From NCBI RefSeq assembly GCF_016592575.1, contig NZ_AP017470.1, positions 1,015,471 through 1,079,470 on the forward strand: a DNA stretch of 64,000 bases, given 5' to 3'. Below, one piece after another: positions 1 to 64,000 of this stretch (its first letter is position 1; each line of letters opens with the position of its first letter). The notes below the pieces were generated by a model. That model worked only from the letters and a program-made list of their open reading frames with translations, was not told the origin of the DNA and ran no database searches. Made by a program: the position numbers and the translations under genes. This DNA comes from Thermotomaculum hydrothermale (GTDB lineage: Bacteria; Acidobacteriota; Holophagae; Thermotomaculales; Thermotomaculaceae).

Positions 1-776
1 ATCATTTCTGTTGCATTGTTTGTTGCAGCATCCATTGCAGTCATCCTTGCAGCAAACTCTGCAGCATTAGATTCAATTAACACTCTATAAACCTGGGTTT
101 TTATGTGTAAAGGCAACAACTCATTTAAAACTTCTTCAATTGAAGGCTCAAATATGTGCTCAACAAGAGGTTCTTCCTTTTCTTCACCTGAAAAATCACC
201 GTGCTCAATAGGAAGAAGTTTCTCAACCACAAGGTTTTGCTGTAAAACAGATTTAAACTCATTGTAAACAAAGTATATTGCGTCGTATCTTTTTTCAATA
301 AAATCTTCAAGCAAATCTTCTGCAATCTTTTCAGCAACTGTTGAATCAAACTTATTGAAAAGCCCCAACACTTCCCTGTCTTTTTTGTCCCATTTTTTCT
401 TGAAAAATTCAAATCCCTTTCTTCCAACAAATTCAAGGTAAACCTCTTTAGAGTCTTTGTTTTCATCAAGGAATTGCATTGCCCTCTTAATAACATTTGC
501 ATTGAAGGCTCCGCAAAGGCCTCTGTCAGCGGTAACAACAACAAGTTTAATCTTTTTTTCTTCCCTAACTTCAAGAAGCGGATGTGTTTTAATGTCAATC
601 CTTGATGCAATATGCTGAATCATTTCCTGCAATTTTCTTGCATAAGGCCTAGCGTTGTAAACCCTTTCCTGAGCCTTTTTCATTTTTGCAGCAGCAACCA
701 GTTTCATAGCTCTGGTTATCTGCCTTGTGTTTTTTACACTTTTAATTCTTCTTCTGAGAATGTGTATGGCTGCCAT
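1..776 (-). CDS. atpG: F1Fo ATP synthase gamma subunit (C-terminus beyond window edge)
   Basis: The central rotor stalk of F1, coupling proton flow through Fo to ATP synthesis in the alpha3beta3 head. Translation from ATG at 776 reads MAAIHILRRRIKSVKNTRQI, then TRAMKLVAAAKM, the hallmark N-terminal helix of gamma subunits. About 110 residues in comes VTADRGLCGAFN, the family's conserved loop. The frame stays open to base 1, so roughly 258 residues are visible and the final C-terminal helix (the usual length is near 290) lies outside the window. It follows atpA by two bases, as in standard atp operons; beta and epsilon would be expected next on the far side of base 1. Identification is secure. 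Confidence 0.95.
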   Translation of the reverse strand, partial: MAAIHILRRRIKSVKNTRQITRAMKLVAAAKMKKAQERVYNARPYARKLQEMIQHIASRIDIKTHPLLEVREEKKIKLVVVTADRGLCGAFNANVIKRAMQFLDENKDSKEVYLEFVGRKGFEFFKKKWDKKDREVLGLFNKFDSTVAEKIAEDLLEDFIEKRYDAIYFVYNEFKSVLQQNLVVEKLLPIEHGDFSGEEKEEPLVEHIFEPSIEEVLNELLPLHIKTQVYRVLIESNAAEFAARMTAMDAATNNATEM

Positions 777-778
777 AA

Positions 779-2296
779 TTAATTCCCGCTAACAAATTCT
801 TTTTTAAATTCCTCTATTGCTTTATCCATTTTTTCTTTTAATTCATCACTTAAATCTTTCTTTTCAACAATTTCAGTAAAAATCTCTGGATAATTGTTTT
901 CTATAAACCTGTAAAGGCCTTCCTCAAAATCCTTAACTTTTTCAAGTGGCAAATCGTCAAGGTAGCCATTTGTACCTGCATAGATTATTACAATCTGTTT
1001 CTCAACAGGCAGAGGTGAATACTGAGGCTGTTTAAGAATTTCAACAAGCCTTGCACCTCTTGTCAACTGCTTTTGTGTTGCAGCATCAAGGTCAGAGCCA
1101 AACTGGGCAAAAGCAGCAAGCTCTCTATACTGAGCAAGGTCAAGCCTCAATGTACCGGCAACCTTTTTCATTGCTTTAATCTGAGCTGAGCCACCAACCC
1201 TTGATACAGACAAACCAACATTTACAGCAGGTCTAACACCTGAATGGAAAAGGTCTGTTTCAAGGTATATCTGGCCGTCTGTAATTGAAATAACATTTGT
1301 AGGAATATATGCTGAAACATCACCAGCCTGAGTTTCAATTATAGGGAGAGCAGTTAAAGAACCTGCCCCTTTTGCATCAGATAGTTTAGCAGCCCTCTCA
1401 AGCAATCTTGAATGGAGATAGAAGACATCTCCTGGGTATGCTTCTCTTCCCGGGGGTCTCCTTAAAAGCAGTGAAATTTCTCTGTATGCCGCAGCATGTT
1501 TTGACAAATCATCGTAAACTATAAGTACATGCTGCCCTTTATGCATAAAGTATTCACCCATTGCACAACCAGCATAAGGCGCAAGGTAAAGCAAAGGAGC
1601 TGGTTCTGACGCTGATGCTGATACAATAATTGTGTAATCCATTGCCCCTTCTTCTTCTAATTTTTTAACAACCTGAGCAACAGTTGACTGCTTCTGTCCT
1701 ATTGCAACATAGATACAGATAACATCCTGTCCCCTCTGGTTGATAATTGTATCTATTGCAACTGCTGTTTTACCAGTCTTTCTATCACCAATAATAAGCT
1801 CTCTCTGTCCTCTTCCAATAGGAATCATTGAGTCAATTGCTTTTAAACCAGTCTGTAATGGTTCATGAACTGATTTTCTTTCAATAATGCCTGGAGCAAT
1901 TCTCTCAACTGGATAGTATCCATCATTTTCAATTGGGCCTTTATCATCAAGAGGTTCACCAAGAGGATTAACTACCCTGCCTATTAAAGCCTCTCCAACA
2001 GGAACAGACAAAATCCTCTTAGTCCTGTTTACCTCGTCCCCTTCCTTAACCAGGGAAGATTCTCCAAACAAAACGACACCTACACTATCCTCTTCAAGGT
2101 TAAATACCATGCCGTAGAGTTTGTTTCTTGGGAAGAAAACAAGCTCTCCGGCCATTGCTTTCTCAAGTCCGTAGATCTTTGCAATACCGTCACCGACGGA
2201 TATTACAGACCCAACTTCTGCAAGATTTAACTCGGCTTCAACGCCTTCCAATTGTTTAATAAGAATCTTACTGATTTCTTCTGCTTTAAGCGTCAT
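779..2296 (-). CDS. atpA: F1Fo ATP synthase alpha subunit
   Basis: Non-catalytic nucleotide-binding subunit of the F1 head. The 505-residue length is normal. Visible features are the N-terminal beta-barrel region ([18 protein letters not shown], about 27-44), the P-loop GDRKTGKT at 170-177, and the [10 protein letters not shown] segment carrying the arginine finger that reaches the neighbouring catalytic beta site. The ATG at 2296 directly follows the atpH stop (TAA-ATG) and has GGGGAG upstream, so translation is probably coupled. It lies between atpH and atpG in the usual order. Confidence 0.97.
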
Positions 2297-2842
2297 TTAC
2301 AACTCCCCTGTAAGTTTTTCTTTTATTTTAAAAATTTTTGTCTTCACACTTCCGTCAATTAATAAGCTTCCAATTCTTGCAACAACTCCACCTATGATTG
2401 ATTTATCAACCTTTATATTTAGCTTAACTTTTTTACCACTTTTCTTTTCAAAAAGCTCAATAAATTTCTTTTCAGTGGTTTTTGAAATAGGCTTTGGCAC
2501 TATTAAGTTAACTTCAACAATACCTAATTCTTCGTATAGATACTTCTTTGTGGCATCTTTAAGATAAAAAAGAATTTTAAACCTGTTGTTTTTTATAACC
2601 TTTAATAGAAAGTTTTTGTATTTACCTTTAAATTTTAATTCATCCAAAATCAATGAAAGTTTCTCAATCTTTATATTGGTTGAGATAGAAGGATTTTGAA
2701 AAAATTTTACAGAAGCCTCTTCCTTGCATATAGCGTCAACAACATTGAAAAAGTTAGTAAATACCTCTTCAGGTTTTTTTTCCTCAGCAATTATAACAGA
2801 TAAGGTTTTAGCATACTTATTTACTATAGATTTTTCAATCAA
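2297..2842 (-). CDS. atpH: F1Fo ATP synthase delta subunit
   Basis: Peripheral-stalk protein joining the b dimer to the top of F1. The 181 residues are the normal size: a helical N-terminal domain beginning MIEKSIVNKYAKTL (the family's 'YAxAL' start region) and a C-terminal part ending in IIGGVVARIGSLLIDGSVKT, the most conserved stretch of delta/OSCP proteins. The start codon is TTG at 2842, directly after the stop of the upstream b gene. GGAGG lies about five bases before it within the end of that gene, so coupled re-initiation is likely. Confidence 0.93.
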   Translation of the reverse strand: MIEKSIVNKYAKTLSVIIAEEKKPEEVFTNFFNVVDAICKEEASVKFFQNPSISTNIKIEKLSLILDELKFKGKYKNFLLKVIKNNRFKILFYLKDATKKYLYEELGIVEVNLIVPKPISKTTEKKFIELFEKKSGKKVKLNIKVDKSIIGGVVARIGSLLIDGSVKTKIFKIKEKLTGEL

Positions 2843-3385
2843 TTAACCCTCCAATTCTTTAAAATAATTTTCAATAGTAGCATCAATATCTTTTTCAGTT
2901 ATAGAGGTTTTAATTATTTCTTCTGCATTTTTTGAAGCCAATTCAAGCATGTATTTTTTTAATTCGCTTTTTGCAGAATTAATTTTGTTTTGAATTTCTA
3001 TCTCAGCAAGCTTTTTAATTTTTTCTGCCTCTTCCTTTGCCTTGGCAAGTATTTTTTCCTTCTCTTTGTTTGCTATTTCATCAGTTTTCTTTAAAATAGC
3101 CTCCACTTCGTTTTTTAAATTTGCCATTCTTTCTTCAATCTCTTTTAGTTTTGCTTCTGATTCTTTTTCTTTAACTTCCGCTTCCTCAAGTTTTTTAATT
3201 AAAGCATTTCTCTGAGTTTTCATTGCTTCCACTATTGGTTTTTTTAATAAAACATAAAGAACATAAGCAAAAACAATAAAATCAAAAATATGGCCTATTA
3301 AGAGTATGGGAGAATGTCCGCCTTCTGATGCAAAAATTAAAGTACTAAAAAAAAGAACAGGTAAAACTTTTAATCCTCTTTTCAT
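2843..3385 (-). CDS. atpF: F1Fo ATP synthase b-type subunit with signal-like N-terminus
   Basis: One of two tandem b-type stator subunits. The 180 residues begin with a hydrophobic, signal-peptide-like segment (MKRGLKVLPVLFFSTLIFAS). A single membrane helix follows (about residues 25-47, ILLIGHIFDFIVFAYVLYVL), then a long charged coiled coil rich in K and E up to the C-terminal FKELEG. Its ATG overlaps the stop of the upstream b gene (ATGA), indicating translational coupling. Together with the neighbouring 152-residue protein it probably forms a b/b' heterodimer, as in lineages with split b genes; which one corresponds to b' is not clear. Confidence 0.88.
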   Translation of the reverse strand: MKRGLKVLPVLFFSTLIFASEGGHSPILLIGHIFDFIVFAYVLYVLLKKPIVEAMKTQRNALIKKLEEAEVKEKESEAKLKEIEERMANLKNEVEAILKKTDEIANKEKEKILAKAKEEAEKIKKLAEIEIQNKINSAKSELKKYMLELASKNAEEIIKTSITEKDIDATIENYFKELEG

Positions 3386-3840
3386 GCCAGTTTCCTTCCA
3401 ATAATTTTTTCTACAATCATTTTTGCTATAACTTCAACATAGTTCTCTGCCTCTTTAAGCTCTTTCTTTAAAGCAGAATCAAGTTCTCTGGCTGACTTCT
3501 CAATAACCTCATGAGCCTGCATTTTGGCTGTGTTAACAATTTTTTCCCTTTCTTTCTTTGCTTCATTAACAAGCTTCTCTCTTAATGCATTTGCATTAAC
3601 TCTTGCCTTTTTAATTTCATCTTCGTATTGCTTTATCTTTTCTCTGTAATAATCTTCAACTTCTTTAAACCTGTTTTCCGCACCAACAATTCTGTTTTCC
3701 CTCTCTTCCAAAATAAAGAGGTAAGGTTTAATATAGAACTTTTTGAGAATTAAATAGAGGAGAATAAAAATAACAGCAATGACAATAATTGATTCATTAA
3801 TCTGCATAGGTCCGGGTAATGTTTTCATAAAACTTTCCAT
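3382..3840 (-). CDS. atpF: F1Fo ATP synthase b-type subunit, first gene of atp cluster
   Basis: Second tandem b-type stator subunit, 152 residues. It has a short N-terminus, one membrane helix at about 16-34 (SIIVIAVIFILLYLILKKF), the FYIKPYLFILEERENRI turn typical of b subunits, and then a coiled coil to the end. It is the promoter-proximal gene of the cluster: a TTGACA-N16-TAATAT promoter sits 37-64 bases upstream. ATG at 3840 has GGAG about eight bases before it; ATG at codon 5 is an alternative start. It overlaps the next b gene by four bases. Confidence 0.87.
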   Translation of the reverse strand: MESFMKTLPGPMQINESIIVIAVIFILLYLILKKFYIKPYLFILEERENRIVGAENRFKEVEDYYREKIKQYEDEIKKARVNANALREKLVNEAKKEREKIVNTAKMQAHEVIEKSARELDSALKKELKEAENYVEVIAKMIVEKIIGRKLA

Positions 3841-3876
3841 AGCAACTCCACAAAAAAATTGTCAATTAAAATTAGC

Positions 3877-3904
3877 ATATTACAGAGATTTTATCAAGTG
3901 TCAA
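3877..3904 (-). promoter_or_regulatory. Predicted sigma-70 promoter of the atp operon
   Basis: On the minus strand the -35 box is TTGACA (3899-3904), the spacer is 16 bases and the -10 box is TAATAT (3877-3882), about 37 bases before the atpF start. The match is close to consensus. The -35 box is part of the palindrome at 3898-3912. Confidence 0.7.
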
Positions 3905-3912
3905 AGTGACAC
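3898..3912. promoter_or_regulatory. Palindrome overlapping the atp -35 box
   Basis: GTGTCA-AAG-TGACAC is a perfect 6-bp inverted repeat with a 3-base centre, lying across the -35 element of the atp promoter and just after the stop of the upstream pseudokinase gene. It could be an operator. It could also be a weak hairpin ending the upstream transcript, though no T run follows in that direction. Confidence 0.4.
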
Positions 3913-3917
3913 AATTT

Positions 3918-5729
3918 TTATCTTACCGGTATGGTTATAGGTATCCAGGTTTTTACCGGAACACCTTCTTTCATTGGTGGCGTAAATTTCCATTTTTTAA
4001 CTGCTGATACAATCCTTTTTTCTGCCAGCCTTGAATGAGGTGTGGCAGGTTTAATTTTTCTGATAAGCTTTACTTCGTCAACACTTCCATCTACACCAAT
4101 TAGAACCATAACCAACACTTTTGCACCTCTTGGCAGTCTCCAGCTTGGGCTTAAAATTATTTTTTCTTTATATACCGGCCTTGGTGCGCTATCCAATTGT
4201 TCAACAGCAACAACAGTGCCGTATAGTTTTTTTCTCAATTCTTCTTTCTTTTTAGCTTCTTCTAATTTTTTTCTTCTTGCTTCTTCTTCTTTTTTCTTTT
4301 GTAACTCCAACAATTCTCTCATTTTAGCCTGTTGATCCTGCTGTTTTTTCTGCTCTGCAAGTTGCTTTTGTTTTAACAGCATTTCTTTTCTTCTCCTCTC
4401 TTCCTCAATCCTCTTCTTTTCCGCTTCAATTCTTTGAAGTTCCGCAAGCTGTTTCTGTTTTTCTTCTTCCATTTTTTTCTTTAAAAATTCTTTTGCTTTC
4501 TGGTCAGCCATTTTTTCCGCTTCTTTTAATGCTTCCTGCATTCTCAATTCCATCTGTTTTTTCAACTCTTCTATTTCTTTTTGTTTTTGCATTTCAAGCA
4601 ATTTTTTCTTCTGGATTTCCTCTTCAATCCTCTTTCTTTCAGCCATTAACCTTTTCTCTTTTTCTTTACTCTGCCAGTAGTAATACCCTCCTACTGCACC
4701 TATGGCAATAATAATAAAAACAATCGCAGCGATAATTACCGGGGACATCTTTTTTTCAATAACCCTTGTTTCCCCAAAGTAACCTGCATAGTTAGCACTT
4801 CTCTCAAGTTCAAGAGTCTTCGCAAGTTCTTCACTTACATCTCTGTAGAGAGAATGCATAAAAAAGGCAAGGTTAAATGTAGTTGGGGAGTAATCTCCTG
4901 AAAAAATCAAGTTATCAAGCACTTCCCCTAATTCTTTAATTGAGGAATAGCCTCCTGTTAAACACTTGTATAAAACTTCTTTTATATCATCTGGAAGTGG
5001 GTCATCCCCAAAAGATGAAGAAGCCAAAGTTGCTTCATTGAGTTTTGTTTTTATATCAGGTAAAACGCCATCTTCTTCAATTAACGGTTTTCCTGTTAAT
5101 AATTGATAAGTAATCGCTCCAACAGAAAAAATATCATATTGTTCATTTCCCTTCCCAGAATTAAAAACATCTGGATGTATATAGCTTATATAGTCTTTTT
5201 TAAAATCAGGATTTGCATTCAGGTACTCTACAATGTAAGGGCCAATGGCAAGGTCATAGAGTTTTACATCCCCTTCAAAAGAAATATTTATGGAATAAGG
5301 GGTAACAAAACCGTGCTTAAATCCTTTTGAATAAATAGAGGACAATGCTGCTGATAATTTACTTGCGATTAATAAAACATGGTCAATGGAAAAAGGAAAC
5401 CCTTCCTCTCGACTTTTATTAATAATATTGTTTAAAAACTGTCCTTCTACAAATTCACAAACTATATAGCCGCCTTCATTTGTCTTTTTGGCGTCTAATG
5501 TTTTAGCTACGAGAGGGTCATTAAAGGTTTTTATAGTTTTTGAATAATTAACTACCTGAGATACAAACCTTGAAAAATTTTGAGGTTCTGGTTTAAATTT
5601 TTTAATAAATACAAACTCTTTAAACTGTCCCTCATCAGAGGTAGATATTCCTCTAAATACTTCGGAAAAACCATCTTCTTTTATTTTTTCCGAAACAATG
5701 TAATTATCCAAAACCTGTAATTCTGCCAT
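3918..5729 (-). CDS. Membrane pseudokinase with coiled coil and TonB-type C-terminal domain
   Basis: A 603-residue, three-part protein. Residues about 8-275 have the eukaryotic-type Ser/Thr kinase fold: a degenerate glycine loop (IKEDGFSEVF, 16-25), a beta-3 lysine (FIKKF, 41-45) and YDIFSVGAITYQLLTG (198-213). The catalytic loop reads HGFVTPYSIN (139-148) where active kinases have HRDLKPxN, so the catalytic Asp is absent; DFG is DLA (159-161). A membrane helix spans about 329-352. A long K/E/Q-rich coiled coil (355-500) leads to a TonB C-terminal-like domain (about 508-603: RPVYKEKIILSPSWR, VLIGVDGSVDEVKLIR, WKFTPPMKEGVPVKTW). The architecture suggests cytoplasmic sensing joined to a periplasm-spanning arm that contacts outer-membrane proteins. 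The function is inferred. It stands alone between the atp cluster and the divergent stress module. Confidence 0.8.
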   Translation of the reverse strand: MAELQVLDNYIVSEKIKEDGFSEVFRGISTSDEGQFKEFVFIKKFKPEPQNFSRFVSQVVNYSKTIKTFNDPLVAKTLDAKKTNEGGYIVCEFVEGQFLNNIINKSREEGFPFSIDHVLLIASKLSAALSSIYSKGFKHGFVTPYSINISFEGDVKLYDLAIGPYIVEYLNANPDFKKDYISYIHPDVFNSGKGNEQYDIFSVGAITYQLLTGKPLIEEDGVLPDIKTKLNEATLASSSFGDDPLPDDIKEVLYKCLTGGYSSIKELGEVLDNLIFSGDYSPTTFNLAFFMHSLYRDVSEELAKTLELERSANYAGYFGETRVIEKKMSPVIIAAIVFIIIAIGAVGGYYYWQSKEKEKRLMAERKRIEEEIQKKKLLEMQKQKEIEELKKQMELRMQEALKEAEKMADQKAKEFLKKKMEEEKQKQLAELQRIEAEKKRIEEERRRKEMLLKQKQLAEQKKQQDQQAKMRELLELQKKKEEEARRKKLEEAKKKEELRKKLYGTVVAVEQLDSAPRPVYKEKIILSPSWRLPRGAKVLVMVLIGVDGSVDEVKLIRKIKPATPHSRLAEKRIVSAVKKWKFTPPMKEGVPVKTWIPITIPVR

Positions 5730-5800
5730 AGCCCTCTCCCTTAAATTTATTTATAATTAAAATTACCTGAATTATCGATAAAAATCAAGAATAATATTGA

Positions 5801-5820
5801 AAATTGTTACAAATTGTTAC
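5801..5820 (+). promoter_or_regulatory. Tandem 10-bp repeat, candidate response-regulator box
   Basis: AAATTGTTAC occurs twice in tandem, giving GTTAC-N5-GTTAC with one-helical-turn spacing. OmpR-family regulators, CpxR included, bind direct half-sites spaced this way. The repeat is centred about 60 bases before the predicted start of the spy/response-regulator/kinase transcript, a normal activator position. Confidence 0.55.
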
Positions 5821-5835
5821 ATTTTTAGCACACAG

Positions 5836-5864
5836 TTGAAACATTAAAAAGTTAAATTTATACT
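5836..5864 (+). promoter_or_regulatory. Predicted sigma-70 promoter of the Cpx-like operon
   Basis: TTGAAA (5836-5841), a 17-base spacer and TATACT (5859-5864) precede the Spy-like gene by about 25 bases; GGAGG lies just before its ATG. Confidence 0.65.
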
Positions 5865-5888
5865 GTAATTAAGTTTTGGGAGGTAATT

Positions 5889-6419
5889 ATGATTAAAAAA
5901 ATTTTGGTATTAACAGTTTTAGTGGTATTTTCAATAATTAGTTTTGCCCAAAGACCTATGGGACACCCAGGAAAAACGAATGCCCCTCACTTAAAAGGTG
6001 CGTTTAAGACATTCATGTTTTTTAAAGTGGTAAAAGACTCTCGAGAGCAGTTAAACTTAAATGAAAAGCAAAATGTGGAACTTGACAAAATTTTAAGAGA
6101 TGTAGAAAACTTTACAAAACAGCTTAGAGAAGAGAGAAGCAAGGACAATTTTGGTAACAGGTTTGTAAGCAATTCTTTTGATCCATTCAAATTTGAGCAG
6201 GAAAGACAAAAAAGGCAGGAAGAGGTAAAAAACTTCTATTTATCAAAGATTAAAGCAGTTCACGACCTTTTAACAAAAGAACAAAGACAAAAACTTGTGG
6301 ACATTATGAGAGAAAAAGCTAAGAATATAAGGAGCAAAGCTAAAAAAAGAATGAGGGATATGAGGAAATGGAGAAAAGACAGAATAGGAATGCAGAGAAA
6401 CACTCCAAAAAATTACTAA
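5889..6419 (+). CDS. Spy/CpxP-like periplasmic stress protein (LTxxQ repeats)
   Basis: A 176-residue exported protein: signal peptide at 1-20 (MIKKILVLTVLVVFSIISFA), then an all-helical, highly charged body. Two LTxxQ-type motifs mark the Spy/CpxP family: LNEKQ at 57-61 and LTKEQ at 128-132. Family members act as periplasmic chaperones or as inhibitors of the Cpx sensor kinase. Here the gene heads a transcript with an OmpR-type regulator and its kinase, matching cpxP-cpxRA logic, so a feedback role on the downstream kinase is likely. The C-terminal tail is very basic (K/R-rich, 145-170). It overlaps the next gene by 52 bases in another frame. Confidence 0.8.
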   Translation: MIKKILVLTVLVVFSIISFAQRPMGHPGKTNAPHLKGAFKTFMFFKVVKDSREQLNLNEKQNVELDKILRDVENFTKQLREERSKDNFGNRFVSNSFDPFKFEQERQKRQEEVKNFYLSKIKAVHDLLTKEQRQKLVDIMREKAKNIRSKAKKRMRDMRKWRKDRIGMQRNTPKNY

Positions 6420-7084
6420 TTATCGATGACGACATTAAATCAAACGAGTTGCTAAGTTCTTTATTGAAAAATTATGGGTTTGAGGTTTTTACAGCCTCAG
6501 ACCCTTTTTTTGGCCTTGATTTAATAAAAAGAGAAAGCTTTGACATTGTACTTCTTGATGTTATGATGCCTAAAATAGACGGATTTGAACTTTTAAAAAA
6601 AATAAGAGAGTTCTCAGATATTCCAGTAATTATGTTAACTGCAAGGGGAGAAGTTTCAAGCCGAATTGTTGGATTGGAGTTAGGGGCAGATGACTATGTA
6701 CCAAAGCCTTTTGACATAGGAGAGTTAGTAGCAAGGATTAAAGCAGTATTAAAGAGAACTAAATCTAACAATAATTTTAAAAAAATAATTGAAACAGAAA
6801 GCGGGCTTAAAATTGACACATCTAAAAGAGAGGTTTTTTTGAACAATGAAAATTTGAACCTTTCTACAATGGAATATGACCTGTTAATTCTTTTTGTAAA
6901 AAATAGAGAACGAGTTTTAACAAGGGATAATATTATGGAAAATCTAAAAGGTTACGAGTGGAATGTTTTTGATAGGTCTGTTGATATCCTGGTTAGCAGA
7001 TTGAGAAACAAGTTGAAAGATAACCCTCAATATCCCAAATTTATAAAAACTGTGAGAGGCATCGGCTATATTTTTATTGGATAG
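6368..7084 (+). CDS. OmpR/CpxR-family response regulator
   Basis: A 238-residue two-component regulator. The receiver domain (about 15-130) has the acidic pocket DDD at 20-22, the phospho-acceptor Asp64 (VLLDVMMP), Thr91 (LTARG) and Lys113 (PKPFD). The winged-helix output domain follows (TMEYDLLILF, RSVDILVSRLRNKL, IKTVRGIGYIF). No later in-frame Met precedes the receiver, so the ATG at 6368 inside the end of the Spy-like gene looks genuine and leaves a 52-base overlap. Three bases separate it from the kinase gene. It probably binds the tandem repeat at 5801-5820 and so autoregulates the operon; that is inference. Confidence 0.92.
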   Translation: MEKRQNRNAEKHSKKLLIIDDDIKSNELLSSLLKNYGFEVFTASDPFFGLDLIKRESFDIVLLDVMMPKIDGFELLKKIREFSDIPVIMLTARGEVSSRIVGLELGADDYVPKPFDIGELVARIKAVLKRTKSNNNFKKIIETESGLKIDTSKREVFLNNENLNLSTMEYDLLILFVKNRERVLTRDNIMENLKGYEWNVFDRSVDILVSRLRNKLKDNPQYPKFIKTVRGIGYIFIG

Positions 7085-7087
7085 GTT

Positions 7088-8440
7088 ATGAAAAAGATTT
7101 ATTTTAAATTTTTGCTAATTGCTTTTTCAGTTATCTTTTTAACAATTGTTTTTGTTTTTTATCTGGGATATCTAAAAAGGGAACAATTAAGAAAAGAAAG
7201 ATTGAGATTTATTGAGATAAGAGAGATTTTTTCAATATTAAAAGAAAATTCTCCTCTCAACCAGAGCAAACTCCCCCTTTTAAAAGAAATTGAAAAATCT
7301 TATGGAGTAAATATTTTTGTTAAAACAAACAAAAAATTTCACTACATTTCTGACGAAAAAATGTTATCTCCGAAGGTAAGACACCGGCTATTGGAGATAA
7401 AGAGATTTCCTAAAAAAAGAAAAATGATCGCGGGGGGTGTTTTTAGAGACAAAAAGAGAATTCTTCCTGATTTTAATTTTAGAGACACTAAAATAACATA
7501 TTTAATAGACAAAAGAACAAAAATCTTGAGAGGGGTGAAATTTGAAACTCCAGAATTACAAGTATTTCTCCTAAAAAAAACCAGCAATTCTCTTCTTGCT
7601 GCATTTTTTACTTTAATCACTATACTTTTTTTACTATCGGGGATTCTACTTTACCTTATTAGAAAATGGTATGTAACACCTTTAATTGAACTTGAAAACT
7701 CAATAAAATCAATTGAAAACAACCTGAATTCCCCCGAACTCTTTACCGACTCGTCTGGAACATTAACCCCTGTTTTCAATGCTTTAAACGATTTAAAGAG
7801 AAGGATAATCCACGAAATCAACTCAAAAGAAGATATGCTAAGAGATATTTCACACGATTTAAAAACTCCTTTAAGCCGAATAAAACTTGCAACAGAGTTT
7901 ATTGAAAATGAAAAGATTAAAAAAGGAATAAAAGAAGATATAAGTGAGCTTGAAAATCTTATAAACCAGATTTTAGACATTTACACTGTGAAAAAAGAAA
8001 ATTGTAAAACCGATTTAAACAATTTTCTTGAGAAAATACCAGAAAAGTACAAAGAAATAAAATTCAGTATAAAATGCAATGAAAAGATTATTATCCCTGT
8101 TTGCGAAGAGGATTTGAAAAGGATTTTTTACAACCTTGTGGATAATTCAATTAAGTTTGCAACAACTTCAGAGGGTGTGTTTATAGAAGCGTATAATGAA
8201 AACAATTCTGTTTTAATAAAATATACAGACTGTAAAACAAAGGGAGAAAAACCTGATTTAAACAGAATGTTTGATTATTTTTATAAAAGCGACAAAGCAA
8301 GGAATAAGAGCATAAACAGAGGCTTTGGTTTGGGGCTTTCTATAGTAAAAAAGATTACCGAACAGTACAGCGGCAGTATTTCAGTAAGTTATTCAAACTG
8401 CAATGGGCTTGAGTTTGTATTTAAATTTCCATTAAATTAA
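7088..8440 (+). CDS. Sensor histidine kinase (CpxA-like)
   Basis: A 450-residue membrane sensor kinase partnered with the adjacent regulator. Membrane helices at about 8-29 and 169-191 bracket a basic periplasmic sensor domain of about 140 residues, followed by a HAMP linker (RKWYVTPLIELENSIKSI). The HisKA box has the phosphorylated His256 (DISHDLKTPLSRIK), and the ATPase domain has an N box (FYNLVDNSIKFA) and a G box (NRGFGLGLSIV). Synteny with the Spy-like protein suggests that it senses envelope stress. It ends in a 4-base overlap with the convergent gene at 8437. Confidence 0.9.
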   Translation: MKKIYFKFLLIAFSVIFLTIVFVFYLGYLKREQLRKERLRFIEIREIFSILKENSPLNQSKLPLLKEIEKSYGVNIFVKTNKKFHYISDEKMLSPKVRHRLLEIKRFPKKRKMIAGGVFRDKKRILPDFNFRDTKITYLIDKRTKILRGVKFETPELQVFLLKKTSNSLLAAFFTLITILFLLSGILLYLIRKWYVTPLIELENSIKSIENNLNSPELFTDSSGTLTPVFNALNDLKRRIIHEINSKEDMLRDISHDLKTPLSRIKLATEFIENEKIKKGIKEDISELENLINQILDIYTVKKENCKTDLNNFLEKIPEKYKEIKFSIKCNEKIIIPVCEEDLKRIFYNLVDNSIKFATTSEGVFIEAYNENNSVLIKYTDCKTKGEKPDLNRMFDYFYKSDKARNKSINRGFGLGLSIVKKITEQYSGSISVSYSNCNGLEFVFKFPLN

Positions 8441-9390
8441 CAGAAAAAATCTGTACTTTTAAATCTTTCAACAGTTTCGTTAAATTCTTTAATTAAATTA
8501 TCAAAAACCTCTGAAACAGATGGAATATCATCAATTAACCCTGCAATCTGGCCTGCTTCTATCTCTCCATTATCAACATCTCCGTCGAAAATAGCCCTCT
8601 TTGCTGCATGTTCTCCTAAAATCTTTTTAAACTCTTCAACATCAGCGCATCTTTTTTCCAGTTCCTCAATCTTCACAGTTAAAGAATTTTTCACAAGCCT
8701 TACCGGGATAATTGACTTTAAATAAAGCATTGTGTCTGTATCTTTAGCGTTTACAATAGCTTTTTTGTAATTTTCATGGGCTGAAGATTCCTTTGTTGCC
8801 GCAAACCTTGTTCCTATCTGCACTCCCTCTGCTCCTAATGCAAAAGCTGCAACAATAGCGCTTCCAGTTGCTATACCTCCAGCAGCAATAAGAGGAATAG
8901 ATACTATTTTTTTAGCCTGAGGAATTAAAACAAAGGTTGTTAATTCATCTCTACCATTGTGCCCCCCAGCTTCAAACCCCTCAACAACAACTGCGTCAAC
9001 ACCTGCGTCTTCACATTTTTTAGCAAGTGTGGGAGTTGATGCAACGTGTGCAACAATACACCCGTTTTCTTTTAAAACAGGAGTAAACTTTTTGGGAGAA
9101 CCAGCAGACATAAAAAATATTTTTACCCCCTCTTCCAATGCAACCTTTACCTGGTCTTCAGAATACTTTGAAAAAATAGGAATATTAACTCCAAAAGGCT
9201 TATCAGTTAAATTTTTAGCCTTTTTTATATGCTCCCTCAACAAATCTGGCTTCATTGAACCTGCACCAATAAGCCCTAACCCGCCTGAATTTGAAACAGC
9301 AGCAGCAAGCTTTGCGCCTGAAACCCAGACCATCCCACCCTGAATAATCGGGTATTTAATACCAAAAAGTTCACAAACCCTGTTTCCCAT
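8437..9390 (-). CDS. FMN-dependent FabK / nitronate monooxygenase-family oxidoreductase
   Basis: A 317-residue TIM-barrel flavoprotein. It starts with IKYPIIQGGMVWVSG, the first flavin-contacting strand of the family, and has EGFEAGGHNG with the conserved His, and IAAGGIATG...LGAEGVQIGTRF, the phosphate-binding end of the barrel. Relatives are either enoyl-ACP reductase II (FabK, last step of fatty-acid elongation) or nitronate monooxygenases. The overall pattern and length fit FabK well and no other enoyl-ACP reductase is visible here, but the substrate cannot be fixed from sequence. It is the last gene of a minus-strand run behind the CLC transporter (11-base gap). Confidence 0.8.
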   Translation of the reverse strand: MGNRVCELFGIKYPIIQGGMVWVSGAKLAAAVSNSGGLGLIGAGSMKPDLLREHIKKAKNLTDKPFGVNIPIFSKYSEDQVKVALEEGVKIFFMSAGSPKKFTPVLKENGCIVAHVASTPTLAKKCEDAGVDAVVVEGFEAGGHNGRDELTTFVLIPQAKKIVSIPLIAAGGIATGSAIVAAFALGAEGVQIGTRFAATKESSAHENYKKAIVNAKDTDTMLYLKSIIPVRLVKNSLTVKIEELEKRCADVEEFKKILGEHAAKRAIFDGDVDNGEIEAGQIAGLIDDIPSVSEVFDNLIKEFNETVERFKSTDFFC

Positions 9391-9401
9391 AAAGTATCTC
9401 C

Positions 9402-11165
9402 TTATAATTCTGAAATTGTTGATTCATGAGACTGTTCAACAAGAAACCTCTTCCTTGTAAAGTTTACAAAGTCATGTCTTGTAATTATCCCTTGCATAAT
9501 CATGTTTTCGTCAACCACAGGAAGCTCTTCAACATCATAGAAATCAAACAACTCCTGAGCTTTAGACAAATCATCGTTAAGTGTAAGGTAATAAAATTTT
9601 TCCTGCTTAATATCATCAACTATTACAAGTTTCCACAATTCGCTTTCAAACATAAATGATTTAATATCATTCAGAGTTATCATACCAATAACCTTGTTTG
9701 CTTCATCCACAACAGGAAAACTTAAAAAGGGAGACTCTTTTATTAACTCTATCAACTCTCCTAAAGTCATTGACCGCTTAACTGAAAAAAAATCCTTTCT
9801 TAAAATTTCTTTAACATTTACAGATTGCAAAAACATTAACTCTTTCGCATGCTCAAGTGGGATTTTATTCTTTTTAAAATATCTTGTATCAAGTGACTCC
9901 TGCTCAAAAGCCATGGAAACTATGGTTCCTATTATAGAAGCAAGCATAATAGGAAGAATAACCTGATAATTTGAAGTAAGTTCAAGTAATAAAAATATTG
10001 CGGTTAATGGCGCATGCGTGGAAGCTGCTAAAAATGCACCCATTGCAACAACAGCATATGCACCTGGCTCAATAATTAAATTTGGAAACAATTGATGGTA
10101 AATAGCTCCACATAGAGCCCCTAAAACAGCCCCTATAAAAAGAGATGGAGCAAATAATCCTCCACTTCCTCCTGAACCTAAGGTAATATCAGTTGCAAAT
10201 ATTTTTAAAACAAGGAGGAAAAACAAAAAGATAATTGTAAATTTTTCATTTGAAAAATAAATTAAATCGTGGATAACATCGTATCCGTCGCTTAAAATTT
10301 CAGGCATGAAAAATCCCATCAACCCGACAAGAAAAGCACCAATAACAAGTTTGAATTTCCAATCTATTTTCCCTGCATCAAAATAATCTTCAATTGAAAA
10401 AAAGCTTCTTTTGTAAAACGCTGCAAGCATTCCCACAAAAACCCCCAACAATCCATAAAGGGGTAGCTGGTAAACAGAGTCAAAGAGATATGCAGGTGGT
10501 TTAAATATTGATTCCTGCCCTAAAAATACCCTTGTAAAGGTTGTAGAAGCAACTGAAGATATAACAAAAAGGCTGAATGTGTTTAATTTCATTTCGCCCA
10601 TAAAAACGATTTCTTCAGCAAACAGCACCCCTGTTATTGGTGCATTAAATGTTGCAGCAATTCCCCCTGCCACTCCGCATCCAACAAGAATTTGTCTTCT
10701 TCTTCCCTTTAAATTCAATACCTTTGAAAGTAATGAACCAATTGCACCGCCAATTACAGCAATCGGGCCTTCCCTTCCTGCTGAACCGCCTGAACCAATA
10801 CAGAGGGAAGAAGCAAAAAGGGCAGCAAAAAGGCGTTTAATATTTACCTTCCCCATTTTCAAATGAACTTCTGCAATAAATTTAGGGAAGGAGTAACCTC
10901 TTCCTATTCCATCAAGTATGTTAAATACAGGAATTAATGTGAGAGAACCTAAAACTGGAATTAAAATAATAAAAAACCGGTTGGCACCACCCTGACTGAT
11001 GTGAAATAACCCCTCTCCAATTATTGTAAAAAAGAGGTAATGAGCGCCTTTGGTGAAGGTTACAAGCAAGAAATTCCCTACTCCACTTAAAAAACCAACA
11101 ACTGCGGCAATTAGAAGAAAATATGTTGTTGTGCTTGAGGTAAACCTTTTTAATAACCTTTTCAT
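9402..11165 (-). CDS. CLC-family chloride/proton exchanger with CBS pair
   Basis: A 587-residue membrane protein. The selectivity-filter motifs are GSGGS (124-128), GREGP (130-134, with gating glutamate E132) and GSGGSGGLFAP (330-340). The segment ITGVLFAEE keeps a glutamate (about 184-185) at the position of the internal proton glutamate E203 of E. coli ClC-ec1, so a 2Cl-/H+ antiporter is more likely than a channel. The C-terminal 140 residues form two CBS domains (VKEILRKDFF and ITRHDFVNFT regions), usually nucleotide-sensing. It lies 56 bases after aroC, probably in the same transcript. Confidence 0.9.
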   Translation of the reverse strand: MKRLLKRFTSSTTTYFLLIAAVVGFLSGVGNFLLVTFTKGAHYLFFTIIGEGLFHISQGGANRFFIILIPVLGSLTLIPVFNILDGIGRGYSFPKFIAEVHLKMGKVNIKRLFAALFASSLCIGSGGSAGREGPIAVIGGAIGSLLSKVLNLKGRRRQILVGCGVAGGIAATFNAPITGVLFAEEIVFMGEMKLNTFSLFVISSVASTTFTRVFLGQESIFKPPAYLFDSVYQLPLYGLLGVFVGMLAAFYKRSFFSIEDYFDAGKIDWKFKLVIGAFLVGLMGFFMPEILSDGYDVIHDLIYFSNEKFTIIFLFFLLVLKIFATDITLGSGGSGGLFAPSLFIGAVLGALCGAIYHQLFPNLIIEPGAYAVVAMGAFLAASTHAPLTAIFLLLELTSNYQVILPIMLASIIGTIVSMAFEQESLDTRYFKKNKIPLEHAKELMFLQSVNVKEILRKDFFSVKRSMTLGELIELIKESPFLSFPVVDEANKVIGMITLNDIKSFMFESELWKLVIVDDIKQEKFYYLTLNDDLSKAQELFDFYDVEELPVVDENMIMQGIITRHDFVNFTRKRFLVEQSHESTISEL

Positions 11166-11221
11166 AATGCCCCACCTTCACAAAGTATGCCGTAAAAGAT
11201 TATAACTCTTTTTTTGAAATA

Positions 11222-12208
11222 TTAGAAAAGATTGTCTTTTAATGAGAGAAGTTTTAAATCTGCAAGGGCAATTGCAGTCATTGCCTCAACAATAACAGGC
11301 ATTCTTAAAGCAATGCAGGAGTCGTGTCTCCCTTTAGGTAAAATTCTATCTTTCTCACCTGTTTTAAGGTTTATTGTCTCCTGCGGCTTAAAAATTGTTG
11401 CTGTTGGCCTTACTGCGACCCTGAAAACAATGTCATTGCCGTTTGTAATTCCGCCGTTTATCCCCCCTGAATTGTTTGTTTGCGTCTTTCCGCTTTTATC
11501 AACAATTATATCGTTAAACTCACTTCCTCTCATTTCCGTACACCTAAATCCAGCTCCAAATTCAATACCCTTAATTCCAGGAATTGAGAAAACAAGGTGG
11601 GATATTACACTTTCAACAGAGTCAAAGAAAGGCTCCCCTAACCCAACAGGAACATTTTTGCACACACACTCAATTATTCCGCCGATGGAATCCCCCTGTG
11701 CCGCAACTTCTTTTACCAAATCCTCATATTGCTTTTTTCCGCCAATTGAGTAAATATCTGCTTTTATTTCAATTGGGGAAACAATCTTTTTAGCAATAAC
11801 CCCAGCAGCAACAATTCCAACAGTTATTCTTCCAGAAAAGTGGCCACCACCTCTGTAATCATTGAAACCTTTGTATTTTTTGTATGCCACAAAATCAGCG
11901 TGTGACGGCCTTGCTAAATCCTTTATGTCATCATAATGCTTTGGTCTTGTGTCCCTGTTTTCAATTCTGATAAGTATTGGAGAACCAGTTGTATATCCGT
12001 TAAAAACACCGCTTTCAATAAGTGGGAAATCATCTTCTATCCTCTTTGTTGTTCCTGCTTTACCCGGTTTTCTCCTTTTTAAATCGTTAAAAAAATCTTC
12101 AACCTTTAATGGAATTCCTGGGGGACAGCCATCAATTACAACTCCAATTGATTTACCGTGGGACTCTCCAGTGATTGTTACTCTAAAAATCTGGCCAAAA
12201 CTATTCAC
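11222..12208 (-). CDS. aroC: Chorismate synthase
   Basis: Last step of the shikimate pathway, turning EPSP into chorismate with reduced FMN. The signatures are GQIFRVTITGESHG at the N-terminus, GGGHFSGRITVG in the middle, and GRHDSCIALRMPVIVEAM near the end. At 328 residues it is shorter than the usual 350-390, but all three signature blocks are present and in register. The start is GTG at 12208, whose G is also the last base of the uvrA TAG stop, so translation is tightly coupled. Confidence 0.94.
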   Translation of the reverse strand: MNSFGQIFRVTITGESHGKSIGVVIDGCPPGIPLKVEDFFNDLKRRKPGKAGTTKRIEDDFPLIESGVFNGYTTGSPILIRIENRDTRPKHYDDIKDLARPSHADFVAYKKYKGFNDYRGGGHFSGRITVGIVAAGVIAKKIVSPIEIKADIYSIGGKKQYEDLVKEVAAQGDSIGGIIECVCKNVPVGLGEPFFDSVESVISHLVFSIPGIKGIEFGAGFRCTEMRGSEFNDIIVDKSGKTQTNNSGGINGGITNGNDIVFRVAVRPTATIFKPQETINLKTGEKDRILPKGRHDSCIALRMPVIVEAMTAIALADLKLLSLKDNLF

Positions 12209-15006
12209 TATTTTTTCTCCAGATGAGTTTTTAAGTATTTTCCAGTATAAGACCTTTTACATTTTACCAGTTCTTCAGGAGTTCCGCAAAAGACAACCTC
12301 TCCCCCCTTCTCTCCCCCCTCAGGGCCAAGGTCAATAACATAATCGGCACACATAATAACATCAAGGTTGTGTTCAATAACAACTATTGTGTTTCCCTGA
12401 TTCCTCAATGCAAATAATACATTTAACAACTTTTTTACATCGTCAAAGTGAAGCCCTGTTGTCGGTTCGTCAAGTATGTAAAGTGTTTTCCCTGTGCTTC
12501 TTTTAGACAATTCCTTTGCTAATTTTATTCTCTGCGCCTCTCCCCCGCTTAAAGTGGTTGCAGGCTGGCCTAATTTAAGGTATGAAAGCCCAACTTCATT
12601 TAAAGTTTTAAGTTTATTCTTTATTGAAGGGATGTTTTCAAAAAATTCATAAGCCTCTTCAACAGTCATATCAAGAACATCGGCAATGTTTTTGCCTTTA
12701 TAGGTAACTTCCAGAGTCTCTCTATTAAACCTTCTCCCCTTACAGGCCTCACAGGTTATGTAAACATCAGGGAGAAAGTGCATTTCAATCTTAATCAAAC
12801 CGTCACCCTGGCATTTTTCACACCTTCCACCCTTTACATTGAAACTAAACCTTCCAGGCTTATAACCCCTCGCCCTTGCAAGCTCTGTTTTTGAAAACAA
12901 TTCTCTAATAAAGGTAAATACCCCTGTGTATGTTGCAGGATTTGAGCGGGGAGTTCTCCCAATGGGAGATTGGTCAATAACAATCAATTTATCAATTTCC
13001 CGATAATTTTCAATACCCTTTAAGCCCAGTGATTTTATGCTTTTACCCTTTAAAAGCCTGTTTATTGCCTTTGCCATTACCTCGTGAACAAGGGTGCTTT
13101 TCCCGCTTCCAGAAACGCCACTTACAACTGTAAAAACACCTAAAGGGAATGAAACATTTATATTTTTCAGATTATGCTTATTTGCTTTTTTCACGGTAAA
13201 AAAACCGTAAGGCTTTTTTCTTTCAGGAATCTCAATCTTTAACTTTCCTGAAAGGTATTTTCCTGTCAAACTCTTTTTACTCTTTAATAAACCATTAACT
13301 TTACCAGCATACACAACATCTCCACCGTGCTCTCCCGCACCAGGCCCTAAATCAACAACATAATCAGCATTTAAGATTGTATCCTCATCGTGTTCAACAA
13401 CGATTACCGTGTTGCCTAAATCCCTCATTTCCTTTAATGTTTTTATCAACTTATCGTTATCCCTTTGATGAAGCCCTATTGAAGGCTCGTCTAAAACATA
13501 GATTACCCCTGTAAGTTTAGAGCCAATCTGGGTTGCAAGCCTGATTCTCTGGCTTTCTCCCCCGCTTAAAGTGCCTGCTGTTCTATCCAAAGTTAAATAG
13601 CCAAGCCCAACATTGTTTAAAAAGGAAAGCCTGTCAATAATCTCTTTTAAAATCTTCTCTGCAATAATTCTCTGCTTTTCTGAAAGATTTAAATTAGAAA
13701 AAACATTCAACGCCTGCTCAACAGAGAGTTTTGTGTATTCAATAATGTTTTTCCCGTCAACAAATACAGACAAAAACTCTGGCTTTAACCTCATTCCCTT
13801 GCAGGACGGGCATTCTTTATCGGCAGTAAACCTGTTTAACTCCTCTTTAATATACATTGACTTTGTTTCTTCAAACCTCTGTTTCAGATAGGGGATTACC
13901 CCCTTATATTCAACAGAGTATGAATACCTGCCGTAATGCATTTTTATTGGCTTATTATATCCATAAAGTATAATCTTTTGTATATGTTGAGGCAAATTCT
14001 TAAACTTTTCGTTTAAGTCAAAGAGAAGTTCATAGGAGAGCGCCTTCAAAACTCCGCCTCTCATTCTCAAATCAGGGTTTCTGAAGGGGATAATAGCCCC
14101 TTCTTTAATTGATTTATCCTCATCAATTATTAAGTCTTCGTCAAACTCCTTCAACACCCCCAACCCGTGGCAAACAGGGCATGCACCGTGAGGGGAATTG
14201 AAGGAAAAACTCCTTGGCTGAATTTCAGGAATGCTTATTCCACAATCTGGACACGCAAAGTGTTCTGAAAATGTTTCACTTGTATTCTCATTATGGTTAT
14301 AAACCTCAACCAATCCTTCTGATAATTTTAATGCAAGTTCAACACTGTCTGCAACCCTGCTTCTGTTTTCAGGGGAAACCTTTATCCTGTCTATTACAAG
14401 GCTTATAAAGTGCTTTTTGTTTTTATCAAGTTCTGGTGCTTCCTCAAGTGAGATTAACTCCCCGTCCACATAGGCTTTAGTAAAGCCTTTTTGAAGGTAA
14501 ACCCTGAAAAGGTTTTTATACTCACCCTTTTTCCCCCTGACTAAAGGGGCGCAAATTGAAAGCCTTGTCCCTTCAGGCAAATTAATTAGCCTTTCTGCAA
14601 TCTCAGATGCACTCTGCCTTTCAATCGGCTTTCCGCATTTGTAACAGTGTGGCTCCCCTGCCCTTGCAAACAAAATTCTTAAATAATCGTAAATTTCGGT
14701 AACTGTCGCAACAGTTGAGCGCGGATTTCTATGAGTGGTTTTCTGCTCAATGGATATTGCCGGCGAAAGCCCTTCAATCAAATCCACATCTGGCTTTTCC
14801 ATTTGTTCCAAAAATTGCCTTGCATAAGCAGAGAGAGACTCAACATACCTTCTCTGCCCCTCTGCGTAAATTGTGTCAAATGCAAGGGATGATTTCCCTG
14901 AGCCTGATAGCCCTGTAATTACAACAAGTTTATTCTTTGGTATGGATAAATCAATTCCCTTTAAATTGTGGTTTCTTGCACCTTTTATTATGATTTTATC
15001 TATCAT
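12208..15006 (-). CDS. uvrA: Excinuclease ABC subunit A
   Basis: DNA-damage recognition ATPase of nucleotide excision repair. The full-length 932-residue protein has two ABC modules: a first P-loop (GLSGSGKSS, about 32-40) with [20 protein letters not shown], the first zinc region ([16 protein letters not shown]), a first [12 protein letters not shown] signature, a second P-loop ([11 protein letters not shown]), zinc-finger cysteines CEKC and CEAC, and a second [12 protein letters not shown]. It lies 15 bases after purL and overlaps aroC by one base. It is a housekeeping gene without visible anomalies. Confidence 0.97.
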
Positions 15007-15021
15007 TTATTTTTTTACACT

Positions 15022-17232
15022 TTAATCAGAGATAGCCTTTTCTATGCTAAATCTCCATAGATTCTTCATCTCTTTAATAGATTCAGAGATTGCTTCTTCC
15101 CCATCAACCTTGATTACTCCCTTATCTCCACCTGTTTTGCCGATAAAACTTACAGGCAAAGATACTTTTGTAGCCATTTCTCTGAATTTTTCAACTTTTT
15201 CCTCTTTTACCCCTACAATTACAACATTCTGACTTTCTCCAAATAAGAGAAAATCCCTTCTTAAACCGTTTGATTCTAAATTAACTTCAAACCCTATTTC
15301 ATTTTTAAAACCGGTTTCAAACAATGTTACCGCTATTCCGCCTTCAGACACATCGTTTGCATTTGCAATGAGTTTGTTGGATGCACAACTCTGTAAAAAC
15401 TCAATCAACTTCTTTGTCTCTTCAATGTTTATTTCAGGACACTTCCCCTGAATTTTGCCTGTTTTTAGTTTTAAATACTCAGTTCCCCCAATTTCTCCGG
15501 TTAATTTCCCCACAAGGAAAATGTTAATGTTTTCCTCTTCAAAGTGAGATACCACCCTGTTGTCTATATCATCAAGCAATCCAACCATTCCAACGGTTGG
15601 AGTTGGGAAAATCCCCACCCCTTTTGTCTCATTGTAAAAACTAACATTGCCTGAAACAACAGGAGTGTTTAGAATTTTACACGCCTTGCTCATTCCCTCA
15701 ATTGATTTAACAAATTGATACATAATATGAGGTTTTTCAGGATTACCAAAGTTTAAGCAATCGGTTATGGCAAGAGGTTTTGCCCCTGAGCAGGCAATAT
15801 TCCTTGCAGCCTCACAAACTGCAATTGCTCCCCCTTTTTCAGGTTCAAGGAAAACATACCTTGAATTACAGTCTGTTGATATAGCAACACCCTTCTTTGT
15901 TCCCTTTATCCTAAGCAATGCGGCAGCGCTTCCCGGTTTAAAAACTGTATTTGTTTGAACCTGATGGTCGTAAATTGTGTAAACCCATTCCTTTGAAGCA
16001 ATTGTATGGGAAGATAAAAGTTTTTTTAACTCATTATTCAAATTGTCAGGCTCTTCAATTGAATTAACATCAAAGGAATGTAATTCATCGAGGTATTCAG
16101 GCCTCTTGTACGGCCTTTTGTAAACAGGGCATTCATCAACAACTGCATTAACAGGAAGTTCGGCACAGAGTTTGTCTTCTAAATCGTAAATTCTCACAAA
16201 ACCTGAATCTGTAACCTTTCCCACAATTTCGCAGTCAAGCCCCCACTTTTTGAATATCTCAAAAACCTTATCTTCCATTCCCTTTTTAGCAACTAACAGC
16301 ATTCTTTCCTGAGACTCAGAAAGCATAATCTCATAGGGAGTCATTCCCTCTTCCCTTAAAGGCACCTTTGATAGGTACAAATCTATCCCGCTTCCACTCC
16401 TTGAAGCCATTTCAAAGGAAGACGAGGTTAAGCCGGCAGCCCCCATATCCTGAATTCCAACAAGGCAATCTGTCTGGAATAATTCAAGGCAGGCTTCTAA
16501 AAGCAGTTTCTCTGTGAAGGGGTCTCCAACCTGAACAGTTGGCCTTTTCTCCTCACTTTTTTCGTCAAACTCCTCACTTGCCATGGTTGCACCGTGAATG
16601 CCATCCCTTCCTGTTTTAGAACCAACATAAATTACAGGGTTTCCAACACCTTCCGCTTTGCCGTAAAATATCTTATCCTTTTCTGCAAGCCCTAAGGTAA
16701 AGGCATTTACAAGGATATTCCCGCTGTAACAATCGTCAAAGTAAATCTCGCCGCCCACTGTTGGAACTCCCATACAGTTTCCATAGCCTGCAATCCCTTC
16801 CACAACCCCTGTGAAAAGGTGCTTCATTTTATCTGTGTTTAACTCACCAAACCTTAAAGAGTTCATATTGGCAATAGGCCTTGCCCCCATTGTAAAAACA
16901 TCTCTCAAAATACCGCCAACTCCTGTTGCAGCACCCTGATAAGGCTCAATAAAAGACGGATGATTATGGCTTTCCATCTTAAAAACAACCGCAAGGTTGT
17001 CTCCAATATCAACAACGCCAGCGTTTTCCCCCGGCCCCTGAATCACCTGCTTACCTTCTGTTGGAAAATTTTTCAAATATGCCTTTGAACTCTTGTAAGA
17101 GCAGTGTTCAGACCACATAACGGAAAAAATGCCCAATTCAACAAGGTTAGGCTCTCTTCCTAAAAATTCCTTGATTTTTTCATACTCTTCTTCGGTTAAA
17201 TTGTGCTGTTCAAGTAACTCTTTACTAATCAT
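15022..17232 (-). CDS. purL: Phosphoribosylformylglycinamidine synthase, PurL subunit
   Basis: Synthetase subunit of FGAM synthase in purine biosynthesis, using ATP and ammonia from PurQ. The 736 residues match the small-type PurL that works with separate PurQ and PurS. Motifs include the N-terminal [23 protein letters not shown] (substrate and metal site) and [16 protein letters not shown]. No purQ or purS is in the window. It lies 16 bases after the amidohydrolase gene and 15 before uvrA. Confidence 0.96.
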
Positions 17233-17248
17233 TCCCTTCCCTTCGCTT

Positions 17249-18265
17249 TTATTTCTCTATTTTAAAGGTAAAAACCTTATTGTAATCTCCCCCAAAACAA
17301 ACCTTTAACAAACCTTTAGGCATATAGACAGCACTCCACTGGGTTGTAAGTTTTTCGCCCCACTTTGTTACAAAAGCCTTGTCTCCTATTTGTGCCACAG
17401 ATTTTAACAGGGAAAGCATTGAATTAAAATCTGCCTTTTCATTCTGCTTGAAAAATTCATCAATTGTTTTGTATCTCCAACAAAGAGAATCAAGGTCTGC
17501 ATCCTCAGCCTTGTCGTAAAATGTAAAGTTTGTTGCAAAAACAGGGTCTTTCTTCTCAATAACCTTAACCCCCTTTGAAGTAAACTCAACAATTGCCCCG
17601 TCTCCATTTGCATCTCCAATCAAAAAATGCACATGTGGCCCAGGGAAAAAGTCTATATTGTAAGAATTTACAATATCAATTGCTTCTTTAACAGTTGCAG
17701 CCTTATCAAGAATCTTCCTCACCATTAAAACAGAGGAAATAGTCTCTTTTTTAGAATCCTGTGGCACCTTTTCCTGCTTTACAAGTGCAATTGAAATAAA
17801 AAGCCCTTTTTCATTCATTCCGTCAAATGGGGAAATATAAGCCCCTGCGGCATTTATTTTGTCCATTAAACCGCAGTCTCCCTTTACGCTTAAATAGACC
17901 CCGTCGGTTAAGGAAATTGAGGCATACCTTTTCCCCTCAATTGCATGGGAAACAACAACCACAGGCACAGCCTTATACCAGTCAAAATTTCTGCCGTAAA
18001 TTGTGCCATTATTAGATTTTGATGCAATCAAAGAACAGTAAATATCATTTCTCCTCTTTGTTGCAGAGGGGTAAAACATCTTAATCATTCTCTTTAACTC
18101 TTTTGCGTTTTTAGGCAAAAATGGATTTGTGCCGTAAAAATCAAGCCTTAAAACAGGGTAATCTGAAATCTTTTTTAAACTAAGCATTGTTGCAAGAGGA
18201 TACTTTAACCCTAAAAAAATTAGAAAAACAATTGCAATTAAAACTGCTTTGTAAAAATTTTTCAT
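17249..18265 (-). CDS. Membrane-anchored Ntn amidohydrolase (choloylglycine / penicillin V acylase-like)
   Basis: A 338-residue protein with an N-terminal signal or anchor (about 5-28). [20 protein letters not shown], then NFDW, gives Cys77, Arg92 and Asp95, spaced as the nucleophile Cys, Arg and Asp of bile-salt hydrolases and penicillin V acylases (linear C-N amide bonds). [22 protein letters not shown] is the later conserved strand pair. In characterised relatives the nucleophile becomes N-terminal by processing; here that would need removal of about 76 residues, perhaps after export. The substrate is unknown; N-acyl homoserine lactones, N-acyl amino acids or other amides are possible. It is co-oriented with purL and the upstream metallo-hydrolase. 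Confidence 0.72.
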
Positions 18266-18328
18266 ATCACACTCCTTAACATAACAGTAAAATTCTATTT
18301 AAAAAAAATAAAAAATCCACCTAAAAAA

Positions 18329-18958
18329 CTAAAAAACAAATGTTTCTATACCCTCAGATTTACAGAGTGAAACAAAATTATCCGCATTGCTTTTATCACC
18401 AACAATACTTCCATAGTGCATTGGAACTGCAATTTTAGGCTTTATAACCTTTGCAGCCTCAAAAGCCTCATTATCAGTCATAACATAGGTACCGCTAACG
18501 GGAAGCAAAGCAATATCTGTTTTTATATCCTTCATTTCAGGGATAAAGTCAGTATCCCCTGCATGGTAAACTTTAATACCGCCAAAATCTATTACATAGC
18601 CAACCCAATTGTTTTCCTTAGGGTGAAACTTTTTATTTGTATTATACGCAGGAACACATTTAAAGGAAATTCCCTTTGCCTCTCCCGCAAATCCCGGATT
18701 TACCTTTAAAACATTATACCCATCTAACTGTTCAGCACCGTTTTCAGGGCAAACAATCAAGGTATCATCTTTGGCAAGCTTTTCAATATCCTCCTTTGAA
18801 AGGTGGTCATAATGGGAATGGGTAACAAAGATTATGTCTGCTTTTTTAGAAAAATCATTTAATTTGAAAGGGTCAATATAAATATTAAGCCCATTAAATT
18901 CAATCAAAAAACCATCATGCCCAAGCCACTTAACACTTTTTTCCAAAAACTCCCTCAT
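18329..18958 (-). CDS. UPF0173-like metallo-beta-lactamase-fold hydrolase
   Basis: A 209-residue, single-domain metallo-hydrolase of the UlaG/UPF0173 type. THSHYDHLS supplies the HxHxDH metal motif, YHAGDTDF the third ligand region, and VPMHYGS the last histidine. No signal peptide is present, so it is cytoplasmic. The substrate in this family is mostly unknown. It is the first gene of the minus run, with GGGAG before ATG at 18958. Confidence 0.85.
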   Translation of the reverse strand: MREFLEKSVKWLGHDGFLIEFNGLNIYIDPFKLNDFSKKADIIFVTHSHYDHLSKEDIEKLAKDDTLIVCPENGAEQLDGYNVLKVNPGFAGEAKGISFKCVPAYNTNKKFHPKENNWVGYVIDFGGIKVYHAGDTDFIPEMKDIKTDIALLPVSGTYVMTDNEAFEAAKVIKPKIAVPMHYGSIVGDKSNADNFVSLCKSEGIETFVF

Positions 18959-19365
18959 AACTCCCTCCCCTTTTATTGATTTACAAAATTATTTTATCAA
19001 AATAAAAAACGCAAAAATAAAAATGTGGAGGACTGAGAGGGAAACTATATATTGTATGCGATTTTAAAAAGCAGTTAATAACAAAACAAGTTGTAGGAAA
19101 ATAAAGTGTGGGAAGATAGTTAAAAAAATCTCTAATAAAAGGGGAAAATATCATAATTTACCACAATTTTTTAAATTCTTATTCTATATTATTGCAGGCC
19201 TATCTTTTGTTAAAAGTAAATGTTAAAATAAATATAACAACTATATAAACTTGCCAAATGATGCAGAGGTCTTCACAAATCTTAACAAAAAATCAGTTTA
19301 TTACCAACTTTTAATGACTGGCCTCAGATAATGTGGTATGTATTTATCCTACATACTTTTAAAAT
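18959..19365. other. Gene-free AT-rich interval
   Basis: About 400 bases between the metallo-hydrolase start and the restriction-subunit stop. It presumably holds the promoter of the minus-strand operon beginning at 18958. I see no convincing ORF, RNA gene or strong hairpin in it. It forms one edge of the restriction-modification island. Confidence 0.6.
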
Positions 19366-21561
19366 TCATATTTCCAATATCTTCCAATTTGATAAATCAT
19401 TTGGATTATATTCGTATTTTTCATTATCATTGTATCTCCATGTCCCATTGACAAAAATAGCAATTCCACCCCAAAGTTTCTTGCCTTTTTTATTTTGTTC
19501 TCTTATATACTTTTGTAAACCCTCTGCCCTTGGCCCAGCATCTTTTGCAGTCATTCCAGCTTTTGTATCAAATAAACCAATCTTTCCATCTGTAAATTGA
19601 ACAATGAAATCAACATAAAATGCTTTTTCAAAATCATTTTCATCTTTATATAAAACAGCAAAATATTTTATTTCATTCTCACCATTCTTAAACCACCATT
19701 TAACTTTATTTGATTTTTCCAATAATTCAATAAATTGTTTCTCTGGTTGGCTCGATTTCTTGACATAAAATGGTTTCATAATTGATTTTTTCTTTTCTTC
19801 TCTTTTATATCTGCTATTGTAACTTATGATAACAGGCACTTCCCATTTAGGAACATTTATTCTTTCTCTTCTTTCGCTAAGTTTTTCAACAATTTCTTTT
19901 TTGTATCTTTCTTTTGCTAAATTTATAGCATCCACAAAAGCTTGAACATTTTCCTTTCCTAAAACAATTCTTTGAACTTGAGGGTCATATTTCTTCATTT
20001 TAAATTTCTCATTAAAGAAACGATAAATTGCTGTTTTCATTCTGTCGCTTGAATCAACAGGAGCATATGGAGTAGAATTATTAGCAATGAATTTATCAAA
20101 TCTATGTTGTAATTCAACTGCATTTAACTGAACATCTATTGTTCCTTTATGCTCAATTTCTCCAGTTTTGTCAATATTAACAATTCTACCATCTGCTATA
20201 ATAGGACTTACAACTTTTGATGGTCTTAATGTAATCCTCTTTTTTAAGTTCATCTCCTCTGCTATTTCCATAAAAATCCTAGAGAATTCTCCAGATAACC
20301 TTGTTCTTTCTCTTTGTCTTTTCAAATAAACAGAAGATAATGAAATCTCTTTATAAAGTTTATTATCTCTTTTTGCTTCAAAAATTGTAACATAATCTTT
20401 TGCGTAATCTTCAGTTATTGTTATATTTGGTAAGTTTGTAAAGACATAACCTTTGTTTAACTCATCATGGCTATAATATTTTAATTCAGGCATTCTCATT
20501 ATTCTACCAATCGTTTGTATTGTAAAAGTGAAACTTTTTGATTCTCTAAAGATAACTAAAATTTGGGCCCTTGGACAATCCCAACCTAAAGCTATGGCCT
20601 GTTTGAAAACTAAAACCTCTACTTCGTTATCTGGTTTATCTACATTAATTAAGGTATCTGTTTTTTGTTCCGAAAGCCAAACAGCAAGTTTCCCATTTTC
20701 TTCAGTTATGTTAAATTTGTCTTTTAGAATTCTCAAAACTTCATCTTTTTTATTAATTAAATTACTTCTTTTGTCTGGCAATTGAATCAAGACGAGAGGA
20801 TTAATGTTTATTCCTTCTTTTTTGTATAGTTTTGCCAATTCCTCTCTTTTCTTTAATGCTTCACCTATAACTAACTCGTCTGAGCTTTTTCTCCTGTTTC
20901 CCGGAATATTTAAGAAACCAGGATTAACAACAATTTCTGATTTAATCATTTCCTCAGCTTTAACATCTGCCAATAGAACCTTTTCAATTTCAAAGATGTT
21001 TTCTGTAAGTTGTGGTGTTGCTGATACTTCAATTGTTACTTTTGGACCAATAACCTCAATTAATTCTTTTGACCTTTCAGATTTGGCTGTGTGGTGGCTT
21101 TCATCTATAATCAAAATTATATCTCTCCCTTCTTCTTTTGTGTTTTGAATAATGGCATTCAGATTATTATCATGTTCATTTTCTCTTACATAAATGTTAA
21201 TGTCTTTCTTGTTTATGCTATGCCAATTTAGGAATAAAATCTCATTTTCTCCTATCTTTCTATCTTCCAAATCTTCAAAATAAGAGCATTGAATTAATCT
21301 ATCATCTTCATAGTATCTTTCAAGCTTTTCTTTGCTTTGCTCGTGCAAATGTCTTACAGAAATCCAGATAAAAGATAATTTCTTGCCATGTTTTCCTTCT
21401 TTTACTAACTTCTTTAATGTTTCAGAAACCATTAATGTTTTTCCTGAACCTGTGGGAGCTTGAAAGATAACAATCTCATTTTCTGGTGATTTTAAAGCTC
21501 TCTCTACCTTATCCTTTAATCTTTCAACAGCCTCCTTTTGATAGTTTTTTAGCTCTATCAT
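19366..21561 (-). CDS. Type III restriction endonuclease, Res subunit
   Basis: A 731-residue SF2 translocase-nuclease that, with Mod, cuts DNA between convergent unmethylated sites. The helicase motifs are the P-loop APTGSGKT (35-42), DESH (153-156), SATPQ (180-184) and QTIGRIMRMPE (motif VI). The C-terminal nuclease has YVDFIVQFTDGKIGLFDTKA: Asp651, Asp665 and Lys667 form the PD-(D/E)xK core. It is shorter than EcoP1I/EcoP15I Res (about 970) but keeps both catalytic parts. Its ATG overlaps the mod stop (ATGA), so translation of Res is coupled to readthrough of the frameshifted mod. Confidence 0.88.
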   Translation of the reverse strand: MIELKNYQKEAVERLKDKVERALKSPENEIVIFQAPTGSGKTLMVSETLKKLVKEGKHGKKLSFIWISVRHLHEQSKEKLERYYEDDRLIQCSYFEDLEDRKIGENEILFLNWHSINKKDINIYVRENEHDNNLNAIIQNTKEEGRDIILIIDESHHTAKSERSKELIEVIGPKVTIEVSATPQLTENIFEIEKVLLADVKAEEMIKSEIVVNPGFLNIPGNRRKSSDELVIGEALKKREELAKLYKKEGININPLVLIQLPDKRSNLINKKDEVLRILKDKFNITEENGKLAVWLSEQKTDTLINVDKPDNEVEVLVFKQAIALGWDCPRAQILVIFRESKSFTFTIQTIGRIMRMPELKYYSHDELNKGYVFTNLPNITITEDYAKDYVTIFEAKRDNKLYKEISLSSVYLKRQRERTRLSGEFSRIFMEIAEEMNLKKRITLRPSKVVSPIIADGRIVNIDKTGEIEHKGTIDVQLNAVELQHRFDKFIANNSTPYAPVDSSDRMKTAIYRFFNEKFKMKKYDPQVQRIVLGKENVQAFVDAINLAKERYKKEIVEKLSERRERINVPKWEVPVIISYNSRYKREEKKKSIMKPFYVKKSSQPEKQFIELLEKSNKVKWWFKNGENEIKYFAVLYKDENDFEKAFYVDFIVQFTDGKIGLFDTKAGMTAKDAGPRAEGLQKYIREQNKKGKKLWGGIAIFVNGTWRYNDNEKYEYNPNDLSNWKILEI

Positions 21562-23238
21562 TTGAATATCCTCCTGTAAACATTTAGTATAACAGCGGGT
21601 ATTGGTTTTAATTCAACCATTTCAATTACATCTTCAAATTCTTCCTCTCTTGCGCTCTCATCTAATGAAAACACATATACAACAAATTTCTTTTTTAATT
21701 TTTTAACTTCTTTCTTAAATGGCTCAATCCCCTCATCATCGTAAATAATTCCTAAATGCTTACCCTGGGGATTTTTGAATATTCTGAAATGCTTGGCCTC
21801 TTTCACTAAATCAAAACAATCTTCCTTCAAACAAAGCATTTCTGTTGATTTATCTACTAATTTCTTCTTGTTTAGATCTGTTGGTTCGGCATCAACAAAA
21901 TCAGTTTTGAAGTATTTGAGGTTTCCACCTAAACCTTCAACCCATTCTCCTCTAAGATTTTTATAACCTTTAATCACTTTTTCAATTCTTGGATAACAAA
22001 CATCTGTACAGATGTTGTTTTCGTTGTTAGTTACTAAAATAAACTTTCTATTTCCACCATCCTCTTTGTTTAATTCTAAAACGGCATGGCCTGTTGTTCC
22101 TGAACCCGCGAAAAAATCTAGGATTATAGAATTTTTTTTAGAGGTTATTTTTAAAATATCTTCCAAAAGGTATAAAGATTTAGGATACTCAAAAAGATTT
22201 TCTCCTAAAATTTTTTTCAATAAATTAGTTCCGTGAAACTCTGAATGATATTTTTTGTTAATCCATATATTCTTAAATACCTGTTTTTCTCTATATTTAT
22301 GAAATATCTTTATTTGGTTTCCTTCTTTTTTTGCTACAAAATAACCATCTTTATTTAGTTTTTCAAATGTTTTAGGGATATTCTTCCATCCCCATTCTCG
22401 CCCATCGGCTGTTTTTGGATAAACTTCATAATAACCTTCTCTTTTTTCAAGGGTTATTGTTTTGAGATCTTTACTAACATAAATAGGATAATAATTTTGG
22501 GGTTTATTTTTTCTAGACCAAGAAGTTCTCACTCTCATAAAAGGTTCTAGTCTATATCGACCTTTAGCATCCTCTAAATTGAAAGAAGTTTTTTTGTCTT
22601 CATCTATGGCAACATCATTAAATTTTGCTAATCTTATATCTTTTGTGTAAATAAGCATGAACTCTGAATTTTCTGAAAAAAATTTTGATAAGTTTCTTCC
22701 TTTAGGATTATGCTCTACTGTTACTAAACCTACTCTATTTTTTTCCCCAAAAAGCTCATCTAATAATAAACCTAATGAGAATAATTCGTTTGCATCTATT
22801 GCACAAATCAAAAATCCATTTCTTTTCAATAGTTTTTTTTGCCAGTAAAATCCTCTTTTCCATAAAAGAAAGCCATTTACTATGTCTCCACAGGTCATTA
22901 CTATCAACATAATTATTATTGTATTTCCAATTTTTTGCACCTGTATTATATGGCGGATCAATATATATCACATCAATTTTTTCTTTGTGAGTGTAATTAA
23001 GAACTGAAAGTGCATGATAATTATCTCCTTCAATTAAAATATTAATTGGTTTGTTTTTATCTGTTTTGATTTCTTTGCTTTTGTCTTCTATTAAAACAGG
23101 TAATTTTTCTTTGCACAATTCAGCCACTTTTTCAGGTTTATCTTCCCAGACTATTCCATACTTCTTTCTCTTTTTTAGTTTTTTTATTTCTTTGATTAAA
23201 TCTTCTTTTGTCCATTTGGAATAGTTTTTTTCTACCAT
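21558..23238 (-). pseudogene. Type III DNA methyltransferase Mod, one-base frameshift at an A8 tract
   Basis: A beta-class adenine methyltransferase giving specificity to the type III system. The first part (frame from ATG 23238) carries motif IV DPPYNTG (residues 94-100) and runs to KRILLAKK. Homology then continues in another frame as LLKRNGFLICAIDANE, followed by FFAGSGTTGHAV (SAM-binding motif I) and the C-terminus. The switch is at eight A residues (T8 at 22833-22840 on the plus strand). With seven A residues the frame is continuous and encodes 559 residues, a plausible full Mod. As written, the first frame stops near 22756, after 160 residues. It could be phase variation, transcriptional slippage, decay or a sequence error. 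Confidence 0.85.
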
Positions 23239-23577
23239 TGTTATCTCCTTATTATTATTAAAGTAATCTATAAATTTTTTATAAATTTACACTTATTTAA
23301 AAAAAAGGTTGGATATACCAAATAATTAGTATGGCGTTTTACTCTTTCTTTTATTAAAACAACTAAAAACCTATTATTTCTTTCCAACTCTACTATCATA
23401 ATAAATATTTTACTGTCTTTTTCGAGTTAAGTACAAATTATTTTTTAAAAATATAAATAACTTACAAATTTTTTATTTCGCCTAAAATGTAATACTTAAG
23501 CTTCTTAGCTTTACTATAAAAAAGATCAAACAGAAATCAAGTTTATTTTTCATAAAATTTTTGCTTTTTAAAAAAAT

Positions 23578-23594
23578 GTGTCAAAGTTTGACAC
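23578..23594. repeat. 17-bp palindrome beside the transposase relic
   Basis: GTGTCAAAGTTTGACAC is perfectly symmetric about its central G. It lies about 50 bases beyond the 3' end of the transposase remnant, where a terminal inverted repeat would be expected. I found no matching partner on the other side, so its role as an IS end is only a suggestion. Confidence 0.4.
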
Positions 23595-23642
23595 TAAATA
23601 AAAAATTACCTATGTTAATTCACTTTGCAGGGATACTTAAAA

Positions 23643-23801
23643 TCAGCACCTATCAAGGGCATATTGACCTACTCTATAAAAAAATAAATTCTGTTTTGAT
23701 GCTTTTAAAAGATGCTCTAAAAGCATAACTGGGAACTGAATCACATGCTCTGAAATACACATCCTGAAACTCTTGAGCTTCTCAAACGGAGTCATCCCAT
23801 T
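23643..23801 (-). pseudogene. C-terminal remnant of an IS481/IS3-type transposase
   Basis: The minus-strand frame from 23801 reads NGMTPFEKLKSFRMCISEHV and then IQFPVMLLEHLLKASKQNLF before a TGA stop at 23643. The MTPFEKLKS motif followed by an FPVxLLxxLL tail is typical of the last 50 residues of integrase-type (DDE) transposases. There is no start codon and no catalytic core, so it is a fossil. It lies 16 bases after the N-terminal fragment, implying an internal deletion of about 250 codons. Confidence 0.65.
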
Positions 23802-23817
23802 CACATTAATTTAATAC

Positions 23818-23964
23818 CTAATGCTTTCTTACAGTATTCCTTGAAATAGAAAGAATAGCTGCGATTTCACGAATATTCTTTTTGGAAGTATAAATCATTT
23901 GAACAAGAGTTCTTACAGCCTTCGGGAATTCTTCTTTCCTTAACTCGTGATATAATTCTTTCAT
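23818..23964 (-). pseudogene. N-terminal helix-turn-helix remnant of a transposase
   Basis: A 48-residue frame from ATG 23964, with AAGGA upstream, reads MKELYHELRKEEFPKAVRTL and then a helix-turn-helix, NIREIAAILSISRNTVRKH, before TAG. Tra5/IS481-like transposases start with this kind of HTH. The rest of the protein is missing; only the C-terminal fossil at 23643-23801 remains. It could in principle still be translated as a tiny DNA-binding peptide. Confidence 0.65.
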
Positions 23965-24090
23965 AGGCCATCCTTTGATTATTTAGGGTATTTAAAGGTT
24001 ATTACAGACCTGAAAAAATCAAGTCTCAAAGGCTTGATAAGGGCAAGGAAAAGGTGGAGGGCCCTTGCCCTTGAAATTGAAGCGTTGGTA

Positions 24091-24127
24091 ATAACTTCCC
24101 TTTCGCCTACGGCTTCAGGGAAGTTAT
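24091..24127. repeat. Strong hairpin with 11-bp perfect arms
   Basis: ATAACTTCCCT (24091-24101) pairs with AGGGAAGTTAT (24117-24127); the 15-base loop contains the small nested palindrome GCC-TAC-GGC. A second inverted repeat, AAGGGCAAGG / CCTTGCCCTT (24039-24048 and 24063-24072), lies just before it. It has no T run, so it is not a classic terminator; a REP-like or IS200/IS605-type structure is possible. Confidence 0.5.
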
Positions 24128-24525
24128 ATTGTTCATTCTTTTTTCTTTTCATTCCTTTTTCTTTTCCAACATTCGTTTTCATTCCCCTCCCTCTTCTTCT
24201 CTTTCTCCTCTTCTCTCTTTTAGGTGGACCAACATGTTTATACCCATTTATGCATTTCCTGCAACATATTCTTGAAAAATTCTTTTAATTGAGTAAAAAT
24301 TAAATTGCTCATTGGTGGTGCCTTTTTTAAAGGATTTTTTCTTCTGAGGTTATTTTAACCTCTCCTTCCCGAAAGAAGTTTTTTCCTCTCTGACACAATT
24401 AATGTTACAATGCCGAAAATTAACCTTCACTATTAGCTTGCATAAAAAACAGAATAAAAATTGAAATTTTAGAAAAAATATATAGTAAAATATGTTCGTA
24501 ATCTTTTAAAAAAGGAGTTTTTAAA

Positions 24526-26795
24526 ATGGATTGGAGAGAAGAGGCATTACGGTATCATTCAAGAGAGCGTACTGGGAAATTAGAAGTTGTGCCTTGCAAA
24601 CCGTGTGAAACATCAAAAGATTTATCAATGGCCTATACCCCTGGTGTTGCTGAACCCTGTAGAGAGATTCATAAGGACCCTACAAAGGTTTATGATTACA
24701 CAAACAAGGGGAATTTGGTTGCTGTTGTTTCCAACGGAACTGCTGTTCTTGGATTGGGAAACATTGGAGCGTTGGCAGGTAAACCTGTAATGGAAGGAAA
24801 AGGTGTTCTTTTTAAAAGGTTTGCCGATGTGGATGTTTATGATATAGAAGTTGACTCTCAAGACCCGGATGATGTTATTAAAGTTTGTAAACTTTTAGCA
24901 CCAACTTTCGGTGGCATTAACCTTGAGGATATTAAAGCACCAGATTGCTTCTATATTGAGGAAACATTAAAGAAAGAGCTTGATATTCCAGTATTCCATG
25001 ATGACCAGCACGGAACAGCAATTATTTCTGCTGCTGCTTTCCTTAATGCATTAGAAATTACAAACAGAAAGATAGAAGAAGTAAAGTGTGTTTTCTGCGG
25101 AGCTGGTGCAGCAGGCATTGCCTGTGCTGAATTGTTCGTAACAATGGGAGTAAAAAGAGAAAACATTATAATGGTTGACTCAAAAGGAGTAATCTACAAA
25201 GGCAGAAAAGAAAGAATGAATAAATACAAAGAGAGGTTTGCAGTTGATACCCCATTGAGAACACTTGATGAAGCAATTGAAGGGGCTGATGCTTTTGTCG
25301 GCGTTTCCGTGAAGGGAATGCTTACAAAAGAAATGGTAAAGAAAATGGCACCTAACCCTATTATATTTGCTATGGCAAACCCTGACCCTGAAATTTCACC
25401 TGAAGAAGTAGCAGAGGTTAGAGATGATGCAATTATGGCAACTGGAAGAAGTGATTATCCCAATCAGGTTAACAATGTTTTGGGATTCCCTTTTATTTTT
25501 AGAGGTGCTCTTGATGTTAGGGCAAAACAAATCAATGAAGAGATGAAAATTGCAGCGGTTAAAGCTTTGGCTTCATTGGCAAAAGAAGAAGTGCCAGATT
25601 ATGTATCAAAGGCTTATGGCGGCAAAAAGTTTTCATTTGGTAAAAACTATATTATTCCAAAACCTTTTGACCCGAGGGTGCTTTTCTGGGTAGCCCCTGC
25701 CGTCGCAAAAGCGGCAATGGATTCCGGTGTTGCAAGAAAGCCTATTAAAGATTTTAATGAGTACAAAAAAAGGTTAGAAAAACTACTTGATAAATCGAAA
25801 GAATTCCTGCGTGTTATATTTGACAAAGCAAAAGCAAGCCCGAAAAAAATTGTGTTTACTGAGGAGATAACGAACTTATACTTGCTGCATGCAAGGAGCT
25901 GAAAAAAGAAGGTATTGTTGAACCTATACTGTTAACCCACACACCAGAAAACCTTAAATTGAAATTAAAAGAGTATAATATTGACGAAAATGAAGTTGAA
26001 ATTGTTTGCCCATTAACAGACGACGAACTACCTGCTTATGTAGCAAAATACTATGATTTAAGAAAGAGAAAAGGGGTAACACCTTCAGATGCTCAAAAAA
26101 GAATGCTTGACACCCATTACTTCGGTGCAATGATGGTTAAAATGGGAAGGGCTGACGGCTTGTTAGGCGGTTTAACCCACAATTATCCAACCATTGTTAA
26201 ACCTGCTCTTGAAATTATTGAGAAGAGAAAGGGTATAAAAAAGGTTGCAGGACTTTATGTGGTAATCATTAAAGGAAAATTGTTCTTTTTTGCTGATACA
26301 ACAATGAATATTGAGCCAAGTGCTGAAGACCTTGCAGAAACAGCTATTTTAACAGCTGAATACGCCAAAAACTTCAATGTTGAACCAAAAGTGGCAATGC
26401 TGTCATTCTCAAACTTTGGTAGTGTAAACCATCCACTAACAAGAAAGGTAAGAAGCGCTGTAGAAATTGTTAAGGAAAGGGCTCCTCATATATTAATTGA
26501 TGGAGAAATGCAGGCTGACACCGCAGTTGTTCCTGAAATAATAGAAAGCAACTATCCTTTCAGTGAGCTTCAGGGCGGAGCAAATGTACTTATATTTCCT
26601 GATTTACAATCTGGAAATATTGCATACAAACTATTGCAAAGGTTAGGAAATGCTACTGTTGTTGGTCCTGTAATTGTTGGATTGTCAAGGTCTGTAAATA
26701 TTCTTCAAAAACATGCTGAATTAAAAGAAATCTTGAATATGGCTGCATTAACAGTTGTGGAAGCACAAGAATTAGAGGAATTGGGAAAAGAGTAA
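24526..26795 (+). pseudogene. maeB: NADP-malic enzyme with phosphotransacetylase domain, one-base frameshift
   Basis: A MaeB-type enzyme converting malate to pyruvate and CO2. The first frame (24526-25902, 458 aa) covers the malic domain: [35 protein letters not shown], and [16 protein letters not shown] for NAD(P). It ends abnormally at [19 protein letters not shown]. Family members read VFxEGxxxxxLxAA here, and adding one G at 25863-25864 gives [20 protein letters not shown] and joins the second frame (ATG 25959 to 26795, phosphotransacetylase-like domain with KMGRADGLLGG). The repaired protein would be 756 residues, the normal length. Either a one-base sequence error or a real lesion leaving a separate malic domain. 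It has an upstream RBS and ends at a hairpin. Confidence 0.85.
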
Positions 26796-26804
26796 TGATT
26801 TTAT

Positions 26805-26829
26805 GGGGGGAATTTTCCCCCCTATATTT
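26805..26829 (+). terminator. Probable Rho-independent terminator after maeB
   Basis: GGGGGGAA-TT-TTCCCCCC forms an 8-bp stem (26805-26822) followed by TATATTTT. The T tract is interrupted, so termination may be partial and the next gene could be read through. Confidence 0.5.
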
Positions 26830-26843
26830 TAAAAGCAGGAGAT

Positions 26844-27575
26844 ATGGGGAATTTTGACTTTAAAAATTTAATAGTTACATTTGACAAAGGCGAGTACATC
26901 TACAGAGAAAATGATAATGCCAGCACTATGTTTATTATTCATCAGGGAAAAGTAAAATTGTACAAAAAATCCGAAAGTGGAGAAGAATTTGTTTTAGGAG
27001 AGTTTGGAAAAGGTGATTTTTTTGGTGAAATGGCTGTACTTGGAGAGGATAAAAGAACTGAAAACGCCTTAGCTATTGAACCTGTTAAGGTTATTGTTAT
27101 CTCAAAACCTGTTTTTATTAAGCTTTTGAAAAATAATGCAGAAGTAGCGGTTAGAATGATAAGAAAATTCTCAGAAAAATTAAAAGATGCGAATAAAATG
27201 ATTGATGCTCTTCTTAAACAAAAACAATTGTCATTTGACTCTTCAAAATTAGAACACTACGCTTACCTTGAACTAATTGATTCAGGAGAAAAAATTCCAT
27301 TGACATCAAATAATGTGGTAATAGGAAGATATGACCCTATAATCGGGATTTATCCTGATATAGACATAAGCCCTTACGACCCCCAGAAGACAGTATCCAG
27401 AAAACATGCAGTGATAACCAGAGAAGGAAATGGTACATATATTGAAGAGCAAATAGGAGTAATCAACGGAACATTTCTCAATGGAGAAAAAATCAAAAGC
27501 GGTCAAAAATACAAACTTAAAAATGGAGACAAAATATATTTTGGGCTTGTTGGCTGTTATTACAAAGAAAGGTAA
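26844..27575 (+). CDS. Cyclic-nucleotide-binding plus FHA domain protein
   Basis: A 243-residue cytoplasmic signalling protein. Residues 10-125 form a CNB domain: EYIYRENDNASTMFIIHQGK, then GDFFGEMAVLGEDKRTENA, the phosphate-binding cassette with the key Glu and an Arg. Residues about 145-243 form an FHA domain (VVIGRYDP, TVSRKHAVI, NGTFLNGEKI), which binds phosphothreonine peptides. There is no HTH, so it is not a CRP-type regulator. It presumably links cyclic nucleotides to Ser/Thr phosphorylation. It lies 48 bases after maeB, with a weak terminator between. Confidence 0.85.
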   Translation: MGNFDFKNLIVTFDKGEYIYRENDNASTMFIIHQGKVKLYKKSESGEEFVLGEFGKGDFFGEMAVLGEDKRTENALAIEPVKVIVISKPVFIKLLKNNAEVAVRMIRKFSEKLKDANKMIDALLKQKQLSFDSSKLEHYAYLELIDSGEKIPLTSNNVVIGRYDPIIGIYPDIDISPYDPQKTVSRKHAVITREGNGTYIEEQIGVINGTFLNGEKIKSGQKYKLKNGDKIYFGLVGCYYKER

Positions 27576-27588
27576 TTTCCCCTCAAAT

Positions 27589-27616
27589 TTGACTAAGTCT
27601 AAAAATCTGATAAAAT
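27589..27616 (+). promoter_or_regulatory. Predicted promoter of the KamA-family gene
   Basis: TTGACT (27589-27594), 16 bases, TAAAAT (27611-27616). A leader of about 125 bases follows before the ATG; it holds two small hairpins (GGGA-N6-TCCC and TGTCT-N6-AGACA), the second just before AGGAGG. Confidence 0.5.
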
Positions 27617-27748
27617 AAAATTAATTGGGACTTAAATCCCTCGTATTTGATACATAATGGTTAAATATAAATCTTTATAAATTTAAAAGTAAAATTTAAA
27701 AAAAATTTAGTTCTAAATTGTCTCTTTTAAGACAGAAAGGAGGAAAAT

Positions 27749-28879
27749 ATGGAAACAACTTTAGGGAAAAAGGTAAATCATATTACCTCTATTTCTAAAA
27801 TTCAAAAACTTTCTGAAGAAGAAATAAAAAAAATAGAAAAAATAACAGAAGTTTTCGGATTCAGGGCTACCGATTATTATCTATCATTGATTAACTGGGA
27901 TAATCCCAATGACCCAATAAAAAGGTTAATAATCCCTATTGAAGAAGAGCTTGAAAAATGGGGGGCAAAAGACCCATCTTATGAAAAATCTTACACAGTA
28001 GCACCGGGATTACAACATAAATACAGAGAAACAGCTCTCTTTTTAATAGGGCCTACCTGTTTTGGTTATTGCCGCTTCTGTTTCAGAAAAAGGCTATTTA
28101 TGGATGACGACAATGAAATATTAATAGACATTGAGCCTGCAATCCAATACATAAAAGAGCATAAAGAGATACAGAATGTTCTTTTAACCGGCGGAGACCC
28201 CCTTACCCTATCAACCAATAAATTAAGTTCAATTTTAAATGAATTGGCCGAAATAGACCATTTAATCAATATAAGAATTGGTACAAAAGCACCGGCATTC
28301 TATCCACATAGAATTAGCAATGACCCAGAATTACTTGACTTATTTAAACTAACCAATAAAAAAGGAAAAAGAATCCACATTGTTGCTCAGTTTGACCATG
28401 GAAATGAAATAACACCACAGGCTAAAAAAGCAATTAATAAAATGATGGAAACAGGGTGCGTTATGCTAACTCAAATGCCTCTTCTAAAAGGTATAAACGA
28501 CTCACCAGAAGCATTATCGGAGTTGTGGAATAAGGCAATAAACGCAGGACTTACCCCATACTATCTTTTTCAGTGCAGACCAACGACAGGGAATAAACCC
28601 TATGCTGTTCCAATAGAAGAGGGGTATAAAATTTTTGAGCAGGCAAAAATGAATTGCTCAGGGTTAGCAAAGAGGATTAAATTTGTTATGTCACATGCAA
28701 CAGGTAAAATTGAAATTGTTGGCTTAACAGAAAAACATGTAATAATGAAGTATCATCAGGCAGCAAATCCTGAAAACATAGGAAAGATAATGATTTTCAA
28801 TAGAAATCCTGAGGCATACTGGCTGGACGATTACACAGAACTTGTTGAAGAGTATAAAATAGAAAACCCTTTTATATAG
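27749..28879 (+). CDS. KamA-family radical SAM aminomutase-like enzyme
   Basis: A 376-residue radical SAM protein. CFGYCRFC supplies Cys104, Cys108 and Cys111 for the 4Fe-4S cluster, and LTGGDPLTL is the SAM-binding GGD loop. Lys320 (TGKIEI) fits the PLP lysine of lysine 2,3-aminomutase. The residues that hold the substrate amine in lysine 2,3-aminomutase are not conserved: the expected QCD is QCR (YLFQCRPTTGN) and the Asp before the PLP lysine is missing. The substrate is therefore probably not lysine; an acidic amino acid or a peptide or protein substrate is possible. It has a very strong RBS (AGGAGG) and its own promoter. Confidence 0.8.
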   Translation: METTLGKKVNHITSISKIQKLSEEEIKKIEKITEVFGFRATDYYLSLINWDNPNDPIKRLIIPIEEELEKWGAKDPSYEKSYTVAPGLQHKYRETALFLIGPTCFGYCRFCFRKRLFMDDDNEILIDIEPAIQYIKEHKEIQNVLLTGGDPLTLSTNKLSSILNELAEIDHLINIRIGTKAPAFYPHRISNDPELLDLFKLTNKKGKRIHIVAQFDHGNEITPQAKKAINKMMETGCVMLTQMPLLKGINDSPEALSELWNKAINAGLTPYYLFQCRPTTGNKPYAVPIEEGYKIFEQAKMNCSGLAKRIKFVMSHATGKIEIVGLTEKHVIMKYHQAANPENIGKIMIFNRNPEAYWLDDYTELVEEYKIENPFI

Positions 28880-28954
28880 ACTTGTGATATAACTCATAAC
28901 ATTTTTTAGCAATAAGCCGTATGCTAAAATAGAGAAAAACATTCAGGAGGATAT

Positions 28955-29524
28955 ATGAAAAAACTATTATTTGTAATTTTGGTTGGCATCTTATTCAGCC
29001 CCTTTCTTTATTCTGCAGATATTGAAAGGGAGCAAGCATACGGCTACTTCGGAGTTAGAGTGGGATATATGGAAATTGACGGGATAGAAGATGAGGGAAG
29101 TGCTAATTTAGGTTTTACATTGGGATTTAGAGTGTCAAACCCTGTTGCAATTGAATTTTCCCTTGACTACCATTCAAGCGACTTTTCTGCTGTTGACAGA
29201 ACAACCTATGCTTTTCAGGCAAGCCTGCTTTTATACCTTAACTCTAACTCTAATGTTCAACCATACCTTGTTGGTGGCGGGGGCTACTATATCTCAGGAT
29301 ACGATTACTGGGTAAACGGATACAAGTACACAGACTTTACATCCCACAAATTTGGGGGACATTTAGGTGCAGGAGTGGACATAATGCTTGGAGATTATTC
29401 CACCATAACCTTTGATGTAAGGTATATTGCAGTTGACGAAGATGTGCCAGAAGAGGCTTTAGGATACGACTCAAAAACATTTGACGGAGTTTTAGCAACA
29501 GTAGGGGCAAAGTTCAGATTTTAA
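28955..29524 (+). CDS. Small outer-membrane beta-barrel protein
   Basis: A 189-residue protein with a signal peptide (1-20, MKKLLFVILVGILFSPFLYS). Alternating polar/hydrophobic strands (YGYFGVRVGYMEI, LGFTLGFRV, PYLVGGGGYYISG, GGHLGAGVDIMLG) follow, ending with Phe (VGAKFRF), the usual BAM recognition signal. It resembles eight-strand OmpA/OmpW-type barrels; no specific function can be given. It is followed after one base by rnhB. Confidence 0.78.
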   Translation: MKKLLFVILVGILFSPFLYSADIEREQAYGYFGVRVGYMEIDGIEDEGSANLGFTLGFRVSNPVAIEFSLDYHSSDFSAVDRTTYAFQASLLLYLNSNSNVQPYLVGGGGYYISGYDYWVNGYKYTDFTSHKFGGHLGAGVDIMLGDYSTITFDVRYIAVDEDVPEEALGYDSKTFDGVLATVGAKFRF

Positions 29525-29525
29525 A

Positions 29526-30128
29526 ATGGAGTGCAATGAATTAAACTTTTTTGCAAAATACAAATACATTATTGGAATAGACGAAGCAGGAAGAGGGCCT
29601 CTTGCAGGCCCTGTTTTTGTTTGTGCTTTTTGCTGTGATTATGAGGATTACAAAAATCTCTTATCCTATAAAGAATTAACTGATTCAAAAAAATTAAATG
29701 AAAAAAAGAGGGAAAAACTCTATTCAGGCTTCAAACACCAGTTTAAGTACTCAATCAAATCTGCTTCAAATATAGAAATTGATAAATTGAATATTTTAAA
29801 AGCCACTTTAAAAAAAATGGAAGAAGCTTTAAACAGTTTTAACGAAGAAATACTTTCAAACTCAATAGTTTTAGTTGACGGAAACAAGCCTTTAAATATC
29901 CCCTACCCTCAAAAAACGATTGTAAAAGGGGATTTAAAGTGTAAGGTAATAGCTGCAGCATCGATAATGGCAAAGGTTTCAAGGGATTTATTTATGCTTG
30001 AGATGGATAAAATTTACCCTCAATACAATTTTAAGAAACACAAAGGATACCCGACAAAAGAACACAAAGAATTGATAAAAAAGTTTGGATTATCTCCGAT
30101 CCACAGAAAGAGTTTTAAATATTTTTAA
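29526..30128 (+). CDS. rnhB: Ribonuclease HII
   Basis: Removes RNA from RNA-DNA hybrids and initiates excision of misincorporated ribonucleotides. The 200 residues begin with the catalytic IGIDEAGRGPLAGPV. LVDGNKPL, KGDLKCKVIAAASIMAKVSRD and the KHKGYPTKEH segment complete the family pattern (D-E-D-D residues). It is probably co-transcribed with the barrel protein. It overlaps the convergent AmgK-like gene by 14 bases. Confidence 0.94.
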   Translation: MECNELNFFAKYKYIIGIDEAGRGPLAGPVFVCAFCCDYEDYKNLLSYKELTDSKKLNEKKREKLYSGFKHQFKYSIKSASNIEIDKLNILKATLKKMEEALNSFNEEILSNSIVLVDGNKPLNIPYPQKTIVKGDLKCKVIAAASIMAKVSRDLFMLEMDKIYPQYNFKKHKGYPTKEHKELIKKFGLSPIHRKSFKYF

Positions 30129-30960
30129 TTGATTTTCCTGTTAATTTTTCCCAACTTTCAGCAAATTCAGGATTTAAAATCTCAAGGTGTTGTTTTACAT
30201 AGTTTAACCCATTGGGAATTGAATCTTTAAACCACTCTTTTCCTTCTTTAAAACCAAAAAAGCAGAATGTACCAAGTGCTTTTAAATTTCTTTGCAAAGC
30301 AACAATTCTGTAATCTAACTCATTCAAATCCTTTTCAATATTTCTTATTTTCCCTAAATCAATGTATGCGTCAAACATCAAAGAGGCAGAATCATAAAAT
30401 TCAGGGGCAAATAATGTATCCTGAAAATCAATAATATAAACTTTCTTGTTTTTTACCATAATATTTCTGAAATGATAGTCTCTATGAGCAAGTTTTAGTG
30501 GAATAGTTTTAATCCTTTTCAAAGTAAATTCAATCAATTCTTCTAAAAAATCCTTGAATTCCTCAGGTATTAAACAGCCAACACAATGATTAAGAAAAAA
30601 ATTCAACTCTTTTTCAGCAGGAAGTGTTGGGGCTTCAATTTCCTCACTTTCCCCAATTGACTGGATTACTTTTATATACTGATAAACCTCTTCCACAAAC
30701 CTTTTTTTGTTTATTGATAATTTAATAGAGTTTAAATAATCAACCCCGTTTGTATCCCCTAAATCCTCAACAATCATTTCAAGGTTTACAAAGTCAGCAT
30801 CGTAAAGTTCAGGTACAGGCAAAGAGTATTTTTTATAGATTTTGTACCACTTTAGATAGTTAAAAAAAGAATCCCTCATTTCAGGGGGATAAACCACCCT
30901 TATAAAGCCTTTCCCTCTGTAATACTGCCTTGAAGAAGCGTCTCCTTTAAGCTTTTCCAT
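30115..30960 (-). CDS. APH-fold sugar kinase, AmgK-like (cell-wall recycling)
   Basis: A 281-residue kinase of the aminoglycoside-phosphotransferase fold. The N-terminus DASSRQYYRGKGFIRVVYPP matches AmgK, which phosphorylates N-acetylmuramate at the anomeric position for recycling to UDP-MurNAc. The Brenner motif is HRDYHFRNIMV and the metal site IIDFQDTLF. ALQRNLKALGTFCFF corresponds to the (L/G)LQRHLKxLGIF block typical of AmgK. The partner nucleotidyltransferase MurU is not adjacent. It lies 13 bases after the thioredoxin-like gene. Confidence 0.72.
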   Translation of the reverse strand: MEKLKGDASSRQYYRGKGFIRVVYPPEMRDSFFNYLKWYKIYKKYSLPVPELYDADFVNLEMIVEDLGDTNGVDYLNSIKLSINKKRFVEEVYQYIKVIQSIGESEEIEAPTLPAEKELNFFLNHCVGCLIPEEFKDFLEELIEFTLKRIKTIPLKLAHRDYHFRNIMVKNKKVYIIDFQDTLFAPEFYDSASLMFDAYIDLGKIRNIEKDLNELDYRIVALQRNLKALGTFCFFGFKEGKEWFKDSIPNGLNYVKQHLEILNPEFAESWEKLTGKSIKNI

Positions 30961-30973
30961 AAATCAAAAAAAC

Positions 30974-31474
30974 TTATTTTTTGTTAATTAGCCTGAAAAG
31001 TTGCCCCAGAAAAAGCCTAACATTTGCATCTCTTGACGCACCTAACCTGCCTAACTCTTCTCCATCTGGGCCAAGAATTACATATGTTGGGAAACCCCTT
31101 ATCCCAAAGGCGTCTGCAAGCTTTCTGTTTCTCTCCCTGTACTCATCAGGCACCAAATCCCTGTTTCTTGGAAAATCTATCCACACAAGAACAATCTTAT
31201 CCTTAGTTTTTTTATAAAACTCGTCCTTTGAAAATACCCTCTTTTCCATCAACTGACACCAAACACACCAGTCTGAGCCAGTAAAATTGAGAAAGATAGG
31301 CAAATTATGCTCCTTTGCATACTCCCTTGCAGCCTGAATATCCATTGTCCACTTTCCTGGCTCATATCCCTTTGTTAAAATATTGCCTTTTTCACTTTGA
31401 GCTGCATTGCAGCAAAAATTTGAAACAGATAACAAAACAAGGAATGAAAATATCAGTAATTTAAAATTCTTCAT
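30974..31474 (-). CDS. Exported thioredoxin-fold protein
   Basis: A periplasmic thiol-disulfide protein of about 166 residues. A signal peptide (MKNFKLLIFSFLVLLSVSNF) is followed by a thioredoxin-like domain with the redox pair CVWC (TGSDWCVWCQLMEK) and the cis-proline region RGFPTYVILGPDG. It resembles DUF255/DsbD-gamma-type thioredoxins that reduce or oxidise envelope proteins. An ATG six bases earlier (31480) lies only one base from AAGGAG; the ATG at 31474 has the better RBS spacing and was chosen. Confidence 0.82.
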   Translation of the reverse strand: MKNFKLLIFSFLVLLSVSNFCCNAAQSEKGNILTKGYEPGKWTMDIQAAREYAKEHNLPIFLNFTGSDWCVWCQLMEKRVFSKDEFYKKTKDKIVLVWIDFPRNRDLVPDEYRERNRKLADAFGIRGFPTYVILGPDGEELGRLGASRDANVRLFLGQLFRLINKK

Positions 31475-31587
31475 AGCCATTCTCCTTAAAGCAATTATTA
31501 GGTCAGAGTTAATTTTAACAAAATAATTCCCATTAAAATAAACAAATTTTATATAATTAAATGCGAAACCAATTCAAGGGAGAGGAT

Positions 31588-32121
31588 ATGGTTAAATATA
31601 AAGTTAATTTCAGGGAGTATTTAAAAGAGTTAGACAAAGAAACATTGATTGAAATGCTTTCAGATGCTGCGAAAAACTGGCTTGCCCACGATGGTTTGTG
31701 GTTTTTAGAGGTTGAAGCGGGAAGGGGAATGGAAGAAGCAATAAAATACGATAAAGGAGCATGGATTAAATTTACCCAGATAGAGGCTAAAAGGATTATG
31801 AAGAGACACAATATCCCTGAAAATTCAGGTTTAGACGGACTGGAAAAAGCGCTAAAATACAGGCTTTACTCGTATATAAACGAACAGACAATTGAAAGAG
31901 AGGGAAACAAATTAAGGTTATACATGAACAATTGCAGGGTACAGGCTGCAAGAAAGAGGGATAAAAGACCTGATTTTCCCTGCAAGCCTGTTGGAATTGT
32001 TGAATACGAATACTTTGCAAAGACAATTGACCCTAAGATAAAAACAAAGTGTATATGCTGTCCACCTGATAAACACCCTGATGAATACTATTGTGCATGG
32101 GAATTTTCTATTGAGGAGTAA
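31588..32121 (+). CDS. DUF6125-like protein with C-terminal Cys cluster
   Basis: A soluble protein of about 177 residues. It begins MVKYKVNFREYLKELDKETL and has AKNWLAHDGLWFLEVEAGRG; its C-terminus has CICCPPDKHPDEYYCAWEF, several Cys and a His that could bind a metal or cluster. I recognise this as resembling a conserved family of unknown function (DUF6125) seen in anaerobes. The start at 31588 has GGAGAGG directly before it; the upstream in-frame ATG at 31561 has no RBS. It precedes the peptidase gene by three bases and is probably co-transcribed with it. Confidence 0.7.
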   Translation: MVKYKVNFREYLKELDKETLIEMLSDAAKNWLAHDGLWFLEVEAGRGMEEAIKYDKGAWIKFTQIEAKRIMKRHNIPENSGLDGLEKALKYRLYSYINEQTIEREGNKLRLYMNNCRVQAARKRDKRPDFPCKPVGIVEYEYFAKTIDPKIKTKCICCPPDKHPDEYYCAWEFSIEE

Positions 32122-32124
32122 AGA

Positions 32125-33321
32125 ATGATTGACTACCCCCTTGTGCCTGAAAGTGAACTAAAAAAAAGAATTGAAAAACTTGCTAAAAAATTAAAAGAAA
32201 ACAATGTTGACGCCTGCCTTATTGCAGGAATTTCAAACATTTATTATTATACAGGGACAATTCAAAACGGAGTATTCTTTGCAAATGCTGAAGGAAAACA
32301 CGCATTTTTCGTAAAAAAATCCTTTGAGAGAGCAAAAATTGAAAGCAAACTTGAAAATATCTTTCCATTAACCTCTCTAAAAAACATTGAGGGAGATTTA
32401 AAAGCCGTATTTGGATTTTTACCTGAAACAGTTGGTTTTGAAGGGGATGTACTCCCTTTTGCCCTCTATCAAAGGTATTCAAAGGCGCTGTCAAACACAA
32501 AATTAATTGACTTCTCACTCCCTTTAAGGCTGATTAGAAGCGTAAAGTCTAAGTGGGAGATTGAAAACATAAGACAGGCCGGCAAACAGTTATCCAGACT
32601 ATTTGAACACATGAAGGGATTTATAAAAGAGGGAGTAAGCGAGATTGAGATTGCCGCTGAAAGTGAGAGGTTTGCAAGGCTATCCGGTCATCAGGGAACA
32701 ATCAGAATGAGAGGCTTCAACGCTGAACTCTTTTACTCTGTAATCTGTGCCGGAGAAACTGCAAACCTTCCCACAAACTTTGACGGCCCTTCAGGCTCTT
32801 TAGGCCTATACCCCTCTGCAATCCACCCTGCTGGAACAAAAAAAGCTGAAAAAGGGAAACCTGTTTTGTTTGACTTTATGGGGGCATATATGGGATACCT
32901 CTGTGATGGAACAAGGATTTATCACATAGGTAAACCTTTAAAGGAAACAGAATATGCCCACAACAAGTGCATAGAAATTCAAAACTTTATAGCAGAAAAT
33001 TTAAAGCCAGGGACATTGCCCTCAGAGATTTACCTAAAAACCGTTGAAAAAGCAAAAAAAGAAAACTTTTATGAAAACTTGATGGGATTTAAATCCAATC
33101 AGGTAAAATTTTTCGGACACGGTGTTGGGCTTGAGGTTGATGAATTCCCGGTTATAACAGAAAAATTTAACTTCCCCCTTGAAGAAAATATGGTTATTGC
33201 AATTGAACCAAAAAAGTACATTGATAAAATCGGCGGAGTTGGAGTTGAAAATACCTTTTTGGTAACAAAAAATGGGGGAGAAAAACTAATTGATTACCCT
33301 GACAACTTAATAATAGTTTAA
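32125..33321 (+). CDS. M24-family aminopeptidase P-like metallopeptidase
   Basis: A 398-residue pita-bread-fold peptidase. The N-terminal creatinase-like domain (about 10-150) precedes the catalytic domain. The metal ligands are visible: the two Asp in LFDFMGAYMGYLCDGTR, His in FFGHGVGLEVDE, Glu in IAIEPKKY and Glu in VGVENTFLV. Relatives cleave Xaa-Pro dipeptides. There is no signal peptide, so it acts in the cytoplasm. It is followed nine bases later by the cobalamin adenosyltransferase gene. Confidence 0.88.
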   Translation: MIDYPLVPESELKKRIEKLAKKLKENNVDACLIAGISNIYYYTGTIQNGVFFANAEGKHAFFVKKSFERAKIESKLENIFPLTSLKNIEGDLKAVFGFLPETVGFEGDVLPFALYQRYSKALSNTKLIDFSLPLRLIRSVKSKWEIENIRQAGKQLSRLFEHMKGFIKEGVSEIEIAAESERFARLSGHQGTIRMRGFNAELFYSVICAGETANLPTNFDGPSGSLGLYPSAIHPAGTKKAEKGKPVLFDFMGAYMGYLCDGTRIYHIGKPLKETEYAHNKCIEIQNFIAENLKPGTLPSEIYLKTVEKAKKENFYENLMGFKSNQVKFFGHGVGLEVDEFPVITEKFNFPLEENMVIAIEPKKYIDKIGGVGVENTFLVTKNGGEKLIDYPDNLIIV

Positions 33322-33330
33322 GGAGATAAC

Positions 33331-33864
33331 ATGGGAATAACAACTAAAAAGGGGGATTCAGGATTCACCTCTCTCTTTTCAGGGGAAAGAGTTAAAAAAT
33401 CAAGCATTTACATGGAAACACTTGGCACCCTTGACGAATTAAACTCCCATTTAGGGCTTGTTAAAGCAAAATGCCCTGAAACTTTAAAAAAAGAGATTGA
33501 GTTTATTCAGACAAATATTTTCTCTATTGCTTCAACAATTGCAACTGAACCATCATCTCCCTTAAGAGAGCAGATTAAAACATTAAAAAAAGAAGATTTA
33601 GACACATTAGAAGATTTCCAAAAACACTTAATAGAAAAGACAAAAATGCCTGACAAATTTATTTATCCAGGCACAAATGAAAACTCTGCAATTACAGACA
33701 TTGCAAGAACAGTGTGCAGAAGGGCTGAAAGACGAGTAATTGAATTTGAGGGAAAAATAAAGATAAACCTGTATATTGAAAAAAAGTACTTAAACAGGCT
33801 TTCCGATGTGCTGTTTGTATTGGCAAGATACTTTGAAAATGGAGAGTTTAAGGAGAAAGAATGA
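33331..33864 (+). CDS. PduO-type ATP:cob(I)alamin adenosyltransferase
   Basis: Makes adenosylcobalamin from cob(I)alamin and ATP. The 177 residues start with the hallmark TTKKGDSGFTSLFSGERV and have METLGTLDELNSHLG and RTVCRRAERRV, the trimer-interface active-site blocks. It suggests that this organism uses B12-dependent enzymes, although none is in the window. It has a strong RBS (AAGGAG) and its stop overlaps the next ATG by four bases. Confidence 0.9.
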   Translation: MGITTKKGDSGFTSLFSGERVKKSSIYMETLGTLDELNSHLGLVKAKCPETLKKEIEFIQTNIFSIASTIATEPSSPLREQIKTLKKEDLDTLEDFQKHLIEKTKMPDKFIYPGTNENSAITDIARTVCRRAERRVIEFEGKIKINLYIEKKYLNRLSDVLFVLARYFENGEFKEKE

Positions 33865-34139
33865 CTTTAAGTGAGATAATTTTAATAACATTTGTTTTCA
33901 ACATAGTTTGCGGGCTATTCAGGGTAAGGCAAACAAAACTTAAATGGAAGCTTTTATACATACACCTTCCAATCCCTTTAATTGCCTGTTTAAGGATAAG
34001 TTCAGGAATATCATGGAAGTACATCCCTCTCCTGGTTATAGTTGCCGTTTTAGGGCAAATGGCAGGTGGAAAGGCAAATAAAGTAATGTTTCCAGGCACA
34101 ATGCCTGCAATAAAACCAGAACTTGAAGAAGAGGAATAA
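33861..34139 (+). CDS. Small hypothetical membrane protein
   Basis: A 92-residue protein with hydrophobic helices at about 5-20, 32-48 and 53-68, an AVLGQMAGGKANKVMFPG segment and an acidic tail (ELEEEE). I do not recognise the family. The ATGA overlap with the cobalamin adenosyltransferase gene supports real, coupled translation. Confidence 0.65.
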   Translation: MTLSEIILITFVFNIVCGLFRVRQTKLKWKLLYIHLPIPLIACLRISSGISWKYIPLLVIVAVLGQMAGGKANKVMFPGTMPAIKPELEEEE

Positions 34140-34201
34140 TTTTCTTGCTTAACCTCAACAAAATCCCTATCTTTTAATTAGAATGGATAGGGGGAGGAAT
34201 T

Positions 34202-34771
34202 ATGGAACTTTCACTTTCAAAAGAGGAAAAAAAACTTTTTATAAAACTTGCAAGAAATGAGATAGAAAAAAATTTAGGCTTTTCTGAAACAATTGTAAAT
34301 GAAGATGAATTACAAAAATATCCTATTTTCTTTTCAAAGGATTACGGTTCTTTTGTAACCCTGCACATTAACAAAAATTTAAGGGGCTGCATAGGATACA
34401 TTCAACCTGTAACAATACTTCATAAACAAATTAGAATGTGCGCAAAGGCTGCTGCTTTTGAAGACCCAAGGTTCTACCCGCTTACAAAAGAAGAATACCC
34501 ACACATTGACATTGAAATCAGTATTCTATCCCCAATTGAAAAGGTTGAAAACCTTGATGAAATAGTTGTTGGAAGAGACGGTTTAATAGTCAGGCATTCA
34601 ATTTTTCAGGGGCTATTACTCCCCCAGGTTGCGACGGAAAACAACTGGACAAAAGAAGAATTTTTATCCCACACCTGTTTGAAGGCAGGGCTTCCGTCTG
34701 ATTGCTGGAAGAGAAACGATGTTATTATAGAAAAGTTTTCTGCCTATGTATTTAACGAAAAAGAGTTATAA
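34202..34771 (+). CDS. AMMECR1-domain protein
   Basis: A 189-residue, single-domain protein. LRGCIGYIQPVTILHKQI contains the diagnostic LRGCIG; PRFYPLTKEEYPHIDIEISIL and the C-terminal LLLPQVATENNWTKEEFLSH and CLKAGLPSDCW complete the AMMECR1 pattern. The domain often occurs with a MEMO protein and a radical SAM enzyme (the AmmeMemoRadiSam set), but neither is adjacent here. The biochemical function is not established. It lies nine bases before pyk and has GGGAGG before its start. Confidence 0.88.
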   Translation: MELSLSKEEKKLFIKLARNEIEKNLGFSETIVNEDELQKYPIFFSKDYGSFVTLHINKNLRGCIGYIQPVTILHKQIRMCAKAAAFEDPRFYPLTKEEYPHIDIEISILSPIEKVENLDEIVVGRDGLIVRHSIFQGLLLPQVATENNWTKEEFLSHTCLKAGLPSDCWKRNDVIIEKFSAYVFNEKEL

Positions 34772-34780
34772 GGAGAGTAA

Positions 34781-36196
34781 ATGAACAAAGCGCTTACTAA
34801 AATTGTATGCACAATTGGGCCTGCTTCAGGGGATAAAGAAACCTTGCTTAAGCTTTTTGAAGCTGGAATGGCTGTTGCAAGGCTTAACTTTTCCCACGGC
34901 ACAAAAGAACAGCACCTTGAATTTATAAAAAACATAAGAGAAGTTGAAAAAACAACGGCAGGATTTATAGGCATTTTAGGAGATTTGCAGGGCCCCAAAA
35001 TTAGAATAGGTGAATTAAAAGAAAAAGAGTACCAGTTAAAGGCTGGAGAAACCTTAAAGATAACAGTTAAACCAATTGTCGGGACAAAAGAAATAGTATC
35101 AACAACCTACAAACACCTGATAAAAGATGTATCTGAAGGGGATTTAATATTAATTGACGACGGAAACTTAAGGTTGAAGGTAATAGAAAAAGAGGAAGAC
35201 ACAGTAACCTGTAAGGTTTTAAACAACGCTGTTTTAAAGCCTCATAAGGGGATAAACATACCGGGAGTTGAACTCTCCACCCCTTCAATAACAGAAAAAG
35301 ACATTGAATTTATTGAGTTTGCAAAGGAAAACAACCTTGATTTTTTAGCAGTATCCTTTGTCAGAAAGCCGGAAGATATTTTAATTGTAAAACAGCACCT
35401 AAAAGGAGCACCCATAAAGGTTATAGCAAAGATAGAGCGTCCTGAAGCACTTAAATGTATTGAGGAAATTATTGAGGTATCAGACGGAGTTATGGTTGCA
35501 AGGGGGGATTTAGGGATTGAAATACCCCTTGAAAGAGTGCCTTTTGAACAAAAGAGGATAATATCAATAGCAAACAGAAAAAATAAATTTGTAATTACTG
35601 CAACCCAGATGCTTGAATCAATGATAGAGCACCCCACCCCAACAAGGGCAGAGGTTACAGACATTGCAAATGCTATTTTAGACGGCACAGATGCAATAAT
35701 GCTTTCAGGGGAAACATCAACAGGAAAATACCCTGTTTTAGCTGTTGAAACAATGGAAAGGATTGCAAAGGCAGCGGAAAAACATCTAAAACCTGTTACC
35801 CTAAACAAGATCATGCAGGAAAGGCTTAAAGAGAGAAGCGACTTTGCTATTTCATTCTCCGCAGCCGCAATATCCCACCTCCTTGATGTAAAATACATTG
35901 TTGCATTTACAAAATCAGGCCACACAGCACTGTTGATATCAAAGCAAAAGCCTGCAACAAGGATAATTACCTTTACAACAGAGAGGCACATTGCAAGGCA
36001 ATGTGTGGCATACAGGGGAGTAATCCCTGTTTTATGCGAGGAGATTAACTCAATAGACGATATCTTTCAATTCTTAAATCCATACCTGAAAAATACAGGC
36101 TTTGCTTCAAGCGGGGATAAAATAGTGTTAACAATGGGAATACCATTTGGAAAACCAGGTACAACAAACCTTCTCCATGTTATGACGGTTGAATAA
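34781..36196 (+). CDS. pyk: Pyruvate kinase
   Basis: Final ATP-forming step of glycolysis. The 471 residues have IVCTIGPASGDKETLLKLFE and AVARLNFSHGTKEQH at the N-terminus, the active-site Lys/Glu segment KVIAKIERPEAL, MVARGDLGIEIP for Mg/substrate, and the signature TATQMLESMIEHPTPTRAE. The C-terminal allosteric domain is present; the extra PEP-utiliser domain is absent. The stop overlaps the lnt start by one base. Confidence 0.96.
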   Translation: MNKALTKIVCTIGPASGDKETLLKLFEAGMAVARLNFSHGTKEQHLEFIKNIREVEKTTAGFIGILGDLQGPKIRIGELKEKEYQLKAGETLKITVKPIVGTKEIVSTTYKHLIKDVSEGDLILIDDGNLRLKVIEKEEDTVTCKVLNNAVLKPHKGINIPGVELSTPSITEKDIEFIEFAKENNLDFLAVSFVRKPEDILIVKQHLKGAPIKVIAKIERPEALKCIEEIIEVSDGVMVARGDLGIEIPLERVPFEQKRIISIANRKNKFVITATQMLESMIEHPTPTRAEVTDIANAILDGTDAIMLSGETSTGKYPVLAVETMERIAKAAEKHLKPVTLNKIMQERLKERSDFAISFSAAAISHLLDVKYIVAFTKSGHTALLISKQKPATRIITFTTERHIARQCVAYRGVIPVLCEEINSIDDIFQFLNPYLKNTGFASSGDKIVLTMGIPFGKPGTTNLLHVMTVE

Positions 36197-37648
36197 TGAA
36201 AAAATACCTGTTTGTTCTTTCAAGTGCAATTTTAATAACCCTTTCTCTCTATCCATTTAACCTTTCATTCCTTGCTTTTCTTTTCTTTATACCTGCTTTT
36301 TATGGAATCTTAAAAGCAGAAAACCTAAAAGAAAAAATCTTTCTATCGTTATTTTTCGGAATTTCAATATTTGCTTTAAACTTTTTCTGGGCTATAAAAA
36401 CAATAGAATTCTATGGGAAATTACCTGCTTTTTTAAGTTATATTTTAGGTTTACCGCTTTCAATCTGGCAAACTCTTCCATTTATTATCTTTTTACTTGC
36501 CTTTCCTTACCTTTTAAAGAAAAACATAATTCTCCCTGCGATTTTCTTTCCGTTGTTAACAAATCTCCTTCCTTTAATATTCCCCTACTCTATTTCCTCA
36601 ACACTATCCTCAACACCACTGCTATGTAAAAGTGTTGAAATCTGGGGGGGAATGGGGGCTTGACTTTATAATCATTTTAATAAACACCCTGCTTTTTGTA
36701 TTTTTAAAGACAAAAAACACAAAGCACCTTTACACTGCAATAGCAATTATAATTTTGCTTCCTGTTTACGGTTTAATTTCAAACAATTTAGAATCTGAAA
36801 AACCCTTTTCAAAACTTGACACAATAATAATCCAGCCGTGTATTTACGACGGGGATTTGCCTGAAGTAAAAAGGAGTAAATTTTTCACCTTGCTTAAAAA
36901 AATAGAAGACAAATGCAAGAATAAGGTTTTAATTATTCCCGAATCATCCCTTCCAGACGACATTCAGAGAAGTTATGAAAGGGATGAGATTATGAGAGCA
37001 ATATTAAATAGATTTAAGTTAAATGCTATACTTTACAACACCATAATTGAAGAAAACGATAATGTTTTTAACTCAAACATACTTTTAACTGAAAATTCAA
37101 AAGATAGATACGACAAAAATCACCTTATGCTTTTTGGGGAATACTTCCCCTTTCACTCAATTATTCAAAAACTACCATTAGCAGTTGCAAACTATGAAAA
37201 TTTCACAGCAGGGAAAAAAGTTAAACCTTTGCAATTTGGAAAAATAAAAATAGCAACCCCTATTTGCCTTGAAAATATTTTTCAGGGCTATGTTGCAAAA
37301 ATTTCAAAAAATGCAAACCTAATCGTCAACCAAACAGACGATGAATGGTTTTTAAGCAAAAAGGCTAAAATGCTGCACCTTGCACAGGCAAGGCTAAAGG
37401 CAATAGAGAATAATAGATACTTAATAAGGGCAACAAACAACGGCTATACTGTTTTAATTAACCCTGAAGGAAAAATTGTAAAAGATTTGATAATTGACAA
37501 AGCAGGTTTTTTAAAAGCAAAAATACCCCTTTTGAAAAAACAAACAATTTTTCAGAAAATTTATCCCTTTATCCCATACATTTTCCTTTTTATTTTCATA
37601 ATATTACTTGTAATCAGCGGTAAAGATGAGAAAAGCAATAATAGTTGA
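36196..37648 (+). pseudogene. lnt: Apolipoprotein N-acyltransferase, one-base frameshift at a G7 tract
   Basis: Inner-membrane enzyme adding the third acyl chain to lipoproteins. The first frame (36196-36663) gives the membrane domain (six or so helices) and ends VEIWGGMGA. The second frame (from about 36632 to 37648) continues as EWGLDFIIILINTLL and holds the nitrilase domain with the catalytic triad: Glu in LIIPESSLPD, Lys in RYDKNHLMLFGEYFPF, Cys in ATPICLENIF. Removing one G from the seven at 36644-36650 gives VEIWGEWGLDFII and a continuous 483-residue Lnt, a normal length. The break could be a homopolymer error or a phase-variable switch. It lies between pyk and hflX with overlaps on both sides. 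Confidence 0.85.
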
Positions 37649-38699
37649 GGCAAAAACACCAGACACAGATAAAATTACCCTCAAACTTCACCTTGAAGAG
37701 TTAGAAAGGCTTTTAAACTCTCTAAATATTGAGGTTGTAAAAAAGGCTATTCAAAACAGGTACAAAATACACCCTGCAACCTATGTTGGAGAGGGCTTTC
37801 TCTCTGCACTTGAAACAAAAGATATAGATTACATAGCCTTTGACAACAAACTCTCACCCTCTCAAAAGAGGAATATAAAAAGAATAACAGGGCTAACCCC
37901 CATTGACAGGGAAAATGTAATATTACAGATTTTTAAAAACCACGCAAAAACAAAAGAGGCAAAGATTCAGGTTGAGTTAGCAGAATTAAAAACAATACTT
38001 TCTGAATTAAAAGGGAGAAAAACAAACCTTGCCCAGCAGGTTGGTGCAATAGGAGTAAAGGGGGGAAAGGGGGAAAAGCAGATTGAGCTTGACAGGAGAA
38101 AGATTCAAAAAAGGATAGCATTTCTAAAAAGAGAGTTAAAAAAGATAGAGTCAAGAAAGGAACATATTCATAAATCAAGGGAAAACATATTTAAAATCTC
38201 AATTGCAGGATACACTAATGCAGGCAAATCAACCCTTTTGAACACCTTAACAAAAGCCAATGTCAGCGCTAAAGACAAACTCTTTATGACACTTGACACA
38301 ACAACAAGAAAACTCCACCTTTATGAAAACAGGTATGCTGTCTTATCTGATACGGTGGGATTTATACGAAAACTCCCCCACCACCTTGTCGCTTCCTTTA
38401 AATCAACATTTGCAGTTATAACCTATTCAGACCTTATAATCCAACTTGTTGATATTACCTCAAACAACTTTGAAGAAGAGATTGAGGTTGTACACAAAGA
38501 GTTGCAAAAAGAGTGCGAAAAAATACCCAAACTATTGATTTTTAACAAAATAGACTTAACAAACAAAATGCACTTAGATAGGGTAAAAGCCCTTTACCCC
38601 CACGCAATCTTTATCTCCGCAAAGGAAAAATTAAACATTGAAGAGTTAAAAGAGGCCATCCTCATCTATTATAAAAAATGGAAGAATTTATCTTCTTAA
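37626..38699 (+). CDS. hflX: Ribosome-associated GTPase HflX
   Basis: A 357-residue GTPase that splits or rescues stalled 70S ribosomes under stress. It has the N-terminal HflX domain (HPATYVGEGFLSAL, FDNKLSPSQKRNI), a Gly-rich linker and coiled coil, then the G domain with GYTNAGKSTLLNTL (G1), LDTTTRKLHL, DTVGFIRKLPHHLVASF (G3) and FNKID (G4). The start lies within the end of lnt (23-base overlap). It ends in a 12-base overlap with the convergent RloB-like gene. Confidence 0.93.
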   Translation: MRKAIIVEAKTPDTDKITLKLHLEELERLLNSLNIEVVKKAIQNRYKIHPATYVGEGFLSALETKDIDYIAFDNKLSPSQKRNIKRITGLTPIDRENVILQIFKNHAKTKEAKIQVELAELKTILSELKGRKTNLAQQVGAIGVKGGKGEKQIELDRRKIQKRIAFLKRELKKIESRKEHIHKSRENIFKISIAGYTNAGKSTLLNTLTKANVSAKDKLFMTLDTTTRKLHLYENRYAVLSDTVGFIRKLPHHLVASFKSTFAVITYSDLIIQLVDITSNNFEEEIEVVHKELQKECEKIPKLLIFNKIDLTNKMHLDRVKALYPHAIFISAKEKLNIEELKEAILIYYKKWKNLSS

Positions 38700-39374
38700 C
38701 TTATTAATATGCTTAAAAATAACAAAAATTTCAGCAACACTTTTATCAATATCTTCTAATCCATTTAAAAAACCAATATTTTCTGCTCTCTTAATAGGCT
38801 CTTTCAACACCTTAAACAATCCCTCTCTATATAATCTATTACAAAAATTCTTAAACTCTTTTTCATGTTTTTTATATCCATTTTCAATTTCCCAATTATT
38901 TTTTACTTCTTTTGACAAAGCTTGAATAACAGAATCACAATTTTCAAAAAACCGTTTAGTATTACTAAAATGAAGCAGAAACCAATATTCTAAACACGGA
39001 TTATTAACAATAATTCTTATTTTTTCATTTAAAATTTCCCCTTTTATCCTTTTTCTCTTTTTTTTTCTTATATCAAAAATTTTCTGATACCAATCACTTT
39101 CTTTTCTTATTGTATCAAAATCAAGTAATAAATATGCTTGCTCTAACTCTCTTTGATACTTTTTTATAAATTTATTTAACTCCACTAATTTTTCTTCAGG
39201 AGTACCACTTTTTGCTATTTCCGGCATTAATTTTAAAAAAACTTTCTCATTTACTAATTGCTTTTTTACTAAATTGAAATACCACACCTCAGTTTCACCG
39301 TCCACATAAATCACCAGAAGCTTCTTTTCCTGTCTCTTCTTGTTTCTTCTATTTGCTCTTCCTTTTTTTCTCAT
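38688..39374 (-). CDS. RloB-family TOPRIM-like protein (defence)
   Basis: A 228-residue protein. A basic N-terminus leads to VIYVDGETEVWYF (25-29 DGETE, the TOPRIM glutamate region), LLLDFDT (85-87 DFD, the metal-binding Asp pair) and the family-diagnostic NNPCLEYWFLLHF (124-136). RloB proteins occur beside RloA ATPases, in restriction loci or alone, and the related lactococcal AbiL pair gives abortive phage infection. It lies 21 bases after the ATPase gene in the same transcript. Nuclease activity is inferred from the fold; no experimental function is assumed. Confidence 0.82.
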   Translation of the reverse strand: MRKKGRANRRNKKRQEKKLLVIYVDGETEVWYFNLVKKQLVNEKVFLKLMPEIAKSGTPEEKLVELNKFIKKYQRELEQAYLLLDFDTIRKESDWYQKIFDIRKKKRKRIKGEILNEKIRIIVNNPCLEYWFLLHFSNTKRFFENCDSVIQALSKEVKNNWEIENGYKKHEKEFKNFCNRLYREGLFKVLKEPIKRAENIGFLNGLEDIDKSVAEIFVIFKHINKLRR

Positions 39375-39395
39375 TTAAATATTTCTCCAAAACGA

Positions 39396-40736
39396 TTATT
39401 TATTCTTTGAAGGGGGATTAAAAAATCCCAAATTAGGAACTGCTCCTAACTTCCCTAATTTGTATTTGTTGTAAATTGAAGATGTATCCCTTATTACATT
39501 AGAACTAAAATCAGTGAGAGCAAACAAATCAGTTGAACCATCTTCCTTTTTCTCGGTAAACCATAAAATATCATGTCTTAAAATATCCATCTCTTTAAGC
39601 AATTCCCTTGAATGAGTTGTCAAAATCAATTGAGATTCAGGATGTGAATACAACAGGAAAAGTTCCAAAAAATACCTTAAAAGGTCAGGGTGAAGGGATG
39701 CTTCAATTTCATCAATAGGGATTACACATGGTTTTTTCATTAATAGTGAAATTATATGCGACAATTCAAAAAATCTGTGAGTTCCTCTGGATTCATCTTC
39801 CTCAAAATCAAGTATCATTTCTTTGCCATTAATATTATGTTTTACAAATAATTCCAAACCTTTTATTTTTTCTTTAACATCTTCCGATTTTTCGCTGTTT
39901 TTCATATCTGATAAAAGTTCCTCAAGAAATTTTGCAAGTGACAAATCTTTTCCTTCCAGTTCTATTTCATTAAAATTAAAGTCCTCAATAGTAAAATCTG
40001 CACTTTTCAGAACTTCTAATGCAATTTTTTTGTCTAATTCGTTTTTTGACAATTTTTCAAAAACCCACCCTGTTAAACGAGTTGATGGAGTTATAATTGG
40101 TTTTAATATACTCTTAAACCAGAATAGCACATTTTCTATTTCCTCTATTGGCAAATTAACTTTTAAAAAAGATGATAAAAATAATTGATTGGGAAAAGTA
40201 TTTAACAGAAGTTGTTCTTTCTGAATTTTTTTTATCTTTCTTTTAAATTTATTACCAATATATATTTCTACATTTCCATCTATTGTAAAACGCTTAAATA
40301 CCAGCGATTTTTTAGGACTGTAAAAATAAAGATACTCTTCAACCACCTGTTTTTTATTAAAAATAACCGAATAAAGATATCTAATACCTTTAGCAAAAAA
40401 TTCCAAAGTTAATGAAGAATTTTCTTCATCACCTCTTAATAAAAAAGGTTTATAAAAATTTCTAAAAGAAAAACTATCTCCAATTTCTTCATTTTTATCC
40501 TTAGGAGGGAATAAAACAAAATTTCTAAAAAAATCTATTGCTTTCAATATATTTGTTTTGCCAGAAGCATTAGCGCCATAAATTATTGCCAATTTTAGAA
40601 TATTCTCATTACCAATTTTATTAATAAAGTATTTGTATTCACTTTCAGACTCATTTCTTCTGAAAACAGGTTCAAAAGACAAGTTTATTTCCTCGTATAT
40701 TGATCTGAAGTTTGAAACATAAAAATTTAAAATCAT
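39396..40736 (-). CDS. RloA/AbiLi-like AAA ATPase (defence)
   Basis: A 446-residue ABC/AAA-type ATPase. From the chosen start it has MILNFYVSNFRSIYEEINLS, a SMC/RecF-like N-terminus, Walker A GANASGKT (54-61), Walker B with D-loop (CVIPIDEIEASLHPDLL) and the LILTTHSRELL switch region. This is the RloA/AbiLi group, partner of RloB. The ATG at 40736 has GAGGTG five bases upstream and was preferred over the earlier in-frame ATG at 40778. Its promoter and an operator-like palindrome are described separately. The gene pair lies between housekeeping genes hflX and a DEAD-box helicase, consistent with insertion. Confidence 0.85.
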   Translation of the reverse strand: MILNFYVSNFRSIYEEINLSFEPVFRRNESESEYKYFINKIGNENILKLAIIYGANASGKTNILKAIDFFRNFVLFPPKDKNEEIGDSFSFRNFYKPFLLRGDEENSSLTLEFFAKGIRYLYSVIFNKKQVVEEYLYFYSPKKSLVFKRFTIDGNVEIYIGNKFKRKIKKIQKEQLLLNTFPNQLFLSSFLKVNLPIEEIENVLFWFKSILKPIITPSTRLTGWVFEKLSKNELDKKIALEVLKSADFTIEDFNFNEIELEGKDLSLAKFLEELLSDMKNSEKSEDVKEKIKGLELFVKHNINGKEMILDFEEDESRGTHRFFELSHIISLLMKKPCVIPIDEIEASLHPDLLRYFLELFLLYSHPESQLILTTHSRELLKEMDILRHDILWFTEKKEDGSTDLFALTDFSSNVIRDTSSIYNKYKLGKLGAVPNLGFFNPPSKNK

Positions 40737-40747
40737 TTTACACCTCA

Positions 40748-40770
40748 TTTTTGTAATTCTTTTACAAAAA
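40748..40770. promoter_or_regulatory. Operator-like palindrome upstream of the RloAB pair
   Basis: TTTTTGTAA-N5-TTACAAAAA is a perfect 9-bp inverted repeat (arms 40748-40756 and 40762-40770) lying between the start codon and the -10 box and overlapping the latter. The position would suit a repressor. Confidence 0.5.
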
Positions 40771-40795
40771 TAGCACAAAAAAATACAAAATTCAA
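40767..40795 (-). promoter_or_regulatory. Predicted promoter of the RloAB pair
   Basis: On the minus strand TTGAAT (40790-40795), 17 bases, TATTTT (40767-40772), about 30 bases before the chosen start. A perfect plus-strand TTGACA at about 40806 may belong to the divergent helicase gene, but its -10 box is unclear. Confidence 0.5.
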
Positions 40796-40906
40796 ATTTT
40801 TTTTTGACAAAAAAATCTTAAAATTATATTCAACAAAAATGTTTATATATACTTTTTTTCAAAAATAACATATACTTAATCCGTTTGACTAAAATTAGGA
40901 GATTTT

Positions 40907-42493
40907 ATGGAAAGATTAGAAAAATTCAGACAACTGGGCTTAAGCGATAATACATTACTTGCGCTTAAGAAGAAAGGCTTTGAAGAGCCTACAGAGATTC
41001 AGGAAAAAGTTATACCTATTCTATTGCATCAGGATATAAATGTAATCGGACAGGCACAGACAGGAACAGGAAAGACAGCCGCTTTCGGGCTACCATTAAT
41101 TGAAAAACTAAAAGGCGGTTCAAAAAATGTTCAGGCAATAATTTTAACCCCAACAAGAGAGCTTGCAATTCAGGTTGCAGAAGAGATTAACTCTTTAAAG
41201 GGGAGAAAAAGATTGCACATTGTTCCAATTTACGGTGGGCAGTCTATTTCAGAACAGATAAGAAAATTAAAAAAGGGGATTGACATTGTTGTTGGAACAC
41301 CTGGAAGAATTTTAGACCACTTAAAGAGGGGAACCTTAAAACTTGATTCAATAAAATACTTTATCCTTGACGAAGCGGATGAAATGTTAAACATGGGATT
41401 TATTGATGATATTGAAGAGATTTTAAACCATGCACCTGTAGAAAAGAAAATGCTTCTATTTTCCGCAACTATGCCTGACAGGATTTTAAAACTTGTTGAA
41501 AAATACATGGGGAAATACGAAATTATCAGGATAAAAAAGAAAAGCCAGACAACAGACTTAACCCACCAGATATATTTTGAGGTTGCAGAGAGGGATAAAT
41601 TTGAAGCACTTTGCAGAATTATTGACTTTGAGCCTGAATTCTATGGCCTCATATTTACCAGAACAAAGGTTGAGGCAGACAGAGTGGCAAATAAATTGGT
41701 TGACAGGGGATACGACGCAGAGTGTCTGCACGGGGATATATCACAGTTTCAAAGGGAAAGGATTATAAGAAAATTTAAAAAGAGACATATCAACATACTT
41801 GTTGCAACCGATGTTGCAGCAAGGGGACTTGATATATCAGACCTAACCCATGTTATCAACTACTCTATTCCTCAAAACCCTGAAACATATATCCACAGAA
41901 TAGGAAGAACAGGAAGGGCTGGAAAAGAGGGGACAGCAATTACCTTCGTCACCCCTGGGGAGTACAGAAACCTTATTTTTATCAAGAAAATCGCAAAGGC
42001 GGATATAAAAAAAGAAAAACTTCCCGGTGCAGACAAGATACTTGAAAACAAGATTACCAAACTAAAAGCAGATATAGAGGACACTATCGGGGACAACCAC
42101 CTTGAACATTACTTAAAAATTGCGGAAGAAATGCTTGAGATTTCATCACCTGAAAAGGTAATAGCCGCATTGTTGAAAATAGCCTACAGAGAAGACTTAG
42201 ACCCTGAAAGTTATAAACCTATAACAGAGCCATCAATTGACACCAAGGGAACAACGAGGCTCTTTATTGCAAGGGGAAAAGAACACGGCTATGATGTTCA
42301 CAAATTGATTGAACTTATTCAACAGCATATTAATATTGAAAGCAGAAAAATCAGAGGAATAAAGATTTTTGATAACTTTTCCTTTGTTACCCTTCCCTTT
42401 GAAGACGCAGAGGTTTTACTTCACACAATAAAGAAAAACAAAAAAGGCAAACGCCCCATAATAGACAAAGCCAAAGAAAAAACAAGAAGTTAG
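40907..42493 (+). CDS. deaD: DEAD-box RNA helicase with DbpA-type RNA-binding domain (DeaD/CsdA)
   Basis: A 528-residue ATP-dependent RNA helicase for ribosome assembly and mRNA turnover, often cold-induced. The core motifs are AQTGTGKTA, PTRELAIQ, DEADEMLNMGF, FSATMP and the motif VI segment HRIGRTGRAG. A linker (365-455) leads to a C-terminal DbpA-like domain (TRLFIARGKEHGYDVHKLIE). It ends at a strong terminator. The divergent RloAB pair shares its upstream region. Confidence 0.94.
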   Translation: MERLEKFRQLGLSDNTLLALKKKGFEEPTEIQEKVIPILLHQDINVIGQAQTGTGKTAAFGLPLIEKLKGGSKNVQAIILTPTRELAIQVAEEINSLKGRKRLHIVPIYGGQSISEQIRKLKKGIDIVVGTPGRILDHLKRGTLKLDSIKYFILDEADEMLNMGFIDDIEEILNHAPVEKKMLLFSATMPDRILKLVEKYMGKYEIIRIKKKSQTTDLTHQIYFEVAERDKFEALCRIIDFEPEFYGLIFTRTKVEADRVANKLVDRGYDAECLHGDISQFQRERIIRKFKKRHINILVATDVAARGLDISDLTHVINYSIPQNPETYIHRIGRTGRAGKEGTAITFVTPGEYRNLIFIKKIAKADIKKEKLPGADKILENKITKLKADIEDTIGDNHLEHYLKIAEEMLEISSPEKVIAALLKIAYREDLDPESYKPITEPSIDTKGTTRLFIARGKEHGYDVHKLIELIQQHINIESRKIRGIKIFDNFSFVTLPFEDAEVLLHTIKKNKKGKRPIIDKAKEKTRS

Positions 42494-42496
42494 ATT

Positions 42497-42521
42497 AAAG
42501 CCGGGAATTCCCGGCTTTTTC
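42497..42521. terminator. Rho-independent terminator, probably bidirectional
   Basis: AAAGCCGGG-AATT-CCCGGCTTTTT: the G+C-rich stem 42500-42515 is flanked by A residues on the left and T residues on the right. It lies between the convergent deaD and DMT transporter genes and can serve both. Confidence 0.88.
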
Positions 42522-43378
42522 TATATCAAAATCTTTTCTCTGTAATTTACATAGGCTGCGTAAAGGACAAGTGAAATACCGATAAAAGAAACTTTATCAG
42601 GCAATTCACCAAAGAAAAGAAAAGCTAAAAATGTTGCAAATGGAATGTTTATATATGAGTAAAGGCTTGCTTCACCAACCTTTGTTAAAGAGTATGACTT
42701 TGTCATAGAAAGTTGAGCACTCATTGTAAACACCCCTAAAAGTAAAACAAGAGACCAGTCAAAAACACCGTCTGGAATTTCTATCCCCTGGTAAATCATC
42801 AAAGGGGCAAGTATAAAGTTTGAAACAAAAAAGAAAAACCATACAATAACAGCAGGCTCATTTGATTCCCCTAACTTTCTGATTATCGTATGCGCAATGG
42901 CAGAGAAAAAAGCAGAACAAACAGGAAGAAAAAGATAGAAGTATTTACCAGAGTTATATCCTGGCTTAAAAATTAGAAGAATTCCAGCAAAGGCAATGAA
43001 AAACGCTATAAATTTATACTTTGAACTCTTCTCCTTTAAAAAAAACCACGACAAAATAATTATTAAAAAAGGGGCTGTTTTTTGAATAGTAATCACTGTT
43101 GCAACAGGCAGTTTTGAAAGTGCGTAAAAATAAAACAAGGCTGCAAAACTACCAAGTACCCCTCTTGCCGTTAAAAGTTTTAAATTTCTGAACTTTATTT
43201 TTTCAATACCTCTTAAAATTAGAAAGAAAGATAAAAAAACAAAAGCGGTGAAATTTCTTGCAAATATCATCTCAAAAACAGGATACCTTTTAGCAAGAAA
43301 TTTAAAATCTATGGCTAAAAAGGCATAGCATAAAGATGCAAGCACCATCCACCAGAATGCCTTCACTCTGTCATTCAT
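42521..43378 (-). CDS. EamA/DMT-family transporter
   Basis: A 285-residue inner-membrane protein with ten predicted helices in two EamA repeats, e.g. LASLCYAFLAIDFKFLA at the start and SLYSYINIPFATFLAFLFFGE near the end (the conserved second-repeat motif with Pro and Glu). Family members export amino acids, metabolites or drugs; the substrate here is unknown. It overlaps plsY by eight bases and is its partner in a two-gene unit. Confidence 0.85.
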   Translation of the reverse strand: MNDRVKAFWWMVLASLCYAFLAIDFKFLAKRYPVFEMIFARNFTAFVFLSFFLILRGIEKIKFRNLKLLTARGVLGSFAALFYFYALSKLPVATVITIQKTAPFLIIILSWFFLKEKSSKYKFIAFFIAFAGILLIFKPGYNSGKYFYLFLPVCSAFFSAIAHTIIRKLGESNEPAVIVWFFFFVSNFILAPLMIYQGIEIPDGVFDWSLVLLLGVFTMSAQLSMTKSYSLTKVGEASLYSYINIPFATFLAFLFFGELPDKVSFIGISLVLYAAYVNYREKILI

Positions 43379-43970
43379 TTACTCTCTTTTCCTCACTTTT
43401 AATAAGCCTTTTCAAATTATTCCTATGAAAAACAATTATTAAAAACCCTATTATCCCGAAAAACATCGCTCTCTCAAGTGATAATATCCCAAAACTAAAA
43501 AAGAGAATTGAAAGAATAATTAACAACAAAGCTGATAAAACAGAAGCGAGGGAAACAATTTTTTTCCAAAAGTATATTAGCCAGAAAAAACTAAAAATTA
43601 TTATAAAAATCCTATAATCAAGGAAAAACAAAACCCCGGCAGTTGTACTTACCCCCTTGCCTCCCTTAAAATACAGAAAAACAGGGAAAACATGGCCTAA
43701 AATTACTGCAAAAGCAGTTAATATCAAATTTAATCCATTTATTCCTAAAAACCTCTGAGAAATATATAAAGCGAAAAAGCCTTTCAAAAAATCAAAAAGA
43801 AAACCGAAAAATGCATACTTTATCCCACAAAACCTGTATAAATTTGTTGCCCCAACATTACCGCTTCCCGATTTTCTCAAATCCACATTCCCGCAAAAGT
43901 ACGCAATAAGAAAAGAAAAGGGAATTGAGCCTAAAATGTAAGAAAAAAACAAAGCAAACAAGTACTTCAC
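43371..43970 (-). CDS. plsY: Acyl-phosphate:glycerol-3-phosphate acyltransferase PlsY
   Basis: First acylation of glycerol 3-phosphate in phospholipid synthesis, using acyl phosphate. The 199 residues have the three conserved cytoplasmic motifs: SGNVGATNLYR after SIPFSFLIAYFCGNVDLRKSG, LGHVFPVFLYFKGGKGVSTTAG, and FHRNNLKRL near the end. Its acyl phosphate would come from PlsX, which is not in the window. It is followed by the DMT transporter with an 8-base overlap. Confidence 0.93.
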   Translation of the reverse strand: MKYLFALFFSYILGSIPFSFLIAYFCGNVDLRKSGSGNVGATNLYRFCGIKYAFFGFLFDFLKGFFALYISQRFLGINGLNLILTAFAVILGHVFPVFLYFKGGKGVSTTAGVLFFLDYRIFIIIFSFFWLIYFWKKIVSLASVLSALLLIILSILFFSFGILSLERAMFFGIIGFLIIVFHRNNLKRLIKSEEKRVNE

Positions 43971-43984
43971 AACAACCCCTTAAA

Positions 43985-44165
43985 AATAGATTCTGGATTT
44001 TGAATGCTAAATTATAGATTCAAAAAATCAAATAGTTAATTTTTAAAAAATTCTTCCTCAATCTAAAATTCATAATCCATAATTCAAAATTAAAAAATCA
44101 AACATCCTCAATCCATAATCCAACATTCAAAATCCACCATTCAAAATTTAAAACTCAAACCCATC
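43985..44165. repeat. Degenerate AATCCA/ATTCAAAAT-type repeat cluster
   Basis: The intergenic DNA between plsY and the Zn-transport operon is built from variants of (C)CATAATCCA and ATTCAAAAT. A similar stretch occurs at 56940-57015. It looks like a short interspersed low-complexity family rather than coding DNA. Confidence 0.6.
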
Positions 44166-44175
44166 CCCCCAAAAA

Positions 44176-44198
44176 CCTAAAACCTAAAACCTAAAACC
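44176..44198. repeat. CCTAAAA tandem repeat
   Basis: Three exact 7-bp copies of CCTAAAA in a row plus partial flanking copies, about 30 bases before the znuA-like -10 box. Too short for a CRISPR. Confidence 0.7.
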
Positions 44199-44229
44199 TT
44201 TTAAATTATACTTTATCTTCACCTTTTGG

Positions 44230-44235
44230 TATAAT
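44230..44235 (+). promoter_or_regulatory. Predicted -10 box of the metal-transport operon
   Basis: A perfect TATAAT lies 30 bases before the znuA-like start; a -35-like TTATAC is 18 bases upstream. GGAGGAG precedes the ATG. No clear Zur or MntR palindrome was recognised. Confidence 0.5.
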
Positions 44236-44265
44236 ATTTGCGAACTTAAAATATGGAGGAGAAGC

Positions 44266-45081
44266 ATGAAAAAGTTAATTATATACCCTTTAATAATTCT
44301 ATTTGCCTTTGGAGGATTTGCAAAAACAAAGGTTGTAACTTCAATTTTTCCAATTGCAGATATAGTATCAAACATTGTGAAGGATAAGGCTGATGTAAAA
44401 TATGTTATTCCTGTAAATGCAAACCCGCACACATTTGAGCCTACCCCTGAACAGGCAAAGATAATTGCACAGGCAGATGTATTTATTGGAGTGTCAAAAC
44501 AGTTTGACGGCTGGATTGAAAAATTCTTAAAAAAAGATGCTAAAAAGTACTATTTGCAAAGAAGGCCAGCAAATCCTCATATATGGTTATCCTTCATTTG
44601 GGGGAATCAAATTATTTCAAATATAAAACTTATTTTTATGAAATTAGACCCTAAAAATAAAAAGTTTTATACTGCAAATGCAATAAAATATTCAAGAGAG
44701 TTAAGTGAAATCCATAAGGTTTACTTTGCAAAATTTAAAAGCCTGAAAACAAAAAATGTTATTCAATACCATCCTGCATGGGAATACCTTGCAAAAGATT
44801 TAAAATTAAACATTATCGGCACTATTTACACAGGAGAAAGCAAAAGAGTTTCTATAGCACACCTTACCAGTATTTTAAAAATCGGCAAAAAGAGAGGAGC
44901 TGATGCTCTTTTATGCAGGTTAAACACAAAAGATAAGGTAATTGATATTTACGAAAGAGAATTAAAATTAAAAAGGGTTGAATTAGACCCTATAGGCGAC
45001 CCAAAAAGCAAAGACAGAAATTCTTACATTAACCTTTTAATTTACAATTGTGAGAAGATTTATCAGGCTTTAAATCAATGA
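44266..45081 (+). CDS. znuA: Metal (Zn/Mn) ABC transporter substrate-binding protein
   Basis: A 271-residue periplasmic binding protein of cluster A-I. The signal peptide is about 1-19 (MKKLIIYPLIILFAFGGFA). The candidate metal ligands are His in NPHTFEPTPEQ, His in NPHIWLS, His in QYHPAWEY, and a late Asp in VELDPIGD. The long His-rich loop of classic ZnuA is absent, so Zn and Mn cannot be told apart. Its stop overlaps the ATPase start (ATGA). Confidence 0.87.
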   Translation: MKKLIIYPLIILFAFGGFAKTKVVTSIFPIADIVSNIVKDKADVKYVIPVNANPHTFEPTPEQAKIIAQADVFIGVSKQFDGWIEKFLKKDAKKYYLQRRPANPHIWLSFIWGNQIISNIKLIFMKLDPKNKKFYTANAIKYSRELSEIHKVYFAKFKSLKTKNVIQYHPAWEYLAKDLKLNIIGTIYTGESKRVSIAHLTSILKIGKKRGADALLCRLNTKDKVIDIYERELKLKRVELDPIGDPKSKDRNSYINLLIYNCEKIYQALNQ

Positions 45082-45854
45082 GCTTACCCTATATCTTTAT
45101 TGAAGATTTAGAAGTTAAATACGGCAATAAAGTTGTTTTGGAAGATATTTTTCTCAAAGTTGAAAAAGGTGAAATTGTATCAATTGTAGGCCCCAACGGG
45201 GGAGGAAAAACAACCTTACTAAAAGTTATTCTTGGATTAAAAGACTATTCAAAGGGGACAATTAAAGTTTTAGGCAAAAACCCAAAAGAAGTTGACAAAA
45301 AAGAAATTGGATACCTTCCTCAGAGAGAGGAAACTGCAAAAAATTTCCCCATTTCAGTTTTTGAAACAGTATTAATGGGAAGATATCCCAAAATAGGATT
45401 ATTTAGAAAACCAGGGGAAAAAGACAAAGAAATAGCACTTGAAAGCCTGAAACTTGTAAAAATGGACCACTTAAAAGACGAAAATATCAATAAACTTTCA
45501 GGTGGGCAGAGACAGAGGGTTTTTATTGCAAGGGCTCTGGCTATGGAACCTAAAATTCTTATTCTGGATGAGCCTTCAACAGGTCTTGATATTGTGGCTC
45601 AGGAAGATTTTTATAAAATATTAGTTGAAATTAGAAATAAAAAAGAAATGTCAATAATTATGGTGTCACACGATATTGGTGTTGTTTCAACCTTTGTGGA
45701 TAAAATAGCATGTTTGAACAAAACAATTCACTACCATGGTAAAAGCGGGACACCTATTCCAAAAGATGTTTTAGAAAAAGTTTTTGGCTCAAATATTCAA
45801 ATTCTTGTACACGATCCACATTGTAAAGGATGTCATAGAGGCGAGCATGATTGA
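45078..45854 (+). CDS. znuC: Metal ABC transporter ATPase
   Basis: A 258-residue ABC ATPase. Walker A is GPNGGGKTT, the signature LSGGQRQRVFIARAL, and Walker B ILILDEPSTGLD, followed by the H-loop MVSHD. The C-terminus HDPHCKGCHRGEHD has several His and Cys, common in zinc-family ATPases. It overlaps both neighbours and energises the adjacent permease. Confidence 0.92.
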   Translation: MSLPYIFIEDLEVKYGNKVVLEDIFLKVEKGEIVSIVGPNGGGKTTLLKVILGLKDYSKGTIKVLGKNPKEVDKKEIGYLPQREETAKNFPISVFETVLMGRYPKIGLFRKPGEKDKEIALESLKLVKMDHLKDENINKLSGGQRQRVFIARALAMEPKILILDEPSTGLDIVAQEDFYKILVEIRNKKEMSIIMVSHDIGVVSTFVDKIACLNKTIHYHGKSGTPIPKDVLEKVFGSNIQILVHDPHCKGCHRGEHD

Positions 45855-46644
45855 GTTATTACAGTTTGAATTTGCAAAAAACGCACTAATTGCAGGGACA
45901 ATAATTAGTATCCTTTTCGGTTTTCTTTCTTTTTTCATTGTAATGAAAAAATTGTCTTTTCTAACTGTGGGCATCTCCCACGCTGCATTCGGGGGAGTGG
46001 CACTGGGAATTCTATTAGGGTTAAATCCATACATTACAGCTATTTTTTTCTGTCTTTTAACAGGTTATTTGATAGCAATTCACGGAGAAAAATCGGAATA
46101 CGACAGTGTAATTGGAATTCTTTTTGCCTTTACAATGGCATTGGGAGTAATATTTCTATCATTAAAAAAAGATTACACCTTTGACATAATGTCATACCTT
46201 TTCGGAACAATTTTAGGGATAACAAAATCAGATTTATTTCTTTTAATTGGATTAATGATTGGAGTTTTCATAATTTTTTATCTGTTTTTTAAAGAGATAA
46301 TCTTTATAACCTTTGATAAAAATGTGGCAATGGCATCAGGCTTACCTGTAAATCTTTTTGAGAATTTGATTATAGTAATTCTTACACTTGTAATTGTGCT
46401 AAGCATAAAACTAATAGGGATTATTTTAGTCTCTGCTTTTTTGATTATCCCAGCCGCAATTACAATACTATTTTTTGACAATTACAAAAAAATCATATTT
46501 TTCTCAATGTTAATCAACCTTGTGATATTTTATTCAGGATTTTTTCTAAGCTATAAGTTAAATTTACCATCAGGAGCAACTGTTGTCTCTATAGGGGCTT
46601 TGCTATACTTTGCTTCTGCTTTGTTTGCTGGAAAGAAAAACTAA
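45847..46644 (+). CDS. znuB: Metal ABC transporter permease
   Basis: A 265-residue ABC-3-family inner-membrane permease with about eight helices. ISHAAFGGVALGILLGLNP near the start and LIGIILVSAFLIIPAAIT near the C-terminus are the family blocks. The start ATG at 45847 overlaps the ATPase stop by eight bases; an earlier in-frame ATG (45784) would add 21 unconserved residues. It ends in a 4-base overlap with the convergent sigma-factor gene. Confidence 0.9.
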   Translation: MIELLQFEFAKNALIAGTIISILFGFLSFFIVMKKLSFLTVGISHAAFGGVALGILLGLNPYITAIFFCLLTGYLIAIHGEKSEYDSVIGILFAFTMALGVIFLSLKKDYTFDIMSYLFGTILGITKSDLFLLIGLMIGVFIIFYLFFKEIIFITFDKNVAMASGLPVNLFENLIIVILTLVIVLSIKLIGIILVSAFLIIPAAITILFFDNYKKIIFFSMLINLVIFYSGFFLSYKLNLPSGATVVSIGALLYFASALFAGKKN

Positions 46645-47495
46645 TTTAAATAACTTTTCAATATATTTTTGTACCTTGACCTTCTAATTTTTTCAAGGGC
46701 ACTTTTTTCTATCTGCCTTACCCTTTCCCTCGAAAGATTTAAAATTTTTCCAATCTCCTGCAAGGTTTTAGGTTCTTCTCCGTTTAAACCAAACCTGTGG
46801 ATTAAAACATCCCTCTCCCTTTGGCTCAAAATAGAAAGAGACTCCATTAAATGCTCAACAAAAGATTTTTTTATTAACTCAGTCTCAGCGTCATCTACAC
46901 TTTCCTGCTCAATAACATCCTCATAGTTTAAATCATCTGTATCTGACGATATATAATCATCAAGAGACCTATGTTCACCATAAGTGGTTAAAAGAGAATT
47001 TAAAGATAATTCATCTATATCCATAGCCTCAGCCAATTCCCTCGGTGATGGGTCTCTGTTTAACTCTTTTTGTAATTCGTTAAACTTTCTTCCAACATTG
47101 TTTATCAAATTTAAAGTTTTGTAGGAAATTTTAAAAATTCCACTCTGCTCTGCTATTGCAGATATAATAGCCTGCCTAATCCACCACACCGCATATGTGA
47201 TAAACTTTACATTTTTATCTGGGTCAAACCTTTTTGCAGCCTCAATCAATCCTAAGTTACCCTCATTTATCAAATCCATAAAAGGTACACCTTTCCCTCT
47301 ATACCTTTTGGCAATTGAAACAACAAACTTTAAATTAGCCTCTACAAGCCTTCTTAAAGCATCTTTGTCCCCTTTTTTAATCCTTCTTGCCAGTTCTTTT
47401 TCCTCATCTGGAGTTAAAGGGGGAATTTTATTTATCTGTTTTAAATACTGCTTTAAGGCTTCTTCTTCCTCAAAAAACTTGTAATTTTTCGCCAT
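46641..47495 (-). CDS. RpoD-like (group 2) sigma factor
   Basis: A 284-residue sigma-70 protein without region 1.1. Region 1.2/2: LKQYLKQINKIPPLTPDEE, LVEANLKFVVSIAKRYRGKG, FMDLINEGNLGLIEAAKRFD and FITYAVWWIRQAIISAIAEQ. Region 4 ends with the HTH LQEIGKILNLSRERVRQIEK. Housekeeping RpoD has TIRIPVHM after the WWIRQAI helix; here it is IFKISYKTL, so an alternative promoter set is likely. It lies three bases after hspR in the dnaK-dnaJ-hspR operon, suggesting a heat-shock or stress sigma factor. Confidence 0.85.
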   Translation of the reverse strand: MAKNYKFFEEEEALKQYLKQINKIPPLTPDEEKELARRIKKGDKDALRRLVEANLKFVVSIAKRYRGKGVPFMDLINEGNLGLIEAAKRFDPDKNVKFITYAVWWIRQAIISAIAEQSGIFKISYKTLNLINNVGRKFNELQKELNRDPSPRELAEAMDIDELSLNSLLTTYGEHRSLDDYISSDTDDLNYEDVIEQESVDDAETELIKKSFVEHLMESLSILSQRERDVLIHRFGLNGEEPKTLQEIGKILNLSRERVRQIEKSALEKIRRSRYKNILKSYLN

Positions 47496-47498
47496 TTT

Positions 47499-47903
47499 CT
47501 ACTTTTCTTCCTTCTCAATATCAAGTTTTATTATTCCAGACCTTGGAATTTTTACAAGAGCATTTTTGATTTTTTCTTCACCATTTTGCACATGTTCAAC
47601 AATTATTTTTTGAAGGGCCATTGTTAGTTGATTAATCTCCTGTTGCATCTTTTCCATTTTTTCTCTCATATTGAGAATTATCTCTATCCCAGCAAGGTTT
47701 ACCCCTAAATCCCTTGCAAGATTGAGTATAATTTCAAGCCTCTCAAGATCCTTTTTTGAATACAACCTTGTATTTCCCTCAGTTCTTGAAGGTTTTAGAA
47801 GACCATGCTTTTCATAAAGCCTTAATGTTTGAGGGTGGACATTGTACATCTTTGCAACAACACTTATCATATAGTACGGTTCATTATTCTTGCCTTTTAC
47901 CAT
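47499..47903 (-). CDS. hspR: MerR-family heat-shock repressor HspR-like
   Basis: A 134-residue MerR-type regulator. The N-terminal winged helix reads YYMISVVAKMYNVHPQTLRL, then YEKHGLLKPSRTEGNTRLYS; a helical dimerisation region (about 75-110) follows. HspR represses dnaK operons in actinobacteria and some other lineages, with DnaK as co-repressor. Placement after dnaK and dnaJ fits. It has no effector-binding domain, as expected. Confidence 0.88.
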   Translation of the reverse strand: MVKGKNNEPYYMISVVAKMYNVHPQTLRLYEKHGLLKPSRTEGNTRLYSKKDLERLEIILNLARDLGVNLAGIEIILNMREKMEKMQQEINQLTMALQKIIVEHVQNGEEKIKNALVKIPRSGIIKLDIEKEEK

Positions 47904-47915
47904 AGCACCACCCCC

Positions 47916-49019
47916 TTACACCTTAAAATGAGACCTGATTGCATTTTTATCCTCATACTTTTCTAATTCTTTCATCAACTCCCTCACCTTTGTATCAACT
48001 ATAGAAGGAGTTTTTACCTCAACCTCAAGATACATATCTCCATTCTTACCGGTTAGCCTTGATTTTATTCCCTTACCTCTCACCCTTATTTTCTGGCCAC
48101 ACTGGGTTTGAGGGGGAATTTTAACAGTTGTCTCCCCGTATATTGTAGGTATTTTAATTTTAGCACCTAATGCAGCTTCAGAAAATGTGATGGGCAATTT
48201 AAGATAGATATTATCTCCCTGTCTCTTAAACAACGGATGCTCTTCCACAACAGTTATTATATACAAATCTCCGGGAGGCCCTCCATTAATACCAGCCTCT
48301 CCCTTTCCAGGAACTCTGACCTTTGAACCATTATCAACACCAGCTGGAATTCTTACATTAATAGTTTCAACATACGGAATTCTTCCTGTCCCGTTACACT
48401 TTGAGCATTTTGTAAATGTTATTCTTCCGGTTCCTCCACAAAGAGAACATGTTCTTTCCATGTGGAAAAAAGGCAATCCTCCGCTTTCTTTCCCTGTTCC
48501 TTTGCATCTTGGACAGGTTTGAGGAGAAGACAGAGGAACTTTACCTGTACCGCCACATGCATCACAAGGTTTACTTCTATTTACCTTAATCTTTGTCGTC
48601 AAACCGTGAACAGCGTCCATAAATGATATTCTCATTGAGTATTGAATATCCTCTCCCTTGCGCGGTGCATTTGAATATGAATAATCGTTGTATGTTGTGC
48701 TTTTTCTACCTCCGCCGAATAAGTCTGAAAAAATCTCTGAAAAATCAAAATCAACATTGCGAAAATCCTGATAGTTGAAATCCTGTCCAAAATTAGCATC
48801 TCCAACAAATCCGTATTTGTCGTACTGCTCTTTCTTTTTAGGGTCTGAAAGAACGGCATAAGCCTCTGAAATCTCTTTAAACTTCTCCTCAGCCTGCTTA
48901 TCACCCGGGTTTAAATCAGGGTGATATTTTCTTGCTAACTTTTTATAAGCCTTTTTTACATCCTGTATTGAGGCCCCCTTAGGGAGCCCCAACACAGCGT
49001 AATAATCCTTTTTATTCAT
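47916..49019 (-). CDS. dnaJ: Chaperone DnaJ
   Basis: A 367-residue type I J-protein. The J domain has HPD at 33-35 ([12 protein letters not shown]), a Gly/Phe linker (FGGGRKS) and four zinc repeats ([32 protein letters not shown]), then substrate-binding barrels. It stimulates DnaK ATPase and delivers clients. It starts 20 bases after the dnaK stop and ends 12 before hspR. Confidence 0.95.
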
Positions 49020-49039
49020 GGCTTACTCTCCGTTCCTCC

Positions 49040-50950
49040 TTATTCAACAATCTCAGCATCAACAACGTCGTCACCGCCTTTATCGTCATTTGACTGAGTA
49101 CCTTGATTTGTTGCACCTGCATCTGTCTGGGTGCCTGCCTGAGCATCAGTCTGCTGAGACTGGTAGAGGTATTGAGAGAGTTTGTGAGATACATTTGTCA
49201 AGTTATCTATTGCAGAATTAATTGCGTTTACATCTTCTCCTTCCATTGCAGTTTTTAACTGAGAAATAGCTGATTCAATAGCCTGCTTATCAGCATCAGT
49301 AATCTTGTCAGCATGCTCTTTAAGCAGCTTTTCTATCTGGTAGATTAAAGAATCACCTCTATTTCTTGCCTCAATTAACTGCGCCCTTCTCTTATCTTCT
49401 TCCGCATGTGCTTGAGCCTCTTTTACCATTTTATCAATTTCTTCTTTTGACAATCCGCTTGAGCCTGTAATTGTAATCTTTTGCTCTTTACCTGTTGCCC
49501 TGTCTTTAGCACTTACATTTAAAATACCATTAGCATCTATATCAAAGGTAACTTCAATCTGAGGAACTCCCCTTGGTGCAGGTGGAATTCCCATAAGGTG
49601 GAATTTACCTAAAGATTTATTGTCTTTTGCAAGAGGCCTTTCTCCCTGTAATACATGAATTTCAACACTTGTCTGATTATCAGCAGCAGTTGTAAATACC
49701 TCTGTTTTTCTTGTTGGAATTGTTGTATTTCTTGGAATCATAACAGTCATAACCCCACCCTGAGTTTCAACACCTAAAGAGAGAGGTGTTACATCAAGGA
49801 GAAGAACATCTTTAACATCTCCAGCAAGTACTCCACCCTGAATAGCAGCACCAACTGCAACAACTTCATCAGGGTTAACCCCTTTGTGAGGCTCTTTTCC
49901 AAAAAATTCAGTTACCTTTTTCTGAACAAGAGGAATCCTTGTTGAACCTCCAACTAAAACAACTTCATCAATATCTGATGGTTTCAATCCAGCATCTTCA
50001 AGAGCCTTTTTACACGGCTCCATTGTCTTTTCAATTAAATCTTCAATCATTGACTCAAATTTAGCCCTTGTTAACTTAATGTTTAAGTGTTTTGGTCCTG
50101 AAGCATCGGCGGTTATAAAGGGCAAATTAATCTCTGTCTCCATCATTGAAGAAAGCTCAATTTTCGCTTTTTCTGCTGCCTCTTTAAGCCTTTGAAGAGC
50201 CATTTTATCCTGAGACAAATCAATTCCCTGGTCTTTTTTAAATTCATCAATCAGCCAGTCAATAATTCTCTGGTCAATGTTATCGCCACCTAAATGAGTG
50301 TCACCGTTTGTTGATTTAACCTCTACAACACCTTCACCAACTTCGAGAATTGAAATATCAAAAGTACCACCACCAAAATCGTAAACAGCAATAGTCTCGT
50401 CCTTTTTCTTATCAAGACCGTATGCTAAAGCAGCAGCCGTTGGCTCATTTATAATCCTCTTAACCTCTAAACCTGCAATTTTTCCCGCATCCTTTGTTGC
50501 CTGCCTCTGGGCATCGTTGAAATATGCCGGTACAGTAATTACCGCTTCAGTTACAGGTTCACCTAAATAGTCCTCAGCTGCTTTTTTGAGCTTCTGCAAA
50601 ATTTTCGCAGAGATTTCTGGAGGAGAAAACAATTTTCCATTTACCTCTACCCTAACATCCCCGTTTGGAGCCTTAACAACCTTATAAGGCACCATTTTCA
50701 TCTCTTCGGTTACCTCTTCATATCTCCTTCCCATAAATCTCTTTATAGAAAAGATTGTATTTTCAGGGTTTGTTATTGCCTGCCTTTTAGCAACCTGTCC
50801 AACTAAAATTTCACCATTTTTTGCAAAAGCAACAACAGAAGGAGTTGTTCTTGCTCCCTCCTGATTAGGGATAACGGTAACGTCATTCCCTTCCATAACT
50901 GCAACAACAGAGTTTGTTGTTCCAAGGTCAATACCTATTATTTTTCCCAT
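49040..50950 (-). CDS. dnaK: Chaperone DnaK (Hsp70)
   Basis: A 636-residue Hsp70. Signatures: [17 protein letters not shown] (1-18 region), [14 protein letters not shown] and [17 protein letters not shown], then the peptide-binding domain and a Gln/Thr-rich tail ending DAEIVE. It is the first gene of the operon with dnaJ, hspR and a sigma factor. grpE is not adjacent. RBS GGAGGT lies a few bases before ATG at 50950. Confidence 0.97.
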
Positions 50951-50985
50951 AATTACCTCCTAAATTCTTTTTTACAACCGTTATT

Positions 50986-51014
50986 AATATAAAACCTTAG
51001 TGAGTTATTGTCAA
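50986..51014 (-). promoter_or_regulatory. Predicted promoter of the dnaK operon
   Basis: On the minus strand TTGACA (51009-51014), 17 bases, TATATT (50986-50991), about 36 bases before dnaK. The spacer has ACTCACTAAG and the -35 is preceded by C, giving CTTGACA...CTAAG, a weak resemblance to the HspR-binding HAIR element (CTTGAGT-N7-ACTCAAG). Confidence 0.6.
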
Positions 51015-51127
51015 GAATTTATTATAATAATGTTGTAAGATTATCAAAGAGCCAAAAAATTAAAAACCATTTTCTTTACGTGTTTTTTAAGATATAATAA
51101 AGGAAATAATATTAAAGGGAGTAGGTT

Positions 51128-52063
51128 ATGGAAGCAAAAAAAGATTTAATTTTACAATTTATTAATTTTAAGCTTGATAAACTTATTAGCGAATTTAAAA
51201 TTGAAATAGAAAAAATCTTTCAAAAAGACTTTTATATTTCAGAAGAAGAAATTGAGCCTTTAATAAATAAGATATTGGCGCAAACTCAAGGCGCTTCTAA
51301 CATAAGCACTTCAATAGACCCACTATATAATCTTAACCTTGCTTTAAAAAATAGCACCAACCAGAAAGAATTAATTGAAAACTTTTTTAGCTCTTTATTT
51401 AATTTAACAAACTACATAGGCTTTTTTATATTCAAGGGAAACAACGCTATATGCTATGCGGCAAAAGGCCAGGGGAACAAACCCCAAAAGGATTTCAAGA
51501 TAAACAAAATCATTTTTATGGAGCCTAAAAAGTTATCAGACCCTATTTTCCCTGATAATTTAAAAGCCTTTTTTAACTTAGAATCTACCATTGCAATTCC
51601 TCTACTTATAAAATACAAACAGGCAGGCTTTTTCATTTTTGAGCTCAACAACAAAGAAGATTTTAAATTGTTTGAAATAGCAACTTCAATGTTTGAAAGA
51701 GAATTAAATTTGCTTCCATTAAAAAACCAGGAAGATATAAAAACTCAGCAGTTTAAAACTGTAGAACAACCACCTAAAACTGAAACGCCTTCTACACCTT
51801 CAAAAGCAGAAGAAGACCCTGTTATGAAAAAAGCAAAAAGGTTTGTTAATGCTCTTGCAAGTGATATTAAACTTTATAATGAAGAAAAAATCAAAGAAGG
51901 CCTTGAAAAAGGAAATCTAAAGGAGCTATTAAAAGAAGATATTGAAAAAAGTTATCAGGCTTTCAGGGAAAAATACCCAGACAAAAATAAATTCCCTGAT
52001 TCTCTCTTTGAAGAAGCCTTAATTAAATATGTGGCAAAAGGGAATCCCGATTTATTGAAATAA
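51128..52063 (+). CDS. GAF-like cytoplasmic protein of unknown function
   Basis: A 311-residue soluble protein. A charged helical N-terminus (1-70) precedes a GAF-like section (about 75-195: ELIENFFSSLFNLTNYIGFF, IAIPLLIKYKQAGFFIFEL). A Pro/Thr-rich linker (TVEQPPKTETPSTPS) leads to a helical tail with AKRFVNALASDIKLYNEEKI and EDIEKSYQAFREKYP. The KLYNEEKIKEGxEKxxL tail resembles C-termini I recall in acidobacterial and deltaproteobacterial GAF/FHA proteins. The function is unknown. A perfect TATAAT is at 51093-51098. Confidence 0.65.
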   Translation: MEAKKDLILQFINFKLDKLISEFKIEIEKIFQKDFYISEEEIEPLINKILAQTQGASNISTSIDPLYNLNLALKNSTNQKELIENFFSSLFNLTNYIGFFIFKGNNAICYAAKGQGNKPQKDFKINKIIFMEPKKLSDPIFPDNLKAFFNLESTIAIPLLIKYKQAGFFIFELNNKEDFKLFEIATSMFERELNLLPLKNQEDIKTQQFKTVEQPPKTETPSTPSKAEEDPVMKKAKRFVNALASDIKLYNEEKIKEGLEKGNLKELLKEDIEKSYQAFREKYPDKNKFPDSLFEEALIKYVAKGNPDLLK

Positions 52064-52078
52064 ATTGCAACAAATATA

Positions 52079-52106
52079 TTGACCTTATAACCTATTCTGG
52101 TAATAT
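52079..52106 (+). promoter_or_regulatory. Predicted promoter of the lysine aminotransferase gene
   Basis: TTGACC (52079-52084), 16 bases, TAATAT (52101-52106), 33 bases before the ATG, with AGGAGAAGG as RBS. Confidence 0.6.
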
Positions 52107-52138
52107 ACAGAGGTAAAATTTATTAGAGGAGAAGGATT

Positions 52139-53458
52139 ATGGAATCAATAAAGGTTCAGCCTAATGATGTTTTAAAAACATTGGAAAAGCACTTGTTAGT
52201 TGACGGCTTTCACATTGTTCTTGACCTTGAAAAGAGCGAAGGTTGTTATATGGTGGATGCAAGGGATGGTAAAAGGTACATTGACTTTTATGCTTTTTTT
52301 GCATCTCTTCCACTTGGATTCAACCATCCAAAAATGAAAGACCCGGAATTTGTTGAAAGGTTAAAAATTGCATCAATTCATAAGGTAGCAAACTCTGACA
52401 TTTACACAACCTATATGGCTGAGTTTGTAGAAACCTTTGCAAAAATAGGGGCACACCCTGAATTACCAAACTATTTTTTCATTGATGGCGGCGCCTTAGC
52501 AGTGGAAAATGCTTTAAAAGCTGCCTTTGATTGGAAGGTAAGAAAGAATTTTCAAAAGGGATACAAAGAGGAAAAGGGACACAAGGTAATTCATTTCAAA
52601 GAAGCGTTTCACGGAAGAACAGGCTATACAATGAGTTTAACAAATACAGACCCGACAAAGGTTAAATACTTCCCAAAATTTGATTGGCCAAGAATTACAA
52701 ACCCAAAAATCGAATTTCCTTTAACTGAGGAAAACCTTACAAAGGTAATTGAAAAGGAAAATCAGGCTATTGATGAGATTTATAAAGCAATAAAAGAAAA
52801 CAAGGACGACATTGCATGCCTTATTATTGAGCCTATTCAGGGTGAAGGTGGAGACAATCACTTCAGGCCGGAATTTTTAAGAAAGCTCAGAGAAATTACA
52901 GAAGAAAACGATATTCTCTACATTGTAGATGAAGTACAAACAGGTGTTGCTGCAACAGGCAAAATGTGGTGTTTTGAGCATTTTGGATTTGTTCCTGATA
53001 TTGTTTCATTCGGGAAAAAACTACAGGTATGCGGAATAATGGTTTCTGATAAGGTAAATGAAGTTGATTCTGTTTTTAAAGTTTCTTCAAGGCTTAACTC
53101 TACATGGGGAGCAAACATCGTGGATATGGTAAGGGCTCAGAGAATCCTTGAAATAATTCACGAAGAAAACCTTATAGAAAATGCTGCCAACATGGGAGAT
53201 TACCTTTTGAGTAAGCTTCATGAATTACAGGAAGTATCAAAGGTAAAACTGTCTAATATTAGAGGAAGAGGATTATTTGCAGCAATTGAACTTGAGTCTC
53301 CTGAAATCAGGGATGATGTTTTCAATAAATGTTTTGATAAAGGACTTGCAGTATTAAAATCAGGAGAAAAATCAATCAGGTTTAGACCAGCGCTTACAGT
53401 AACAAAGGAAGTTATAGACGAGGGAATAAATATCCTCGCAGAGGTATTAAAAGCATAA
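52139..53458 (+). CDS. lat: L-lysine 6-aminotransferase
   Basis: A 439-residue fold-type I PLP aminotransferase of class III. It moves the epsilon-amino group of lysine to 2-oxoglutarate, giving aminoadipate semialdehyde. Features match Lat rather than ornithine or GABA transaminases: AFHGRTGYTMSLTNTDPTKV, PKFDWPRITNP, IIEPIQGEGGDNHFRPEFL, VDEVQTGVAATG and SFGKKLQVCGI with the PLP lysine. It has its own promoter. No other lysine-degradation gene is adjacent; the product may feed aminoadipate or a piperideine compound. Confidence 0.88.
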   Translation: MESIKVQPNDVLKTLEKHLLVDGFHIVLDLEKSEGCYMVDARDGKRYIDFYAFFASLPLGFNHPKMKDPEFVERLKIASIHKVANSDIYTTYMAEFVETFAKIGAHPELPNYFFIDGGALAVENALKAAFDWKVRKNFQKGYKEEKGHKVIHFKEAFHGRTGYTMSLTNTDPTKVKYFPKFDWPRITNPKIEFPLTEENLTKVIEKENQAIDEIYKAIKENKDDIACLIIEPIQGEGGDNHFRPEFLRKLREITEENDILYIVDEVQTGVAATGKMWCFEHFGFVPDIVSFGKKLQVCGIMVSDKVNEVDSVFKVSSRLNSTWGANIVDMVRAQRILEIIHEENLIENAANMGDYLLSKLHELQEVSKVKLSNIRGRGLFAAIELESPEIRDDVFNKCFDKGLAVLKSGEKSIRFRPALTVTKEVIDEGINILAEVLKA

Positions 53459-53485
53459 TTTGTGCGTAATTAATAAGGAGGAATT

Positions 53486-53710
53486 ATGGAAGTTCAGGAA
53501 AAAATTGAAAAAGCTTTAAACAATATCAGGCCAGCGCTTCAAATGGACGGTGGCGATGTTGAGTTTTTAAAATACGAAGACGGTACCGTCTATGTTAAGC
53601 TTTTAGGGGCATGTGGCGGTTGCCCTATGTCAACCATGACCCTTAAACTTTTCATTGAAGAAAGGTTGAAAGAAGAAGTTCCTGAAGTAAAAGAAGTAGT
53701 TCAGGTTTAA
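53486..53710 (+). CDS. NifU C-terminal-type Fe-S scaffold protein
   Basis: A 74-residue, stand-alone NifU C-terminal domain. The hallmark is LQMDGGDVEFLKYEDGTVYV followed by LLGACGGCPMSTMTLK with the CxxC cluster ligands. It carries or transfers 4Fe-4S clusters to client enzymes, possibly including IspH and the radical SAM enzyme encoded nearby. AAGGAGG precedes the start. It ends at a strong terminator. Confidence 0.92.
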   Translation: MEVQEKIEKALNNIRPALQMDGGDVEFLKYEDGTVYVKLLGACGGCPMSTMTLKLFIEERLKEEVPEVKEVVQV

Positions 53711-53711
53711 T

Positions 53712-53739
53712 AAAAAGCTCCGTTTATCGGGGCTTTTTT
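53712..53739 (+). terminator. Rho-independent terminator after the NifU-like gene
   Basis: AAAAAGCTCCG / CGGGGCTTTTTT hairpin with a 5-base loop and a run of six T, two bases after the stop codon. Confidence 0.88.
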
Positions 53740-53752
53740 CTTAGGTAAAGAT

Positions 53753-54421
53753 ATGGAAAAAGAGATAAGATTTTTAGAATCACTTTTAAGTGAAAAAAGG
53801 CTTAATAGAATTAAACAGGTAATTAACAATAAAATAGAAAACATAACAGTGGTTTTGGACAACCTTTTAGATTCCCACAATACAAGCGCAATAATCAGGA
53901 CAGCAGAAGGATTGGGATTGAAAGATATTTACATAATAGAAAAAGATTACGAATTTGAGATAAATAAAGCAGTAACAAAGTACAGTCACAAATGGGTTGA
54001 ACTTCATAGATACAAGGACTTTACTCCTTGTGTCAAAGATTTAAAAGAAAAAGGGTATAAAATCTTTGTTGCAAATGTTGGAGAGAAATCCGTAAAACTT
54101 ACTGATATTGAAATAACTCCTGAAAATAAATACGCCTTTGTTGTGGGAAATGAGCATGATGGAATATCTGACGAAATGTTAAAATATGCTGACTGTGAGT
54201 TTACAATACCTATGTATGGCTTTACTGAAAGTTTCAACGTTTCAGTCGCCTGCGCTATTATCCTGTCTTACACAATTTACAAATACAGGAATGCTTTAAA
54301 CAAACCTTCTGATTTATCTGAAAATGAAAAACAAAAAATCTACTTTGATTTTCTCAAAAAAGCAGTAAAAAACAGCGATGTCCTCTTAAAATCATTTAAA
54401 AAAAGAGAAAACAAAAGCTAA
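53753..54421 (+). CDS. trmH: TrmH-like 2'-O-ribose RNA methyltransferase
   Basis: A 222-residue SPOUT enzyme, most like TrmH, which methylates G18 of tRNAs. Motif 1 is VVLDNLLDSHNTSAIIRTAEG (the catalytic Arg and Asn are in NTSAIIRT), motif 2 YAFVVGNEHDGISDEML, and motif 3 IPMYGFTESFNVSVACAIIL with the trefoil-knot SAM site. C-terminal basic residues would bind RNA. The exact nucleotide is not certain. It overlaps the convergent IspH-UbiA gene by 30 bases. Confidence 0.85.
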   Translation: MEKEIRFLESLLSEKRLNRIKQVINNKIENITVVLDNLLDSHNTSAIIRTAEGLGLKDIYIIEKDYEFEINKAVTKYSHKWVELHRYKDFTPCVKDLKEKGYKIFVANVGEKSVKLTDIEITPENKYAFVVGNEHDGISDEMLKYADCEFTIPMYGFTESFNVSVACAIILSYTIYKYRNALNKPSDLSENEKQKIYFDFLKKAVKNSDVLLKSFKKRENKS

Positions 54422-56095
54422 TAGCCCCGGGATTAAAGCAAAATTATCCAGCAAAAATTCATAGTAAAGAGGAGAAACATTTCTTTTCTTAACCACAAGT
54501 TTATTCACAAGCATATAGTAACCACCAAAAAGCATGGTAAGGATTGGCATTGAAAAATTTTGTCCATCTGTAATTGCTGCCACCCCTATAAACAAAATTA
54601 AGATAATTACAAGCCAGTTTGCAATCCTTAAAGCCCTTTCAGTTCCAATTAAAATAGGCAATGTCTCCCTTCCGTAAAACTTGTCTCCCTGAATATCCTT
54701 TATGTCTGAAAGAATTGACCCCACAAAAACAACAGTAAAAACAAAGAGAAACATTAAAAAACTTGAAAGTGCATTTGATTTACCATAAATAAACAGGGGA
54801 TTAAATACAATAACAATTGACCATGCAAGTGCATATATAATGTTTTTTGAACCAGGTATATCAAAAAGCCTCATAATTCTACCTTTAAGCCTTAATTTAA
54901 TTCTATATAAAAGCCCTAAAAGAGAGGCTAAAAGGATTATAAAAAACACATTTAAAGAAATGTTGATACTTAACAAAGCAAGAAGAGTAAGTGAAATAAT
55001 ACCTATTGCAATTAACAAAGTCTTATTCTCTTTCAAAAAGTAAAATTTTGTTGGATTTGAAAATCTCAGCCCTTCTAAATCAATTATTCCATTAAAAAGT
55101 GTCATTGAAAAAATGTAAAGAAAAGCAATCACTGAAAACTTTAATGAATCTTGAAAATTGGCAAGGGACAATAAACCATAAGAAAAAACAAAAGCAGAAA
55201 ATCCCCTGAATAGCCCTGAATTAAAAACAATACCTAACACTCTTTTTGAAAACCTTGATTTTTCATCAACAAAACGAAGGTAATCAACCACAGAGTTAAT
55301 AATCCAGCTTGGAGTGGATGCACCTGCAGAAACCCCCACCTTGTCAAAATTTGAAAAATCAATACCCTTTAACTCATCTTCTGTTTCAATATGATATACC
55401 ACAGGGCAATACTGCTTTGAAATCTCTGCAAGCCTCGTTGTATTTGCGCTATGCTTCCCCCCAATAATTATCATACAGTCAACCTGGGATGCTATTTTCT
55501 TCACCTCATCCTGCCTTCTGTGTGTTGAATCGCAAATTGTACAAAATTCTTTTACTTCCTTTGCCTTTTCTCTAACCTTGTCCACAATTTTAAAAAATTC
55601 GTCATAGTTAAATGTGGTTTGAGACACAACTATAACCTTTTCCATCTCAGGTAATTTTTCAGCCTCTTCAACACTTCCCACAACAAAAGCTGTGTTGTTT
55701 GAATACCCCTTTAAACTTACAACCTCAGCATGCCCTTCATCACCAACAATTACAACCTGATAACCCTTATTTATATGCCCCTTAATTATTCCCTGTACCT
55801 TACCTACTTTTGGACAGGTAAGGTTTACCACATCAAGACCCTTTTCTTTTAAATTATTTAAAACCTGAGGTGTTGTGCCGTGAGCCCTTATAACAACTGT
55901 ACCTTTATCTAAATTTTCTAATTTTTTTTCAGGCTTTACCCCTTTTGATTCTAAAAGAGCAACAACCTGATTGTTGTGAATTAAAGGACCTAATGTATAT
56001 ATTTCTTCCTTTTTCCTTGATAAATCAAGGATTTTGTCCATAGCCCTTCTTACACCCCAGCAAAAACCACCAGTTTCCGCAACTATTATCTTCAT
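54392..56095 (-). CDS. ispH: IspH-UbiA fusion: HMBPP reductase plus UbiA-type prenyltransferase domain
   Basis: A 567-residue fusion. Residues 1-280 are a complete IspH, last enzyme of the MEP isoprenoid pathway: cluster cysteines Cys12 (GGFCWGV), Cys94 (LTCPKV) and Cys188 (CTICDSTHRRQ), substrate histidines H72 (RAHGTTP) and H122 (GHAEVV), and AGASTPSWII. Residues about 285-567 form some eight membrane helices with the UbiA second Asp motif SDIKDIQGDKFYGRETLP; the first motif is altered (NGIIDLEGL for NDxxDxxxD). One unbroken frame links the two. It might couple prenyl diphosphate supply to an aromatic or other acceptor prenylation. It is the last gene of the envelope operon. Confidence 0.9.
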   Translation of the reverse strand: MKIIVAETGGFCWGVRRAMDKILDLSRKKEEIYTLGPLIHNNQVVALLESKGVKPEKKLENLDKGTVVIRAHGTTPQVLNNLKEKGLDVVNLTCPKVGKVQGIIKGHINKGYQVVIVGDEGHAEVVSLKGYSNNTAFVVGSVEEAEKLPEMEKVIVVSQTTFNYDEFFKIVDKVREKAKEVKEFCTICDSTHRRQDEVKKIASQVDCMIIIGGKHSANTTRLAEISKQYCPVVYHIETEDELKGIDFSNFDKVGVSAGASTPSWIINSVVDYLRFVDEKSRFSKRVLGIVFNSGLFRGFSAFVFSYGLLSLANFQDSLKFSVIAFLYIFSMTLFNGIIDLEGLRFSNPTKFYFLKENKTLLIAIGIISLTLLALLSINISLNVFFIILLASLLGLLYRIKLRLKGRIMRLFDIPGSKNIIYALAWSIVIVFNPLFIYGKSNALSSFLMFLFVFTVVFVGSILSDIKDIQGDKFYGRETLPILIGTERALRIANWLVIILILFIGVAAITDGQNFSMPILTMLFGGYYMLVNKLVVKKRNVSPLYYEFLLDNFALIPGLLAFVFSFFK

Positions 56096-56112
56096 AAAAC
56101 CCCTTTTTCAGT

Positions 56113-56931
56113 TTAAAAATACTTTTTTTCCAACTTTTTAAATTTTTTTGTAACCTTAAATGCTTTTTTAAGAAGGGATTTATAAGAATCTCTATCAGCC
56201 ATTCTAACTTCAAGCATCATTCCCCATTTGTAATCAACCTTTTTAAAAAGTTCAAACACCTTATCCCAGTTTATATTTCCCTCAAAAGGCAACAAATGGG
56301 AATCCCTGTCTCCAAAATTGTCGTGTATGTGGCTTGAGTAAAAGTAAACCCCATAATTTTCAATATCAGAGTAAACCTCTCCATTTAAATTCGAATGACC
56401 AATATCAAAACCTATTCCGACAGGCACCATCTCTTTTTCAATAAACTCAACAATATGCCTTACTGATGTTTCTCTCCCTGGAATATTCTCAAAACAAAGT
56501 TTGATTTGAAGATGCTCAGCAAACTTAAACAATTCTTCAAGGCTTTTCAACATTGAATCCCTGTTAACCTTGTATGGAAAGTGCATTATGTAATAATCTA
56601 CATCAAACATGGAAGCAAGTGAGAAAGAAGCCTTTATCTCTTCAACAGATTTTGTTCTTAAATTCTCATCATCTGACGCAATATCAACAAAAATTCCACT
56701 TCTTAAACCTTCAAGTGAGAAGTAAAAAGGTGCGTGAACAGAATTTACAAAAAAATTATTGTTGTTAACCGCCTTTGCAATTTCAATTAATTGAGATGCA
56801 TCATCAAAATCAACCTGCATTCTGTTTGCAAAAATCTCAATAGTATCAAACCCTGAATCTGCTATCAGATTTAAATGCTCTCCACTTAATTTTTCATATG
56901 CAAAGGGATGTGTGGATATCCCGTATATCAT
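56113..56931 (-). CDS. AP endonuclease 2 / sugar phosphate isomerase-like TIM-barrel protein
   Basis: A 272-residue protein. The metal-ligand pattern of this superfamily is visible: FENIPG (Glu), FDIGHSN (Asp, His), SSHIHDNFGDRDSH (His) and MMLEVR (Glu). The N-terminus IYGISTHPFAYEKL and ADSGFDTIEIFANR are the first two barrel strands. Substrates vary (sugar phosphates, inosose, others), so none is assigned. It lies between fabH and ispH in a minus operon; an 86-base repeat-like spacer separates it from fabH. Confidence 0.82.
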   Translation of the reverse strand: MIYGISTHPFAYEKLSGEHLNLIADSGFDTIEIFANRMQVDFDDASQLIEIAKAVNNNNFFVNSVHAPFYFSLEGLRSGIFVDIASDDENLRTKSVEEIKASFSLASMFDVDYYIMHFPYKVNRDSMLKSLEELFKFAEHLQIKLCFENIPGRETSVRHIVEFIEKEMVPVGIGFDIGHSNLNGEVYSDIENYGVYFYSSHIHDNFGDRDSHLLPFEGNINWDKVFELFKKVDYKWGMMLEVRMADRDSYKSLLKKAFKVTKKFKKLEKKYF

Positions 56932-56939
56932 TTAAATTC

Positions 56940-57015
56940 CTTTCCTTAATCCAAAATCATTAATCCAAAATCCAAAATCCAGAATTCAAAATTTAAAATC
57001 CAGAATAATCCAAAA
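56940..57015. repeat. AATCCAAAATCC-type degenerate repeat
   Basis: The spacer between fabH and the TIM-barrel gene is made of variants of AATCCAAAATC and ATTCAAAAT. It resembles the cluster at 43985-44165 and suggests a dispersed repeat family. Confidence 0.6.
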
Positions 57016-57017
57016 AC

Positions 57018-58013
57018 TTAAATCCCCCACTTAAAAAGAGCAGCACCCCAGGTAAACCCTGCCCCAAATGAGGTAATCACAACAGTCTGGCCTTTCTTTA
57101 ATTTGCCTTCAATGTAATATTCATCAATACAAGTTGGAATTGTGGCAGCTGTTGTATTTCCATATTTATGGATATTTATCATAACCTTTTCTTTATCTAT
57201 TTTAAGCCTTTTAGCAACAGATTCAATTATTCTCATATTAGCCTGATGAGGAACAAGCCAATCAATGTCTTCAACACTTAACCCGGTTTTTTCAAGAACA
57301 GCCTTTGTTGATTCAGGCATTTTAACAACTGCTCTCTTAAAAACCTCTCTTCCCTCCTGAAAAACATAATGCTCTTTGTTTTTCACTGTTTCTTCAGATG
57401 CAGGTTTTAAGCTTCCACCTGCAGGCATATAAAGGTATTTACCCCCAGAACCATCAACATGTAAATCGCAGTCAATAAAACCATATTCAGACTCTTCTTT
57501 TCCTTCAACTAAAAATGCACCGGCACCATCACCAAAAAGGACACAGGTGTTTCTATCCTGCATATTTATAAAAGAAGAGCACTTGTCAGCACCTATTAGA
57601 AGAACATTCTTAAACCGACCTGTTTCAATTAAATTGCATGCTGTAACATAACCAAAAACAAAACTTGAACAGGCTGCAGATAAATCAAAACCCCATGCAT
57701 TTTTTGCACCTAATTTATCCTGGACAAGACAGGCTGTTTGTGGAAAATGCATATCTGCAGTAACTGTGCAAACTATTATACACTCAACATCCTCTGGTGA
57801 TAGTCCCCTTCTATTAAGAGCAACCTTTGCCGCTTCAACAGCCATATCAGAGGTTGCTTTACCATCTTCCAAAAATCTTCTTGTTTTTATTCCAGTTCTT
57901 GTTGTAATCCATTCATCTGAAGTATCAAGATAACTTTCAAAAAAATGATTATCAACCACTCTTTCAGGAAAAAAACTTCCTGTGGCAGTCACAACAGCTT
58001 TTATTTTTCCCAT
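57018..58013 (-). CDS. fabH: Beta-ketoacyl-ACP synthase III
   Basis: Initiates fatty-acid synthesis by condensing acetyl-CoA (or a branched starter) with malonyl-ACP. The 331 residues have the Cys-His-Asn triad: Cys115 (DLSAACSSFVFG), His in VPHQANMRI and Asn in KYGNTTAA; the C-terminal FGAGFTWGAALFKW is complete. It is 11 bases after lapB. With kds and lap genes upstream, the operon serves outer-membrane lipid supply. Whether it is the only KAS III of the cell is unknown. Confidence 0.94.
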   Translation of the reverse strand: MGKIKAVVTATGSFFPERVVDNHFFESYLDTSDEWITTRTGIKTRRFLEDGKATSDMAVEAAKVALNRRGLSPEDVECIIVCTVTADMHFPQTACLVQDKLGAKNAWGFDLSAACSSFVFGYVTACNLIETGRFKNVLLIGADKCSSFINMQDRNTCVLFGDGAGAFLVEGKEESEYGFIDCDLHVDGSGGKYLYMPAGGSLKPASEETVKNKEHYVFQEGREVFKRAVVKMPESTKAVLEKTGLSVEDIDWLVPHQANMRIIESVAKRLKIDKEKVMINIHKYGNTTAATIPTCIDEYYIEGKLKKGQTVVITSFGAGFTWGAALFKWGI

Positions 58014-58024
58014 AATAACTCCTT

Positions 58025-59263
58025 TTATATTTTTAATTCCACAAAGGTATCAAATTCATGACAGTAAGGGCATTTCCACAAAAATTCAGAAGACTTGTAA
58101 TTGCATTTTGAACAGATAAAGGGATTATTGAAAACAAGCACTTTATTTAATGTGTTTGCATACTCTTTGAAAATCTCTATCTCTTCAGGGTGTTTAAGCA
58201 AGTATTTCCATATCTCCTGATGAATTATCAATACCATGGGAGAAATTTCAAGGCATTTTTTAAACTCCAACAATCCTTTGCTTTTCTCTCCCTCCTCCAT
58301 ATAGTACCTTCCTAATTCAAGCCTTACCCTCCAATCATTTTCATTAGAGTTTATAAGCTCATTACATATTTGTTCAAACTTTTTCGGCGCCAGTTCCTTA
58401 TACAGCGGCAAAATAAGAAACCCTTTTGAAGGGATTTCCTCTATTAACTGCTCTAAAAATTGAATAGCCTTTTGTTTTTTAGTATCTTTATAAATCTTTG
58501 CCAGATTTATATATGCAGGGTACAGCTGTCTATATATTGAAAGCCCTTTTTTAAAGTATTCAATTGCCTTTTTAGTATTTTCATTTTTAACTTCATCTTC
58601 ACCTAATTGATTGTAAACAAAGGCAACTTCTCTTTTATATATATTTTCATCACTATACCCACCTGTTGAATTATAGATATCAATTAAACTTAAAAGTTTC
58701 TCATAATCTCCTACCTGCTTACAAAGCAACATATACCTTTCCAACAAACTTTTTCTCCAGATAACTGCAGGGGTAACATGGTCTTCCTCTTTTGCCTGCT
58801 TATTGTCCATTTTCGATAAAAAAGGAGCTGACTCTTTTTCTGATAGCAAAGCAAGAGCATCCTTATAAGTGCGTAAAGCCCTGTCAATCATTCCACCTTT
58901 TCTAAAATCTTCTGCAAGATTACCTAACACCCAGCCTTTGAGGATTTTGTTTTCCAGAACATCATGCCTTTTTAAAATACTTTTATGAATGCTTATTGCT
59001 TCAGAAATATATCCATTTTCTCTTATTATATTCGCCAGAATTACATAAAATTCCACTTTTGAGCTATCTTTTTTGAGGATTTCTTTGAAAAGCCCTTCTA
59101 TTTTTTCCAGGTCTCCTCTTTGCAACTTATCTAAAATAAGAATTACTGTATCGTCAAGACGCTCTTCATTTTTTGTACTATCCTTTGATTCATCCCTTGT
59201 AACAATAATAAACAAAAGAACAACAAGTATTATTAAAATAGATAAAAGAATTATTATACCCAT
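58025..59263 (-). CDS. lapB: LapB/YciM-like TPR protein with rubredoxin-type zinc domain
   Basis: A 412-residue protein. One N-terminal membrane helix (4-23, ILLSILIILVVLLFIIV) is followed by TPR repeats over most of the length (e.g. AIEYFKKGLSIYRQLYPAYI) and a C-terminal metal domain, FICSKCNYKSSEFLWKCPYC, then HEFDTF. This is the LapB plan; in E. coli LapB guides FtsH to degrade LpxC, limiting LPS. It directly follows lapA (the two reading frames abut), strengthening the call. Confidence 0.86.
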   Translation of the reverse strand: MGIIILLSILIILVVLLFIIVTRDESKDSTKNEERLDDTVILILDKLQRGDLEKIEGLFKEILKKDSSKVEFYVILANIIRENGYISEAISIHKSILKRHDVLENKILKGWVLGNLAEDFRKGGMIDRALRTYKDALALLSEKESAPFLSKMDNKQAKEEDHVTPAVIWRKSLLERYMLLCKQVGDYEKLLSLIDIYNSTGGYSDENIYKREVAFVYNQLGEDEVKNENTKKAIEYFKKGLSIYRQLYPAYINLAKIYKDTKKQKAIQFLEQLIEEIPSKGFLILPLYKELAPKKFEQICNELINSNENDWRVRLELGRYYMEEGEKSKGLLEFKKCLEISPMVLIIHQEIWKYLLKHPEEIEIFKEYANTLNKVLVFNNPFICSKCNYKSSEFLWKCPYCHEFDTFVELKI

Positions 59264-59596
59264 TTACTTATCTCCGTTTTTTTCAAAAAACTCCTCTACT
59301 TCTTTGTTTCTATGAGCTTCAACCTCTCTCCTTAACTTTTCAAGTTCACTTTCAGAATCTTTTAATCTTTTCTTAAACTTTAAAACCTCTTTGAAAGAAA
59401 AAAGCAAACCTAAAAGCAAACCCACTCCAAATGAAACAAAAATAACCACAAACATTGGAATATCTTTGATTACATTTGACTCAAAAATAAAATACCTGAA
59501 ATCAACAGTTTGGTTTGCATTTAAAAGAATCATTATCAATACAAAGAAAAGCAAAAGAATCCATATTGCATACCGAACAGTGTCAAGTTGTTTCAT
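59264..59596 (-). CDS. lapA: LapA/DUF1049-type inner-membrane protein
   Basis: A 110-residue protein. Two membrane helices (about 9-28 and 46-66) precede a C-terminal coiled coil (KFKKRLKDSESELEKLRREV). NANQTVDFRYF between the helices is the DUF1049 signature block. LapA partners LapB in E. coli. It starts immediately after the kdsC stop (TAA-ATG). Confidence 0.82.
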   Translation of the reverse strand: MKQLDTVRYAIWILLLFFVLIMILLNANQTVDFRYFIFESNVIKDIPMFVVIFVSFGVGLLLGLLFSFKEVLKFKKRLKDSESELEKLRREVEAHRNKEVEEFFEKNGDK

Positions 59597-60130
59597 TTAA
59601 AAACCTCCAAAATAATCAAGGACAGTTTTCCATTCCCCTCTGGCTTTTACAATATACTCTATTACTTCCCTAAGCGCCCCTTCTCCACCCTTTCTTTCAG
59701 TAATGTAAACAGCGTGCTTTTTCACCTCGTCAAAAGCATTCTTTACAGCCACAGGGAAACCAACAATTTTTAAAACCTGAATATCAACAAGGTCATCTCC
59801 AATATAAGCAATCTCATCAAGGTTAAACGAATACTTTTCAGCAACCTTTAACACAGTTTCTTTTTTATTTTCTATTCCATCAAAGCATTCCTTTACTTTC
59901 AATTCAGAAGCCCTCTTATGCAAAAGAGAAGACCTTTTTGCAGACACAAAAAAAACAGGGATATTACACAAATTCGCAATCTTCACTCCAACTCCATCAT
60001 ACACAGAAAAAACCTTAAAGTGTTCGTTCATTCCTTCGGCATAGTACATACTTCCGTCAGTTAACACCCCGTCAACATCTGTAAAAATTGCCTTCACTTT
60101 TTTTGCCTTTAAAATAACTTTGTCTTCCAT
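59597..60130 (-). CDS. kdsC: Kdo-8-phosphate phosphatase
   Basis: A 177-residue HAD-fold phosphatase releasing phosphate from Kdo 8-phosphate. HAD motif I is FTDVDGVLTDGSMYY (nucleophile first Asp); motif II VFFVSAKRS; motif IV IAYIGDDLVD. A C-terminal extension with RKGGEGALREVIEYI matches KdsC tetramers. It overlaps kdsD by 22 bases. Confidence 0.92.
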   Translation of the reverse strand: MEDKVILKAKKVKAIFTDVDGVLTDGSMYYAEGMNEHFKVFSVYDGVGVKIANLCNIPVFFVSAKRSSLLHKRASELKVKECFDGIENKKETVLKVAEKYSFNLDEIAYIGDDLVDIQVLKIVGFPVAVKNAFDEVKKHAVYITERKGGEGALREVIEYIVKARGEWKTVLDYFGGF

Positions 60131-61074
60131 AAATCGTGTAAGTGAATTACTCCTTCAATATTATTATCCTTGTCTGTTACAACTAAAACAGTTATTTTAT
60201 AATTCTCTAACCTGTTTAATGCCTCAACGGCAAGGTTGTTTTTTGAAATAGTTTTTGGATTTTCTGTCATACATTCTTCTGCCTTTTTTTCAAGCAAATC
60301 CCCATTATACTTTTCAAGAAGCCTTCTCAAATCTCCGTCTGAAATAACCCCTTTAAGCCTTTTTGTTCCGTCTTCAGCAACAACTGCAATTCCAAGCCTT
60401 TTTGAAGACATAATGTAAATTACATCCTGCATTTTAGTTGAAGTGTAAACAAGGGGAATTTCATCTTCTTTGTGCATTAAAGACTCAACAGTTAAAAGCT
60501 TCTTTCCTAACTTTCCCCCAGGATGCCTTGCTGCAAAATCCTCTGGTTTAAAGTTTTTTAGTTCAAGCAACACCATTGCCAAAGCATCCCCTATTGCAAG
60601 GGTTGCCGTTGTTGACGATGTTGGCGCCAATCCAAGTGGACATGCTTCCTTTTCAATCTTTAGGTGAATTGTAACATCGCTGTATTTTGCCAGAGTGGAT
60701 TCAATGTTTGAAGTAATAGCAATAATAGGCACCCCTATTCTTTTTATAAACTCCAAAAGCCTTACAATCTCTTCAGTTTCCCCAGAATTTGATACAGCAA
60801 TAACCGAATCTCCCTCAACAATCATTCCTAAATCGCCGTGAATTGCTTCTGCAGGATGAACAAAAATTGCAGGTGTACCTGTTGACGCCATTGTTGCAGC
60901 AATCTTTCTGCAAATTAAACCGGATTTACCCATTCCGGTGACAACAACCCTGCCCTTTGTGTCTTTCAAAATCTCTATAGCCTTTACAAAATCATTGTTC
61001 AATGAATCAATCTGGTCTAAAACAGACTTTGCCTCAATCTCTAAAACCCTTTTTGCAATATCAATTATTTCCAA
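60109..61074 (-). CDS. kdsD: Arabinose-5-phosphate isomerase
   Basis: A 321-residue enzyme turning ribulose 5-phosphate into arabinose 5-phosphate, the Kdo precursor. The SIS domain (35-170) has [33 protein letters not shown] and [10 protein letters not shown]; two CBS domains form the C-terminus. [14 protein letters not shown] is the family linker. It overlaps kdsA by 14 bases. Confidence 0.94.
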
Positions 61075-61882
61075 TCTGTGCCCTCCAGATTTTCAGCATA
61101 CTATCAAGTAATGAACCAAATTTGTTTAATGGATATATATTTGCAGCGTCTGATTTTGATTTTTCAGGCTCCTCATGAACCTCAAAGAAAAAACCGTTTA
61201 CAGCACCACACCCTGCCGCTGCTTTTGCAAGATAGGGGATAAACTCCCTCTGCCCCCCTGTTTTATCTCCCAATCCACCAGGCAATTGTACCGAATGAGT
61301 AACATCAAAAACAACAGGATAGCCAAAGGTTGACATTATAGGAAATGATTTAAAATCAACAACTAAGTTGTTGTATCCAAAACTCGTTCCCCTTTCGGTA
61401 AGCATAATCTTTTTGTTTCCAGTTGATTCTATCTTTTTTACAACATTTTCCATATCCCACGGGGCTAAAAACTGCCCCTTCTTTACATTTACAATCTTTC
61501 CTGTGTTTCCTGCGGCAACAAGCAAGTCAGTCTGCCTGCAAAGAAAAGCAGGGATTTGAATTACATCACACACTTGAGATACAGGCTCAGCCTGTTCAGG
61601 AAGGTGAATATCGGTTAACACAGGTAGTCCTGTCTCCTCCTTTACTTCCTGTAAAATTTCAAGCCCTTTCTCAAGGCCAGGACCTCTAAAACTGTTAATT
61701 GAAGACCTGTTTGCCTTGTCAAAAGAAGCCTTAAAAATTAAAGGAATATTGTATAACTCCCCTATCCCCTTTAACCTTGTTGCAATCGAAAGGACAGTCT
61801 CTCTATCCTCAATTACGCAGGGGCCAGCAATAACAAAGAAGTTTTCAGAAGAGTTTATATAATTCCAGAGAGAATCGCTCAT
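61061..61882 (-). CDS. kdsA: Kdo-8-phosphate synthase
   Basis: A 273-residue enzyme condensing phosphoenolpyruvate and arabinose 5-phosphate. Typical blocks are [46 protein letters not shown] and [15 protein letters not shown]. Cys in AGPC may be a metal ligand (the Cys at this position marks the metal-dependent class; Asn in the others). It overlaps pyrG by four bases (ATGA). Confidence 0.95.
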
Positions 61883-63498
61883 TTCTTACTTCCCCTTTTC
61901 TTTCTGTTTTCATAAGATGCTTTTACAAAATCCCTGAAAAGAGGGTGAGATGTTAAAGGCTTTGATTTAAACTCAGGGTGAAACTGACAGCCTAAAAACC
62001 ATGGGTGGTCTTTTATCTCCACAACCTCAACAAACTTTCCATCAGGGGAAATACCTGTAAACCTTAATCCCTTTTCCTCAAGTATAGGCCTGAATTCCAT
62101 ATTAAACTCATATCTATGCCTGTGCCTTTCGTGAATAACCTCTTTTTTATAAGCCTTGTAAACAAAACTATCTTTAGTTTGTATTTCACAGGGGTAACTT
62201 CCAAGCCTCATATTTCCGCCTAACTCTTCAACTCCAACCAATTCCCTTAACTTGTAAATAATTTTGTACGGCGGTTCTTCATCAAACTCTGTTGAATTTG
62301 CATCAACCAAACCTGCAACATTTCTCGCAAATTCAACACAGGTTAACTGCATTCCAAGGCAAATTCCAAAAAAGGGAATTTTATTCTCCCTTGCATAGCC
62401 TATAGCCTTAATCATACCCTCAATTCCCCTTGAACCAAAACCGCCGGGCACCAAAACCCCATCCACTTCATCAAGTATTTTAAGTTTTGACTCGTCCTTT
62501 TCAAACATAGAGGAATCAATCCACTCTAACTGGACATCAAGCCTGTTGATAAACCCTGCATGATGAAGTGCCTCAATAAGAGATTTGTATGAGTCTTTAT
62601 ACTCGGTGTACTTTCCAACAATACCAATTTTTACAATATCCTTCGGGTTCTCAATCTTTTCCTTTAACTCATACCACTTCTTTAGATTTGGCTTGCACTT
62701 TTTTAATCCTAAATGCCTGCATACAAGCTGGTCAAGCCCCTGCTCTGCAAACATTAAAGGCACAAAATAAATATTTTCCACATCCCTTGCCTCAACAACG
62801 CATTCATGCCTTACATTGCAGAAGAGGGCTATTTTATCCTTGATTGACTGAGGCAGTGGCCTTTCTGTTCTTGCAAGGATTATACTTGGTTGAATACCTA
62901 TCTCCCTTAACTGCTTTACACTGTGCTGTGTCGGTTTACTCTTTAATTCCCCTGCTGTTTTAATGTATGGGACATAGGTTAAATGGATGTATAAAACATC
63001 CTGAGGGTCGTGTTCAAGCCCAAACTGCCTTATTGCTTCAAGAAAGGGAAGAGACTCTATATCGCCTACCGTTCCCCCTATTTCACAGATAGAGATATCA
63101 ACCCCGTCAACAACCTTTTTTATTGAAAGCTTTATTTCATCTGTAACATGGGGAATAACCTGAACGGTTTTTCCTAAATAAACCCCTTTCCTCTCCTTGG
63201 TTAAAACTGAATTGTATATCTTCCCGGCAGTCTGGTTGTGGTCTTTAGTTGAATGGGAAGAGGTAAACCTTTCATAATGCCCCAAATCTAAATCTGTTTC
63301 TGCCCCGTCATCTGTAACATAAACCTCTCCGTGCTGATAAGGGCTCATTGTACCAGGGTCAACATTTAGATATGGATCAAACTTCTGAAGGCTAACTGTG
63401 TAGCCCATACTCTCCAAAATAGCACCTATTGATGCGGCGGCAATTCCTTTGCCTAATGAGGATAAAACACCGCCTGTAACAAAGATAAATTTAGTCAT
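61879..63498 (-). CDS. pyrG: CTP synthase
   Basis: A 539-residue enzyme making CTP from UTP and glutamine. The synthetase domain begins [40 protein letters not shown] is the allosteric segment. The glutaminase domain has [11 protein letters not shown] (nucleophile Cys) and FHPEFKSKP (His, Glu). CTP is the co-substrate for KdsB, encoded directly upstream, explaining its place in the Kdo operon. Confidence 0.96.
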
Positions 63499-64000
63499 TT
63501 ATTCCCCCAATATTTTTTTCAAATTTAAGTAATCTTCCATAGTATCCACACCTAAACTATCAAACTCTGTTTCAACAACAAAAATCCTGTATCCATTTTC
63601 AAGAACCCTTAACTGCTCAAGCCCTTCCGTTTTTTCAAGGAAAGTCATTTCCATCTTAGATAATTTTATCAAAAAATCCCTTTTATAGGCATACAAGCCT
63701 GTGTGTTTAAAATAATTTGAGTATTCTGTTTCACTTAAAGGAAATGGGTAACCCATCTCTTTTGTTTTTTTATAAGGAATGGGAAGCCTTGAAAAGTAGA
63801 GGGCAAAATTGTTTTTATCACAAACAACCTTAACCACATTTGGATTAAATAACTCTTCTTTTGACTTTATTTTTGTTTTTAAAGTTGTCATAACAATTGA
63901 ACCATCTTCTAAAAAAGGCTTTATTGCAGATTCAATTGATTCTGGCTTGATTAAAGGCTCATCCCCCTGCACATTAACTATAACATCAGCATCAATCTTT
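63499..64000 (-). CDS. kdsB: CMP-Kdo synthetase (N-terminus beyond window edge)
   Basis: The visible C-terminal 166 residues read KIDADVIVNVQGDEPLIKPE at the window edge, the CTP/Kdo-binding block of KdsB. The conserved FSRLPIPY segment, YFKHTGLYAYKRDFLI and the tail DSLGVDTMEDY follow. The missing first part would hold the P-loop-like RxxSxRxP block. The enzyme activates Kdo as CMP-Kdo for attachment to lipid A. The stop abuts the pyrG start (63499/63498). Confidence 0.93.
   Translation of the reverse strand, partial: KIDADVIVNVQGDEPLIKPESIESAIKPFLEDGSIVMTTLKTKIKSKEELFNPNVVKVVCDKNNFALYFSRLPIPYKKTKEMGYPFPLSETEYSNYFKHTGLYAYKRDFLIKLSKMEMTFLEKTEGLEQLRVLENGYRIFVVETEFDSLGVDTMEDYLNLKKILGE

Follow-up and report, generated by a model that had tools for sequence, protein, structure and literature searches.

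A pseudokinase with a TonB-type C-terminal domain in Thermotomaculum hydrothermale: a candidate trans-envelope adaptor from an apparently undescribed acidobacterial family

The gene described here lies in a 64,000-nucleotide stretch of the single 2.3-Mb contig that makes up the genome of Thermotomaculum hydrothermale (hereafter the window, to which all positions refer unless stated otherwise). It starts with an ATG at 5729 on the reverse strand and encodes a 603-residue protein. The following features were distinguished, with the basis of each assignment in brackets.

3918..5729, (-): whole gene, 603 aa, pseudokinase, transmembrane (TM) helix, helical arm and TonB C-terminal domain (TonB_C) (open reading frame, Pfam, AlphaFold2)
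5732..5740, (-): strong Shine-Dalgarno-like sequence GGGAGAGGG preceding the ATG (read directly)
4899..5708, (-): pseudokinase domain, residues 8-277 (Pfam Pkinase; structure model)
5286..5315, (-): degenerate catalytic loop HGFVTPYSIN, residues 139-148 (sequence)
4842..4898, (-): family signature GDYSPTTFNLAFFMHSLYR, residues 278-296 (family alignment)
4674..4742, (-): single TM helix, about residues 330-352, without histidine (hydropathy)
4224..4673, (-): charged arm, probably a single helix, residues 353-502 (AlphaFold2, composition statistics)
3921..4187, (-): TonB C-terminal domain, residues 515-603 (Pfam, AlphaFold2, PDB comparison)

A first-pass annotation, made from the sequence alone, had proposed a pseudokinase joined through a membrane helix to a TonB-type tail, and this layout was borne out by Pfam, hydropathy, AlphaFold2 and a survey of catalytic residues. 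Both domains matched their Pfam profiles above the curated cut-offs, Pkinase at residues 13-255 (E 6.8e-14) and TonB_C at residues 536-598 (E 2.4e-6). The AlphaFold2 model of the full protein, built on a 65-row family alignment, had a mean pLDDT of 86 and consists of a kinase fold to about residue 299, helices at 331-459 and 469-502, and a beta-beta-alpha-beta domain. Its kinase part (5-299) matched PknA, PknB and MST3 in the PDB at Z 24-26. As the full-length model drew only kinases from the PDB, a separate model of the TonB domain was made and compared. It reached a pLDDT of 93 and, as the annotation had anticipated, TonB C-terminal domains ranked first among its PDB matches, led by TonB in the FoxA complex (Z 9.7, 85 residues, 2.2 A).

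Pfam, the structure model and the alignment all place a kinase fold without the HRD catalytic aspartate (HGF) in the window protein, and the loop HGFVTPYSIN and the DLA at the DFG position read as the annotation had given them. The decisive losses in this protein are the HRD aspartate, a properly placed HRDxxxxN asparagine, the glycine loop and the alpha-C glutamate. Since it retains the VAIK-type lysine (K43, in VFIK) and the DFG aspartate (D159), the window protein may still be able to bind nucleotide. Across the 65 aligned family members, the HRD aspartate was never found and the HRD arginine is replaced by glycine in 64, HG[FLV] standing where HRD would be. The VAIK lysine is kept in 3 members (lost in 62) and is arginine in 38, while a bulky residue usually replaces the VAIK alanine; the DFG aspartate is kept in 21 (lost in 44), the catalytic-loop asparagine in 3, and all three catalytic residues are absent in 43. 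Residues that support the kinase fold are nonetheless kept, namely P144 (65/65), D199 (63/65) and H139 (60/65). This pattern differs from that of the GLW pseudokinases, in which GLW replaces HRD (PMC12599244). It differs as well from that of the DYD pseudokinases, which combine arginine in place of the VAIK lysine with a loop asparagine and a DYD motif; the family shares the arginine in the 38 members mentioned and the asparagine in only 3/65, and has no DYD motif. Judged by these residues, the kinase domain has most likely lost phosphotransfer. An intact HRD/DFG active site was found in no orthologue among the 65 aligned members. The annotation had named a homologue of the same architecture with intact HRD and DFG as evidence against its reading, and one does occur in the organism's own taxonomic family (HRDISPQN, DFG, TonB_C), as a paralogue.

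The most conserved element of the family, above either domain, is a stretch of 19 residues C-terminal to the kinase (278-296, GxYSPTTFNLAFFMHxLFR), which was absent from the first-pass description. Seven positions are invariant in 65/65 members (T284, F285, N286, A288, F289, M291 and H292); F or Y occupies position 290. In the AlphaFold2 model this signature forms a helix after the kinase domain, just before the membrane. The active paralogue of the own taxonomic family has a loosely similar helix (NERAVAEFVNALYKED), so the helix itself may be ancestral and its TTFNxAFFMH-type sequence specific to the pseudokinases. Because it is invariant and lies beside the membrane, we propose that the signature helix is likely to be a binding or coupling surface.

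To see how widely the family occurs, a set of 84,980 genomes, one per species, was scanned with short peptide queries, FNLAFFMH among them. This yielded 60 loci, all but one in records titled Acidobacteriota or one of its classes; as the scan relied on short peptides, divergent members may exist elsewhere. The exception is a metagenome-assembled genome (L069, JAHZIX010000045.1) titled Deltaproteobacteria, whose pseudokinase nests among Thermoanaerobaculia in the tree and whose title may be wrong. The family spans the three classes Holophagae, Thermoanaerobaculia and Vicinamibacteria. Written as a DNA pattern, the signature is present in 58 of 396 genomes of Acidobacteriota, comprising nearly all larger Holophagae genomes and several families of other classes, and a reversed-pattern control gave none among the matches listed. 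TonB_C was recognised by Pfam at E 0.001 in 59/65 aligned members, so that loss of the HRD aspartate and the TonB tail are conserved together over several genomes, as the annotation had suggested. Pseudokinases and active paralogues of the same genomes split cleanly (SH-aLRT 99) in a tree from a quick method, its root position untried. Catalytic loss, TonB_C tail and tree split together make this look like a conserved, distinct pseudokinase family, and apparently one so far undescribed.

The window protein and its orthologue in the genome L038 form a close pair, 79% identical. Between them the kinase shows a dN of 0.21 and a dN/dS of about 0.09; for the stretch of signature and TM the two values are 0.03 and 0.01, and for TonB_C 0.08 and 0.03. 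The ratios are approximate because dS is saturated (2-3 or beyond). On these values the protein is under purifying selection, and such low ratios argue that it is not decaying.

The arm between membrane and TonB_C (353-502) contains 23% Glu and 34% Lys/Arg. Hydrophobicity at its heptad a/d positions does not exceed that of shuffled sequences (z 0.4 and -0.4; a crude test), and E-K/R pairs at i+3/i+4 are enriched over shuffles (z 3.3-5.1). In the window lineage the arm is therefore more likely a single charged alpha helix than a coiled coil. The long charged coiled coil of the first-pass annotation thus stands as a charged helix only, and a coiled-coil dimer was rejected on the same crude test. 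Spacers of other lineages carry less charge, and their proline content reaches about 20%. Spacer length in the family has a median of 150 residues (range 61-220); with composition varying in this way, it seems to be spacing, not sequence, that is preserved. Lysines and arginines flanking the TM number 3 before and 7 after in the window protein and are about even in the family, so that the positive-inside rule leaves the topology unsettled. A cytoplasmic kinase part is suggested by the single TM together with the absence of an N-terminal hydrophobic segment.

Several characterised systems resemble parts of this design. GltG and GltJ of the Agl-Glt gliding machine of Myxococcus xanthus have a single TM, a periplasmic helical region and a TonB_C motif, and GltG also has an FHA domain in the cytoplasm (PMC3169522, PMC5349195). 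The window protein likewise has TM, helical arm and TonB_C; however, its family carries a pseudokinase instead of FHA, belongs to Acidobacteriota and has no recognised glt/agl operon. MviN of Mycobacterium tuberculosis (ActPs3 family) and EssB/YukC are characterised non-catalytic membrane pseudokinases (PMC12599244). MviN is comparable as a membrane-linked, non-ATP-binding kinase-fold scaffold whose nucleotide pocket contains bulky residues (PMC12599244), but its pseudokinase is actinobacterial, fused to the MviN membrane protein and without TonB_C, and the window family has no MviN fusion. EssB/YukC of type VII secretion also combines a cytoplasmic pseudokinase with one TM in a non-catalytic scaffold role (PMC12599244), but it is Gram-positive and its extracytoplasmic part is not TonB-like; Pfam YukC, the only profile used for this comparison, had no match in the window family at E 0.001. 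Ser/Thr kinases of the PknB/StkP type, which include the closest PDB sequences, share the order of cytoplasmic kinase fold, TM and extracytoplasmic part, but these kinases are active and have PASTA repeats. TonB and TolA have a TM, a long spacer and a C-terminal docking domain of the same fold; unlike the window family they lack a cytoplasmic domain, whereas the family lacks a TM histidine and an adjoining motor gene. A 2025 review of bacterial pseudokinases distinguishes seven families, and its text names neither TonB nor Acidobacteria (PMC12599244). The first-pass annotation knew of no characterised example. This holds for kinase-TonB fusions, none of which were found in open-access literature searches of incomplete coverage, but not for the wider design, given GltG/GltJ with other cytoplasmic modules and the membrane pseudokinases MviN and EssB/YukC.

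The reading that we prefer, with about an even chance of being right, is that of a non-catalytic trans-envelope adaptor linking the outer membrane or periplasm to a cytoplasmic partner. It starts from the computed fold, architecture, conserved catalytic loss, invariant signature, purifying selection and lack of a canonical ExbBD coupling residue; its topology, both partners and the direction of signalling are what we infer. With phosphotransfer lost, the cytoplasmic kinase fold would bind other proteins, and the surface for binding or coupling is likely to be the TTFNxAFFMH helix that precedes the membrane. A single TM helix would anchor the protein in the inner membrane, the spacer, a putative rigid single helix in the window lineage, would cross periplasm and peptidoglycan, and TonB_C would dock on a protein of the periplasm or outer membrane. 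Each end could then register what is bound at the other, so that either the state of the outer envelope is passed to a cytoplasmic partner or a cytoplasmic complex is positioned at a site of the outer envelope.

Alternatively, the pseudokinase might be an allosteric partner of active Ser/Thr kinases, pairing with the conserved active kinase and tuning it by periplasmic state, which we regard as possible but rather unlikely. Most Holophagae, strongly reduced genomes excepted, do have an active-looking kinase (HRDISPQN, DFG) that is about 60% identical in the kinase domain, and in the own taxonomic family this kinase has a TM and TonB_C tail of its own (L136:9419-11560 (+); at about 0.518 Mb in the T. 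hydrothermale genome). Pseudokinases in general often act on active kinases, and the genome has 11 FHA domain matches. However, the two genes are not linked, lying about 0.5 Mb from each other in this genome, and in the sampled Holophagaceae the active kinase ends in a tail anchor without TonB_C. The two kinds of tail make it probable that kinases of this group acquired TonB_C on more than one occasion. In a further locus (L077:1567-5600) two tandem kinase-like genes lie a few bases apart, the second reading HGFLVPETI at HRD.

The annotation had also suggested transfer of force between cytoplasm and outer membrane. TonB proteins driven by ExbBD carry a histidine in the TM, and tonB is often unlinked from exbB/exbD. 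An energy-driven transducer like TonB, TolA or GltG, in which an ExbBD/AglRQS-type motor moves the TonB_C tail while the pseudokinase regulates from the cytoplasm, would fit the TonB_C fold, the layout shared with GltG/GltJ, GltG binding the motor protein AglR (PMC3169522), and the three MotA/ExbB genes and four TonB-dependent-receptor matches of the genome. Against this, the TM histidine is absent in 64/65 family members (the one exception has it at the TM edge), yet present in this genome's own TonB beside ExbB. All three MotA/ExbB genes are distant from the pseudokinase gene, two of them sitting near other TonB_C genes, and no exbBD cluster was recognised near family genes among the selected annotated neighbours. 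A loss of TonB-dependent receptors was not seen in genomes without the pseudokinase gene, small genomes of this kind keeping their receptors. The ExbBD-driven transducer was downgraded on the missing histidine and is improbable; with neither this residue nor an adjoining motor gene, the protein is more probably a passive adaptor than a transducer of force.

The neighbourhood of the pseudokinase gene, for which one representative per neighbour cluster was annotated, differs between lineages. In about 23/60 loci, mostly in Thermoanaerobaculia, the gene immediately upstream on the same strand belongs to the YceG/MltG cluster; a CsgG/LpoB-type gene adjoins in about 10/60, and Acanthopleuribacteraceae have an SLT transglycosylase or D-Ala-D-Ala ligase-type gene nearby. 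In the organism's own genus, genes for a CpxP-like (LTXXQ) protein, an OmpR-type regulator and a histidine kinase (5889-8440 (+)) diverge from the pseudokinase gene, with the same order in L038. These neighbours are suggestive of a wall or envelope theme, and with it of a protein that regulates the growth of peptidoglycan or envelope, in a role like that of the mycobacterial MviN pseudokinase. We nevertheless consider such a role doubtful, because each gene association is limited to one lineage, maybe through inherited synteny, and envelope genes are frequent in any genome. The atp genes (F-type ATPase b subunits, delta and alpha; 779-3840 (-)) lie 77 bp 3' of the pseudokinase gene; a link to ATP synthase was rejected because this adjacency occurs in the own taxonomic family only and the gap contains a promoter-like site before atpF. 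That the kinase is a decaying or functionless relic, as its lost catalytic residues might suggest, is extremely improbable in view of its conservation over three classes, the seven invariant signature positions and the low dN/dS.

Elsewhere in the window, 26844-27575 (+) encodes a protein with a cyclic-nucleotide-binding and an FHA domain, and 19366-23238 (-) holds genes resembling a type III restriction system, namely Res (ResIII, DEAD) and one for a DNA methylase. The methylase frame seems to be split into two open reading frames (22756-23238 and 21558-22961, both (-)) that overlap; an A-rich tract is located near 22840, and a frameshift or phase variation may be involved.

A further reading, offered tentatively as possible but rather unlikely, is a phylum-restricted outside-in signalling system across the envelope that uses no motor. 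Contact of TonB_C at the outer membrane would allosterically control the pseudokinase, and the TTFNxAFFMH helix would switch active kinases or a cytoplasmic machine. Bacterial pseudokinases are a little-studied group. A family with a clear fold on either side of the membrane, a diagnostic motif and a distribution over three classes would make inward information flow via TonB-type domains directly testable in cultured Holophagae.
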